Shown here: positions 1 through 46,716 of the stretch, piece after piece
How the letters are laid out: the number at the start of each line of letters is the position of its first letter
Position numbering within the stretch: the stretch's first letter is position 1
Assembly (NCBI GenBank): GCA_027452045.1
Contig: DAIDHH010000037.1
Span: forward strand, 1 to 46,716
Reading direction: 5' to 3'
Origin: Gammaproteobacteria bacterium
GTDB lineage: Bacteria > Pseudomonadota > Gammaproteobacteria > Steroidobacterales > Steroidobacteraceae
DNA: 46,716 nt
Translations under genes and position numbers: made by a program
Notes under the pieces: generated by a model
Seen by the model: only the letters and a program-made list of their open reading frames with translations
What the model was told of the DNA's origin: nothing
The model's database searches: none

Positions 1-379
1 CATCGCTGACATGGCTCAACTCCTCGTGCATGATCGGACTGGCTCGTTTGCCATCGCGGAATGCCTTGATCTGTTGGAGGATATAAGCGAGCGGCAACCC
101 AGCCGTCGCCGCATCTTCCGGCCGCCCCAGCCCGGTCGGCAGATGACAACGTGCGCAAGGCCATGCCTTGCCGCGTCCGCGCGCGACGATTTGCGGCATC
201 GGCGGATGATCTTGAGGCCACCAGTCAGGCGCCACGAACACGCTCGCGATCTGCGCGCGGGTGTACCCCTGCGTGCTGCTGCCGGGAATATGCAGAAGCG
301 TCTTGTCATCCGGTGATGCAGCCACGACCGTGAATGCCGCAAGTGCCAGCACTGCTGCCGCGCAGACCGTCTTTTTCAT
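1..379 (-). CDS. c-type cytochrome, start of gene (truncated by window edge)
   Basis: An open frame begins with ATG at 379 on the minus strand and is still open at base 1, so 126 codons are visible. Residues 1-21 form a signal peptide (MKKTVCAAAVLALAAFTVVA) that would send the protein to the periplasm. A single haem-binding CARCH motif lies at residues 75-79, followed by a helical stretch (LPLAYILQQIKAFRDGKR) typical of small class I cytochromes c. A Shine-Dalgarno GGAGAA sits about 8 bases before the ATG. The role is presumably periplasmic electron transfer. The axial methionine and the rest of the fold lie outside the window, so the exact class and partner cannot be given. The CxxCH and signal peptide make the family call fairly safe. 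Confidence 0.8.
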   Translation of the reverse strand, partial: MKKTVCAAAVLALAAFTVVAASPDDKTLLHIPGSSTQGYTRAQIASVFVAPDWWPQDHPPMPQIVARGRGKAWPCARCHLPTGLGRPEDAATAGLPLAYILQQIKAFRDGKRASPIMHEELSHVSD

Positions 380-473
380 CGCAGTTCTCCGCTCGAAGCG
401 CCCATCAAGGTTTGCGCGAGGCGGCATAGATCATTGCCGCGATTATATCCCGCAAGGTCAGATGGGAACATTC

Positions 474-722
474 CTACACCATCGGCGTGTCGCCGGAATT
501 GGTGCACTTGCCCTCGCGGAACAGGATCAGTTCGCGGGCAATGAAAATCAGCCGGCGGCCGGCGGCCGGCGAGGTACGGATGTCGCCCGCGCCCTGCAGC
601 TTCAGCGCCGTTGCAGGATTCGCACGCCGGCGCCGCGCCCGCGCCACGCCGCCCCCGTGCCCGTGCCCGTGCCCGTGCCCGTGTACAGTACCGCCGTCCG
701 CAGCACGTTGCGGCGCCTCCAT
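474..722 (-). CDS. doubtful small ORF with His-Gly repeat
   Basis: An 82-residue frame. Residues 13-24 read VHGHGHGHGHGG, encoded by the CCCGTG hexamer array read in reverse, and the C-terminal half (about residues 43-82) is a plausible folded segment ending FREGKCTNSGDTPMV. No family is recognised, no signal peptide is visible and no clear Shine-Dalgarno precedes the start. The His-Gly stretch could bind metal if the ORF is expressed. It could equally be a chance translation of a simple repeat. Existence as a gene is doubtful. Confidence 0.2.
   Translation of the reverse strand: MEAPQRAADGGTVHGHGHGHGHGGGVARARRRRANPATALKLQGAGDIRTSPAAGRRLIFIARELILFREGKCTNSGDTPMV
654..683. repeat. CCCGTG hexamer array, five copies
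   Basis: Five perfect tandem copies of CCCGTG with a partly matching edge on each side. Read on the minus strand the array is CACGGG, which gives alternating His-Gly in the frame at 474-722. Such arrays can gain or lose copies by slippage. Because the unit is six bases, length changes would keep the reading frame. Confidence 0.85.
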
Positions 723-1706
723 TCCGCAAAGAATGGCCGCCCTTGAACTGCCTTACAAGGATTCCCCGCCGGGCAAACTGCCGGCCTGCACTGGCGCGAG
801 TGTACGCAATCGCAGGGTGCTACGCAGATATTAGCAGCAGTTACGATTCCGGTCGGCGGCTACGTTTCGGCTCGATGCGGCAGCTGTGAAGCAATCGGGG
901 GCTTTCCCCGAAGCGGACCTTCGCGAATGGCAGCAACGGATGCAGGCATTGGACATTCTTTGCGTGCCTCACCGAAGATTGCTGGGGTTCGCACGCCCAA
1001 TGAGTGGAAATGCTGGGGAACTGCGCGTTGCCCCTCGCAACGGACTTTCAATTGACCTCCGCCTCGCTGTGCCGGCAGAGCCACACCATGGCGACGAATG
1101 CCATTTGCGAGCCTGCCCGCCGGAGTTGCTGGAATTCGGGCGTACCATCACTCCGGGCGCTTCACAGACCCCGACAGCCCCAATATACCGCTCAGCGCAA
1201 GCTCCACGTGCTGCTCAACCTCGGGCAACTTCTCCGCCAACAACGCAAGCGGGTGCGTATCGGTCATGGCCGCGCCTTGTGCCGCATCGCCGAGTGAAAG
1301 CGCCCGGGACTGACTTGAGGCTTGCGACGAGCTGTGAGCGAGCTTATGGCCTGCGCTGCAATCGAGGCGCGCTCAATGCCGCCGCCAGTGCAGAACCACG
1401 AAGTCGCTCAACGGCCTGCGACGGCCAGGACCGTTCGAGTGCTATCAGGAACCGTGCGAAGAGGTCAGGGCGGGAGCCGATCGGCGTCGGACGAGAAGGC
1501 CTTGTACGGGACCGAATTGCAGTGGGTTCGCGCGCGCGGTCATAATGCATGGGAGGCTAGTCTCAAGGGCTACATGGAGGGCGCGGAATGCGCTCGTATT
1601 GCTCGAAAGACCCGGGATTGCGGCTGTTTGGCGGCCAGCACGGCGTGTGTTTCAGCCGACTTTGGCCGATCGTGCTCGGCTGTGAGAGCGGCCGGATGCC
1701 TGCGGC

Positions 1707-3395
1707 ATGAGCTGTGGATTCTTCCGCTCTGCGGCGCTGCATCCGACGCGCGCTCCTCGGCCCCTCGCTCGGTGCATCGCGCAGCTTAGCCCGCACCTGT
1801 GGCGAGGGGGTGCGTGTGCATTGGCCGCGCTATCGATGGCAGCGTGTTCGACCGTCATGCCGGAGGCGGATTATCCGCGGCCGGTTTCGGTGGCGCTTGC
1901 TCATCCTCAGTCCACCCGTCTGGGTGCACTTTTTGGGCACGAAGCGGCCGCCCACGGTGGTCGATCTGGTTTTCGCATCGTCAGTACGGGCGTTAACGGT
2001 TTTCTGCTTCGGGTGCAACTGATCGACGCCGCTCAGCGCACACTCGATCTGCAGTACTTCATCTTTCGTGGCGATCAGACGGGCCGGTTGATTACCGATG
2101 CATTACGCCGCGCCGCGGCTCGCGGCGTTCGTGTGCGTGTACTCGTGGACGACGGTGAAACGGTCGCCGGCGACGGGCAGATTCTTGCCCTCGACGGGCA
2201 GCCGAATATCGAAGTTCGGGTCTTCAATCCGTTCGTGTATCGCGGCCACAGCGAGCTGCTGCGCGGCCTGGAATTCCTGTTCGATGCCTCGCGGCTCGAT
2301 TATCGGATGCACAATAAGCTGCTGGTTGCGGATAATTCGGTCGCCCTGATCGGCGGGCGCAACATCGGTAATCATTATTTTCAGATGGATCCGCGCTCCC
2401 AGCTCGCCGACGACGATGTCTTCTCGGTCGGGCCGGTCGTCAAGCGACTTTCGGCGACGTTTGATGACTTCTGGAACAGCCGTTTCGCGATACCAGCGCG
2501 CGCCCTCGGGCACAGGAGTCCTGCGCCTCTCAACATATCGGTGCCTCACTGGCGCAGGCAGGAGCGTCGCCTGTCGGCCTCTCTTGGCTTACCGGGCACC
2601 CGCTATGCGGCAAAAATTCAAAGCGACGAACCGTTCGCCGATTTCATGTCCGGGCGGTTGCCGCTCGTGTGGGCCTGGGCGCAGGTCGTCTATGACAGCC
2701 CGGACAAGAAGAGTGTTCGCCGCGGGGAGCAGCTCGGTCAGTTGATGCAGCCGGAGGTCGCGGTCGCTGCGGCGAAGGTGAAGTCCGAGCTGCTGATCAT
2801 CACGCCCTATCTTGTGCCCGCACCAGAAGAGATGAAGCTGCTGGCGACTCTGCGCCGGCGAGGCGTAACGATCCGCATTCTCACGAGCTCCCTGATGTCG
2901 GCGCGCAGCCTATTGGGGCAGTCCGGGTACATGCATTATCGGGTGGCGCTGCTTAAGGAGGGGATTCATCTCTACGAGATCCGCGCACAACTCGGCAATA
3001 CCCAGGGTAGCGGCCAAACCAAGCAAATGTCTCGCTTTGGCAATTACGCATTGCATGCCAAGCAGTTTGTCTTCGACCGGCGCAGCGTATTCTTCGGTTC
3101 GATGAATTTCGATCAGCGCTCGCGCGATTTGAACACCGAGATCGGCTTGATCATTCACAGTCCGAAGCTCGCCGCGCAGGCCGCAGCCCGTTTCAAAGCG
3201 ATGACGGAGCCGCAGAACGCGTATCGCGTTCGTTTGCTCGTGCCGGGAGCGGGATCGGCTGGTAAGCCGCATTTGGTGTGGGATACCGTCGTGCACGGCA
3301 AGCCCGTCGAATACGATCACGAACCAAGCAGCAGTGTCCTACGCAGCCTGGAGATCAAATTGCTGTCGATGCTGCACGTGGACCGGGAGTTGTGA
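1707..3395 (+). CDS. phospholipase D/cardiolipin synthase-like lipoprotein
   Basis: A 562-residue protein of the PLD superfamily with two HKD catalytic half-sites. The first is H202-x-K204 (MHNKLLVADNSVALIGGRNIG) and the second is H450-x-K452 (HAKQFVFDRRSVFFGSMNFD). Each is followed by the usual Gly/Ser-Asn segment. The family transfers or hydrolyses phosphatidyl groups through a phosphohistidine intermediate. ClsC-type cardiolipin synthases have this architecture. An N-terminal hydrophobic segment ends LAALSMAAC with Cys47, a reasonable lipobox, so membrane anchoring from the outer side is likely. The start ATG at 1707 leaves an unusually long 30-residue n-region and has no clear Shine-Dalgarno, so a later start is possible. 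The gene stands alone. The substrate is not determinable from sequence. Confidence 0.85.
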   Translation: MSCGFFRSAALHPTRAPRPLARCIAQLSPHLWRGGACALAALSMAACSTVMPEADYPRPVSVALAHPQSTRLGALFGHEAAAHGGRSGFRIVSTGVNGFLLRVQLIDAAQRTLDLQYFIFRGDQTGRLITDALRRAAARGVRVRVLVDDGETVAGDGQILALDGQPNIEVRVFNPFVYRGHSELLRGLEFLFDASRLDYRMHNKLLVADNSVALIGGRNIGNHYFQMDPRSQLADDDVFSVGPVVKRLSATFDDFWNSRFAIPARALGHRSPAPLNISVPHWRRQERRLSASLGLPGTRYAAKIQSDEPFADFMSGRLPLVWAWAQVVYDSPDKKSVRRGEQLGQLMQPEVAVAAAKVKSELLIITPYLVPAPEEMKLLATLRRRGVTIRILTSSLMSARSLLGQSGYMHYRVALLKEGIHLYEIRAQLGNTQGSGQTKQMSRFGNYALHAKQFVFDRRSVFFGSMNFDQRSRDLNTEIGLIIHSPKLAAQAAARFKAMTEPQNAYRVRLLVPGAGSAGKPHLVWDTVVHGKPVEYDHEPSSSVLRSLEIKLLSMLHVDREL

Positions 3396-3803
3396 GGAGC
3401 GCGCGAGGGCTGAATCGATCCAGGTTTTCGCGTCCTATCCTCAAAATCAGGCGCTTTTCACCCCCCGTCTACAGCTCGTGTTGTCGCACGGGCGGGCGCC
3501 GCCTTGGACAGCCAGAGCCAGGCGCGCAGGGGTGGCAGGGCGGGGTGTCGGGCCATGAGGGATGCCAATCCGCCTTTGTCATCAAAGGCTTAGACGAACT
3601 CCCGATTCCGACTCTGGCCAACGGAAGAGTGCATCCTGGCCCGAAATCCAATCGTCACCGCTTCATTCAACGACAGGTCCGAGAAGCGCGCCCAAGGCCC
3701 GTTCGTACGTCGCTTGCGCGTAGCGTTCCTCGAGCGCGGCGGGTCCCCGAGCCGGAATTGCCGCATCCCGGGGACCCCTCTGCCGAGGGCAAGGGTGGGA
3801 AGC
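3396..3803. other. intergenic region, no gene seen
   Basis: About 400 bases between the convergent PLD-family and hsp20 genes. Open frames on both strands have skewed Arg/Pro/Ser-rich translations and no family resemblance. No clear intrinsic terminator or RNA gene was seen. Confidence 0.5.
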
Positions 3804-4292
3804 TCACCTGGAGTTGATCCGGATGTGCTTGACGTCTTGCACTTCTCGAGCGGTCTTCGGCAGAGTCACGGACAGGACACCCTTGCGGAACGAAGCGGTG
3901 GTCTTGTCACTCTCAACCTCGGCCGGTAGCGCGATCCGACGCTCGAACTGTCCGTAGTACCGCTCGCTCACACGACGGTGTTTGTCGTCGCTCGCGCTTT
4001 GCCGCTCCCCACGGATCGTGAGGACCCCATTGTGAAGCGTTATCTCGACGTCATCTTCCTCCATTCCCGGGAGCTCCGCCTCGACCTTCACGTCTCGCTC
4101 GGTTTCGATGACCTCGAGGCGTGGAAAGCCAGAGGAGGGCATCAGGGAGCTGCCGATCCCATCGAAGTCGCGCCAGAAGTCATCGAAGAGACGGTTCATC
4201 TCCTCGTGAAAGGCGGCGAGCGGATTGATGCTCTCGCTGCGCGCCATCGGCATGCGCCAGCGCATCCGCGGAATCAGGTCTCTCACAGCCAT
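3804..4292 (-). CDS. Hsp20 small heat-shock protein
   Basis: A 162-residue small heat-shock protein that binds unfolding proteins without ATP. The alpha-crystallin domain spans roughly residues 50-150. It contains the family signatures VEAELPGMEEDDVEITLHNG and FRKGVLSVTLPK, and an I-x-I motif (IRI) near the C-terminus that docks neighbouring subunits in the oligomer. The N-terminal part (PLAAFHEEMNRLFDDFWRDF) is the usual helical oligomerisation segment. A strong Shine-Dalgarno GAAGGAGG lies about 9 bases before the ATG at 4292. A possible heat-shock promoter lies upstream (4367-4399). It is a single gene with no partner chaperone beside it. Confidence 0.96.
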   Translation of the reverse strand: MAVRDLIPRMRWRMPMARSESINPLAAFHEEMNRLFDDFWRDFDGIGSSLMPSSGFPRLEVIETERDVKVEAELPGMEEDDVEITLHNGVLTIRGERQSASDDKHRRVSERYYGQFERRIALPAEVESDKTTASFRKGVLSVTLPKTAREVQDVKHIRINSR

Positions 4293-4615
4293 CGAACATC
4301 GCCTCCTTCAGTCGGATTCGGTATGAGTTTCGGCGGCGCCCGCTTCCGCAACCTCGCCGCCAGTGACCAAAGTAGGAGCGGCCGTGCGAGCTTCAAGGGC
4401 AGAATGTGCCGAGATGGATGCGCCGAGATTGCGCTGCCGCCAGGCCCGAGCGCATCGCGTCCTTCATCGACGTCCTTGACCGCGATCCACAGCCTTGTGA
4501 GGCGGGGTGCAAATCGTCATGTCATCGAGCATCGGAGGTAAAATGGCGTGATGGAACCGCCAGCGCTCCAGGCGGTCAATGTGGATATCTCAAAATGGCA
4601 TTGCCGGATCGACAG
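4293..4615. other. divergent intergenic region between hsp20 and an exported-protein gene
   Basis: About 320 bases holding the upstream regions of two divergent genes. The hsp20 side has a candidate sigma-32-type promoter. The plus-strand frame stays open back to 4406, but its translation before 4595 looks random, so it is treated as non-coding here. Confidence 0.4.
4367..4399 (-). promoter_or_regulatory. candidate heat-shock (sigma-32-like) promoter for hsp20
   Basis: On the minus strand a -35-like CCCTTGAAG is followed after 14 bases by CCTACTTT, a partial match to the sigma-32 -10 element CCCCATnT. It lies about 75 bases upstream of the Hsp20 ATG. The -35 match is good and the -10 match is weak. 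The call rests on the match plus the gene's function. Confidence 0.35.
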
Positions 4616-5269
4616 ATGAAATGGCAATTGCGGACTATCGAGGTGGCTGCGTGCGCACTGGCACTCTGTGGGGTGTATGCGCGTGCAGGTTCGGCCATGG
4701 TCTCAAATACCTCAGCCGACCCAGCGGTTGCTCGCGAAGTGGCACGGCGGAGCGGGGCGGCGGGGCGGCCCGCCTTTTGGCGGACCTACGACATTCTGGT
4801 CGACTTCAAGAACCTGCCACGCACCTATACCTGCGATCAACTCTGGTACGAATTTCGCGGCATCCTGCTGCGCCTCGGGGCGCCGTCTGCAAGCATCAAT
4901 GTCCTGCCGTATGACTGCAGTCCGACGGGCAGGGGTTACCTGAGATCGCCCCGTGTGGAGGCTCGCTTTCAGTTTCCGTCCTTTGTCCTTCCGGGGGTAA
5001 AAGGAGCGCCGATCACGGCCGTCGAGCGCACCATCAGGCTTTTGCCCGGGAAGCCGAAGACATTGGGGGTCGCAGACTGTCAGCTGCTTCACCAAATCGA
5101 GGAGAAGCTGTTGTCGACGCTGGGCGTCAAAGTGGATGCTTCGCGACTCGACTGCTCCGCGCACGAGAAAGGAGCCGGGAATTTTGCCTTGAGCGTGAGC
5201 TTGCCTGTCGTGAAGCCAACGAGTTTCGCCGCAGCGGCTCCGCCCGGCGCGAGAGCGCCGCCCGAGTGA
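4616..5269 (+). CDS. exported protein with a duplicated cysteine module, function unknown
   Basis: About 217 residues from the ATG at 4616. The start MKWQLRTIEVAACALALCG makes a good signal peptide, so the protein is probably periplasmic. The mature part has two similar segments. One runs from CDQLWYEFRGILLRLG to a YDCS motif, the other from CQLLHQIEEKLLSTLG to an LDCS motif. Each has two cysteines 25-28 residues apart, followed by an alternating hydrophobic strand ending in Pro. This suggests a tandem duplication with one disulfide per module. The tail is Ala/Pro-rich. No family is recognised. The start is uncertain: ATG 4595 is also possible, and neither has a strong Shine-Dalgarno. It stands alone between divergent hsp20 and a small membrane protein gene. 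Confidence 0.65.
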   Translation: MKWQLRTIEVAACALALCGVYARAGSAMVSNTSADPAVAREVARRSGAAGRPAFWRTYDILVDFKNLPRTYTCDQLWYEFRGILLRLGAPSASINVLPYDCSPTGRGYLRSPRVEARFQFPSFVLPGVKGAPITAVERTIRLLPGKPKTLGVADCQLLHQIEEKLLSTLGVKVDASRLDCSAHEKGAGNFALSVSLPVVKPTSFAAAAPPGARAPPE

Positions 5270-5377
5270 GGATGCTCGTCATCCACGAGAAGGCCCTGCT
5301 CGGTCTTGGGCGCCCGATTCGATGAATCGCCTGCCGGCATTTGAGCGTTTCAAATCGTCGCAGCCACCAGGTTGACG

Positions 5378-5632
5378 TTAGAACTTCGCCCTGCCGGGTG
5401 GGCCCGATCTTCTCCGGGTGAGCATTCGTTCGCCCAAGCAACTTCGGCGGGCCGACTGTCGGGGCGGGTCGATCCCGCGCCGTCGAACCCGTCGATGCGC
5501 GTTCCCGCGGTCGATCAGCATCGCGCAAGTCGCGGCTATGAACGCCGTGATCCCGATCGCGACCAGCGGAAGCGAAGGGTGAGAAAAGCCCGAGGTCACG
5601 TTCGCGGCAGTGGCCGAGATTGGGTTCTGCAT
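5378..5632 (-). CDS. small single-span membrane protein, unknown
   Basis: 84 residues starting MQNPISATAANVTSGFSHPS, then one membrane segment (about residues 21-39, LPLVAIGITAFIAATCAML), then a basic tail rich in Arg. The start is chosen because GGGGAGG lies about 8 bases upstream, a strong Shine-Dalgarno. An upstream in-frame start at 5731 lacks one. No family is recognised. The basic tail could face the cytoplasm or be partly a read-through of non-coding DNA. The ribosome site and clean hydrophobic segment argue for a real gene, though composition gives little further support. Confidence 0.5.
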   Translation of the reverse strand: MQNPISATAANVTSGFSHPSLPLVAIGITAFIAATCAMLIDRGNAHRRVRRRGIDPPRQSARRSCLGERMLTRRRSGPPGRAKF

Positions 5633-5912
5633 GGCAATCGCCTCCCCAGGGCGTTTGGATGGCGCGGACCAACCCGGGTTCCCTTGGACGCGCAGCGTCT
5701 CCATATCCGGCTTCCTGGATGCGTCCTGCATCTTTAGGCCGCGCTTGGGGGTGAGGCCCTGATGGGTATACAGCGGGACTTGAAATATTTTGGAGCCGCA
5801 CTACATTATCCGGCCGCGCCGACCCTCGGCAAGTCGCGCCGGGGTGCTGGCCAATCCATCACGCAGGAGACTCGTTCGATTTAGACACGCGCGAACCGTG
5901 GAGGTACCCACA

Positions 5913-6701
5913 ATGTCGACCGTGGACAACGTGGTGCCCTATTCACCGGCACCGGTCATGCCGCATCCTGTAGGCCCGAACGACTTCAAGCCTGGCCCAG
6001 GGCTGAGCTTGAAGGCGATATCCGCACTCGAAGTGTCGTATCCCGGGATGCTGACAGAGGAGACGCGCGCCTTCCTGCAAAAGACCTGCGGGTTTACGGC
6101 GGGGGAAATCGGAATGGTTGATTTCACCGGCCGGTGCCATCCGAGCGAACCCCTCAACGTATTCCGTCCCTGTATCACCCTGGCGCTGCATGAGAAGGGA
6201 TATCGATGGATCGCCGAGACGTCGCGCGAGCGGGGACTGCCGGGACCGGTCTGGTGCGTCCTTTCCGACCCCGCGGTGGCCATTTACGTGAGCGATGACG
6301 TCGGCGCCTTTCTCACGGCAATCGAGGAGGCGAGGGATTGCGGGCGCCTGTCACGATGGTTTGACGACCTGCGTGGACAGGCGCGAGCGGTGTGGACTTG
6401 CAGTCGCACTCTCGCTCGGGTGTCGCACAGAACTTGCCGAGAGGACCTGGCCCTGCGCGGTTGGCTGGCCGAGCTACCGCCCGATGCGCACGTTTACGAT
6501 CTGCGTAAGCGTTCCGCCGTGCGCGGCTGGCCCTATGGCGTAGCCGGACCGGAGGGCAGACTGTATCGCTGCGGCCGACTGCCTGTATTTGCGGTTTCCG
6601 CAACCACTTCGGCCAGCCGTTGGCGGCAGCATCTGACGCAGATCGCCGCGACGAGTGAGATTCTCTCGCCTGCGATCGCGCGTTCTGCCGCGCTCGTGTA
6701 G
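5913..6701 (+). CDS. SUKH (SMI1/KNR4)-like protein
   Basis: 262 residues from the ATG at 5913, chosen because GGAGG lies about 8 bases upstream and MSTVDNVVPY begins plausible protein. The central part (about residues 25-150) fits the SUKH/SMI1-KNR4 fold: an acidic N-terminal helix region (LKAISALEVSYPGMLTEETR), a middle block with a conserved Phe-Arg-Pro, then GLPGPVWCVLSDPAVAIYVS followed by a helix (DDVGAFLTAI). Bacterial SUKH proteins are often immunity proteins against secreted or contact-dependent nuclease toxins, while others have housekeeping roles. No toxin gene is next to it. The C-terminal third is cysteine- and arginine-containing and unassigned. The family call is by pattern only. 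Confidence 0.6.
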   Translation: MSTVDNVVPYSPAPVMPHPVGPNDFKPGPGLSLKAISALEVSYPGMLTEETRAFLQKTCGFTAGEIGMVDFTGRCHPSEPLNVFRPCITLALHEKGYRWIAETSRERGLPGPVWCVLSDPAVAIYVSDDVGAFLTAIEEARDCGRLSRWFDDLRGQARAVWTCSRTLARVSHRTCREDLALRGWLAELPPDAHVYDLRKRSAVRGWPYGVAGPEGRLYRCGRLPVFAVSATTSASRWRQHLTQIAATSEILSPAIARSAALV

Positions 6702-6879
6702 GGGCAAGCGCGCTCATTCGCTATCCGTTGACACCGCCTTTGCCGAGCGCCACGGTCAAATGCGACATGCCGCGGCGATCGGCGACCTGGAGAAGGAGGA
6801 GGACTACGTCATCGACGGCGGTGAGGTCACGCGAAGGTCACTGATGGCGGGTCGGCGCCGCTTCGGGAGCGGCGCATGC

Positions 6880-7398
6880 TCAGCCGAGCAAGGCTGGATT
6901 GGCGCGCCAGACTGCCCACGCGAGGGCGCAGGCGAAGGTGACCCAGGCCAGATAGGGCATCAGCAGCACGGCGGCGGCGCGATCCACGCGCCAAAACGCC
7001 AGCGCCGTGGCGACCAGCAGCACGAGCAGCAACACGATCCAGACAAACGATGCGGCCCCGAAGTGCCAACGGAAGAAGACCCACGACCATGCGGTATTGA
7101 CGGCAAGCTGCACGAAAAACAGGATCATGGGCGTGGAGGCGGCTGGACGCATGCGCCACACGCGCCATGACGCAATTGCCATGAGGGTATATAGCACGGT
7201 CCACACCGGCCCGAAGAGCCACGCCGGCGGCGCCCACGCCGGCTGGTTGAGTCGTGCGTAAAACGCTGCAGCATGAATCGAGGCGATGGCGCCAAGGGCT
7301 TCGGCCGCAAGGGCAATCGCAAGTGAGACGAGGAGCAATCCCAGGTCTTGCCGCGCTGGAGCGGACGGTGCGGAAGGTGCTCGGGGACTGCGGGTCAT
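6880..7398 (-). CDS. tspO: TspO/MBR family membrane protein
   Basis: 172 residues, a TspO/tryptophan-rich sensory protein that binds porphyrins and related tetrapyrroles in the membrane. It has the expected five hydrophobic segments. Signatures include FYARLNQPAWAPPAWLFGPV in the first loop and WTVLYTLMAIASWRVW, plus a later WSWVFF stretch; the many Trp residues fit. The start is the ATG at 7398 (MTRSPRAPS). The frame continues upstream but that part looks random. It lies about 160 bases downstream of the carbon-uptake genes on the same strand, so co-transcription is possible but not shown. Confidence 0.93.
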   Translation of the reverse strand: MTRSPRAPSAPSAPARQDLGLLLVSLAIALAAEALGAIASIHAAAFYARLNQPAWAPPAWLFGPVWTVLYTLMAIASWRVWRMRPAASTPMILFFVQLAVNTAWSWVFFRWHFGAASFVWIVLLLVLLVATALAFWRVDRAAAVLLMPYLAWVTFACALAWAVWRANPALLG

Positions 7399-7558
7399 GG
7401 AGTTAGCCTTGGGCAATCGGCGCCGTACGGTCAGGCGGGGTCGGCGGTGTGCGCCTGCGAGCGGTGACTCTAGCATTCTAAAGGGCGCTGCGTCGCTGCG
7501 AGCCGCTCGTGGATCGCCGTGCGGTCCGCAAATGCTCCCGTCACCGGACAATGGAAGG

Positions 7559-7819
7559 CTACGCCCGGACTGTCCCGGAGTTTGCCGCGACTGCTGCGCC
7601 GGTCGTGCCGGTATCTGCATCACGGGCGATTCGCGCCTCCGACCACGGCCGCAACAGGTGCCCAAGCAGCTCGAGGTCATTGGCCAGCATGACGGGGTCG
7701 CGGTCGAGTGCCGTGTGCAGTGTCTGTTTGAGCCAGTCGCTCAAGGCAGGATGAACGAGGGCATGGGCGATGCGCCGCTCCGCGTTCAACAGGGCGACTT
7801 CAGATGATGACGGTAGCAT
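7559..7819 (-). CDS. small protein translationally coupled to dabA, unknown
   Basis: 86 residues starting MLPSSSEVALLNAERRIAHA and continuing with helix-forming sequence (ALSDWLKQTLHTALDRDPVM, then NDLELLGHLLRPWSEA). The C-terminal 20 residues are low-complexity Ala/Gly/Thr. There are no cysteines, signal peptide or membrane segment, so it is probably a cytoplasmic helical protein. GGGGAGGAG about 9 bases before the ATG is a strong ribosome site. The start lies inside the 3' end of dabA (20-base overlap), which implies coupled translation and a joint role with DabA/DabB. No known family is recognised. An accessory or regulatory subunit of the carbon-uptake complex is an inference from position only. 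Confidence 0.7.
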   Translation of the reverse strand: MLPSSSEVALLNAERRIAHALVHPALSDWLKQTLHTALDRDPVMLANDLELLGHLLRPWSEARIARDADTGTTGAAVAANSGTVRA

Positions 7820-10400
7820 GATGCGTGCTCCTCCCCAGGATCTCGTAGGTGCCCATCGCGCCTCTGGCGTTCGAATGATCCGCTTGCCTCGCATTCGCGC
7901 GCTCGGCCGTTGTGCCCGAGGCGCAGCGGGTCTCGCGCAGGACTTCCTCGGTGACTTCCTCACAGGATAGCCAGAGTGAGCCAAGATGGCGCTCGACCGA
8001 ATGCTGCTGCAGGCGAAACAGGTACAGCCACTGATTCTCGATCAGCTCCCGCAGTTGCGGCTGGCGCCCGAGCACGTGCTCGATCTTCTCGCGCGGCGCA
8101 TCGACGAGCACCGACAGGCGCAGCGGAGTGTGCATCCAGCGGGTCCCGTCGTGAACTGACTGTCTGGCGAGCCCGATGCGCAGATCGCCGCCGTGTCCTT
8201 CGAGAACACCGATGCGCTCCCCGACCACGTTGTGCAGCACCTTGTTGCCGCTCCCCAGACGTTCCGGGTCGACCGTGGAGCCGTAGTACTGCAGGTTGAT
8301 CCACAGCGCAACCCGCAGCGGACCTGAGCAGATCTGCTCGAGCAGGCTGCCGTCACCGTCGTCCTGCCAGCGGTATTCGTGTAGAAAGACTCTCCCCCGC
8401 AGGTCGACGCCGCGGGTGCGCTCGCGGGGCGCAACGATAAGGGCGGCATTGCCCGCAAGCCCCCATTCCGGGCGCACCTGCGACCAGTCACGGCCCCTGC
8501 GCCGCAGTCGCTTGAGAAGCGCCGCGTCGCGCTCGGCGAAGCGGGTGAGTCCGAGGGCCGGTGCGCGCTCACGCCGGACTCGAGCGCCCGCACGCTGCAC
8601 GGTCTGGCGCAGCCGGTCGAGGTGCGCGGCGTGGGTGTGAGGCACCCGGTCAAGATCGAACAGCTCGATCTCGTCGGTGGTGGTGTCGTGCAGGCCCGCG
8701 ATCGCCAGAGTGCCCTGCGGGATGTGGATGCCGCGGGCGGCGAGTGCGGCACGGACCGCGGGGTCGTTGAGCAGATCGGCAAGGATGCGCGCGTTGATCG
8801 CCCCGCTGTGGCCCCCGCAGGCACCGCAGGCAAGACCGGCGGCCTGAGGGTTGTTGGCCGTCTGCGCGCCGTGCCCGATGAGGACGAGCAGGGGCGCGAA
8901 GGGACCGGTGATCCCCATGGCGCGCAGTATGCCGGCGGCAAGATCGTACCGGGCATCGCAACGCTCGCTGTCAGCGCTCTTCAGGCGGGGAGCGAGCGCA
9001 GAGCGCTGCCGGCGCGAGAGCCCCGTCTCTTCGGGCGCATCACTGCCGCATCCAAGCGTCCGGGCAAGCAGCTTCGGCAGATACGTGAGACCGAGCATCT
9101 CGACCATGGTGAACGCGCCGGAGGGGAGGCGAAGGAAGGGTTGCAGGCTTGCCCGCTGGCGCAGCGCTTTGCGGCGCCTGCCGGCGATGTCGCGGTCGAG
9201 GATGGCATCGCCGGTGGAGTCGCTTGCTTCGAGTGTCGGTGCGAGCAACCCCGGCACGCGGACCTGATCGAGTGCACTCGCGAGGGGCGAATAGCAAATG
9301 GGCAGCCCGAAGAAGCCCGCGAACCCGTAAGTCCGGGCTCCCGGGTCGATATGCTCTATGGCACGGCGCATGCGCTCGGAACGCACGTCGATGCAGAACA
9401 CGAGCTGTGCGTGCGGCGGCCCTGAAGTCGCCTCGGGTGCGGATGGGCGTGCGGCGGTCAGAGATTTGAAGAGCTCGTGCTGGTAGGCCAGTTCGCGGGC
9501 GCGCTGCCACAGCAGATCGATCGCGATCGAGGCATCGCAGTCGAGGCTCCCGGCAGCACTCCAGTGCCGCATCCAGCTCATCCAGGCCGAGCGCTCGTCA
9601 TGGCGTCCGTCGTGCAGAAGCGCTTCCCAGCACAGGCGGATCACGAGCAGGGCGGGAAGATGCGTATCGTCCCGCCCGGTGAGCGAAGCCTCCCAGCGCA
9701 GCCACGCACACCAGGCCGCCCAGCCACCGATGCGCAGCGCAATGAGCTCGAGCAACTCCGGAAGCTGCCTCTCACGCACGGCCAGTCGATCGAGCGCCCA
9801 GTGAAGTGCGTCATCGCCGTCCTGCGGCAGCTCCCTGGCGCGCTCATGGACCGCCGCGAAGCGGTGGTCCTGGAGGAGTGAGGCGCGCCATTGGCGATAG
9901 AACCCGGGGTGGCTGTCGGGATGCCAGTCAGACTGGAGGCGGTCGAAGTACGCCGCGCAGTATTCGCTGATCTGCTGCGTCACCCGGGCAGGCCAGGACA
10001 AGCCTCCATATGGCGCGATGCCTGCCTCGAGCGCATCGCTGAGCAGTGGCAGCCCGCGGGTGACTCGTTCGGACTCCGAGAGTGCCGCGACGGCCGCCTG
10101 TACGGTCGGTACGAGAGACTGCTCACGCAGCGCCTGTTCGAGATGGCAGCGTTGGATTTCCCCGCTCTGCCAGGCGTGCAGGTACTCTGCGCGCGGCAGC
10201 GTCATGGGTGCACCGGCGAGCCGACGCAGGCGCGCCGCGGTGGCGGCAAACGGCCGTTCTCGATGCCCCCAGTAGGGATTGAAGGCGATCTGCCGGTCGA
10301 GCGGCCAGGCCGGCGCGACGGTCCGGCATGCCGCCTCTAGGGCTGCGCGCCGCGCGCAGGGCTCGGTACGGGAGGCGCTGAGGGTGCAAGATTCGCTCAC
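7800..10400 (-). CDS. dabA: DabA, inorganic carbon transport subunit (DUF2309/UPF0753)
   Basis: 866 residues of the DabA family. Together with DabB it captures CO2 and, driven by ion flow, accumulates bicarbonate in the cytoplasm. DabA is a distant beta-carbonic-anhydrase relative with one zinc. The predicted zinc/active-site residues are all present: Cys336 and Asp338 in FCIDVRSE, His510 in LIGHG and Cys525 in GLACGACGG. The His-to-Cys spacing is 15, as I recall for the characterised Halothiobacillus protein. The start is taken as GTG at 10400, giving a 4-base GTGA overlap with the dabB stop and GAAGGCGG just upstream. A GTG/TTG-type frame start 30 bases further up is less likely. The order dabB-dabA-small gene behind a divergent LysR gene supports the role. 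Confidence 0.95.
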   Translation of the reverse strand: MSESCTLSASRTEPCARRAALEAACRTVAPAWPLDRQIAFNPYWGHRERPFAATAARLRRLAGAPMTLPRAEYLHAWQSGEIQRCHLEQALREQSLVPTVQAAVAALSESERVTRGLPLLSDALEAGIAPYGGLSWPARVTQQISEYCAAYFDRLQSDWHPDSHPGFYRQWRASLLQDHRFAAVHERARELPQDGDDALHWALDRLAVRERQLPELLELIALRIGGWAAWCAWLRWEASLTGRDDTHLPALLVIRLCWEALLHDGRHDERSAWMSWMRHWSAAGSLDCDASIAIDLLWQRARELAYQHELFKSLTAARPSAPEATSGPPHAQLVFCIDVRSERMRRAIEHIDPGARTYGFAGFFGLPICYSPLASALDQVRVPGLLAPTLEASDSTGDAILDRDIAGRRRKALRQRASLQPFLRLPSGAFTMVEMLGLTYLPKLLARTLGCGSDAPEETGLSRRQRSALAPRLKSADSERCDARYDLAAGILRAMGITGPFAPLLVLIGHGAQTANNPQAAGLACGACGGHSGAINARILADLLNDPAVRAALAARGIHIPQGTLAIAGLHDTTTDEIELFDLDRVPHTHAAHLDRLRQTVQRAGARVRRERAPALGLTRFAERDAALLKRLRRRGRDWSQVRPEWGLAGNAALIVAPRERTRGVDLRGRVFLHEYRWQDDGDGSLLEQICSGPLRVALWINLQYYGSTVDPERLGSGNKVLHNVVGERIGVLEGHGGDLRIGLARQSVHDGTRWMHTPLRLSVLVDAPREKIEHVLGRQPQLRELIENQWLYLFRLQQHSVERHLGSLWLSCEEVTEEVLRETRCASGTTAERANARQADHSNARGAMGTYEILGRSTHHATVII

Positions 10401-11947
10401 GCTGCACCGCCTTCGCGTTGCGCGAGCCATTGTCCGAGGCGTGAGCCCTCGGGGCGCATCCCATGCCAGGGCCAGCGGCAGCTCACCAGCCGCGTCAGCG
10501 GCTCATCGAGGAAGTACCCGGCCGAACTCCAGGCGAGCAGCCGCGCGCGGTATGCGCCAGGTGCGCCGTGCGGCGCCAGCCACTGCGACAGGTACAGGCC
10601 CAGAAACGAGAGTCCCCCGAGCAGCGCTAGCCCCGGCACCGGGGTAACGGACGTGACGCCGATGATGCGGTCGATCGAGACGTGCCACAGGAGGTAAAGC
10701 TGCATTCCGAGGGCTGCGGCGGCGAGGTTGCGCATCTGGATGCGAAGGTCCCATGGGTCATTCCACAGCAGCGTGGCGACACCCAGGCTGCACACGAGCA
10801 GCGCACTCCAGGGGAGCGGGGCGATGCGCAGCGCATCCCGCCACAACCAAGCCGATCCGCCCGTCACGATGGCTGCCGCGAGCAGCGCCAGCAGGACCGT
10901 CGTTCCCGCGACCGCCTGTGTCTCAGGCAGCATGCGCCGAGCGGTGCCGTCGCGTACGGCATCTCCGGAGGCGAGGAACGCGTGCGCCTTGTAGAGCGCG
11001 TGTCCGATCAGGTGCAGCAGCGCCAGGTCGTAGAGGCCGAGTCCACACTCGGCGGCCATGAGCCCCATTTGCGAACAGGTGGACCACGCCAATCGTCCCT
11101 TGCGCGAGGGAATGGTCATCATGGTGAGTCCGGCGAGCGCCGCGCTGGCGCTGCCGATGAGCACGAGCAACGCCTGGGCTCCCGGGCACGCCGCCATGAG
11201 GGGGGCAAGCCGGATCAGAACATAGCCGCCGAGATTGACCACCCCGGCATGCAACAGCGCGGAGACGCTGGTGGGCGCCTCCATGACCTGCACCAGCCAG
11301 CCATGGACCGGGAACTGTGCGGACTTCAGCAACACGGCCGCGGCGAGCAGCAGCGCGGCGAGCTGGAGAGTTGCGAAGGAGGCGCCCCCCGCGGCGGCGA
11401 TCCGCTCGAGCGCCGACAAGTCGAGCGTGTGGCAGTGCGCAAAGAGGAGCGCCGCAGCGCCCGCCAGGCACAGCTCGGCCAGGCGGCTCGAGACGAATTT
11501 CTTGCGGGCGGCGAGCCGCGCCCCCGGTCTCTCGGGGTAATGCGTGAGCAGCGGATGCAGCGTCACGCTGCTCGTGAACCAAGCGAGAATGAGTATCGCG
11601 AAGTTGTGCGCGGCAAGCACCGCGGTGACCGAAGCGAGGGTGAGGAGGAGCGCAATGACGAAGCGGCGCTCACCGGATTCGCCCGAAAGATTGCCGCGCG
11701 AATAGCGGGCAATGATCCAGCCGAGGAACGCCACCAGGGTCATCACGGCCCCGGCGAGGGGCGAGAGCGCAAAGTGCAGCCACCCGGGCGCAAGACGCAG
11801 CGCATCGCTCGCCAGAGCGATGGCAAGGGCAACGCCAGCCGACCCTTCGAGCACCTGCCAGATATGCCGGCGCCCAAGGGCGGCGCTCGCGCCGAGCACG
11901 TACACGAGGGGAACCAGCCACGCGAGCCATTGCGGAGGATGCGACAT
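10397..11947 (-). CDS. dabB: DabB, membrane subunit of the carbon transporter (NuoL-like)
   Basis: 516 residues and about a dozen hydrophobic segments of the proton-antiporter/NADH dehydrogenase subunit 5 type. The core signature LLKSAQFPVHGWLVQVMEAP followed by TSVSALLHAGVVNLGGYVL is clear, including the Lys and His residues used for ion translocation in this superfamily. As partner of DabA it would couple cation flow to CO2 hydration. It is shorter than NuoL, as expected for DabB, and no other Nuo gene is near. The start is taken as ATG 11947 (MSHPPQWLAW) with GGGG upstream; ATG 11965 and GTG 11968 are alternatives. Its stop overlaps the dabA GTG. Confidence 0.93.
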   Translation of the reverse strand: MSHPPQWLAWLVPLVYVLGASAALGRRHIWQVLEGSAGVALAIALASDALRLAPGWLHFALSPLAGAVMTLVAFLGWIIARYSRGNLSGESGERRFVIALLLTLASVTAVLAAHNFAILILAWFTSSVTLHPLLTHYPERPGARLAARKKFVSSRLAELCLAGAAALLFAHCHTLDLSALERIAAAGGASFATLQLAALLLAAAVLLKSAQFPVHGWLVQVMEAPTSVSALLHAGVVNLGGYVLIRLAPLMAACPGAQALLVLIGSASAALAGLTMMTIPSRKGRLAWSTCSQMGLMAAECGLGLYDLALLHLIGHALYKAHAFLASGDAVRDGTARRMLPETQAVAGTTVLLALLAAAIVTGGSAWLWRDALRIAPLPWSALLVCSLGVATLLWNDPWDLRIQMRNLAAAALGMQLYLLWHVSIDRIIGVTSVTPVPGLALLGGLSFLGLYLSQWLAPHGAPGAYRARLLAWSSAGYFLDEPLTRLVSCRWPWHGMRPEGSRLGQWLAQREGGAA

Positions 11948-12021
11948 GTGAGCCCCGGTGACCATCACGATGGCGCGCAGTATTCCTGCGGCGGGAAGAT
12001 CTGTAAAATAGAATAAAGAGA

Positions 12022-12034
12022 ACGAATACTTCGT
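12022..12034. promoter_or_regulatory. inverted repeat between dabB and lysR, candidate LysR operator
   Basis: ACGAA-TAC-TTCGT is a perfect 5-3-5 inverted repeat in the AT-rich stretch (12001-12045) separating the divergent dabB and LysR genes. It ends 11 bases before the LysR ATG and lies about 75 bases upstream of the dabB ATG. LysR regulators usually bind such sites and control both directions. Assignment is by position and symmetry only. Confidence 0.45.
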
Positions 12035-12045
12035 AAAAGCAGAAC

Positions 12046-12930
12046 ATGAGAAACCTCAACTTCCACCATCTCCTCTACTTCTGGACCGTGGCCCAGCGCG
12101 GCCATCTCACCCGAGCCGCCGCGCAGCTGCGGGTCTCACAGTCGGCGCTCTCCGCGCAGATTCGCCAGCTCGAGGCCTATCTCGGCCGGCCGCTGTTCGA
12201 GCGCCGTGGCCGGTCGCTGCAGCTGACCGACTTCGGCGCCGTGGTGCTCGACTATGCGGACAGCATCTTTGGGCTCGGCCAGGAGCTGATGGCGACCGTG
12301 CGCGGGGGCCCCGGGCAGCGGCTGCGGCAGCTGCGCGTCGGGGCCGTGGCCACGCTCTCGCGCAACTTCACGGAGAATCTGCTGCGCCCGCTGTTCGGCA
12401 GCCCCGAGGTGCGCCTCACCCTTCAGTCCGGGAGTCTCGATGAGCTTCTCGAGCGGCTGCGGGTCCACAACCTCGACGTGGTGCTATCGAACACACCCGT
12501 TGCCGCGGAGGCGAACCGTCCGTGGCGCTGCACGAGACTGTCGCACCAGTCGGTGTGCCTGATCGGACCGCCGCGGCCCGCGCGGCGCCGCTTCAGGGTT
12601 CCCGATGACCTCGAAGGCCGGCGCGTGGTGCTGCCGGGGCCGAGCAGCGACGTGCGCAGCCAGTTCGATCTGTGGTGCGAACGCTCGGGCCTGACGGTTG
12701 AGGTGGCTGCGGAGGTCGACGACATGGCGATGCTGCGCCTCATCGCCAGGGACTCGGGAGCCATTGCCGTGCTGCCCGAGGTAGTCGTGCAGGACGAGTT
12801 GCGCGATGGGCGCCTGCAGCGTTACTGCCCGGTCCCGGGCGTGTACGAGAACTTCTACGCCATCACCGCGTTCCGTCACAGTCCCTCGGCGTTGGTGCAG
12901 CAGCTGTTGACGCCGACCAAGGCCCCATAG
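12046..12930 (+). CDS. LysR-family regulator (NhaR-like), probable regulator of dabBA
   Basis: 294 residues. The N-terminal winged helix-turn-helix is clear: FHHLLYFWTVAQRGHLTRAA, then LRVSQSALSAQIRQLEAYLG and RRGRSLQLTDFG. A substrate-binding domain follows (about residues 95-290). The opening NFHHLLYFW is typical of the NhaR-like branch. It is transcribed away from dabB across a 98-base gap, the standard arrangement for a LysR activator of an adjacent operon. LysR regulators beside dabAB occur in other autotrophs and are linked to low-CO2 induction. The effector here is unknown. The Shine-Dalgarno is weak. Confidence 0.92.
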   Translation: MRNLNFHHLLYFWTVAQRGHLTRAAAQLRVSQSALSAQIRQLEAYLGRPLFERRGRSLQLTDFGAVVLDYADSIFGLGQELMATVRGGPGQRLRQLRVGAVATLSRNFTENLLRPLFGSPEVRLTLQSGSLDELLERLRVHNLDVVLSNTPVAAEANRPWRCTRLSHQSVCLIGPPRPARRRFRVPDDLEGRRVVLPGPSSDVRSQFDLWCERSGLTVEVAAEVDDMAMLRLIARDSGAIAVLPEVVVQDELRDGRLQRYCPVPGVYENFYAITAFRHSPSALVQQLLTPTKAP

Positions 12931-12995
12931 CCTGCCGGGCAGGCGCGGGCCTGCGGATTGCGCATGATCCGCGGCGCCGCCGGGGCCGGTATCCG

Positions 12996-13679
12996 CTAGC
13001 GGATATTCAGCAACAGCGCCACCGAGAGGCATATGCCGGCGGCCAGGAGCGCGGCGCGCCACCAGGGAACGAAGAAGGGCGTCTCCCCCGGGGAGGCACG
13101 CTGCTTGAACCCGTGAATCATCGCCGGCAGCAGATGCTCGCGGCGCGCGAATCGATAGAATCCGATCGCGCTCAGGTGCACCGCGATCATCACGAGCAGC
13201 AGCTCAAAGTTGGCCGAGTGCAGATGCGCGGCCCGTCGCCCCGTGTCGAACGAGACCCAGCGGGCGAGTGGCCCGGAGCCGACACCATCGACGTTCACGG
13301 CGAACAGGCCGAGCGTCGTCTGCGTGAGCAGCAGCGCTAGCATCACGAGGATGCTCAGGGCACCGAGGGGATTGTGACCGATCGGGGAGGGCGCATCCTC
13401 AGCCCGAGGCCGCACGAGACTGCGCAGGTAGCGAAGGGTGGCTGCCGGGCCGCGTACGAAGTGGCTGAACCGCGCCGTTTGCCCTCCGCAGAATCCCCAT
13501 GCCACCCGAAACCACACCACTGCGAGCACGCCGTATCCGGCGATGCGGTGCCAGCGCATGTGATCACTCTCGGCGCTCCACCAGCACAGGGCGAACAGGG
13601 TGACCAGCGTCCAGTGCGCGATCCGGGTGGGCCAATCCCAGACCCGGATCCGTTGATGCGTTGCCGATGAAGCGGTCAC
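12996..13679 (-). CDS. di-haem cytochrome b561-type membrane protein
   Basis: 227 residues of the bacterial cytochrome b561/Ni-Fe-hydrogenase b-type family, with about four or five membrane helices. It starts RIRVWDWPTRIAHWTLVTLF, the usual first helix with a haem-ligating His. Further candidate His ligands are in HMRWHRIAGYG and in AHLHSANFELLLVMIAVHLS. The family passes electrons between the quinone pool and periplasmic or membrane partners. The ATG at 13679 lies only 6 bases after the stop of the cytochrome c' gene, so the two form an operon and probably an electron-transfer pair. Confidence 0.9.
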   Translation of the reverse strand: MTASSATHQRIRVWDWPTRIAHWTLVTLFALCWWSAESDHMRWHRIAGYGVLAVVWFRVAWGFCGGQTARFSHFVRGPAATLRYLRSLVRPRAEDAPSPIGHNPLGALSILVMLALLLTQTTLGLFAVNVDGVGSGPLARWVSFDTGRRAAHLHSANFELLLVMIAVHLSAIGFYRFARREHLLPAMIHGFKQRASPGETPFFVPWWRAALLAAGICLSVALLLNIR

Positions 13680-13685
13680 GACGCG

Positions 13686-14180
13686 TCACCACCAGCTGCG
13701 GTGCGCCCGGAATCGCCGGTGACAGCCGGCACAGGCCTGCCCCAGCCTTCGCGTGCGCAGCGCAAGCGCGCGCTGATCCTGCCTGTCGGCGGCCCGGGTC
13801 AGCTCCTGCGCGCGACTCGAGAGCATCTGCGCGGCTTGGGCGAATGCCCGTGGATTGCTCCAGATGGCCGCCCGGGCCTTGGTGCGCGTGCCATGACCCT
13901 TGCCGCTCCCTGCCGGAAACCAGCGGGGCAGCGCGGCTGCGAGATTCGCGATCCTATGGGAGTCGTCTTTGACGACGGCCCAGTCCGGGTGCGATCGCCT
14001 CAACTGCCCCCGGAGCGCTTTGACCGCTCTGCCGAGGGATCGGAAGTGCTCCTGGCGGGCATGGACGATCGGCTGAATGCCGCTGGCGCGCGCCCCGCCG
14101 GCCGCACCGATGAGCAACATGACGCTGAGCAGCCAGACCCGGCGGCTGGCGGTGCCGCTCCTGATCGCAATGGAATGCAT
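13686..14180 (-). CDS. cytochrome c' family protein
   Basis: 164 residues. A signal peptide (RRVWLLSVMLLIGAAGGARA, about residues 13-32) is followed by a four-helix-bundle-like sequence. A single CAGCH haem motif sits near the C-terminus at 150-154, followed by RRFR; this C-terminal placement is the mark of cytochrome c'. The opening HARQEHFRSLGRAVKALRGQ fits the family's helix 1. The start at 14180 is chosen over the longer frame to 14318 because it gives a proper signal peptide and has TTGAGG upstream. Family members carry electrons or bind NO. Pairing with the cytochrome b gene suggests electron exchange with it. A run of Arg near the haem is notable. Confidence 0.9.
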   Translation of the reverse strand: MHSIAIRSGTASRRVWLLSVMLLIGAAGGARASGIQPIVHARQEHFRSLGRAVKALRGQLRRSHPDWAVVKDDSHRIANLAAALPRWFPAGSGKGHGTRTKARAAIWSNPRAFAQAAQMLSSRAQELTRAADRQDQRALALRTRRLGQACAGCHRRFRAHRSWW

Positions 14181-14400
14181 GGTCCTCAACTTTCGATTGT
14201 GGGCGATACGAGATACGGGTCCCTCGAGTACGAGGAGTCTGTTTCGTCGGTCCGCCGAGGGGCGAGCCCCGGGGGCCGGGCATAACGAACAAGCATAGCG
14301 GGGATTTGTGACAGCCACGGGTCATGTGCCAGGGCCGTGGCAGGCCGCTCGGCGCTCGAGAGTCCCTCATTATCCGCGCAAGCTCCCCGGGAAGGCGGCG

Positions 14401-15330
14401 TCAGGGCTGGGAAGCGCGTACCGCAAATGATGCCGTGGCCGAAGGATGCGCGGTGAGCGCGCGCTGCACGGACCAGGCCGTCAGGCCGGCGAGCACGAGG
14501 GTGGCAGCGAATGCGAGCGCGGCACGGCGCTTCTCGCGTTGCACCAGGCCCGCGCCATCGAAAGGAGCGATCAGGAAGGGTTGGCCGTGCGTCGTCTGTC
14601 CGACGACGCTTTGACGGGCCTGAGCGGTGCCCGCCCGAGCCTCTACCTCGGCACGGGCGGCCGCGCGCACCGCTTCCCATTCACTCATGTCGAGCTGGCC
14701 ATTGTGATTGCGATCGAAGCGCGCAAGCAGCGCCGCCCGGTCTTGCTTCCACTGCGCGAGGGTGGTGCGCACCTCCTCTTCGATCGATTCGACGATCGAG
14801 TGCGAGCGCAGCTCACCCAGCACCGTCACGCGTGTGCCGGCGGTGAGGACGTTCTCGGTATAGCGGTAGGGCTGTTCGTACGAAGTGAAGGTCGCCGTGG
14901 CCGGTGGTCCGTCGGGCCGCGGCGTTGCACCGTGCCAGACGCTATGGGTCGTAGGGATGATCTCGGCGCCTACCGGGCCGATCAGGCAGGCGTCATCCGC
15001 ATCGCGCAGCATGAAGGGCGTGACACTGGTGCCGCGCTCGATGCAATGCCAGTTCCTGCCCTGGACACCGCCGCTCTGGCGCGTCTCGACCTTGTAGTCC
15101 CACCAGAGGCAGTGCCGGTGGGTGAGGGGTGAGATGAGCTCGCCCTCTTCTGGAGAGGGCTCGAGGTGTCCCTCCAGGCGCACGTAGCCCTGCGCTGCGG
15201 AGCGGATGCGCGCAAGCGGCGTGTCGGCCGCGAAGCGGTCGCGGCGCAGGAGCCGGAAGAACTGCCACGCGAAGTAGAGGGTTGCCGCGAAGCAGAGCGC
15301 GGCGAGCCCCCAGAGGGACGGCGGGGTCAT
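14401..15330 (-). CDS. GIDE-domain membrane protein with an EF-hand
   Basis: 309 residues. An N-terminal membrane helix (SLWGLAALCFAATLYFAWQF) is followed by a GIDE/MULAN-type domain (about residues 45-185) with the typical PLTHRHCLWWDYKVE and a beta-rich core. A linker then holds a canonical EF-hand calcium loop, DRNHNGQLDMSE, at residues 206-217, with the loop positions D1, N3, N5, G6, D9 and E12 all correct. A second membrane helix (AALAFAATLVLAGLTAWSV) lies near the C-terminus. GIDE domains occur in eukaryotic E3 ligases, but no RING is present here. The ATGA overlap with the lemA stop shows one operon. Calcium sensing at the membrane is inferred from the loop. Confidence 0.85.
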   Translation of the reverse strand: MTPPSLWGLAALCFAATLYFAWQFFRLLRRDRFAADTPLARIRSAAQGYVRLEGHLEPSPEEGELISPLTHRHCLWWDYKVETRQSGGVQGRNWHCIERGTSVTPFMLRDADDACLIGPVGAEIIPTTHSVWHGATPRPDGPPATATFTSYEQPYRYTENVLTAGTRVTVLGELRSHSIVESIEEEVRTTLAQWKQDRAALLARFDRNHNGQLDMSEWEAVRAAARAEVEARAGTAQARQSVVGQTTHGQPFLIAPFDGAGLVQREKRRAALAFAATLVLAGLTAWSVQRALTAHPSATASFAVRASQP

Positions 15331-15899
15331 CTCGCGAAGGCGAGCCCGAGATCGACGTCGGCGGTCTGCGCGGAATCGAACTTGAGCATGCTCGCCGCCT
15401 GGAAGTGGCACATCCCGGCGATGAGGGTGTCCGGGAACGTCTCGATGCGCACGTTCAAGGTGTTCACCGCATCGTTGTACATCTCGCGCCGGTCGGCGAT
15501 CGCCGTCTCGATGGCGCTGATCCGTCCCTGGAGCGTGCGGAACATCTCGTTCGCCTTGAGGTCCGGGTAGCGTTCGGCGACGGCGTAGAGGTTGGCAAGT
15601 CCGGTGCGCAAGGCTCCCTCCGCATGGCTCACCGCGGCGACATTGTTCGCGCTGCGTGCGGCATCGACGCCCGCACGGGCTTGGGTGACCTGATCCAGGG
15701 TCTGCTGCTCGTGCTGCATGTAGCGTTTGCAGACATCGACGAGTTTCGGCAACTCATCGTGACGCTGGGCGAGCAGTACGTCGATATTCGACCAGGTGAG
15801 CTTGACCTCGTTTCGCGCCCGAACCAACCCGTTGTAGAGCGTGATGCCGTAGCCGGCGAGTAGCGCTGCGGTCGCAAGGAACACTGTGACGCCAATCAT
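15327..15899 (-). CDS. lemA: LemA family protein
   Basis: 190 residues. An N-terminal membrane segment (MIGVTVFLATAALLAGYG) is followed by the conserved long helical LemA domain: YNGLVRARNEVKLTWSNIDV, then RHDELPKLVDVCKRYMQHEQ, YPDLKANEMFRTLQ and YNDAVNTLNVRIETFPDTLI. LemA proteins are cytoplasm-side or periplasmic helical bundles of unclear function, often encoded with membrane proteins. The ATG at 15899 has AAGGGGAG 5-6 bases upstream, which favours it over GTG 15920. The downstream GIDE-EF-hand gene overlaps its stop by 4 bases, a pairing seen in other bacteria and suggesting a shared membrane complex. Confidence 0.95.
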   Translation of the reverse strand: MIGVTVFLATAALLAGYGITLYNGLVRARNEVKLTWSNIDVLLAQRHDELPKLVDVCKRYMQHEQQTLDQVTQARAGVDAARSANNVAAVSHAEGALRTGLANLYAVAERYPDLKANEMFRTLQGRISAIETAIADRREMYNDAVNTLNVRIETFPDTLIAGMCHFQAASMLKFDSAQTADVDLGLAFAR

Positions 15900-16165
15900 G
15901 ATTCTCCCCTTGTCATCCACGACATGGCGGACGCATATGAGCCGTAGTGTCCCCGCAAGGCCGCTCCCGAGCCACCGCCCGGTGTGGGAACTGTGGGGTG
16001 GATGGCAATTTGGCCGCGAGCGCAGCGCCGCCCGCGCTGCGGACGACCCGATCTGCGGCGCCCTCTCGAGGCACCACGCCGGCAGGGTGGTTGCCGAACC
16101 GGCGGCCTCGGAGAGATCATGGCTTCACACGCTCGACCCCCGAGCCTTTCTCCAGGAATTCCCCC

Positions 16166-16939
16166 ATGAAACTCGCAGTCGTCACCGGTGCGGCGCAAGG
16201 CCTGGGCTTGTGCACGAGCGCGCTGCTCGCGAAACGCGGCTTTCGGCTGCTGCTGCTCGACCGGCAGGATGCCGGGACGGCGCTCGCGCAGTTGCGGGCC
16301 GAGGGGGCGGCGGCGGAGGCTCTCTGTGGCGACATTGCCTCTGAGCCCTTCGCCGCGGAGGTGGCCGCGTGGGTGGATGCGCATGGAGGTGCCGCCGAGG
16401 TCCTCGTGAACAATGCCGGCATCAGCTTGATTCGCCCCGCGGAGGAGACCACCGGAGCCGAATGGCGGCGCGTGCTCGAGGTGAATCTGCTCGGGCCATT
16501 TCTCCTCTCGAAGGCGCTCGGCGTGCAGATGCTCGCTCGCCGCCGCGGCAGCATAGTCAATGTCGCCTCCGTCGCAGGACTTGCCGCCATCAGTCATCGC
16601 GCGGCCTACAACGCCTCGAAACATGGCCTGATCGGGCTCACCCGGACGCTCGCCGCGGAATGGGGCGCACGAGGAGTGCGGGTCAATGCGGTCTGCCCCG
16701 GGTGGATAAAAACGGAAATGGATGTCAAGGATCAGGGTAGCGGCGCGTACTCCGATGCCGACATCATCGATCGCGTCCCCATGGCGCGATTTGCGCGTCC
16801 GGAGGACGTGGCCGAGGCGATCGCCTTCCTCGCCGACGGTGAGCGCAGCGCGTTCGTGAACGGCGTGAGCCTGCCGGTGGACGGGGGCTGGGTGGCGGAT
16901 GCGAGCTGGGAGAGCCTGCGCCTGAAGACGCGCGGCTGA
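16166..16939 (+). CDS. SDR-family oxidoreductase
   Basis: 257 residues, a classical short-chain dehydrogenase/reductase. The cofactor motif TGAAQGLG is at 7-14, with NNAG at 82-85. The catalytic Ser135, Tyr148 and Lys152 (YNASK) are present, and the NAVCPGWIKTEM loop is intact. Asp32 at the end of the second strand suggests NAD rather than NADP. The C-terminal FVNGVSLPVDGGW is typical. The start ATG at 16166 follows CAGGAA. The frame is open upstream but not protein-like there. It is similar in type to 3-oxoacyl-ACP reductases and sugar or alcohol dehydrogenases; the substrate cannot be told. It is divergent from the lemA operon. Confidence 0.93.
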   Translation: MKLAVVTGAAQGLGLCTSALLAKRGFRLLLLDRQDAGTALAQLRAEGAAAEALCGDIASEPFAAEVAAWVDAHGGAAEVLVNNAGISLIRPAEETTGAEWRRVLEVNLLGPFLLSKALGVQMLARRRGSIVNVASVAGLAAISHRAAYNASKHGLIGLTRTLAAEWGARGVRVNAVCPGWIKTEMDVKDQGSGAYSDADIIDRVPMARFARPEDVAEAIAFLADGERSAFVNGVSLPVDGGWVADASWESLRLKTRG

Positions 16940-17164
16940 AAGTCATTGAGCGCCGCCCTGAGGCGGGCCGGAATATTGTTTTCCGGGCGTTCCGTGCCGG
17001 AGGGGTTTGCCTGCGGTAGGATGTCGGCCGAGCCGCACGCCCGGTCCTTGAGCATCGCTCTCGATCATGGAGCAAAAAAAAGAATCGGCGATCCGTGAGC
17101 CTCTCGTGGGCGAGTCCACGGCGCGGCGCGCGCTCCGGTGGCTCTTGAGCTAGATCGAACGCGC

Positions 17165-19210
17165 ATGCCCGTCACCCTCACCGCATCGATCATCGCCTTT
17201 GCGCGCCTTCACCACGATGCGGCCTATGCGCTCATCCTGATCGTCGCCCTTTCGGAGGCGCTGCCGGTGATCGGCGCCGTCGTACCGGGTGATGCCATCA
17301 TCCTCGGCATCAGCGCTCTCGTGCCCACGGGCGCGTTGCACCTGTGGCCCCTGATCGGCGCGGCGCTCCTCGGGGCGGTGCTCGGGGACGGGTTGTCCTT
17401 CTGGCTCGGCCGGCGGCATCGGGAGAGCCTCCTGTGCCGCTGGCCGCTCGAGCGCCATCCGGCGCTCATCGCGCGCGGCGAGGATTTCCTGCGCCGGCAC
17501 GGCAGCAAGAGCATTTTCATCGCCCGCTTCACGCCCGGCGTGAGGGCCATCATCCCCGTTCTCGCCGGTATGTTGCGGATGGGCATCGTGCGCTTCTACG
17601 CCACTGACATCCTTACGGCACTCGTGTGGGCGCCGGCGCACATTCTCGCGGGGGTCGCCATCGGCGCCTCCTTCGAGCTGCTCGGGGCGGTCGCCGGCCG
17701 GCTCGCGCTCATCGTCGCACTGCTGATCGCGGTGCTCGGGCTCATCGTGTGGGCGACCCGCTATGCGCTCGTGCACCTGCCCTCCCATGCCGCCGCGGCG
17801 CAGGAGCGGCTGTGGCGCTGGGCGCGGGAGCGCAATACCTGGCTCACGCGGCCGCTCCTGTCGATCCTGGATCCGGCGCGCCGGGAGCTCCCCGGGCTCA
17901 TCCTGCTCGGGGCGCTGCTGGTGGCGAGCCTGTGGCTGTTCCTCGGGGTGCTGCAGGATGTGGTCTCGGGCGATCCCCTGGTGCGGGCGGACGAGGCGGT
18001 CTTTCACTTTCTGCAATCGCTGAGAACCGACTGGATCGATCAGATCATGGTGGCCACGAGCGAGCTCAGCGACTCGACGGTGCTCGTCGCGACGACCTGC
18101 GCGGCGCTCCTCTGGTTCGTCTGGCGGCGCAACTCCCGGGCGGTGGCTCACACCCTGGCCGCCGTCATCGGCGCGAGCTTCTTCACTCTCGTCTTCAAGG
18201 TCGCGCTGCGCATTCCACGGCCCTATGTGATCAGCACCGGTTGGAATGCGTTCTCCTTTCCGAGCGGGCACACGGTGGAAAGCGCCGCGCTGTATGGGTT
18301 TCTAGCCATCGTCACGGTCTGGGAGGTCAGGGCGCACGCGAAAGTGCTCGTGACCACCGTGGCCGCGGTGTTGATCGGCGCGACGGCGTTCTCACGCGTG
18401 TATCTCGGTGCCCATTGGCTCTCGGATGTCCTCGCTGGGATCGCCTTCGGTCTTGCCTGGGCGGCGCTGCTCGCCATCGGATACCTGAGGCACAACCCGC
18501 CGCCGGCCGGAGCGGGAGGCCTCTGCGCGTTGGTCGCGGCGACGCTGCTCGTCTCGGGCTCGCTGCACATCGAGCACCGGTTCGGGACCGATATGGCTCT
18601 CTACGCGGTGAGCGAGGAGCAACAGGTCATGCCCTGGTCCTCCTGGTGGGACGAACGCTGGGCGCAGTTGCCGTCCCATCGTATCGATCTCGCCGGCAGG
18701 GTGGAGGCGCCGTTGACGTTTCAGTGGGCGGGAAGTCTCGCGGCGCTGCAGGGGGAGCTCGCCGGCAAGGGGTGGCGACGCCCGGTCCCCTGGAGCGTTC
18801 GCTCGGCGCTCGCGTGGCTGGATCCTCACGAGCCGATCTCGGCCCTGCCGGTGCTGCCGCATCTCGAGGATGGACACCGGGAGTCGCTCGTGATGGTGCA
18901 CCCGTTGAGCGGTGCGAGGGCGCCCGAGCGGTTGGTGCTGCGCCTGTGGCGCTCCGATGTCCGGGTGAGGGGGCCTGGACCGAAGTCCCGGTCGCTTTAC
19001 ATCGGGACGGTGGTCGAGGAGCGCGAGGTCCGCATTGCTCCCATCATCACGATCACCCACCGGGTGCCGGACTACGACGGACCCCGAGACACCCTCGGTG
19101 CCGCGCTCCGGGCGCGAAGGCTCGTCGAGCGCAAGCTCGGGACGCCGCAGCGAGGCTGGGACGGGGGGGTGTTGCTTGCTATGCTCGACGTCCCGCCGGA
19201 AGGAGCATAA
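17165..19210 (+). CDS. DedA - PAP2 phosphatase - LssY C-terminal fusion
   Basis: 681 residues with three modules. Residues about 1-200 are a DedA/SNARE-associated membrane domain (EALPVIGAVVPGDAIILG, then FIARFTPGVRAIIPVLAGM). About 255-455 is a PAP2 phosphatase with all three motifs: K345-x6-RP, PSGH at 366-369, and SR at 410 with H417 and D421. The rest (about 470-680) is an LssY-type extracytoplasmic domain. PAP2 enzymes dephosphorylate lipid phosphates such as undecaprenyl pyrophosphate. DedA proteins move lipid carriers across the membrane. The fusion suggests both steps in one protein. The start is ATG 17165; GTG 17138 is possible. It sits 4 bases before the next gene, so the two are likely one operon. 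Confidence 0.9.
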   Translation: MPVTLTASIIAFARLHHDAAYALILIVALSEALPVIGAVVPGDAIILGISALVPTGALHLWPLIGAALLGAVLGDGLSFWLGRRHRESLLCRWPLERHPALIARGEDFLRRHGSKSIFIARFTPGVRAIIPVLAGMLRMGIVRFYATDILTALVWAPAHILAGVAIGASFELLGAVAGRLALIVALLIAVLGLIVWATRYALVHLPSHAAAAQERLWRWARERNTWLTRPLLSILDPARRELPGLILLGALLVASLWLFLGVLQDVVSGDPLVRADEAVFHFLQSLRTDWIDQIMVATSELSDSTVLVATTCAALLWFVWRRNSRAVAHTLAAVIGASFFTLVFKVALRIPRPYVISTGWNAFSFPSGHTVESAALYGFLAIVTVWEVRAHAKVLVTTVAAVLIGATAFSRVYLGAHWLSDVLAGIAFGLAWAALLAIGYLRHNPPPAGAGGLCALVAATLLVSGSLHIEHRFGTDMALYAVSEEQQVMPWSSWWDERWAQLPSHRIDLAGRVEAPLTFQWAGSLAALQGELAGKGWRRPVPWSVRSALAWLDPHEPISALPVLPHLEDGHRESLVMVHPLSGARAPERLVLRLWRSDVRVRGPGPKSRSLYIGTVVEEREVRIAPIITITHRVPDYDGPRDTLGAALRARRLVERKLGTPQRGWDGGVLLAMLDVPPEGA

Positions 19211-19214
19211 GGCC

Positions 19215-20075
19215 ATGTCCGAGCAGCGTCCGAGTGCCGGTGACAAGCGCCGGCAGTTTCATGAGCTGCATCGCAGCGGCTGTTTCGTGATTCCCAATCC
19301 CTGGGATCCGGGCAGCGCCCGCTACCTGCAGACCCTTGGCTTCAAGGCGCTCGCGACCACGAGCTCCGGTTTCGCCTGGTCGCAAGGGCTGCCCGATTAC
19401 GGCATCACGCTCGAGGCCTCCCTCGCGCATCTTGCGGCCATGGCCGATGCGACCACGCTTCCGGTCAACGCCGACTTTCAGAATGGTTTCGCGCACGATG
19501 CGCGCGGCGTCGAGCAGAACGTGCGGCTCGCGGTGGATACGGGAGTCGCGGGACTTTCGATCGAGGACTCCACGGGGGATGAGGCGACGCCGCTCTACGA
19601 TCTCGAGCTCGCGGCGCAGAGGATTCGCGCGGCGCGTCGGGCGATCGATGCCAAAGGCGGCGACACGCTGCTCGTCGGGCGGGCGGAGTGCTTTCTCCTC
19701 GGCAGGACCGACATCGAGGAGACCGTGGCGCGGCTGCGCGCCTATGCGGATGCCGGGGCGGACTGCCTGTACGCGCCGGGTGTACGCCTGAGCGAGCACA
19801 TCAGGCGCATCGTCGAGAGCGTGGCGCCGAAGCCGGTCAACCTGCTGGTAGGCTCCTCCAACTCCATGACCGTCGCGGAAATTGCCGCACTCGGCGTGCG
19901 GCGCATCAGCGTGGGAGGCGCGCTGGCGCGCGCCGCGTGGAGCGGCTTCATGCGCGCGGCCTGCCAGCTGGCCGGGGAGGGGAGGTTCGACGGATTGGGC
20001 GGCAACGTGGCGGGAGATACCCTCAACGCGCTGATGCGCGGCGCCGCCGGCTTCCCGGTGGATCTCCGCGCCTGA
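19215..20075 (+). CDS. isocitrate lyase/PEP mutase family enzyme
   Basis: 286 residues of the ICL/PEPM TIM-barrel superfamily, which makes or breaks C-C or C-P bonds next to a carboxylate. Signatures are NPWDPGSARYL at the first strand, PVNADFQNGFAHD (metal-binding Asp), GLSIEDSTGD and LVGRAECFLLG. The KKCGH loop of true isocitrate and methylisocitrate lyases is absent. The protein therefore belongs to the broad group that includes oxaloacetate decarboxylase and carboxyPEP mutase relatives, and its reaction is unassigned. The ATG at 19215 follows GGAGCATAAGG and comes 4 bases after the preceding stop. A link to the lipid-phosphatase gene is not obvious. Confidence 0.88.
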   Translation: MSEQRPSAGDKRRQFHELHRSGCFVIPNPWDPGSARYLQTLGFKALATTSSGFAWSQGLPDYGITLEASLAHLAAMADATTLPVNADFQNGFAHDARGVEQNVRLAVDTGVAGLSIEDSTGDEATPLYDLELAAQRIRAARRAIDAKGGDTLLVGRAECFLLGRTDIEETVARLRAYADAGADCLYAPGVRLSEHIRRIVESVAPKPVNLLVGSSNSMTVAEIAALGVRRISVGGALARAAWSGFMRAACQLAGEGRFDGLGGNVAGDTLNALMRGAAGFPVDLRA

Positions 20076-20107
20076 GGGGGTGACCCTCGGGCGCGGAGTC
20101 CCGGGGT

Positions 20108-20443
20108 TCAGCTGTGCTTGGACTTGAAGATGCGGACCTGCTCGTTGAACTGAGCAGTGATCTGCTTCAGCTGATCCACCGCGGAGTTGTGCAGGCTCAC
20201 AACGGAGTCGGAGCTCAGCTGGTTCTGGCGCACCTCGAAGTCGAGGCATTTGAGATAGGTCTGAACGTCGTTGTTGTATTCCTTCACGGTCTGCATGGTC
20301 GTGACCATCACCGCCATGGTGGCGGTGGAGCCGTCGGGAATCTTGCTCGGCGCGGGCGGCCGATTGCAGCCGGCAAGGGCGGCCGGCGCGCACATCACAC
20401 AACCAATCGTCAGGGCGGCGAGGAACTGCTTCGATGATTTCAT
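20108..20443 (-). CDS. small lipoprotein, unknown function
   Basis: 111 residues. A signal peptide ends in an LAGC lipobox (MKSSKQFLAALTIGCVMCAP, then AALAGCNRPP), so it is probably lipid-anchored. The mature part is a predicted helical hairpin (VKEYNNDVQTYLKCLDFEVR, then HNSAVDQLKQITAQFNEQVR) with one further Cys. The start is taken as ATG 20443. A TTG/GTG-type start 21 bases up adds only polar residues. A -10-like TACACT lies 48 bases upstream. It is convergent with the preceding ICL/PEPM gene, about 30 bases apart. No family is recognised. Confidence 0.8.
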   Translation of the reverse strand: MKSSKQFLAALTIGCVMCAPAALAGCNRPPAPSKIPDGSTATMAVMVTTMQTVKEYNNDVQTYLKCLDFEVRQNQLSSDSVVSLHNSAVDQLKQITAQFNEQVRIFKSKHS

Positions 20444-20490
20444 TGGGGGAGGGTCTCGTTGCAAGCACGAACTGTGAACTCAATCCGAGA

Positions 20491-20496
20491 AGTGTA
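20491..20496 (-). promoter_or_regulatory. candidate -10 element for the small lipoprotein gene
   Basis: TACACT on the minus strand, 48 bases before the ATG at 20443, in a locally AT-richer region that also holds TTGACG further upstream (near 20550). A good -10 match, but no well-spaced -35 is evident. Confidence 0.3.
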
Positions 20497-20634
20497 GCGA
20501 GCCCTTCGCGCCATGCCGTGACGGCGCTCACGGAATTTTTTGAGCGCGCATATAACGTCAAATTCGCCTTCACATAAGCCAAAGCGATGTGACATAGGGC
20601 GGGGCGCCGCCCTCGCGCGCAGCACCTCGAGCGC

Positions 20635-22149
20635 TCAGAAGGAGAAGGCAAACACCGTGTTGTCCGCGGCGACGTACAGGCGGTGCGCGGTGGCGATCAG
20701 AGTCTGGAAATGCCTGAGACCCGGGAGCGGCGCGCTCACGAACAGGCGCTGTCCGGTGTCGCCTCGAAACCCGTACAACCGCTCATCGCCCTCGGCGCCG
20801 AGCATCCAGACAATCGGGTCGTGGCGGCCGTCGGTCGTGGTGACGATCGGGGCGCCGCGGCCACGCACCGCGCCGCACCATGCCGTGCTGATCCTCGCGC
20901 GCGCCCCCGCCCACACCCGCAGCACCGTGAGGTCCCCGGCGGAGCCTCCCGGACACGCGCTCCCCGGTCCCTGAAAGGCGATCATCGCGCCCGCGGCCAG
21001 GGGATATTCCGCGGGGGCGGTGCGGATCGGCGAGTCGGACACGTGCTCGATGAGGCGGGCACCGCCGATGCCGCCGAGCGCAACCCGATCGAGGAGGTAC
21101 GCGTTGCCGTCCTTGCCGAGCGCGAGCACGTAGCGTGAGCGATCAACATCAAACACAAGAGGCGCCACACCGCCGAGGTCCGCGTCCCGCTCATCGAGCG
21201 CCTTCCAGTCCCGCGGCGCGAAATAGTCCGTGGGTGTCCCCGAGAAATCGAGCGACGGGGGCAGGCGGATCACCGCCTCCCCGCCGCTCCAGCGCCGGGC
21301 GTGCATCGTGTTGCCCGTCGCGACGAACAGCGAGTGCCCATCCGAGCTCACGCCGCCCGGCGCCCAGATGCCGCCGGCGCGGGCGCCGGTACGCCAGCTC
21401 CTGAGCCTCGAGGGGTCCTTAAGCGGTGCGCCCACCACCCATCCGTGGTAGTGGCCGCAGTCCCCGTCCCGCCCGCCGTAGGGCACGTAAACGGTGTCGC
21501 CCAGGATGAGGAGCGCGCCGCGCTCGCCCTGAACCCGCGCCTTGAAGGTACGGCCTTGACGGGCGAGCGCCGCTCCGACATCGACCGGCCAGCCGGGGAG
21601 GGTGGCGCCGTTGGCGAGCGCGAGACCGAAGAGCTCATGGCGCGGCGCGCCCGAGGCTCCCGAGCGCACCAGCGCATCGAGATAGATGGCGTGGCGGCGC
21701 GGATCGATTGCGGGCGTGCCGGTGATTCCGATCGGGTCGATGTTGCCGCAGGGAAGCGTGTCGAGCGGCACCGGGCGCCCGAGCGTGCGCCGCCAGATCG
21801 TGCGGCCCGTGCGCGCATCGAGCGCGTACACCGTATCCTCCTCGGTCGCGATGAGCAGGACCGGCCGCCCGGGACCTGCCGACCAGTAGAGCGGCTGCGC
21901 GTAGATGTGCCCCGCGATGCTTGGATGAAAGCGGGTGTCCGGATGCAGGTCGCGTGCGCGGGCCCAGCTGAGCGAGGGCACCACGAAGTCGCCGCGTCGT
22001 GCGGAGTCGGCGTGATAGGTCAGAACCTGCCCGGATGGCGCCGCCCGGAGCGGTGCACCAGCAAGAGCCCCAAGCAGGCACAATGTCGCCAGAGCCCGGG
22101 GCGTGACCTGCGCCTTTGCGCGGGCCGGATCCGGTGTCGGTTGCCTCAT
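20635..22149 (-). CDS. exported PQQ-like beta-propeller protein
   Basis: 504 residues. A signal peptide (RALATLCLLGALAGAPLRAA) is followed by a beta-propeller with repeated blade motifs: VLLIATEEDTVYALDARTGR with IWRRTLG, then SLFVATGN, YVLALGKDGNAYLLDRV and LYVAADNTVFAFSF. This resembles PQQ-dependent dehydrogenase propellers and BamB-like repeats. No Asp-Cys-Cys disulfide or clear catalytic pattern was identified, so enzyme activity is unproven. The start is ATG 22149, with GAGGGA 7 bases upstream. It stands alone, divergent from the PAS-GGDEF-EAL gene, and acts in the periplasm. Confidence 0.85.
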   Translation of the reverse strand: MRQPTPDPARAKAQVTPRALATLCLLGALAGAPLRAAPSGQVLTYHADSARRGDFVVPSLSWARARDLHPDTRFHPSIAGHIYAQPLYWSAGPGRPVLLIATEEDTVYALDARTGRTIWRRTLGRPVPLDTLPCGNIDPIGITGTPAIDPRRHAIYLDALVRSGASGAPRHELFGLALANGATLPGWPVDVGAALARQGRTFKARVQGERGALLILGDTVYVPYGGRDGDCGHYHGWVVGAPLKDPSRLRSWRTGARAGGIWAPGGVSSDGHSLFVATGNTMHARRWSGGEAVIRLPPSLDFSGTPTDYFAPRDWKALDERDADLGGVAPLVFDVDRSRYVLALGKDGNAYLLDRVALGGIGGARLIEHVSDSPIRTAPAEYPLAAGAMIAFQGPGSACPGGSAGDLTVLRVWAGARARISTAWCGAVRGRGAPIVTTTDGRHDPIVWMLGAEGDERLYGFRGDTGQRLFVSAPLPGLRHFQTLIATAHRLYVAADNTVFAFSF

Positions 22150-22356
22150 GTCGCGTCCCTCGGCAGCGGCACGGCGTGCCCGGGTGCGCACGCGCGCCCA
22201 AGGTGGGTAGCTTAGCGCGATATCGGTGAAATGCGAGGCGGATCACGGCGGGTCTCGGTTTTCCACGGAGGGAATCCGACGGCGTTCTAGTCCGCCGCGA
22301 TCGGATCGGCGCAATACTGTCGCCATGCCACCCCCCGCACGTGATCCAGAGGATCA

Positions 22357-24828
22357 ATGGCCCAAAGGACAGTCCAAGGCCTGAAGGATCTGCTCAGGCT
22401 CCATCCGACGGTGAGAGGGGTGCTCGCCGTCTCGTGGCCGTTTCTCGGCATCATCGCGTTCATGGTGCTGCTGGCGACCTTCGCGGTCGATGCACTGTCT
22501 GCCGCTCGCGCCTTCGCGGGCGGTGAGAGCCTGTGGTCGAAGGGTGAGAAGGAAGCGGTCATGGCGTTGAACCGCTACGTGCGCAGCGGCTCCGAGTCCG
22601 AGTATCGGCAGTTTCGCCGCATGATCGCCATGCCGATGGGAGACCATTTCGCGCGCCTCGCGCTCGAGCGCTCCCGTCCCGATACGGCACTCATCACGCG
22701 CGAATTCGAAGCCGGCGGGCTCGACCGCCGCGACATCCCGGCAATCATACGGCTGTACCGCTGCGGCGGACGCTGGGGACCTGTCGCGCGGGCGATGCGC
22801 ATCTGGGCGCAGGCCGATGGGCCGCTGCTTCGGCTCTCGAACATCGGCCGGGAGATTCACGCCAGTGTGCGAGCCCAGGACTGGGTACGGGCCCAGATGC
22901 TGCTTCGACGGGCGTACCGGATCGATGCCGCGCTCACGCCGATGGAGATCGCCTTCACGGAGCAGATCGGCGCGGCGGCCCGTCTCGGGGAGGAAGCGTT
23001 TCTCCTGGCCATGATGCTCTCGACACTCGGCATGTCGATCGCCGGACTGTTGCGCACCGGCGCCTTGGTCTCGCGCAATCAGCGCACCGAGGCACTGATC
23101 CGCGAGCAGCGCGAGCGCGCGCAGGTGACGCTCGAGGCCATCCGCGATGCGGTCATCACGACGAGCGCCGACGGAACGGTGCGTTATGCGAATCCGGCGG
23201 CGGTGAGACTCCTCGGCGCGAACCGTCAGGCGCTGCGCGGGCGCCACATTTCCACCCTCTGCCGGCTCATCGATCAGCACTCGCGCGCCGATTTGCCCCA
23301 TCCGATTCTCGCGGCGCTCGAGAGCCGTCATGGCGTGCCGCTCGGGCGCAATGCGCTGCTCGTGCGCGAGGACGGCGTGGAGCTGTGCATCGATGGGTCG
23401 GCCGAGCCGATATTCACCTCCCGGGCGCTCCCGGTGGGCGCGGTGCTCGTGTTCCGGGATGTGGGTATCGAGCGCGCCGCGGCCATCCAGCTCTCCTACC
23501 AGGCCTCGCACGACTCGCTGACCGGTCTCATCAACCGCGGGGAGTTCGAGCGACTCGTCGAGGAAGTGCTCGACGGGCGCGGTGGCGAGCCGCCCGGCAA
23601 TGTCCTCTTGTTCCTCGACCTGGATCAATTCAAGGTCATCAATGACACCTGCGGTCATGCGGCAGGCGATGAGCTGCTGCGTCGGGTGGGCGCGCTGCTC
23701 GCCCAATCGTTGCGCGCGCACGATGTGCTCGCGCGCCTGGGCGGGGATGAGTTCGGCATCCTGCTGCGCGGGTGCCGGCTCGAGCACGCGCTCCCGGTGG
23801 CGGAGAAGCTGCGCCAGACGGTCGCTGATTTCCGCTTCGTCGGTGATCGGGGCTCCTTCTCGATCGGAGTGTGCATCGGAGTGGTGAACCTGGAGGAGGG
23901 ATTCCGGGAATATTCCGAGGTGTTTGGCGCGGCCGATCGCGCCTGCTATCTCGCCAAGGAGCACGGCCGCAACCGCGTGCAGGTTTACCAGACATCGGAC
24001 GAGGAGCTCGCCCAGCGCCACGGCATGATGCTCTGGGTGGGGCGCATCCGGGCGGCCATCGACGAGAATCGCTTCCGCCTCTATGCGCAGCGGATCGTGC
24101 CCACCGCCGAGGCGCAGCGCACGCGGCTACGCGCCGAGGTGCTCATCCGCATGGTCGATCACGGCGGGCGGATCATCCCACCGATGGCCTTCATGCCGGC
24201 GGCGGAACGCTACGATCTCGGCGCCGAGGTGGACCGCTGGGTGATCCGCAACGCGTTCGAGCGGCTCTCGGCGGCGGGCTGCGGGGCCTTCGAGACCTGC
24301 TCGATCAACCTCGGAGCGGCGAGCGTCTGCGACGAGCGGCTGTTTGACTTCATTGTCGCGGAGCAGAACCAGCGCGGCCTGCGGGCGAATCAGATCTGCT
24401 TCGAGATCACCGAGACCTCGGCCATCACGCAGTTCACCAAGGCGTGCCGGCTGATCGAGAGGCTGCGCGCCGAGGGGTTTCACTTCGCGCTCGATGATTT
24501 CGGCACCGGCGCCTCCTCGTTCGCCTACCTCAAGTCGCTCCCGGTCGATTACGTGAAGATCGACGGGGCGTTCGTGCGCGACATCCTATCCAACCGCATC
24601 AACTGCGCGATGGTCGAGGCGATCCATCACGTGGCGCACGTGATGGGTTGCCTGACGGTGGCGGAGTTCGTCGAGAATGCCGCGGTCCTCGAGCGGCTGC
24701 GAGAGATCGGGGTCGATTTCGCGCAGGGTTATGGCATCGGCATGCCCGAGCCGCTCGAGACCCTGTTCGCGCAGGCCGCGAGCACCCCGCCAAAGGGGGA
24801 TGCGCTGCAGCGGGCCGTCCCGGTCTGA
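22357..24828 (+). CDS. membrane PAS-GGDEF-EAL cyclic-di-GMP protein
   Basis: 823 residues. One membrane segment near residues 22-45 and another near 213-235 enclose a helical sensor region. Then come a PAS domain (about 255-370), a GGDEF domain (about 380-545) with intact GGDEF at 462-466 and DLDQFKVINDTCGHAAGD, and an EAL domain (about 565-805). The signature EAL is EVL at 594-596 with the Glu kept. The other catalytic pieces EITET, DDFGTG, VKID, AEFVE and QGYGIG are present. It may therefore make cyclic di-GMP and possibly also degrade it. The start at 22357 follows AGAGGATCA. It stands alone, divergent from the beta-propeller gene. Confidence 0.94.
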   Translation: MAQRTVQGLKDLLRLHPTVRGVLAVSWPFLGIIAFMVLLATFAVDALSAARAFAGGESLWSKGEKEAVMALNRYVRSGSESEYRQFRRMIAMPMGDHFARLALERSRPDTALITREFEAGGLDRRDIPAIIRLYRCGGRWGPVARAMRIWAQADGPLLRLSNIGREIHASVRAQDWVRAQMLLRRAYRIDAALTPMEIAFTEQIGAAARLGEEAFLLAMMLSTLGMSIAGLLRTGALVSRNQRTEALIREQRERAQVTLEAIRDAVITTSADGTVRYANPAAVRLLGANRQALRGRHISTLCRLIDQHSRADLPHPILAALESRHGVPLGRNALLVREDGVELCIDGSAEPIFTSRALPVGAVLVFRDVGIERAAAIQLSYQASHDSLTGLINRGEFERLVEEVLDGRGGEPPGNVLLFLDLDQFKVINDTCGHAAGDELLRRVGALLAQSLRAHDVLARLGGDEFGILLRGCRLEHALPVAEKLRQTVADFRFVGDRGSFSIGVCIGVVNLEEGFREYSEVFGAADRACYLAKEHGRNRVQVYQTSDEELAQRHGMMLWVGRIRAAIDENRFRLYAQRIVPTAEAQRTRLRAEVLIRMVDHGGRIIPPMAFMPAAERYDLGAEVDRWVIRNAFERLSAAGCGAFETCSINLGAASVCDERLFDFIVAEQNQRGLRANQICFEITETSAITQFTKACRLIERLRAEGFHFALDDFGTGASSFAYLKSLPVDYVKIDGAFVRDILSNRINCAMVEAIHHVAHVMGCLTVAEFVENAAVLERLREIGVDFAQGYGIGMPEPLETLFAQAASTPPKGDALQRAVPV

Positions 24829-24886
24829 TGCGGGAAGCCCCGCTCCTGGGTGTCATGCGCGAGCCTTCCGTGGTGGACGGGGTATT

Positions 24887-24901
24887 TGATACAAAGTATC
24901 A
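24887..24901. promoter_or_regulatory. palindrome at the zinc operon start, candidate Zur operator
   Basis: TGATAC-AAA-GTATCA is a perfect 6-3-6 inverted repeat in an AT-rich patch, ending 7 bases before the znuA GTG. The operon it precedes encodes zinc uptake and a Zur-type Fur protein, so it is the natural operator candidate. It differs from the classical TGTTATA-type Zur box and overlaps where a ribosome site should be, so either the start lies further in or control is at the transcript start. Confidence 0.55.
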
Positions 24902-24908
24902 TTAAGCG

Positions 24909-25826
24909 GTGCGCAGACGCCTCACCGTCCTTTTCATCCTGGCAGTGACCGCCGCGGTGGCCGGTTGCGGCCATTCCCCGCGTGATTCGACGCTCAGCGC
25001 CGTCGGCATCGAGAGTCAGTATGCCGATGTCATCGCGCAGGTCGCGGGCCCGCGTGTGAGGGTGAGGGCCATCGAGACCGATCCGAACACCGATCCGCAC
25101 GCATTCGAGGCGAGCCCGGCGATCGCGCACAGTCTCGCCACCGCATCGCTCGTCGTCGAGAACGGCCTCGGATACGATCCGTGGGTCGATCGGATCCTGG
25201 CCGCATCGCCCGGTGCACGCACGGTGATCGATGTTGGGCGCCTGCTCGGGCTGCCGGCCACGGCAAACCCGCACGTGTGGTATGACCCGAAGACCATGCC
25301 CGCGGTGGCCGAGGCGGTCGCCGCGGCGCTCTCGGCCGCACGACCATCAGATGCCGCCTATTTTCAGTCCCGTGCCCGCGCTTTCGTGGCCTCGCTCGCC
25401 CCGTGGCAGGAGGCGATCGAGCGCTTCAAGCGCCGCTACGGTGGCACTGCCGTCGCGGTGACCGAACCGGTCGCCGATGATCTGCTCGAGGCCGCCGGCT
25501 GCACCATCCTCAGCCCTTACCCGCTGCAGATCGCGATCATGAATGGCACCGACCCGGCGCCGCAGGACGTGGCAGCGCAGGAGGCGCTGCTGAGTGAGCA
25601 CAAAGTGAAGGTGCTCCTCTACAACCGCCAGGTCACCAATCCGCTCACCGCCTCTTTTGTCGACCTCGCCCGCCGCAACGGCATCCCCGTGGTGGGCGTC
25701 TACGAAACCATGCCGGTCGGATATCACTACCGGTCCTGGATGCTGGCGGAAACGAGCGCGTTGGAGCAGGCCGTGTCGCACGGTATTTCGACCACGCAGC
25801 TCGGCACGGGAACCCTGCGGCCATGA
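24909..25826 (+). CDS. znuA: zinc ABC transporter substrate-binding lipoprotein
   Basis: 305 residues. A lipoprotein signal ends VAGC (Cys20). The rest is a cluster A-I metal-binding protein that hands zinc (or manganese) to the ABC permease. Metal ligands His64 (DPHAF) and His122 (NPHVWYDP) are clear. The usual third His is replaced by Glu186 in VTEPVADDLLEAAG, and the region before NGTDPAPQD replaces the usual acidic ligand block. The long His-rich loop of enterobacterial ZnuA is missing. These changes place it in a variant metal-binding subfamily. The start is GTG 24909. Its stop overlaps the ATPase gene start (ATGA). Zinc specificity is inferred from the Zur gene in the same operon. Confidence 0.9.
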   Translation: MRRRLTVLFILAVTAAVAGCGHSPRDSTLSAVGIESQYADVIAQVAGPRVRVRAIETDPNTDPHAFEASPAIAHSLATASLVVENGLGYDPWVDRILAASPGARTVIDVGRLLGLPATANPHVWYDPKTMPAVAEAVAAALSAARPSDAAYFQSRARAFVASLAPWQEAIERFKRRYGGTAVAVTEPVADDLLEAAGCTILSPYPLQIAIMNGTDPAPQDVAAQEALLSEHKVKVLLYNRQVTNPLTASFVDLARRNGIPVVGVYETMPVGYHYRSWMLAETSALEQAVSHGISTTQLGTGTLRP

Positions 25827-26644
25827 CTGACGCGGCTGCGCTTTCAGTCGCAGGGCTCGGGATTTCGTTCTCGGGGCGTCAGATCCTCAAGGACGTCGAG
25901 TTCCAGGTGGCGCCCGGGGAGTTCTGCGCGCTGATCGGCCCCAACGGCTCGGGCAAGACGACACTGCTCAAGGCCATCGTGGGTCTCGTCACACCGGATT
26001 CCGGCAGGATCGCGGTCGATGCGGACGGCTCCGGCGGGACGAGTGTCGGCTACGTCCCGCAGAAGATCTCGCTCGATGCGCACATCCCGCTGCGCGCACG
26101 GGATGTCGTCATGCTGGGCCTCGATGGAGCGCGCCTCGGAGTGCCGCTTCCCTCCCGTGCGCGCGATGCGCGTGTCGAGGAGATGCTGCAGGCGGTCGGC
26201 GCCGGTGACTTCGCGGATCGCCGGATCGGACATCTCTCCGGAGGACAGCAGCAACGGATCCTGGTGGCGCATGCGCTGGTGAGGCGCCCGCGACTGCTGC
26301 TCCTCGATGAGCCGCTCGCCAACCTCGATGTGCGCAGTGTCGCGGAAATCGTCGCACTGTTGCGGCGCCTGTCGCTTCAATACCAGACGGCAATCCTGCT
26401 CTCGGCCCACGACATGAACCCGCTGCTGCCGGTCATGGATCGAATCGTGTACCTCGCGAACTGCTGCGCGGTCTCCGGCAAGGCCGATGAGGTGGTGCGC
26501 ACCGAGGTGCTGAGCCGGCTCTATGGCTATCACGTCGATGTGGTGCGGGTGCACGGGCGCGTGGTGGTGATTGCCGCCCACGAGCCCGAGGAGATCCGCG
26601 CGGCGCTCGCGCGCGACCCCGTGCACACCGCCGAGATCCCCTGA
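25823..26644 (+). CDS. znuC: zinc ABC transporter ATPase
   Basis: 273 residues. Walker A GPNGSGKT is at 39-46, the Q-loop at VPQ, the ABC signature LSGGQ at 138-142, Walker B LLLLDEP at about 158-164 and the H-loop at SAHD. This is a standard ATPase of the metal-uptake ABC family and powers import with the two permeases downstream. The ATG lies inside the znuA stop (4-base ATGA overlap), so translation is coupled. Nothing is missing from the catalytic motifs. Confidence 0.95.
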   Translation: MTDAAALSVAGLGISFSGRQILKDVEFQVAPGEFCALIGPNGSGKTTLLKAIVGLVTPDSGRIAVDADGSGGTSVGYVPQKISLDAHIPLRARDVVMLGLDGARLGVPLPSRARDARVEEMLQAVGAGDFADRRIGHLSGGQQQRILVAHALVRRPRLLLLDEPLANLDVRSVAEIVALLRRLSLQYQTAILLSAHDMNPLLPVMDRIVYLANCCAVSGKADEVVRTEVLSRLYGYHVDVVRVHGRVVVIAAHEPEEIRAALARDPVHTAEIP

Positions 26645-26650
26645 ACCGGC

Positions 26651-27556
26651 ATGCGCCTCCTCGGCCTGATGTTCGCCCCGGGCTTCTTCAGCAACGCTCC
26701 CGTGCACACGGCATTGCTGGTGGGGGGAGGGGCGGCGGTGGTGTCTGCCGTCGTCGGTGTCTTCACCGTGATGCGCGGCCAGTCGTTCGCGGGCCATGCT
26801 CTGGCGGATGTGAGCAGCGCAGGCGGTGCCGCATCCTATCTGCTCGGCTTGAACCCGCTCGTCGGTTTCCTCGGCATGGCGGCGCTCGCGGCCGGCGGGA
26901 TGGAGTGGGCCGATGTGCGCGATGCCCGCGAGCGCGACCTGCTCACCGGGGTGATGTTGGGGGCGGGCCTCGGGCTCACGGCGCTGTTCCTGTATTTCGC
27001 CGCGGTCACAGGCAGTGCCACGGGAGCGGCGATCACGGTCCTCTTTGGCTCGATGTTCACCATCCCGGCCTCGATCGTACCGGTGGCACTCGCGATCGCC
27101 GTGGCGGCGCTCGCGGCGATCGCCGCGATCTATCGCCCCCTGCTCGTGAGCGCGGTATCGGAGGATCTGGCGCAGGCGCAGGGCACTCGTGTCAGGTTGA
27201 TCGGACTCGTGCACGGCTCGGCGCTCGCGTTCGCCGTGGCGCTCTCGGCCATGACGGTCGGCGCCATCCTCTCGACGGCGCTGCTGATCGGACCGGCCGC
27301 CGCGGGCCTGCGCCTCGCCGACCGCCCGGGGCGCTCGCTCGCCATTGCAGTGCTGACCGGCCTGATCGCGACCTGGGGCGGGATCCTCCTCGCCTACGAC
27401 AGCTACTACTGGACGCCGGGACGGGGCTGGCCGGTGAGCTTCTTCATCGTGGTCCTCGTGTTCCTCGCGTATCTCCTCGCCGGTCTCCTTGCCCGCGTGC
27501 GCCTGCGGGGCGTGCGCCTGGCGGCGGCGCAACCCTCCGGCTGCGGGCAGCACTGA
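26651..27556 (+). CDS. znuB: zinc ABC transporter permease 1
   Basis: 301 residues of the ABC-3 metal permease family with about eight or nine membrane segments. Typical pieces are VVGVFTVMRGQSFAGHALADVSSAG (split by the first helix), FGSMFTIPASIVPVALAIAV and the late SAMTVGAILSTALLIGPAAAG. It lies 6 bases after the ATPase gene. Its TGA overlaps the ATG of a second permease. Two different permeases would build a heterodimeric channel, unlike the single ZnuB of enterobacteria. Confidence 0.92.
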   Translation: MRLLGLMFAPGFFSNAPVHTALLVGGGAAVVSAVVGVFTVMRGQSFAGHALADVSSAGGAASYLLGLNPLVGFLGMAALAAGGMEWADVRDARERDLLTGVMLGAGLGLTALFLYFAAVTGSATGAAITVLFGSMFTIPASIVPVALAIAVAALAAIAAIYRPLLVSAVSEDLAQAQGTRVRLIGLVHGSALAFAVALSAMTVGAILSTALLIGPAAAGLRLADRPGRSLAIAVLTGLIATWGGILLAYDSYYWTPGRGWPVSFFIVVLVFLAYLLAGLLARVRLRGVRLAAAQPSGCGQH

Positions 27557-28353
27557 TGTTCGCCAGCTTCATGGCTAACGCGTGGATCGTGGCGACGATG
27601 GTGGCGATCGTCGCAGGCATCGTTGGATTTTTCGTCGTCTTGCGCCGGGCCGCCTTCGCCGCCCATGTGCTGCCGCTCGGCGCCTTTCCCGGCGCCGCGG
27701 CGGCGAGCGTCCTCGGAGGGAACGAGCTGCTCGGCATCGTCGCATTCTCCGCGCTCGGGGTGCTCGGCATCAGCCAGCTGCAGCGCTGGGAGCGCCGGGA
27801 GGTGGCCACCGCGCTCTGGCTCGCCGTGGCCCTTGCGCTCGGGACGCTGTTTCTCAGCATGACGCGCCGGTACTCCCAGGGGGTCTACGCGCTCTTGTTC
27901 GGGGAGGTGTTCGGCATCCGTTCCGCGTTGATCGCCCCGGTCGCGGTGCTCGGGGCGATCGCGATCACGGCGACACTGGTGTTGTTTCGTCCGCTGCTGC
28001 TCGACTCCCTCTCGCCCGAGCTCGGCGAGGCGGCGGGTACGGGACGAGGGCGGATCGAGCTCGCCTTTCTCGGTGTGCTTGCGCTCTGCACGGCCACGGC
28101 CCTGCCGGTCGTCGGGGCGCTCATGGTGTTCAGTCTGCTGGTGGGACCGGCCAGCGCCGCGCGCTTCTTGAGCGACCGGCCGCTCGTGGCGCTCACCCTG
28201 TCGGTGGTCCTTTCGCTCGCGACCGTCTGGAGCGCCATTGCGCTCTCCTACCTCAGTAACTGGCCCGTGGGCTTTTTCGTCGGGGTCCTGGGCGGGGTGT
28301 GCTACGCGACGGGGCGCCTGCGCCAGCGGGGCGGGCCGGTGCCCGCACACTGA
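27556..28353 (+). CDS. znuB: zinc ABC transporter permease 2
   Basis: 265 residues, a second ABC-3 family permease. It starts MFASFMANAWIVATMVAIVA and contains VVLRRAAFAAHVLPLGAFPG (the family's conserved cytoplasmic coupling region), FGEVFGIRSALIAPVAVLG and LMVFSLLVGPASAARFLSDR. The ATG at 27556 shares one base with the previous stop (TGATG), so it is translated from the same message. The frame is open upstream but that overlaps permease 1 out of frame. Both permeases are distinct in sequence, implying an old duplication and a heterodimer. Confidence 0.9.
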   Translation: MFASFMANAWIVATMVAIVAGIVGFFVVLRRAAFAAHVLPLGAFPGAAAASVLGGNELLGIVAFSALGVLGISQLQRWERREVATALWLAVALALGTLFLSMTRRYSQGVYALLFGEVFGIRSALIAPVAVLGAIAITATLVLFRPLLLDSLSPELGEAAGTGRGRIELAFLGVLALCTATALPVVGALMVFSLLVGPASAARFLSDRPLVALTLSVVLSLATVWSAIALSYLSNWPVGFFVGVLGGVCYATGRLRQRGGPVPAH

Positions 28354-28362
28354 GGAGGCCGC

Positions 28363-28842
28363 ATGGCGAAGTCCCATAAAACCCTGCGTACACCGGGACT
28401 CGAGCGAGCACTCGACAGGCTCGAGCACCTGTGCCGTGCGCGTGGGCAGCGTCTGACGCGACAGCGGCGGGCGGTGCTCTCGAGCCTGCTCTCGGCGGGT
28501 CGGGCGCTCTCGGCGTACGAGCTTCTCGAGCGCTTGCGCCCCGAGGATGCGAAGTCGACGCCGGCGAGCGTGTACCGGAGCCTCGATTTCCTGATGGCGC
28601 TCGGGGTGGTGCACCGTCTCGAGAGCACGCGCTCCTTCATCGCCTGCGAACACCCCGAGACGCCCCACTGGGTGCAGTTTCTGATCTGCCGCCGCTGCGG
28701 GCAGGTCGTTGAGGCCGAGGACGAGCGCATCGCCGCCGCCACCGAGAGACTGGGGCAACGTCTCGGCTTTGCGCTCGATCAGCGGGTCGTCGAGCTCACC
28801 GGGGTATGCGAGGGCTGCCGGGGGAGCGCCGCGCGGCACTGA
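28363..28842 (+). CDS. zur: Fur-family zinc regulator (Zur)
   Basis: 159 residues. The winged-helix domain contains RGQRLTRQRRAVLSSLLSAG and TPASVYRSLDFLMALG. The dimerisation domain has two CxxC pairs, C109-C112 and C149-C152, for structural zinc, and C95/H97 with H102 as candidates for the sensing site. The family represses zinc uptake genes when zinc is enough. The 9-base gap after the permeases and GAGGAG just before the ATG show that it is the last gene of the operon, so it is probably self-controlled through the palindrome at 24887-24901. Confidence 0.93.
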   Translation: MAKSHKTLRTPGLERALDRLEHLCRARGQRLTRQRRAVLSSLLSAGRALSAYELLERLRPEDAKSTPASVYRSLDFLMALGVVHRLESTRSFIACEHPETPHWVQFLICRRCGQVVEAEDERIAAATERLGQRLGFALDQRVVELTGVCEGCRGSAARH

Positions 28843-28872
28843 GGGCGCGCGCGGCGTCCGGCGGGATTGCCT

Positions 28873-30891
28873 CTACCAGATCACGCAGCGGTGCTTGTTG
28901 ACCATGGGGCTCCCGTTCGGCACGTGGAAGGCCTGCTGGAACTGCGGCATGTTGGCGAGCGTGCCGTTCACGCGGTACTTCGCCGGCGGATGCGGATCGA
29001 TGGTCACCAGGCGGCGCGCTTCGGCCGGCCGGATGTTGCTCGCCCAGACGCGTGCGGCGCCGAGGAAGAACTGCTGGTCCGGGGTGAAGCCGTCGATGGT
29101 CTTCGCCTCCTTGTAGGCCGGGGAGGCGTGGAAGGCGCGCCAGGCGAGGGTGAGTCCACCCAGGTCCGCCGTCGCCTCACCGAGCACCAGCTTGCCCTTC
29201 ACGTGCAGATGTCCGTCCACCGTGTAGCGCGAGAAGTGCTTGACGATGCAGGCGGTGGCGGCATCGAAGCGCTTCTTGTCCTCGGGGGTCCACCAGTTGC
29301 GCAGATTCCCGTGCCCGTCGAACTGGGAGCCCTCGTCATCGAATCCGTGGGTCATCTCGTGACCCATGACGAAGCCCACCGCGCCATAGTTCATGGCGAG
29401 CGGGGCGTGCGGATCGAAGAACGGCGGCTGCAGGATCCCGGCCGGGAAATTGATGTTGTTCATCGAGGGGTCGTAGTACGCGTTCACCGTCTGCGGCGTC
29501 ATGTACCACTCGTGGCGGTCGACGGGCTTGCCGACCTTCTCGAGCTCGCGCTTCTGCTCGAACTCGTTGGCACGCAGCACGTTGAGCACGTAGGGGCCGC
29601 GATTGATGAGGAGAGCGGAGTAGTCGCGCCACTTGTCGGGGTACCCGATGCGCTCGCCCATGAGGGAGAGCTTGTGAAGGGCCGCTTTGCGGGTGGCGGG
29701 CGTCATCCACGAGAGCGTCTCGAAGTCGTTGTGCAGCGCCGCCCGGATGTTGTGCAGGATCCCGAGCACGGCGCGCTTGGAGGAGGGCGGGAACTTCTCC
29801 TTGACGTAGAGCTTGCCGACGGCGAAGCCGATCGCATTGTTCTCGGCGCTCACCACGCGCTGCCAGCGCGGGCGCAGGGCCTTCGCTCCGGTGAGCACGG
29901 ACTGGATGCGGAAGTTCTCCGCGACGAAGGGCCTGGAGAGGTAGGGCGCGAAGGCATCGATCAGACGCCAGCGCAGGTAGGTCTTCCAGTCGCCGAGCGG
30001 CACGCGCGTGAGGTCGTTGCCGAGGAAGGTGAAGAACTTCGGCATCGCGAGATTGATGCTCTTGAAGTTCGGGTAGCCGATCTCCCGGAAGTAGTTCTGC
30101 CACGAGAAGTTCGGCATGGCCTGATCGAGCTGCCTCAGGTCCATGACGTGGTAGATGGCGCGCGGATTGCGCTGCTCCACGAGCGACATGGAGGCCTTGG
30201 CGAGACCTGTCTCGATGCGCATGACGGTGGCGGCTTCGGCGGCGGAGCGCGCCTTGCCATCGCCCAGGAGCTCGAAGGTGCGGGTGAGGTGGGCCACGTA
30301 TGCCGCCCGGATCTGCTTGAACTTCGCACCCGGCTTGAGATAGTAATCGCGGTCGGGGAGCCCGAGGCCTCCCTGGGAGGCGATGCCGATGACCTCGCTC
30401 GAGTTCTTGAAGTCCTGCATTTCCCCGATGTCGAACATCGCATCGACGCCGATCATCTGCAGGTGCGCCACTTCGCGCTCGAGCCCGGGGAGGCTCTTTA
30501 CCGCCGCGATGCGCGCAAACTCGGGCTCGAGGGGCTTCACGCCCTCTCGATTGATGAGCGCGGTGTCCATGCCGCTCGCGTAGAAATCACCGACCTTCTG
30601 CAGGGTGCTGCCGGGCCTGGCGTGCGCCTGCGCGGCCTTCTGCAAAATCGCGCGGATGGTGCGCTCGTTGTCGATCTCGAGGATGTAGAAGGTTCCCCAG
30701 CTCGAGTAGGCCGCAGGGATCGGATGGGTTTTCCGCCAGCCGCCGTCGGCGTACTGGAAGAAGTTCTGCGCGGGGCTCACGCTCTTGTCGAGCCAGTTGA
30801 GGTGCAGCGCCTGGACGGCGCCGCCGGCGGCGGTGGCCGCAGCGGGCAGGGCCGCGAGCAGACTGATCAATATGGAGCGGTGCGGTCGCAT
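28873..30891 (-). CDS. M13 (neprilysin-like) zinc metallopeptidase
   Basis: 672 residues with a signal peptide (MRPHRSILISLLAALPAAAT). The zinc-binding HEMTH is at 511-515, the third ligand Glu572 is in GEATADLGG, and the substrate-binding NAYYDP is at 470-475. The protein ends HRCVIW, the usual M13 terminus. The long N-terminal domain is complete, so this is full length. M13 enzymes cut small peptides and act outside the cytoplasm; the substrate is unknown. AGAGGACAT before the ATG is a good ribosome site. It is convergent with zur, 30 bases away, but its zinc dependence is only a thematic link. Confidence 0.96.
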   Translation of the reverse strand: MRPHRSILISLLAALPAAATAAGGAVQALHLNWLDKSVSPAQNFFQYADGGWRKTHPIPAAYSSWGTFYILEIDNERTIRAILQKAAQAHARPGSTLQKVGDFYASGMDTALINREGVKPLEPEFARIAAVKSLPGLEREVAHLQMIGVDAMFDIGEMQDFKNSSEVIGIASQGGLGLPDRDYYLKPGAKFKQIRAAYVAHLTRTFELLGDGKARSAAEAATVMRIETGLAKASMSLVEQRNPRAIYHVMDLRQLDQAMPNFSWQNYFREIGYPNFKSINLAMPKFFTFLGNDLTRVPLGDWKTYLRWRLIDAFAPYLSRPFVAENFRIQSVLTGAKALRPRWQRVVSAENNAIGFAVGKLYVKEKFPPSSKRAVLGILHNIRAALHNDFETLSWMTPATRKAALHKLSLMGERIGYPDKWRDYSALLINRGPYVLNVLRANEFEQKRELEKVGKPVDRHEWYMTPQTVNAYYDPSMNNINFPAGILQPPFFDPHAPLAMNYGAVGFVMGHEMTHGFDDEGSQFDGHGNLRNWWTPEDKKRFDAATACIVKHFSRYTVDGHLHVKGKLVLGEATADLGGLTLAWRAFHASPAYKEAKTIDGFTPDQQFFLGAARVWASNIRPAEARRLVTIDPHPPAKYRVNGTLANMPQFQQAFHVPNGSPMVNKHRCVIW

Positions 30892-31104
30892 ATGTCCTCT
30901 GTTGTTATTCGGACTTCACGAGGCGGCCGTCCAGGCGACCGCGTGGTGCATAAACTTCAATACTATCACAGCACTACCGGGGCGCCCTCGGGCGCGGTGC
31001 GGCGATCGGCGGGATCGGCGGGAAGCGAGCCGCACCGGAAAGCCCTTATTGCATGACGCGCAACGCCGCTCGACAGTGAAGGGCGGATTTGCCATCCTGG
31101 CGCC

Positions 31105-31282
31105 CGATGGGTTTCGGCGGATGCAAGTCCGCCGGTGAAAAGGGAACACGGTAGGGCGCTCGGGCCCGATCCGTGGCTGCCCCCGCAACTGTGAGCGGCG
31201 AGTTTCGCATCCAAGATGGCCACTGGGTAACCGGGAAGGCCGGGCGAGACACCGACCCGCGAGCCAGGAGACCTGCCCATCG
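31105..31282 (+). promoter_or_regulatory. cobalamin (B12) riboswitch
   Basis: A class I cobalamin riboswitch. Conserved blocks appear in order: GGTTTCGGCGGATGCAAGTC, then CGCCGGTGAAAAGGGAACAC, then GCTGCCCCCGCAACTGTGA, and the B12 box GCCAGGAGACCTGCC at 31263-31277. The closing stem P1 is CGATGGG (31105-31111) with CCCATCG (31276-31282). It lies about 50 bases before the NiCoT gene. A hairpin at 31308-31323 (CCGCAC-gtgg-GTGCGG) abuts the gene's GGAGGGAGAGG ribosome site, suggesting control of translation. B12 binding should reduce transporter synthesis. Confidence 0.95.
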
Positions 31283-31334
31283 CTGTCATCGTGCAATGGC
31301 TCCATCCCCGCACGTGGGTGCGGAGGGAGAGGTA

Positions 31335-32357
31335 ATGTCGCGGCTCTTTCCGAGTCTCCCGGGCGGCTTGCGTGGGCGCATGGCGCTCCTTGCCGTGATG
31401 CTCATCGCCTGCAATGCGCTCGCCTGGCTGTGGGCTCTCCTTGCGTTTCGCCACCATCCGCTGCTCATGGGCACGGCGCTGCTCGCCTTCAGCTTCGGGC
31501 TGCGCCACGCGGTGGATGCGGATCACATCGCCGCCATCGACAACGTGACGCGCAAGCTCATGCAGGAGGGTCAGCGGCCGGTGACGGTGGGCCTATATTT
31601 CTCTCTCGGACACTCCAGCATCGTCGTTGGCCTCACCCTCGCGGTCGCCATCGCCGCTGCGGCGCTGCACGGGCGGTTCGAGCACTGGAGGGTCCTGGGG
31701 GGCGTGATCGGCACGGCCGTCTCGGCGTTCTTTCTCTTCGCCATCGCGGTGGCGAACCTCGCCATCCTCTCGGGCACCTGGCGCAGCTTCCGCGACGCGC
31801 GCGAGGGCCGATTGTCCGAGGAGGCGCCGCTGTTCACGGGCGGGGGACTCATGGCGCGGCTTTTCCGGGGGGCGTTCCGGCTGATCGAGCACCCCTGGCA
31901 GATGTACGGACTCGGTCTACTCTTTGGCCTCGGGTTCGACACCGCGACCCAGGTGGGGCTCCTCGGGGTGTCGGCGGCGGGCAGCTCGAAGGGCCTCTCG
32001 CCCTTTGCCATCATGATCTTTCCCGTGCTTTTCTCCGCGGGCATGGCGCTCGTGGATACCGCCGACAGCATGCTGATGCTCGGCGCCTACGGCTGGGCGT
32101 TCGTCAAGCCCATCCGCAAGCTCTATTACAACCTGACCATCACCTCCCTCTCGGTGCTGGTGGCCGTACTCGTCGGGAGCATCGAGACCTTGGGTCTCAT
32201 CGCCGGCTACTTCAAGCCCGCGGGTGCCTTCTGGAGGCTCGTGGGCGCGGTCAACGGCAATTTCGCCGCGCTGGGTTACGGCATCATCGGGCTATTCGTG
32301 CTCGGGTGGCTCGTCTCGCTCCTCATCTACAAGATCAAACGTTACGAGACGGCCTGA
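31335..32357 (+). CDS. NiCoT family cobalt/nickel transporter
   Basis: 340 residues with about eight membrane segments. The family signature H-x4-D-H is at 58-64 (RHAVDADHIAAIDN), and LGLLFGLGFDTATQVGLLG and a Ser/Thr-rich late motif are also present. NiCoT permeases import Ni or Co with high affinity. The upstream B12 riboswitch points to cobalt. The start is ATG 31335, with GGAGAGG just before it. The last 66 bases overlap the 3' end of the convergent GGDEF-EAL gene. Cobalt would feed cobalamin synthesis and perhaps the nitrile hydratase at 42.3 kb. Confidence 0.94.
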   Translation: MSRLFPSLPGGLRGRMALLAVMLIACNALAWLWALLAFRHHPLLMGTALLAFSFGLRHAVDADHIAAIDNVTRKLMQEGQRPVTVGLYFSLGHSSIVVGLTLAVAIAAAALHGRFEHWRVLGGVIGTAVSAFFLFAIAVANLAILSGTWRSFRDAREGRLSEEAPLFTGGGLMARLFRGAFRLIEHPWQMYGLGLLFGLGFDTATQVGLLGVSAAGSSKGLSPFAIMIFPVLFSAGMALVDTADSMLMLGAYGWAFVKPIRKLYYNLTITSLSVLVAVLVGSIETLGLIAGYFKPAGAFWRLVGAVNGNFAALGYGIIGLFVLGWLVSLLIYKIKRYETA

Positions 32358-34478
32358 ACGCCCCTCGGCGCTATGCCGCGGCGCTTCGGCCGCTCGCCAG
32401 GCGGCCTGCGGCGGCTCGAGGGTGTCCGCCGTCGGACCCGCACCGTGTGCGATGAGCAGCGCCTCCAGGCTGTGGGCCGGCTGCGGCCGGCAGCAGTGAT
32501 ATCCCTGCCAGAGATCGCACTCGAGCAGGCAGATGCGCTCGAGCTGCTGTTCGGTCTCAACACCCTCGGCGATCACCTGTAGTCCCACGCTGTGCGCGAG
32601 CGAGACGATGGCGCGCACGATCGACTCGTCGGTGCGGTTGCTCACCAGGTCTCTCACGAAGCTGCGGTCGATTTTCAACTTGTCGATCGGCAGGCGTCGC
32701 AGGTAGCTCAGGCTCGAGTAGCCGGTGCCGAAGTCATCGATGGCGACGCTGACTCCCATCGCCCGAAGGAGCGCGAGCTGCTCGGCGGAGCGCTCCGGGT
32801 CGGTCATCAGCGTCCCTTCGGTCAACTCGATCTCGAGACTGCTCGGGGCGAGGTGCGCCGCATGCAGCGCCGAGAGAATGCTGTCCATGACGTCGTGACG
32901 GCGGAACTGCACGGCGGAGAGGTTTACCGCCACCCGCAGGTCGAACCCGCGGCCGCTGATCCAGGCGCGCGCCTGGCGACATGCCTCGCGCAGCACCCAG
33001 TCATTCAGCGGCACGATGAGGCCGGTCTCCTCGGCGAGCGGAATGAAGGAGCTCGGGGTGATGTAGCCCTTCAGCGGATGGCGCCAGCGCAGCAGCGCCT
33101 CCACCGAGAGGATGCCGCCGGAGAGGGTCGAGACCTGCGGCTGGTAGTGCAGCTCGAACTCCCCGGCGACCAGCGCCCGGCGCAGGTCGTTCTCGAGCGC
33201 GAGGCGCTCCTGCATCGAGTCGGACATCGCCGACTCGAAGAACAACACCCGATCGCCCCCGTTGTCCTTGGCGGTGAGCATGGCCGCCTCGGCGTGGGCG
33301 AGCAGATCGTCCCCGCGGCGGGCGTCATCCGGGCACAGGCTCACCCCGATGCTGACGCGCGCCCGAAACTCCTCGCCATTCACATAGAGCGGCCGCTCGA
33401 GCGCCCGCAGCATGGCGCTCGTGATCGCCTGGGCCTGGATGCGCGCGGAGACGCCATCGATCAGCACCGCGAAGGAATCTCCCCCGACCCGTGCCAGGGT
33501 GTGCACGTGCGGCACGGTCGCCTCGAGGCGATGGGCGATCTCGGTGAGCACGTGATCGCCTACGCCGTGCCCGTAGGAATGGTTGACCGTGCTGAATCGG
33601 TCGAGATCGATGGCGGCGACCGCGATGGTGTGGCCCGGCCGGTGCGTGTCGGCGAGCGCCCTGGCGAGGCGCTCCTTGAGGAGCGTGCGGTTGGCGAGCC
33701 CCGTCATCGGATCATGCGTGGCAATGTGGTGCAGCCGCGCATGCGCTTCCTCGAGATCATGACGGCTGCGCTGGGTGTGCTCGCGCAATTGTGCCCCGTA
33801 ATGCGCGCTCACGCGGGCCACGAGGAGCGCAGCAAGCCCCACGGAGGCGATCGCGGTGGCAAGCTGCCGGTTTGCGAGTGGGCTGGCGATGCGCCACGCG
33901 CCTGCCGCGAGCGCTGCGTGCAATACGGTCGGATCGCTGCCAAGGAGAGCGAGGGCGAGGAAGACGGTGGTGATGCCAAGTGCCACGCCCCGTCCGCGCC
34001 TCGGGCGCCGCCGGTCGAGCAGATACCACACCCCCGTCCCGAACCCGAGAGAGGCCGCGGCCGGGCCGATCCAACTCCAGGGTGCGCGCAGGGCGAGCAG
34101 CTCGTTCGGCTGCGGCGCGAGAGCGAAGAACGTAGCGGCAAGGCTTGCGCCAAAGCTGAAGGCGGCGCCGACGAGCGCCGGTGGATCGGGCCTGCGCCCG
34201 GCAACGAAGAACAGGGTGCAGAAGAGGCCCGTACAGGTGAGGGCAAGCGGCAGCAGGAAAGCGGCGAAGCTCAGGGGCTCGGGGGCGAAGGCGAGCGCAT
34301 CGACGCTGCAGGCCGCCCAGAGGCCAAGGCCGAGCGCGAGCGAATTCAGGGCGAGCGGCTTTGCGCCTCCTGAGGTTGCGGAAAGCATCGCGGCGGTGGC
34401 GAGGCCCGCGTAGGCGCTCGCAAGGGCGAGGACCACCGCGAGCGCAGCGACAACGGGGTCGAGGGTGAGGACGGTCAT
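32292..34478 (-). CDS. membrane GGDEF-EAL protein with degenerate GGDEF
   Basis: 728 residues. The first ~225 residues are a multi-span membrane region that resembles a degenerate MHYT-type sensor. A GGDEF domain (about 240-415) follows with GGDSF at 332-336 instead of GGDEF, although DLDRFSTVNHSYGHGVGD is kept, so cyclase activity is doubtful. The EAL domain (about 430-680) has EAL at 460-462 and NLSAVQF, ELTEGTL, DDFGTGYSSL, LKIDRSF and AEGVET, so it is probably an active phosphodiesterase. The C-terminal ~50 residues beyond the EAL fold are unconserved, and the last 21 are encoded within the convergent NiCoT gene. Confidence 0.92.
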   Translation of the reverse strand: MTVLTLDPVVAALAVVLALASAYAGLATAAMLSATSGGAKPLALNSLALGLGLWAACSVDALAFAPEPLSFAAFLLPLALTCTGLFCTLFFVAGRRPDPPALVGAAFSFGASLAATFFALAPQPNELLALRAPWSWIGPAAASLGFGTGVWYLLDRRRPRRGRGVALGITTVFLALALLGSDPTVLHAALAAGAWRIASPLANRQLATAIASVGLAALLVARVSAHYGAQLREHTQRSRHDLEEAHARLHHIATHDPMTGLANRTLLKERLARALADTHRPGHTIAVAAIDLDRFSTVNHSYGHGVGDHVLTEIAHRLEATVPHVHTLARVGGDSFAVLIDGVSARIQAQAITSAMLRALERPLYVNGEEFRARVSIGVSLCPDDARRGDDLLAHAEAAMLTAKDNGGDRVLFFESAMSDSMQERLALENDLRRALVAGEFELHYQPQVSTLSGGILSVEALLRWRHPLKGYITPSSFIPLAEETGLIVPLNDWVLREACRQARAWISGRGFDLRVAVNLSAVQFRRHDVMDSILSALHAAHLAPSSLEIELTEGTLMTDPERSAEQLALLRAMGVSVAIDDFGTGYSSLSYLRRLPIDKLKIDRSFVRDLVSNRTDESIVRAIVSLAHSVGLQVIAEGVETEQQLERICLLECDLWQGYHCCRPQPAHSLEALLIAHGAGPTADTLEPPQAAWRAAEAPRHSAEGRSGRLVTFDLVDEERDEPPEHE

Positions 34479-34603
34479 CCGCGTACGGCAGGGCTTGGGG
34501 ACAAGGGGGGTGCGGAAGATAGCCCCAGCCCGGGGGCACCGATATCGAGAGATCCCGGTAGCGGAGCGGGGAAGAGTCTGTAGCGGAGGCGCGAGGCGGG
34601 GCG

Positions 34604-35245
34604 TTAAGGGTCGATCATGCCATTGCGGATGGCGTAACGGACCAGGTCGGCGAGGGAGCTGAACCCGCGCTTGCGCATGATGTTGCCGCGGTGGGTTTCG
34701 GCGGTCTTGACGCTGATGCCGAGCGCGAGCGCCACCTCCTTGTTGCTTTTGCCCTCGGCGAGCAGCTGCACGATCTCCTGCTCCCGGGCCGAGAGCGCGG
34801 CGGGGCCGGCGGCATCCGCGGCGCTGCGCACGAAGCCCTCGATGACCAGTTGAGCGATCCGGGAGTTGAAATAGGGGCGGCCCGCGAGCACCGCCTTCAG
34901 CGCCGCGAGCAGCGTGTTGCCGGCGTCGGACTTGAGGACGAAGCCCCGCACTCCCGCCGACAGTGCCTCGCGCACCAGCTGCTCGGACTCGTGCACGGTG
35001 AGCATGATCACGCGCGCCTTGGGGTTCTCCGCGAGGATCTGCCGTGCCGCGGCCAGCCCGTTGAGCTCGGGCATCGACATGTCGAGCACGATCAGATCCG
35101 GCTCGAGGTCTCGCGCGAGCGAGACCGCCTCGCGGCCATTGGTGGCCTCGGCCACCACTTCCCAGCCGGAGAGCGTGCCGATCTCGAGCACGAGCCCGCG
35201 GCGCACGATCTCGTGATCATCGGCGATGAGGACTCTGACCGTCAC
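34604..35245 (-). CDS. NarL/LuxR-family response regulator
   Basis: 213 residues. The receiver domain has phosphoacceptor Asp55 (VLDMSMP), Asp9/Asp10, Thr83 and Lys105. A LuxR-type helix-turn-helix follows (about 145-205: LSAREQEIVQLLAEGKSNKE, then LGISVKTAETHRGNIMRK). The GTG start at 35245 shares a GTGA with the histidine kinase stop, so kinase and regulator are translated together and form one two-component system. The frame is open upstream but out of phase with the kinase. Target genes are not known; HiPIP and TonB genes lie upstream on the same strand. Confidence 0.94.
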   Translation of the reverse strand: MTVRVLIADDHEIVRRGLVLEIGTLSGWEVVAEATNGREAVSLARDLEPDLIVLDMSMPELNGLAAARQILAENPKARVIMLTVHESEQLVREALSAGVRGFVLKSDAGNTLLAALKAVLAGRPYFNSRIAQLVIEGFVRSAADAAGPAALSAREQEIVQLLAEGKSNKEVALALGISVKTAETHRGNIMRKRGFSSLADLVRYAIRNGMIDP

Positions 35246-37299
35246 GCTCCGGCCACCACTTTGGGGTCGATGGGCTCGACGATGGGGCGCGGGCGCGGCA
35301 GGCTCGCCCGGATCAGCGTCCCGCCACCTGCAGGGGATTCCACGAGCAAGGTTCCCCCGAACTGGCGGATGCGCTCGCGCATGCCGGCCACACCGACCCC
35401 CGGGACGTCCCGGGAGATGCCGCGGCCGGCGTCCTCGATCTCGAGCACGATGTACTGCGGCTGGGCGCTCAGGCGGATCAGCACCCACGGGCTTTCCGAG
35501 TGACGGTGCACGTTGGTGAGCGCTTCCTGCGCGACGCGAAACAGCGCGAGCTCCTCCTCCGGAGCCAGCCGCTCGAAGGCGCGCGGCAGCTCGAGCCGCA
35601 CTTCGATGCCGCTGCGCTCGCGCAGGCCATCGGCAAGCCACTCGAGCGCGCTCACCAACCCCAACTCATCGAGCAGCGGCGGATGCAGGAGGTAGGAGGC
35701 GGTGCGGATCTCGGAGGAGCACTGTCCGGCGAGGCGCACGCAGTAGCGCAGCTGCTCGCGACCGTTCGGCGTGAGCCGGTCGGTCTCACGGCCCAACTGC
35801 GAGAGCGCGATCTCGAGTGCCGCGAGGGACTGACCCGTGGAATCATGCAGATCACGCCCGACGCGCCGGCGCTCCTCGTGCTCGTGGTGCATGAGCTCGC
35901 TCGAGAGCACGCGCAGCTCCTCCTCGGCGCGCTTGCGCTCGGTGAGGTCATGCACCACGGCGAGCGCAAGTGCCGTGCCGCTCGCTCCGAGGCACGAGAG
36001 ATCCACCTCCGCCGGAAAGGGTTCCCCGCTGTCGAGACGCTTGTGCGTCCATTCGAAGGTGCTGCTGCCCTCGAGCGCGGTGGTGCGCAGGCGCTCGCGG
36101 GCGAGCTCGCGGGAGGGTCGACCGTTCGGCTGAACCGGAGGCGAGAGATCCCAGGGCGTGAGGCCGATCGCCTCGCGCTCGCTCCCGAGACCGAACATGG
36201 TCGCAACCGTCCGGTTGGCTTCGATGATCCGATCGCCCTCCAGGATGAATACGGCCACCTTCGCATTGTTGAAGAGCGTGCGGTAGTCGCGCTCGCGCAT
36301 GCGCAGCGCCCGCATGGAGTGACCGAGAAAGGCTGTCAGCGTGAGCACGAGGGCGCCGAAGGCCGTGGCCGCCTCGATATCGTTGCGCCGCCGCAGGCGC
36401 CAGTCCTTGAGCACGGCCCCGAGGCTCTGTCCGGCGTACACCGAGATCGGGTAGCCGACCACGGGGGCCTGACCGTAGATCTTCTCCTTGTTCCCTGCGG
36501 AGCCGAGCCCTTGGACGATGGTGTCGGTTCCCGTGGCCCTGGCGCGCAACCACAGCTCATTGTGAGCAAGGCTCACGCCGCGGTAATGGTCGAGATGTCT
36601 GCCTTTCGCGGCGACCAGCACGGTGCCATTGGAGGCGATCAGCCCGAGTTCGCTGATGGGACTGCCGAACTGGGGATAGAGCTTCGGCAGGGAGGTGAAA
36701 TCAAAGAGCGCCCCCGCCCAACCGGAGGTCCCGGGCCCGGTGAGCGTCCGCCGTGCCACCGGCACCACGATCGCGTTGGGATCGCCTGGCTCCCTCATGG
36801 GGGCGCCCACCCAGGTGGTGGCGCCCGTGGCGGCCGCAAGCCACCTCGGATCGGTGCGCAGGTCGAGGGTGTGTTGGCGGGTGACGAGTACGAAGCGGCC
36901 CTGATCGGCGATGAAGATCCCGCGCACGAACGTTCCGCCCGTCAGCTGACGGCGCAGTTGCGCTCGCAGCCGCGCGTCCGGCACGCGATCGAGCCCGCCG
37001 GTGGCGCGCACTTCGCCCGCGCCGGCGAGCGCCGCTCCGACCCCATCGTCGAGCATCGCCAGCGTGCCGGTCTGCAGGGACGCCGTCGCGCCTCGCACCA
37101 CATTGCGCTCGAGCGTCAGGGTCTGCCGGTAGTCCGATTCGATTTTGAGGGCCGTGTAGGCCACTCCGGCGGCGACTGCGAGGAGCGCATAGGAAAGCAG
37201 CGCCCAATCGAGGCCGTTGGGTATGCCTGAGCGCAGAAAGCCGTTTCGCGCCCGACCCCGCGGATGGTTCCGCTTGTTGTCTTGGAGCACGAACGACAC
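35242..37299 (-). CDS. membrane histidine kinase with PAS domain (HisKA_3 type)
   Basis: About 685 residues from the GTG at 37299. Two membrane segments (about 29-51 and 309-327) enclose a periplasmic sensor of about 250 residues. This is probably a double-Cache domain, judging by FVRGIFIADQGRFVLVTRQH, SELGLIASNGTVLVAAKGRH and PISVYAG. A PAS domain (about 337-456), the HisKA_3 box RRRVGRDLHDSTGQSLAALE with phosphorylated His485, and a GHKL ATPase domain (AQEALTNVHRH, EIEDAGRGI) follow. This is the NarX/LiaS class, which pairs with NarL-type regulators like the next gene. The start is uncertain: GTG 37290 and a TTG at 37446 are alternatives. Confidence 0.9.
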   Translation of the reverse strand: MSFVLQDNKRNHPRGRARNGFLRSGIPNGLDWALLSYALLAVAAGVAYTALKIESDYRQTLTLERNVVRGATASLQTGTLAMLDDGVGAALAGAGEVRATGGLDRVPDARLRAQLRRQLTGGTFVRGIFIADQGRFVLVTRQHTLDLRTDPRWLAAATGATTWVGAPMREPGDPNAIVVPVARRTLTGPGTSGWAGALFDFTSLPKLYPQFGSPISELGLIASNGTVLVAAKGRHLDHYRGVSLAHNELWLRARATGTDTIVQGLGSAGNKEKIYGQAPVVGYPISVYAGQSLGAVLKDWRLRRRNDIEAATAFGALVLTLTAFLGHSMRALRMRERDYRTLFNNAKVAVFILEGDRIIEANRTVATMFGLGSEREAIGLTPWDLSPPVQPNGRPSRELARERLRTTALEGSSTFEWTHKRLDSGEPFPAEVDLSCLGASGTALALAVVHDLTERKRAEEELRVLSSELMHHEHEERRRVGRDLHDSTGQSLAALEIALSQLGRETDRLTPNGREQLRYCVRLAGQCSSEIRTASYLLHPPLLDELGLVSALEWLADGLRERSGIEVRLELPRAFERLAPEEELALFRVAQEALTNVHRHSESPWVLIRLSAQPQYIVLEIEDAGRGISRDVPGVGVAGMRERIRQFGGTLLVESPAGGGTLIRASLPRPRPIVEPIDPKVVAGA

Positions 37300-37565
37300 C
37301 CCGAGTGAAGGGCGAGCTCCTGCTCGGCAGCAGACATTGTGCGCCTCTCGGCAGGCGATCGTCGAGGGCGGCCGCCCGGGGGTATGCGGGCCTGCGTGCT
37401 GCGGGAGCGAGAGATCAATCCCGGTGCGGCGCGAGGCGCGGCGCAATGTCCCTTGCGCACCGGCGCTGCAGGGCGAGAGCGCCTGCTGCGATCGGCTTCG
37501 CAGGGGACTCGATAAGAGAAACGGGCATGAGCCCGAGGAGGGGGGATCAGGGTCGCGAGCACGGC

Positions 37566-37633
37566 ACGGTAACCGGCCACCCGGCCGGTTACCGTTTGCC
37601 TGCGTCTCGAGTGACTCCGCGACCCGGAGTCAC
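37566..37633 (-). terminator. tandem hairpins after the HiPIP gene
   Basis: Two perfect inverted repeats lie downstream of the HiPIP stop. The first is GTGACTCCG...CGGAGTCAC (37611-37633, 9-bp stem, 5-base loop), starting 10 bases past the stop. The second is ACGGTAACCGG...CCGGTTACCGT (37566-37595, 11-bp stem). Neither has a U-run, so they may stabilise the 3' end or act in Rho-dependent termination rather than as a classical intrinsic terminator. Confidence 0.5.
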
Positions 37634-37642
37634 CTCAGCCGA

Positions 37643-37990
37643 TCAGCCTCGGGCGTTGAACGAGGCGCACCAGCCGCCGGCATCCACCGAGTAGCCGGCG
37701 AAGATCTGGCAGCCGGCGAAACCGGAGGTCTGCCCGGGCTTGCCCTGGAAGAAGCGGCACAGGCCGCAGTGCTCGCCCGGCTTGTAGGTCGGGAACTTGG
37801 CCTTGTCGACCTGGCTGGCATTGGCCTTGTAGCCGAGGGACTTGGCGAGCGGATCGGCTTCCGAGAGATGCGGCATCGCGGCTTGCGCGGTGCGTGGGCG
37901 CAGACCGATGACCGCGACCGACGCTGCGACGGCCGCAGTCGTCAGAAAGGCGCGGCGAGAGGAATCAGGACCATTCTTGGACTCGGACAC
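37643..37990 (-). CDS. high-potential iron-sulfur protein (HiPIP), Tat-exported
   Basis: 115 residues. A twin-arginine signal (SSRRAFLTTAAVAASVAVIG, Arg12-Arg13) shows export as a folded protein. The mature domain has the four cluster cysteines C75, C78, C94 and C108 (HCGLCRFF, then GFAGC and GGWCASF) of HiPIPs. These carry a [4Fe-4S] 3+/2+ cluster and shuttle electrons in the periplasm, for example to terminal oxidases or from iron or sulfur oxidation. The start is GTG 37990 with GGAGG 8 bases upstream. A small membrane protein gene lies just upstream on the same strand and may be in its operon. Confidence 0.95.
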   Translation of the reverse strand: MSESKNGPDSSRRAFLTTAAVAASVAVIGLRPRTAQAAMPHLSEADPLAKSLGYKANASQVDKAKFPTYKPGEHCGLCRFFQGKPGQTSGFAGCQIFAGYSVDAGGWCASFNARG

Positions 37991-38073
37991 AGCAATACCT
38001 CCGCATGTACTTGAGGGGGCAGTATCGGGCAAGCCCCCGGGAGCTGGCAACCGTGCCGGCACGTGGCAAATAC

Positions 38074-38355
38074 CTATGGCTTGATCGGCACCGAGGCGCC
38101 CGGGGAGTGGATGCGCCCGCTGGTGATCTGGCCATCGTGGTCCCGGGAGAGCTCGATGAGCCCCTGTTCCTCCCAGGTATGGAACAGCGTGGTCAGCACC
38201 CGGTTGTACCGCTCGAGCTCGTCCCTCTGCCGGGTCATGTCCCGGGTAGCTCTGTGCGCATAGATATGGGTGATGAGCCAGGCGAGCAGGGCGCCGACCA
38301 CGGTGCCCGCGAGGGTACCGGCGAGCTCTTGGATCCACAGGAGATTGGGGTTCAT
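38074..38355 (-). CDS. small membrane-anchored helical protein, unknown
   Basis: 93 residues. One membrane segment (GTLAGTVVGALLAWLITHIY, about residues 13-32) is followed by a charged helix (HRATRDMTRQRDELERYNRV) likely to form a coiled coil, then a short tail. AGGTGG precedes the ATG. It lies 83 bases upstream of the HiPIP gene on the same strand, so co-transcription is possible. No family is recognised. It could be an anchor or assembly partner, but nothing in the sequence says so. Confidence 0.7.
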   Translation of the reverse strand: MNPNLLWIQELAGTLAGTVVGALLAWLITHIYAHRATRDMTRQRDELERYNRVLTTLFHTWEEQGLIELSRDHDGQITSGRIHSPGASVPIKP

Positions 38356-38508
38356 ACCACCACCTGTTTCGTGAGAGAACCTTCAGTGAAACTGTAATAG
38401 GGTATCGTAAGCACCTTATTTAACAATATTTTTTTGGACTCTCGAGTCGGTGGCCGAGGGGAACCGGCGAATTCGCCTCGGGAAACCTACCACGTCACGG
38501 CCGACCTC

Positions 38509-38551
38509 AAAAAAAAGGCGCTGTCCGGCGCGCACGAGCCCGGACAGCGCC
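38509..38551 (-). terminator. strong intrinsic terminator of the TonB receptor gene
   Basis: On the minus strand a perfect 12-bp stem (GGCGCTGTCCGG with CCGGACAGCGCC, 38517-38551, 11-base loop) is followed by eight consecutive U residues (38509-38516). It starts 16 bases after the TonB receptor stop. This is a textbook Rho-independent terminator and the clearest in the window. Confidence 0.95.
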
Positions 38552-38566
38552 CGCAAGCGAAGCCAC

Positions 38567-41167
38567 TCAGAAGCTTGCGGTCAACGTGACATACCAGGTT
38601 CTCGGAGCGCCGGGGAAGGCGAGCGTCGCGCCGGCGGTATTGGTGCCATAGCCGCTGCCATCCCCGAACAGCCCGCCGGAGGTGATGTACTCGAAAGAGT
38701 TGTACTGCTTGTTCGCGAGGTTATCGACTTCGAAGGTCGCCTTCAGGTCCTGAATCCCGCGGGTGGAGCTCATCGGAAAGTCGAAGCTGGTGGAGAAGTT
38801 GAGGATCCCGTAGGCCGGGATGTTCGTGTTGCTGGTGGTGACGGTATTGCCGTTCGGGTCGGTATAGGAGTCCGCCAGAACCCCGGACGCGGTGATGTTG
38901 TTGTTGTTGTCGAAGGCGTATTGCGACCCCGTGCGGATGTAGGTCAGGCGCGGCTGCACCAGCACTCCATCCACGTGCCAGAGATAGTATGCACCGAAGC
39001 TCATGTTCGAGGTCGGCGTGTACGCGATCGGTACATTGCGGTAGACGATGAGATTGCCGTTGCCGTCGGTATTGCCGTTGATGTAGTTCTTGAACTTCGC
39101 GCTCACGATGCCGATGTTCGCGAACACGTAGAAGTCATGAACCGGTGAGGCGTCGCCGAAGATGTTCACGCCGTCATAAGTAGAGGAGGCGAATGCCAGC
39201 AGCGCACCGCCGCTCGCGAGCGCCGTCGGAATGGTCTCGTGGGAGAAGTCGAGGTGCGAGTAGCTGACATCGAGCGCGACGTCCGTCACCGGACCCAGCC
39301 GTGGCTCGTGCACTTTGAATCCGACGATGGTGTCGGTGCCCTTCTCGAGGTGCACCTGGTCTGCGGGCATGACGACGTAGGGTCCCGTGCCGCCGCCCAT
39401 CTCCGGATAGCGGAACGTCTGGCCCCAGCTGCCATAGAAGGCGAGCCACGGCAGCGCCCGCCAGTTCGCCCCGACCGAGGGCTCGGCGCGGTAGAAATCC
39501 TTGTGCGCCGGGGGCGAGGGATTGGCCGTCTCGCCCGGGATGTACGTGCCGCTCGCGCACTCGGTGGGAGGTGCGATCTGGCTGAGGTCCCCGCATGGGT
39601 TGTACTCTACCGCGAGCGGAAACAGCGACGCCTCGTTGGCGTGGAAATCCACCGCATAATAGACCTCGCGGATCCCCGGAGTGATGCGCAGGCTCGAGAT
39701 CGGGCGGATGGTGTCCTGCAGGTACACGGCGCCGTTCGTCTGATCGAAGATGTCGCTGTCGTACTGCCCGTTCGGTGCGTTGGCCGACCCCGGCAGGGTG
39801 GCCGGGGGAGTCGGGCCGACGGCGCCCGCCTGCGCGAAGTTCTGGTAAGGGTTGAAGGTCTGCTCCTGGGAGTAGTACCGGCTGCCCTGCAGGTAAGCGC
39901 CCACGAACACGTGGTTGTAGGGAAGATGCAGCTCGAAGGTCAGCTTGTCGCCGAGCACGTGGGCGGAAGGCCTGTTGACCTCCCAGGTCGACACGGTCGG
40001 GGGCAGGTAGTCGTGCAGGGGCGTATAGTGCAGGCGGTGCTCGTGAAAGAAATAGAGGACATTGTGCAGGGAGGTGGCCCCGGACAGAGCGACGTTCAAC
40101 TTGCTCCAGAGCATCTCGATCGCATTGGTGTCGAGCTTCCAGTTGACCGCATAGGGAAGGGTCGTATAGAAGCCGCTGGTCTGCTGGCTCTGCAGAACCC
40201 CGCCATTACCGGGGCCGGCCAGATAGACGCCCGTAAGCGGCGCCACGGGAATGGGGAAGGGACGCTGCGCGCTGGCGCGGGAGAGGTAGGCGCCGATGCT
40301 CAAGTCGCCGTCGCCGCCGTCGAACTCATGGCGAGTCTTGAGGTAGTAGGCGTAGTTGTAGCTCGGATTCTTGTAGCCGTCCGAGCCCTCGAGGAAGTTG
40401 TTCGCCTTGTTGTAGCCGCCTGCGATCGCGGTGCGCCAGCCGCCGAGGCTGCCTGTCTGCAGGTCGAAGGAAATGTTGCGCGTCTGGTAGCTGCCGTAGG
40501 TGAGTGAGACCTGGGCGCCGGCGGCGCGGGCCGGCTGCAGCGGCACGAAATTGATGGCACCGCCGATATTGGTCCACCAGCGGTCCTTCGGCTCGCCCGG
40601 ACCGTAGGTGACGTCGATGGTCTGCAGGATGGACGTCTGCGGGATGAGCGTCGCCTGCCACAGATCGTTTCCCGGGTTCATCATCGGTACGCCGTCAAAG
40701 CTCGGCGCGACGCTGCCGTTGTCCGGGTTGCCGCCGGAGAATCCCGCCCAACCGATCTTGATGCCATTGATGCTGATCGTGGTCTTGCTCGATCCGGTGG
40801 CGCCGTAACTGGACACGCTGACACCCGGGACGAGCATCATCGCCTGCGCGACGCCGCCGACCCGGCTGCTGGCGCGGATCTGATCCTGATCGAGCGTCTT
40901 CACCGTCTGGTCGGTGGTGAATTTCTTGAGGTTGCGCTGGCGGCGCGCGCTGACGAGCACCTGATTGAGCGCCGCGGTGGAAATAGGCCCTGGAAACGCG
41001 CCGGGCATCGCACTCGCGGCGGGCCCGGGGCTTGCCGGGGCGGGAGAAGCTGCCTGCGCGAGCGCGGCCGTGGCGAGCGTGCCGGCAAGAACCCACTGCA
41101 CGGCTTGTCTTACGCCGACTGGGGGCGATTTGCGGCGCGATGCGGGCGATATACGGTCTGTGCGCAT
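38567..41167 (-). CDS. TonB-dependent outer-membrane receptor
   Basis: 866 residues. A signal peptide (VQWVLAGTLATAALAQAAS) is followed by a linker and a plug domain (about 70-215). The plug includes LNQVLVSARRQ (TonB-box-like), QAMMLVPGVSVSSYGATG, ISINGIKIG, FDGVPMM and YGPGEPKDRWWTNIGGAINF. A 22-strand barrel runs to the C-terminal aromatic residue (TLTASF). It imports a scarce ligand, such as a metal chelate, using TonB energy. The ligand is not evident, and no siderophore or B12 synthesis gene is adjacent. The ATG follows GGGAG. The gene stands alone, ended by a strong terminator, with 600 bases of non-coding DNA upstream. Confidence 0.93.
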   Translation of the reverse strand: MRTDRISPASRRKSPPVGVRQAVQWVLAGTLATAALAQAASPAPASPGPAASAMPGAFPGPISTAALNQVLVSARRQRNLKKFTTDQTVKTLDQDQIRASSRVGGVAQAMMLVPGVSVSSYGATGSSKTTISINGIKIGWAGFSGGNPDNGSVAPSFDGVPMMNPGNDLWQATLIPQTSILQTIDVTYGPGEPKDRWWTNIGGAINFVPLQPARAAGAQVSLTYGSYQTRNISFDLQTGSLGGWRTAIAGGYNKANNFLEGSDGYKNPSYNYAYYLKTRHEFDGGDGDLSIGAYLSRASAQRPFPIPVAPLTGVYLAGPGNGGVLQSQQTSGFYTTLPYAVNWKLDTNAIEMLWSKLNVALSGATSLHNVLYFFHEHRLHYTPLHDYLPPTVSTWEVNRPSAHVLGDKLTFELHLPYNHVFVGAYLQGSRYYSQEQTFNPYQNFAQAGAVGPTPPATLPGSANAPNGQYDSDIFDQTNGAVYLQDTIRPISSLRITPGIREVYYAVDFHANEASLFPLAVEYNPCGDLSQIAPPTECASGTYIPGETANPSPPAHKDFYRAEPSVGANWRALPWLAFYGSWGQTFRYPEMGGGTGPYVVMPADQVHLEKGTDTIVGFKVHEPRLGPVTDVALDVSYSHLDFSHETIPTALASGGALLAFASSTYDGVNIFGDASPVHDFYVFANIGIVSAKFKNYINGNTDGNGNLIVYRNVPIAYTPTSNMSFGAYYLWHVDGVLVQPRLTYIRTGSQYAFDNNNNITASGVLADSYTDPNGNTVTTSNTNIPAYGILNFSTSFDFPMSSTRGIQDLKATFEVDNLANKQYNSFEYITSGGLFGDGSGYGTNTAGATLAFPGAPRTWYVTLTASF

Positions 41168-41774
41168 TGGCGAGCTCCCGTCCGATGTTGATGAGCGTCT
41201 GGCGTGTGTTGGATGCGTGGCATCCGATGCACAACGCCATTGAAGCCGCGCACTTTGCGTCAGTCATGTTTCGGCATTGTGACGAAGCGGAGATATTTTC
41301 AGAATGTCAGGAGAGATGATCGGGGTGCTCGATGAGCGGGGCGCATCGAGGACGAGAGGTTGAATGTTGCGGAGGCGCGAACGCGCGGGACGGGCCCGGC
41401 GGGGAGGGCGAGCGCCGGATGATTGCGCGCGTTCCTAAGGAGGGCGCGCCACGTCGGGGCGCGCAAAGCCGCGCACGTTGTGCACTCGCGCAAGCGTGCG
41501 GAACGCCGGGGTCGCGGGGGCTCCTGCCGTGCCGCTTCGGAAGCACGAAGCATGGGCCGGCGGGCACGGTCGCAGAAAATCCTGACGAAAAGCTGACGGC
41601 CTGGCCGGTGCGATGCCCTGAAGGCGCTCGCGCACGGCTCGAGCGTCAATGCCGGGGCGGGGCTTCATCAGGAGTTCCACGGCGGTGTCCGCCGTGCGTA
41701 GGCTAAGGGAGTCGATGCCGGAGGCGGCGCCGGGCGGCGCGATCCTCGATTGCAGCAGAGCGGGGCGATTGCCG
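41168..41774. other. intergenic region upstream of the TonB receptor gene
   Basis: About 600 bases without a supported gene between the divergent TonB receptor and small lipoprotein ends. Open frames on both strands have Arg/Ala/Pro-skewed translations. Bases 41270-41320 are AT-richer and may hold the receptor promoter, but no Fur-like or Zur-like palindrome was recognised. Confidence 0.45.
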
Positions 41775-42083
41775 CTACGGCGGGCCGATTCGATCGCACT
41801 GTTTCGGCACGCCCAGTCGGGGGGCCTTGCACTGGTAGGTGCCTACGCCCTGCTTGACCGTGACCCAGTGCCAGGTCCCGCTGCTGTCCTGCCATGCGTT
41901 CTGCACATTGGAATCGGACAGGAACTGAAGCGCCCCGGCGGCAATGAAATCCACGGCCTTGTGCGCCGGTCCTCCCTTCTGCGGTGCACTGCCCGCACAA
42001 CCGGTCAAACCGGCGACCAGCAAAACGCCCGCGAGGCGCGCCGCGATCTCCCACGGGCGGCGGGACCTTGTATTGTCATGCAT
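41775..42083 (-). CDS. small lipoprotein, unknown function
   Basis: 102 residues. The signal segment ends in LTGC (IAARLAGVLLVAGLTGCAGS), a good lipobox. The mature part includes FIAAGALQFLSDSNVQNAWQ and SSGTWHWVTVKQGVGTYQCK with two further Cys residues (YQC and KQC). The pattern is compatible with a small periplasmic-face lipoprotein, but no family is recognised. The start is ATG 42083, with GGAGTGAG upstream; the longer frame to 42131 adds a polar lead. It is divergent from the nitrile hydratase operon. Confidence 0.78.
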   Translation of the reverse strand: MHDNTRSRRPWEIAARLAGVLLVAGLTGCAGSAPQKGGPAHKAVDFIAAGALQFLSDSNVQNAWQDSSGTWHWVTVKQGVGTYQCKAPRLGVPKQCDRIGPP

Positions 42084-42313
42084 CGGCTCACTCCATACGC
42101 CACTTGGCGATTGTTCCGAATCGCCAGCCACTTATCGTGAAGATTGTGGCATTCATTCGATATCGCGTCTACCGGTCCCGTGCGCCAGCTGGGGCAGTGT
42201 GCAGCCTCCACAAGCGCACATTGCTCCTGACACCCGTGAGTACCGTGAGCAGGGGCCGAGGATCCACCCGGGGTACACTTGCCCACGCTTTGGGAAGGAG
42301 TGAAGCTAGCCTC

Positions 42314-42934
42314 ATGGATCACGATCTCGAGCATCGCCACGGTGCACCTGGACACTCGGCGCTTGAAGGGATGCAGGCGCGCGTTCGCGCGCTCGAAACG
42401 ATCCTGACCGAGAAGGGCCTGGTCGACCCTCAGGCGCTCGATCGGATCGTCGATGCGTTCGAGAGGAAGATCGGCCCGCGAAACGGCGCGCGGATCGTGG
42501 CGCGCGCCTGGAGCGATTCCGCGTTCAGGGCGCGGCTCCTCGCCGATGCCACGGAGGCTGCCAATTCCATGGGTTTCTCGAGCCCGGTCGGGGCCCATCT
42601 CATCGCGGTCGAGAATACGCCCGAGACCCACAACCTCGTCGTCTGTACGCTCTGTTCCTGCTATCCCTGGGAGGTGTTGGGGCTCCCGCCGGTCTGGTAC
42701 AAATCGGCGCCTTACCGAAGCCGCGCCGTCATCGAGCCGCGCGCCGTGCTCGCCGAGTTCGGCGTGGCCTTGCCCCCTGACACACGGATCCGTGTCTGGG
42801 ATTCGACCGCGGAGACGCGCTTCCTGGTGATCCCGATGCGCCCTCCCGGCACCCAAGGGTGGAGCGAGGAGCGGCTCGCGGCCCTCGTGACGCGCGACAG
42901 CATGATCGGCACCGGGCTGGCGAAGCGGCCATGA
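42314..42934 (+). CDS. nthA: nitrile hydratase alpha subunit (cobalt type)
   Basis: 206 residues. The metal site is CTLCSC (C111, C114, S115, C116) in VVCTLCSCYPWEVLGLPPVW, where Thr after the first Cys marks the non-corrin cobalt class; iron enzymes have CSLCSC. Other signatures are IGPRNGARIVARAW, YRSRAVIEPRAVL, RVWDSTAETRFL and LAALVTRDSMIG. Nitrile hydratase adds water to nitriles to make amides in the cytoplasm. A Shine-Dalgarno AAGGAG lies unusually far (about 15 bases) before the ATG at 42314. The 4-base ATGA overlap with the beta gene couples translation. Thiocyanate hydrolase gamma is similar but its operon has a split beta. Confidence 0.94.
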   Translation: MDHDLEHRHGAPGHSALEGMQARVRALETILTEKGLVDPQALDRIVDAFERKIGPRNGARIVARAWSDSAFRARLLADATEAANSMGFSSPVGAHLIAVENTPETHNLVVCTLCSCYPWEVLGLPPVWYKSAPYRSRAVIEPRAVLAEFGVALPPDTRIRVWDSTAETRFLVIPMRPPGTQGWSEERLAALVTRDSMIGTGLAKRP

Positions 42935-43584
42935 ATTCGATCCACGACATGGGTGGCATGCACGGCTTCGGGCCGGTCGAGCCCGAGACGGAGGAGCCCG
43001 TGTTCCATGCGCCCTGGGAAGGGCGGGTGATGGCGCTCTATCGCGCGGTGGGGTTCCTGCAGCTCTGGAGCATCGACGGGGCGCGCGCCATGATCGAAAG
43101 CCTCTCTCCGGAGACGTATCTCAGCGCCTCCTATTACGCCAAATGGCTGATGGGCCTCGAGAGGAACCTCGAGCGCACCGGCATGGTTGGTGCCGATGAG
43201 CTCGAGGCGGGCCGCTCGCTACGCCCCCCGAAGGAGCACGCCCGCCCCATGACGGTGGCCGATGTTGCGAGCCTCAAGCGCGGAGATTTCGAGCGCCCGG
43301 CCACGGTGCCCGCCCGTTTCAAGCCCGCAGACCGGGTGCGCACGCTGAATCTCAACCCGATGACCCATACCCGCCTGCCGCGCTATGCCCGGGACAAGCA
43401 GGGTGTGATCGAGGCCGTGCGCGGCCACCATGTCTTTCCCGATACGGCCGCGATCGGTGCCGGCGAGAGCCCTCAGTGGCTCTACACCGTTGTCTTTTCC
43501 GGCCGCGAGTTGTGGGGTGCGAAGGCCGATCCGACGCTCTCCGTCTCCATCGAGGCGTTTGAGCCTTATCTCACTCCGGCATGA
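42931..43584 (+). CDS. nthB: nitrile hydratase beta subunit
   Basis: 217 residues beginning MNSIHDMGGMHGFGPVEPET, the classic beta-subunit start. Next come FHAPWEGRVMALYRAVGFLQ, YYAKWLMGLERNLERTGMV and the C-terminal barrel with ARFKPADRVRTLNLNPMTHT, then RLPRYARDKQGVIEAVRGHH and WLYTVVFSGRELWG. It is a single full-length chain, which excludes the split subunits of thiocyanate hydrolase. The ATG overlaps the alpha stop by 4 bases. It is slightly short for a beta subunit but all core blocks are present. Confidence 0.94.
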   Translation: MNSIHDMGGMHGFGPVEPETEEPVFHAPWEGRVMALYRAVGFLQLWSIDGARAMIESLSPETYLSASYYAKWLMGLERNLERTGMVGADELEAGRSLRPPKEHARPMTVADVASLKRGDFERPATVPARFKPADRVRTLNLNPMTHTRLPRYARDKQGVIEAVRGHHVFPDTAAIGAGESPQWLYTVVFSGRELWGAKADPTLSVSIEAFEPYLTPA

Positions 43585-43940
43585 GCTCCTCCGATGTCGA
43601 GTTTTCCGGCATGCCTCGCGATGAGCAGGGGCCGGTATTCGGCGAGCCCTGGGAGGCGCAATCCTTTGCCATGGCCCTCGCACTTCACCGCGCCGGGATA
43701 TTTCAGTGGACCGAGTGGGCCGCGATGCTCGCCGAGGAGATCCGGCGCGCGCAGGCCGCGGGGGATCCCGATACGGGCGCGACCTACTACCGGCACTGGC
43801 AGGCGACCCTCGAGCGCATGATCGTTGCCAAAGGCCTGAGCAATTCCCAGACGATCGACCGCTACGGCAGTGCCTGGGCGCATGCGGCCCTTCGCACGCC
43901 CCATGGCATGCCTATCGAGCTCGCACCCGAGGACCTTTAG
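43581..43940 (+). CDS. nitrile hydratase accessory protein (beta N-terminus-like activator)
   Basis: 119 residues resembling the N-terminal half of the beta subunit: GPVFGEPWEAQSFAMALALH, FQWTEWAAMLAEEIRRAQAA, then YYRHWQATLERMIVAKGLSN. Such p14K/NhlE-type proteins bind the alpha subunit and help to insert cobalt by self-subunit swapping. It overlaps the beta gene by 4 bases (ATGA), so all three genes are translated together at matched ratios. No separate cobalt permease or P47K-type GTPase gene is next to it. Confidence 0.9.
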   Translation: MSSSDVEFSGMPRDEQGPVFGEPWEAQSFAMALALHRAGIFQWTEWAAMLAEEIRRAQAAGDPDTGATYYRHWQATLERMIVAKGLSNSQTIDRYGSAWAHAALRTPHGMPIELAPEDL

Positions 43941-44027
43941 GGGCGGCCGGAGCCGTTGAATCGGCACTCTCTGGAGAATGAGCCGGCGGCGCGATCCCGG
44001 CCCGTCAGGTCTCATCCACCGGCGTTT

Positions 44028-44372
44028 TCAGTGCGATATGACAGGGGGCAAGGTATATATGTGATGGTGGACATCGCGGACACTCGATGCCGAGGCGTTA
44101 AGCCACGCGGTCATCTGCGTCTTGTCGAGGCAGAGTCTCCTTGGAATGTAGGAAAAGGTCCGGCCCTTCTCCGTACAGAAGTACGTCTTGCCCCGGCGAA
44201 TCTGGGGGGAGTACCCGGCACTCTCGGCCTTGACAAGCAGGTCGCGCGAGACGCCAAAGTGCGCGGCCTGCGCAGCGAGAGTCTGGGAGTTTCTGAGCGG
44301 CGTTTGCGCGCAGGCTCCGAGCACCAGCGCCAGCGCCACGGCAACGACCAGGGGGAATCTCAGCTTGATCAC
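44028..44372 (-). CDS. small lipoprotein, unknown function
   Basis: 114 residues. The signal ends in LGAC (FPLVVAVALALVLGACAQTP), a lipobox. The mature part has a helix-turn pattern (LAAQAAHFGVSRDLLVKAES), then SPQIRRGKTYFCTEKGRTFS and IPRRLCLDKTQM with two Cys residues that could pair. The CxEKxxTxSYIPxxxC pattern is seen in small exported proteins of unknown role. The GTG start at 44372 has GAGGAG about 11 bases upstream. It is convergent with the nitrile hydratase operon and has no clear functional link to it. Confidence 0.78.
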   Translation of the reverse strand: MIKLRFPLVVAVALALVLGACAQTPLRNSQTLAAQAAHFGVSRDLLVKAESAGYSPQIRRGKTYFCTEKGRTFSYIPRRLCLDKTQMTAWLNASASSVRDVHHHIYTLPPVISH

Positions 44373-44613
44373 ATCCTTAGCTCCTCTTTGATGTTGCTTC
44401 AGGCAATGGACAGTTCCACGGCAGACCGCGAAGGCTGGATCCTGCGCGTCGCATCATTCCAAGACGAGTGAGCCACGACAGTCGGCACGTCTGGGCGGGG
44501 ATTCGTGCCGAGGCGTGCCTCATGCAGACATCGGCCCAAGGGGAGGCGCGCTTCGTTACCGTCGGGTGACGCGGCAGTGCGATGGGAATTCTAACTCCTA
44601 TTGACCGCGTTCG

Positions 44614-44697
44614 TGCCCGGGGCCGGACTCGAACCGGCATGGGGTTGCCCCCGAGGGATTTTAAGTCCCTTGCGTCTACCGATTTCGCCACCCGGGC
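44614..44697 (-). tRNA. tRNA-Leu (UAA)
   Basis: 84 bases with a 7-bp acceptor stem (GCCCGGG with CCCGGGC), D arm GGCGAAATCGGTAGACGC, anticodon stem AGGGA/TCCCT around the loop CTTAAAA (anticodon TAA, genome 44661-44663), long variable arm CGGGGGCAACCCC and T arm GCCGG-TTCGAGT-CCGGC. The long variable arm fits class II leucine tRNA. CCA is not encoded, so it must be added. A -10-like TACAAT lies 16 bases upstream. Confidence 0.97.
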
Positions 44698-44712
44698 TGG
44701 GCAAGGGGCGGC

Positions 44713-44718
44713 ATTGTA
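44713..44718 (-). promoter_or_regulatory. candidate -10 element of the tRNA-Leu gene
   Basis: TACAAT on the minus strand, 15 bases before the mature 5' end of tRNA-Leu. A clear -10 match; no well-spaced -35 was identified. Confidence 0.4.
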
Positions 44719-44874
44719 TCGGATCCGGACAACGCCTCCTGCGCAAAAAGGCACGCTGATCAATAGGGATTGGTGCCTATAAGATATTGGATGGATGTCT
44801 ATGGAGATATCCCCGCAAATTGGCGAGACTTGGTCTTACGGAAATACTCCGGGGCCGAGCATCCATAAGAGGGC

Positions 44875-45504
44875 ATGTCCGATTTCACGCTCAAGGGCGA
44901 GAACGTTCACCTATGGCGGGGGGAACGCCACGTGCTGCACGGCGTGCACTTCTCTGTCACGGGCGGGCAATGCCTGCAGCTCACCGGCCCGAACGGGGCG
45001 GGCAAGACGAGCCTCCTGCGCACGGTCTGCGGTCTTGCCTACCCCGAGGAAGGGCACATCTTCTGGCGCGGCGAGGACGTGCGCGTTGACCTGCCGGCCT
45101 TCCATGCCCAGCTCGCGTATCTAGGCCACGAGCCGCCCCTCAAAATGGAGTTGACCGCGCGCGAGAACCTGCACTACTGGGTGGGCGTGCGGCGGCGCCT
45201 GACGGGCCGTGAGCTCGATGGTGCGATCGAGCGGGTGGGGGCCGAGCGCTGGGCGGATCGACCCGTGCGCACGCTCTCGGCTGGCCAGAAGCGGCGTGTG
45301 GCGCTCGCGGGACTTACCCTGATGTCCGTGCCGCTCTGGCTGCTCGATGAGCCCACGACGAACCTCGATGCCGAGGGCCAGAGGCTCGTCGGGCGGCTGA
45401 TCGATGAGCACCTGGGGCAGGGTGGGCTCGCGATGGCCGCGGTCCACCACGAGCTCATCATCTCGAGCCAGGGCCTGCGCCGCCTGGAGCTTCGTCTTGA
45501 ATAA
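44875..45504 (+). CDS. ccmA: CcmA, haem exporter ATPase for cytochrome c maturation
   Basis: 209 residues. Walker A GPNGAGKT is at 38-45, the signature LSAGQ (CcmA-type, not LSGGQ) at 134-138 and Walker B with D-loop LLDEPTTNLD at about 155. CcmA forms an ABC complex with CcmB, and the ATPase releases holo-CcmE during System I cytochrome c assembly. AAGAGGG precedes the ATG at 44875. The next gene starts 4 bases after its stop. This is needed for the periplasmic cytochromes elsewhere in the window. Confidence 0.95.
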   Translation: MSDFTLKGENVHLWRGERHVLHGVHFSVTGGQCLQLTGPNGAGKTSLLRTVCGLAYPEEGHIFWRGEDVRVDLPAFHAQLAYLGHEPPLKMELTARENLHYWVGVRRRLTGRELDGAIERVGAERWADRPVRTLSAGQKRRVALAGLTLMSVPLWLLDEPTTNLDAEGQRLVGRLIDEHLGQGGLAMAAVHHELIISSQGLRRLELRLE

Positions 45505-45508
45505 CCTC

Positions 45509-46234
45509 ATGGCCGGCGAGGCCGGAACATCCTTCGTGAGCGCCGGGACCTCAGGTACCCCCTCGGTCTTCGCCGTAGCGAGGCTGATGCTCGTGCGGGA
45601 CCTGAGGCTGGCCTTCCGCAAGGCGAGCCAGCTGGTGCAGCCGCTCGCATTCTTCGCGCTGATCACGACGCTCTTTCCGCTCGCGGTCACCCCCGAGCTC
45701 ACGCAGCTGCGCCGTATCGCCCCGGGTGTGGTGTGGGCGGCGGCTTTGCTATCCTCGCTCCTTGCGCTGGAGTTTCTGTTTCGCGATGACGCGCAGGACG
45801 GCACCCTCGAGCAGTTCGCGCTCTCGGGCCGCTCGCTCACCGGGTTGCTCGCGGCCAAGACCGCAGCGCACTGGCTGCTCACGGGGCTGCCGCTTGCGCT
45901 CATGGCCCCGCTGGCGGGCGTGGCGCTCGGGGTGCAGGGGGCGGCGCTTCCCGGGATCCTCGCCTCGGTGACCGTCGGGACCGTGACGCTCAGCCTCATC
46001 GGGGCGGTGGGCGCGGCGCTCACCCTGGGGGTGCGCCGCTCCGGGGCGTTGCTCTCGCTCCTGACGCTGCCGCTGTCGATCCCGGTGCTGATCTTCGGCG
46101 CCCGTGCAACGCAGCTTGCGATTCGAGGTCAGCCCTACGGCGCGCCGCTCACGCTGCTCGCCGCGCTGGCGGTATTCGGCATTACGGTCTCCCCGCTCGC
46201 CGCGGCGGCGGCCGTGCGCATCAACCTGGAGTGA
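45509..46234 (+). CDS. ccmB: CcmB, haem exporter membrane subunit
   Basis: 241 residues and about six membrane segments. Family pieces are RLMLVRDLRLAFRKASQLVQ, then PLAFFALITTLFPLAV, APGVVWAAALLSSLLALEFL and FRDDAQDGTLEQFALSGRSL, and the C-terminal PLSIPVLIFGARA. CcmB is the permease partner of CcmA. The start is ATG 45509, 4 bases after the CcmA stop; the frame is open upstream inside ccmA, so a slightly longer form is possible. The first ~20 residues (MAGEAGTSFVSAGTSGTPSV) are an unconserved lead. Confidence 0.93.
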   Translation: MAGEAGTSFVSAGTSGTPSVFAVARLMLVRDLRLAFRKASQLVQPLAFFALITTLFPLAVTPELTQLRRIAPGVVWAAALLSSLLALEFLFRDDAQDGTLEQFALSGRSLTGLLAAKTAAHWLLTGLPLALMAPLAGVALGVQGAALPGILASVTVGTVTLSLIGAVGAALTLGVRRSGALLSLLTLPLSIPVLIFGARATQLAIRGQPYGAPLTLLAALAVFGITVSPLAAAAAVRINLE

Positions 46235-46245
46235 GGCTCCCGCTC

Positions 46246-46716
46246 ATGGCCTGGACCTGGTTTCATCGACTCGCCTCGCCACCCCATGTCTATCGGACGG
46301 CCGAGCGCCTCACGCCCTGGTTCGCCTGGTCGGCGGCCATCCTCATCGTGGCCGGGCTCATCGGCGGCCTCTACCTCTCGCCCCCCGATTACCAGCAGGG
46401 TGACGGCTATCGCATCCTCTACGTACATGCCCCGAGCGCCTGGATCTCGCTCCTCGTGTATACGACCATGGCGGTGGCGGGAGGAATCGGACTCATCTGG
46501 CGGATGAAGGTGGCGCATGCCGTGGCGGCAAGCTGCGCGCCCATCGGGGCGTCCTTCACCCTGGCGGCGCTCGTAACCGGCTCGCTCTGGGGCAAGCCGA
46601 TGTGGGGCACCTACTGGCAGTGGGACCCGCGGCTCACCTCGGAGCTGATCCTGTTCTTCCTCTACCTCGGCTACATGGGGCTGCGCGCGGCGTTCGAGGA
46701 CGTGCAGCGCTCGGAC
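46246..46716 (+). CDS. ccmC: CcmC, haem delivery protein (truncated by window edge)
   Basis: 157 codons are visible and the frame is still open at the window end. Helices with WFHRLASPPHVYRTAERLTP, YRILYVHAPSAWISLLVYTT and ASFTLAALVTGSLWGKPMWG are followed by the tryptophan-rich WWD signature WGTYWQWDPRLTSELILFFL. CcmC passes haem to CcmE at the periplasmic face. About two thirds of a usual CcmC is present. It follows ccmB by 11 bases, so ccmABC is one operon; ccmDEFGH are expected beyond the edge. Confidence 0.95.
   Translation, partial: MAWTWFHRLASPPHVYRTAERLTPWFAWSAAILIVAGLIGGLYLSPPDYQQGDGYRILYVHAPSAWISLLVYTTMAVAGGIGLIWRMKVAHAVAASCAPIGASFTLAALVTGSLWGKPMWGTYWQWDPRLTSELILFFLYLGYMGLRAAFEDVQRSD

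What the first reader, a model, noticed from the sequence alone, without database searches (positions are those of the whole stretch)
7559..7819. Unknown small gene translationally coupled to dabA
An 86-residue helical protein with a strong ribosome site begins inside the end of dabA. The two-subunit DAB transporter is known as DabA plus DabB. A third gene in the same transcript, with its start buried in dabA, suggests an accessory, assembly or regulatory subunit of carbon uptake that I cannot match to any family. Gene order and overlap are seen directly; the role is inference.
Basis: partly seen in the sequence, partly recalled or inferred. Interest (0 to 1): 0.7.

Follow-up and report, generated by a model that had tools for sequence, protein, structure and literature searches.

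The report
Third gene of a CO2-uptake operon
A small uncharacterised gene found at the end of a known bacterial CO2-uptake operon in several lineages is real and evolutionarily conserved, which makes it a candidate helper of carbon uptake, although its apparent overlap with the main transporter gene is a side effect of a deleted neighbour.

Summary
The 86-codon ORF at 7559-7819 (minus) is a real gene: open in 16 of 16 near-relative loci held and under purifying selection. No Pfam, NCBIfam or PHROGs model matched it at E up to 1. Close homologues are tied to the DAB inorganic-carbon operon. In an order-wide sample of Alphaproteobacteria they occur in 6 of 297 genomes; all 6 are among the 45 with DabA, and all 6 copies lie downstream of dabA on its strand.

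The 'start buried in dabA' is not the ancestral arrangement. Many relatives carry a cysD-type gene between dabA and this gene, which starts 21-22 nt after an uninterrupted cysD. The window lost most of cysD; about 100 nt of its 3' end now form part of DabA's odd tail.

cysD is broken or gone in 8 of the 16 loci while the small gene persists, so it follows DAB rather than CysD. The operon is lysR / dabB-dabA-[cysD]-[DUF6671]-small gene, brackets optional. The product is a soluble, predicted three-helix protein, most likely a cytosolic accessory factor of DAB (inferred). Distant relatives occur on plasmids, and in one genus member, without DAB, which argues for caution.

The parts
7559..7819 (-). 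Small gene ('sm'): 86 aa, soluble, predicted three-helix protein; last gene of the DAB operon
   Evidence: Translation; homologues; purifying selection; model; no TM segment (max KD19 0.69)
7828..7836 (-). Shine-Dalgarno sequence GGGGAGGAG before the ATG of the small gene; GGAG lies within 20 nt of the start in 22 of 22 relatives checked
7853..7949 (-). Remnant of the 3' end of a deleted cysD gene, partly read out of frame as the tail of DabA
   Evidence: Local DNA alignment to the cysD end of genome G036, score 61 against a maximum of 34 in 2000 first-order Markov resamplings; global alignment
7800..10430 (-). dabA (DUF2309/PF10070), zinc-site residues conserved (C346, D348, R350, H520, C535); residues after about 823 are not DabA-like
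   Evidence: site residues compared with a passage of PMC13144422
10397..11968 (-). dabB (Proton_antipo_M, NuoL-like)
   Evidence: overlaps dabA start
12046..12930 (+). Divergent LysR-family regulator, found at the same place in most related DAB loci whose flank was held
6880..7398 (-). tspO (TspO/MBR), next gene downstream, same strand; close downstream of the small gene in 7 of 15 near-relative loci

Best explanation
The ORF is a genuine optional third component of a DAB (DabA-DabB) inorganic-carbon uptake operon. Shown here: it is a conserved, selected gene at the end of the operon lysR / dabB-dabA-[cysD]-[DUF6671]-small gene; it outlives cysD in several lineages and occurs without DUF6671; its overlap with dabA in the window is secondary, made by a deletion of cysD. 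Inferred: its product is a small cytosolic helical protein that docks on the soluble DabA subunit (or the DabA-DabB interface) and helps assembly, stability or on/off control of vectorial CO2 hydration. I put the gene and operon part above 0.9 and the mechanism at about 0.45.
For: Genome association of close homologues: 6 of 45 DabA genomes against 0 of 252 without DabA in the order of G798 (Fisher p 9e-6, not corrected for phylogeny); 11 of 14 against 0 of 46 in the relatives set at E below 1e-12 (p 1e-9; two of the three DabA genomes without it are G044, of another family, and G008, whose contig ends inside cysD). Position: downstream of dabA on its strand in 6 of 6 of those order-level loci, in 3 named plasmids (Mesorhizobium terrae, Mesorhizobium INR15, Aminobacter NyZ550) and in 14 of 16 near-relative loci (of the other two, one contig begins inside cysD, and one has a dabA remnant upstream and an intact dabB-dabA downstream). 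Persistence: cysD uninterrupted in 7, cut by a contig end in 1, broken or absent in 8 of the 16; small gene open in all 16. Two loci that both lack cysD (L075, L077) still show pN 0.094 against pS 0.417. In L176 it follows dabA with neither cysD nor DUF6671 between. The protein is soluble and helical by prediction.
Against: Most DAB operons lack it: 39 of 45 DabA genomes in the order sample (some contigs are cut), and G001 in the window's genus. On the plasmid of Nitrobacter hamburgensis the gene stands intact while only a scrap of dabB (E 1e-5) and a very short, weak one of DUF6671 (13 residues, E 0.03) remain. G029, in the window's genus and without DabA, holds a distant relative (38.6 bits). 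On plasmids, relatives of 45-58% identity over the core (rows listed: 40 of 69 records) showed no annotated DAB gene in the 12 regions viewed. Outside the genus, distances of the small protein and DabA are not clearly correlated (9 loci, Mantel r 0.22, 235 of 2000 permutations as high). Broken cysD frames in metagenome bins could in part be sequencing error. No physical contact was tested.
Confidence: 0.45

Rival explanations
1. The small protein is a partner of the CysD/DUF6671 module (an ATP-sulfurylase small subunit-like enzyme), not of DAB; it sits near dabA only because that module does.
For: Of 45 DabA loci in the order sample, the gene is found in 5 of 13 with cysD or DUF6671 adjacent against 1 of 32 without (Fisher p 0.005; 1 of 30 and p 0.007 if two loci cut at the contig end are left out). 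On the DabA tree, of 7 independent pairs on starred branches about 4 go the same way and almost none the opposite way, too few for significance. In the 7 near-relative loci with uninterrupted cysD it follows cysD by 21-22 nt. PAPS-reductase-family genes lie within 4 kb of a distant relative in 3 of 12 plasmid regions viewed (3 of 5 Pseudomonas ones).
Against: cysD is broken or gone in 8 of 16 near-relative loci while the small gene stays open and selected; L176 has neither partner; 8 of 13 loci with cysD or DUF6671 lack the small gene; G001 keeps cysD without it.
Confidence: 0.2
2. It is one branch of a general family of short helical proteins, common on plasmids, with a generic job, and its place at the end of the DAB operon is recurrent hitch-hiking.
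For: Distant relatives lie beside recombinases, KleA, type IV secretion genes, DUF1173 and others in the 12 plasmid regions viewed; in 3 of the 12 the gene starts within 4 nt of the end of the preceding gene and in 2 more within 45 nt, and in 2 the match lies inside a longer ORF. A distant relative exists in DabA-less G029 and a weaker one in G677. The gene survives in Nitrobacter after loss of DAB. Presence on the DabA tree is scattered, with 8 changes (shuffled mean 19.8, minimum 15 of 200).
Against: The best-matching branch (E below 1e-18 in the order search) was beside dabA in 6 of 6 cases and not found in 252 genomes without DabA. The tree has far fewer changes than shuffled labels.
Confidence: 0.28
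3. The ORF is a chance open frame in GC-rich DNA or a leftover of cysD.
For: High GC makes long chance ORFs common.
Against: Frame-specific constraint, no stops in the aligned core of 15 sequences, conserved start and ribosome site, homologues in another class.
Confidence: 0.02

Closest known systems
DAB2 (DabA2-DabB2) of Halothiobacillus neapolitanus
   Same: dabB-dabA pair; zinc-site residues of DabA conserved in the window (against a passage of PMC13144422)
   Different: DAB2 is described there as a two-subunit complex; no counterpart of the small gene is mentioned in the passages seen
DAB1 of H. [quoted passage not shown]
   Same: A small third protein encoded in a DAB operon
   Different: That protein is described as transmembrane; this one has no transmembrane segment. 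Sequence relation not tested
LysR-nuoL-ybcC(COG3002) operons described by COGNAT (PMC5700660, section 10 read)
   Same: LysR in reverse direction, NuoL homologue, then DUF2309 gene
   Different: That section mentions PII, COG0659 and COG1008 as further neighbours; no cysD, DUF6671 or small helical gene
CysD, sulfate adenylyltransferase small subunit (TIGR02039, NF009214)
   Same: The gene lost from the window is of this family in relatives
   Different: It would be a second copy: the window's genome keeps a stronger-scoring CysD elsewhere (505 bits)
Unnamed short helical proteins of Pseudomonas, Thiothrix and other plasmids
   Same: Shared core of about 45-60 residues
   Different: No annotated DAB gene in the 12 regions viewed; lower similarity outside the core

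Membership tests
DAB operon (DabA PF10070 + DabB Proton_antipo_M) | DabA and DabB homologues adjacent | tested here: met
   PF10070 E 5.9e-249; PF00361 E 2.3e-36
DAB operon (DabA PF10070 + DabB Proton_antipo_M) | DabA zinc ligands Cys-His-Cys and Asp-Arg dyad | tested here: met
   C346, H520, C535, D348, R350 at matching spacing (site described in a passage of PMC13144422)
Small gene as a component of the DAB operon | Conserved adjacency to dabA in other lineages | tested here: met
Small gene as a component of the DAB operon | Occurs only with DabA | tested here: inconclusive
   Met for close homologues in two genome samples; Nitrobacter plasmid has it with DAB scraps only; distant relatives without DAB on plasmids, in G029 and in G677, with no DAB gene within 7 kb
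Small gene as a component of the DAB operon | Physical or functional link with DabA-DabB | not testable with these tools
   No complex prediction or experiment available
Hneap_0908-type third DAB1 subunit | Small transmembrane protein | tested here: not met
   Maximum 19-residue hydropathy 0.69 in the window protein, 1.13 at most among the 22 proteins scored
Named protein family (Pfam, NCBIfam, PHROGs) | Match to a curated model | tested here: not met
   No families at E up to 1 for the window protein; relatives tried gave none or only weak hits (Pfam ones below the curated cut-off)
Known fold in PDB | Structural match | tested here: inconclusive

The most novel reading that the evidence does not exclude
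A branch of DAB systems is a larger machine than DabA-DabB: a CysD-type adenylyl-transfer enzyme, DUF6671 and the small helical protein form an optional module that couples sulfur or nucleotide status to CO2 hydration, with the small protein as the adaptor on DabA that is kept even when the enzymes are lost.
Probability: 0.15. Interest if true: 0.75.

Novelty: new variant of a known kind. Interest (0 to 1): 0.5.

Why it matters
DAB is a CO2-concentrating system whose control is open: a passage of the DAB2 structure paper lists how futile cycling is prevented among the key questions (PMC13144422). A conserved extra gene of an unnamed protein family, found beside dabA in Alpha- and Gammaproteobacteria, gives a concrete candidate for such control, and it can be tested in named strains (Aminobacter NyZ550, Mesorhizobium terrae). 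The work also shows how a gene overlap in one genome can be a deletion scar instead of evidence of coupling.

Tried and rejected
Rejected: ancestral translational coupling to dabA (relatives have cysD in between). Rejected: chance ORF. Rejected: obligate CysD partner. No fusion of the small protein to DabA appeared in the 40 DAB regions of the phylum sample that were scanned (of 69 DabA genomes); only L132 matched, as a separate gene. Fold search and PDB sequence search gave nothing usable; the viral fold library and PADLOC were not searched. The L078 hit in Pseudomonas punonensis runs opposite to a predicted 545-aa frame and was dropped as chance. In the relatives set 39 of 60 genomes had some match at E up to 10; only those below 1e-12 were counted. 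Of the weaker ones I looked again at three: G029 is a distant relative of the wider family, G017 and G027 gave no profile hit. Weak hits G248, G407, G549 and G569 were dropped without looking at their context; G133 and G677 were kept as distant relatives. The whole-genome searches score only a limited number of candidates per genome, so absences are not proof. DabA tree: 76 rows = window, 15 near relatives, 42 of 45 order loci (L241, L242, L243 left out as fragments), 2 Mesorhizobium plasmids and 16 of the 37 other phylum loci held; L190 was in the tree but left out of the trait counts because its contig ends at dabA. Consensus promoter and terminator scans were uninformative. Literature: no held paper combined DUF2309 with sulfate adenylyltransferase; of 6 papers with three of inorganic carbon, DabA, DabB and sulfate adenylyltransferase none held the last; none mentioned DUF6671; of 3 papers holding two or more of DabA, DUF2309, COG3002, cysD and PF10070 none held cysD. 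This covers only the open-licence PMC library. Papers: PMC13144422 passages only; PMC5700660 passages and section 10; all others seen as listing and abstract starts only, among them PMC11338360, which names DabA and was not opened.

Full report
What is there. The ORF at 7559-7819 on the minus strand encodes 86 residues and starts 8 nt after a strong ribosome site. Upstream on the same strand lie dabA (7800-10430, PF10070) and dabB (10397-11968), with a divergent LysR gene at 12046-12930; downstream lies tspO (6880-7398). The small protein matches nothing in Pfam, NCBIfam or PHROGs at E up to 1. DabA's zinc-site residues are all present, at spacing that matches the published site, so the transporter looks competent.

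It is a gene. In the relatives set, 11 of 60 genomes, all labelled as the window's genus, have a homologue at E below 1e-12, one of them twice. Weaker matches were not counted; one of them, in G029, is a distant relative of the wider family. A scan of the GTDB contig collection gave 15 loci, of which L078 was dropped. Twelve of them lie in same-genus genomes; L064, L065, L074 and L075 lie in bins without a genus name and are placed by similarity only. Over 15 aligned sequences (L053 left out), mean pN was 0.242 and mean pS 0.506, with pN below pS in 104 of 105 pairs; in the core the true frame has a ratio of 0.33 and no stops, while the other five frames hold 7 to 31 stops each. The exception is a pair of near-identical sequences (L064, L067).

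The overlap with dabA is secondary. In many relatives a gene of about 316 codons stands between dabA and the small gene. It is CysD-like (TIGR02039 just above its cut-off, 399.6 against 396.6 bits; NF009214 just below, 412.3 against 413). In the 7 loci where cysD is uninterrupted, the small gene starts 21-22 nt after its stop. Aligning the window with genome G036 shows dabA homology ending at about residue 820, a gap of roughly 900 nt, then the last part of cysD and the small gene. The remnant (7853-7949) scores 61 against a maximum of 34 in 2000 random resamplings. DabA's tail is therefore read from deleted cysD and spacer. Both sides of the scar fit one lineage: the window's DabA is closest to that of G036 (L069), and the core of the small protein has its highest identity there (69% over 65 residues). 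That makes a chimeric assembly less likely, but reads were not available.

cysD decays while the small gene persists. Among the 16 loci cysD is uninterrupted in 7 (L064, L066, L068, L069, L073, L074, L076), cut by a contig end in 1 (L071), and broken or absent in 8 (window, L053, L065, L067, L070, L072, L075, L077). The small gene is open in all 16, though shorter, 70 residues, in L074. L075 and L077 both lack cysD and still show pN 0.094, pS 0.417. The opposite also occurs: G001 has dabB-dabA-cysD and no small gene. In G012 contig C364 a dabA remnant and a broken cysD precede the small gene, and a second, different dabB-dabA follows it. Some broken frames may be sequencing error.

Beyond the genus. 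Searching the plasmid collection with the window protein gave 128 records at E up to 10, led by Mesorhizobium terrae (E 6e-8), Nitrobacter hamburgensis (2e-7) and Mesorhizobium INR15 (2e-5). M. terrae carries LysR, dabB, dabA, cysD, DUF6671 and then the small gene; INR15 has the same order from dabB on, with a LysR gene further upstream. Aminobacter NyZ550 carries dabB, dabA, DUF6671 and the small gene. In the order of genome G798 the profile found 6 of 297 genomes; DabA is in 45 of 297; all 6 are among those 45. The 6 loci are: cysD and DUF6671 present (L174, L177); the same with a divergent CysD-like gene, 33% identical (L175); a cysD remnant and DUF6671 (L132); DUF6671 only (L178); neither (L176). 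In all 6 the small gene lies downstream of dabA on its strand. L178 and the Aminobacter plasmid have the same 40 bases before the start codon and should not be counted as independent. In a phylum sample of 398 genomes, 69 had a DabA match; close homologues of the small gene were found only in the window's genome and G798, with G677 as a weaker relative (E 9e-10) lacking DAB nearby and two weak hits not examined.

How the optional parts go together. Of 45 DabA loci examined in that order (some cut by contig ends), cysD or DUF6671 is adjacent in 13; the small gene is in 5 of these and in 1 of the other 32 (p 0.005; p 0.007 without L190 and L243, which end at dabA). On a DabA tree of 76 rows the small gene changes state 8 times, against a mean of 19.8 and a minimum of 15 in 200 shuffles: it follows the DabA tree but is gained or lost repeatedly. 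Tree-aware pairs agree with a link to cysD or DUF6671 but are too few for significance. Distances of the small protein and DabA correlate over all 22 loci (r 0.82), which the genus may explain, but not clearly over the 9 others (r 0.22, 235 of 2000 permutations as high).

The wider family. More distant relatives, with a shared core around S-x-W-L-[KR] and R-D-P...N-D, occur on plasmids: 69 plasmid records at E up to 1e-3 for the M. terrae protein, 41 of them Pseudomonas, and 9 Thiothrix records among 28 for the G133 relative. In the 12 regions viewed they lie beside recombinases, KleA, secretion genes, DUF1173 and others, with no annotated DAB gene; in 5 of the 12 the gene starts within 45 nt of the end of the preceding one. 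On the Nitrobacter plasmid the small gene is intact while only a scrap of dabB and a weak one of DUF6671 remain. G029, in the genus and without DabA, also holds a distant relative. These are the strongest results against a purely DAB-bound role of the family.

Structure. The predicted model is a three-helix protein with a long third helix (pLDDT 82, pTM 0.53); no useful fold match was found. Hydropathy shows no transmembrane segment in the 22 proteins scored.

Judgement. Shown: a selected gene, an operon association in two classes, persistence without cysD or DUF6671, and a deletion scar behind the overlap. Inferred: a cytosolic accessory factor for DAB. The rivals, a CysD/DUF6671 partner or a general family protein that often rides at operon ends, are not excluded. 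No description of this gene, or of cysD or DUF6671 beside dabA, turned up in the searches, most of whose papers were seen as listings only.

Noticed in passing
L085 (Nitrobacter hamburgensis X14 plasmid 1), 6958-7112, 7882-7920 and 7998-8246: Next to BMC-domain and cbbQ-type genes, a scrap of dabB and a short weak one of DUF6671 precede an intact small gene; the DAB operon seems to have been deleted there.
   Followed up: partly
L052 (G012 contig C364), 1484-7287 on the reversed strand: A degraded dabA and a frameshifted cysD precede the small gene, followed by a second, only 40% identical dabB-dabA: one DAB system seems replaced by another at the same spot.
   Followed up: partly
L053 (G012 contig C476): Its DabA groups with the alphaproteobacterial order on the tree, so transfer or contamination of this bin (6% listed contamination) is likely.
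   Followed up: no
L132, 7415-7537: A second lineage, in another class, retains only about the last 40 codons of cysD between dabA and DUF6671, as the window does.
   Followed up: partly
L134, L136, L233 and L234: cysD and DUF6671 lie beside dabA without the small gene; in L134 and L136 they are convergent to dabA, so there the association is by location rather than one transcript.
   Followed up: no
window 6880-7398 and L064-L070: tspO lies close downstream of the small gene in the window and 7 of 15 near relatives; in L071 and L073 it lies about 2.7 kb away, and it was not found in the flanks held of the other 6.
   Followed up: no
L012 (genome G029), about 1402-1910: A distant relative of the small protein, 38.6 bits, in a genus member without DabA; its own context was not studied.
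   Followed up: partly
window 41984-42934: ORF with a CTLCSC stretch that looks like a nitrile hydratase alpha subunit; recalled motif, not tested.
   Followed up: no
window 31173-32357: ORF that looks like a nickel/cobalt transporter of the HoxN/NiCoT kind; recalled motif, not tested.
   Followed up: no
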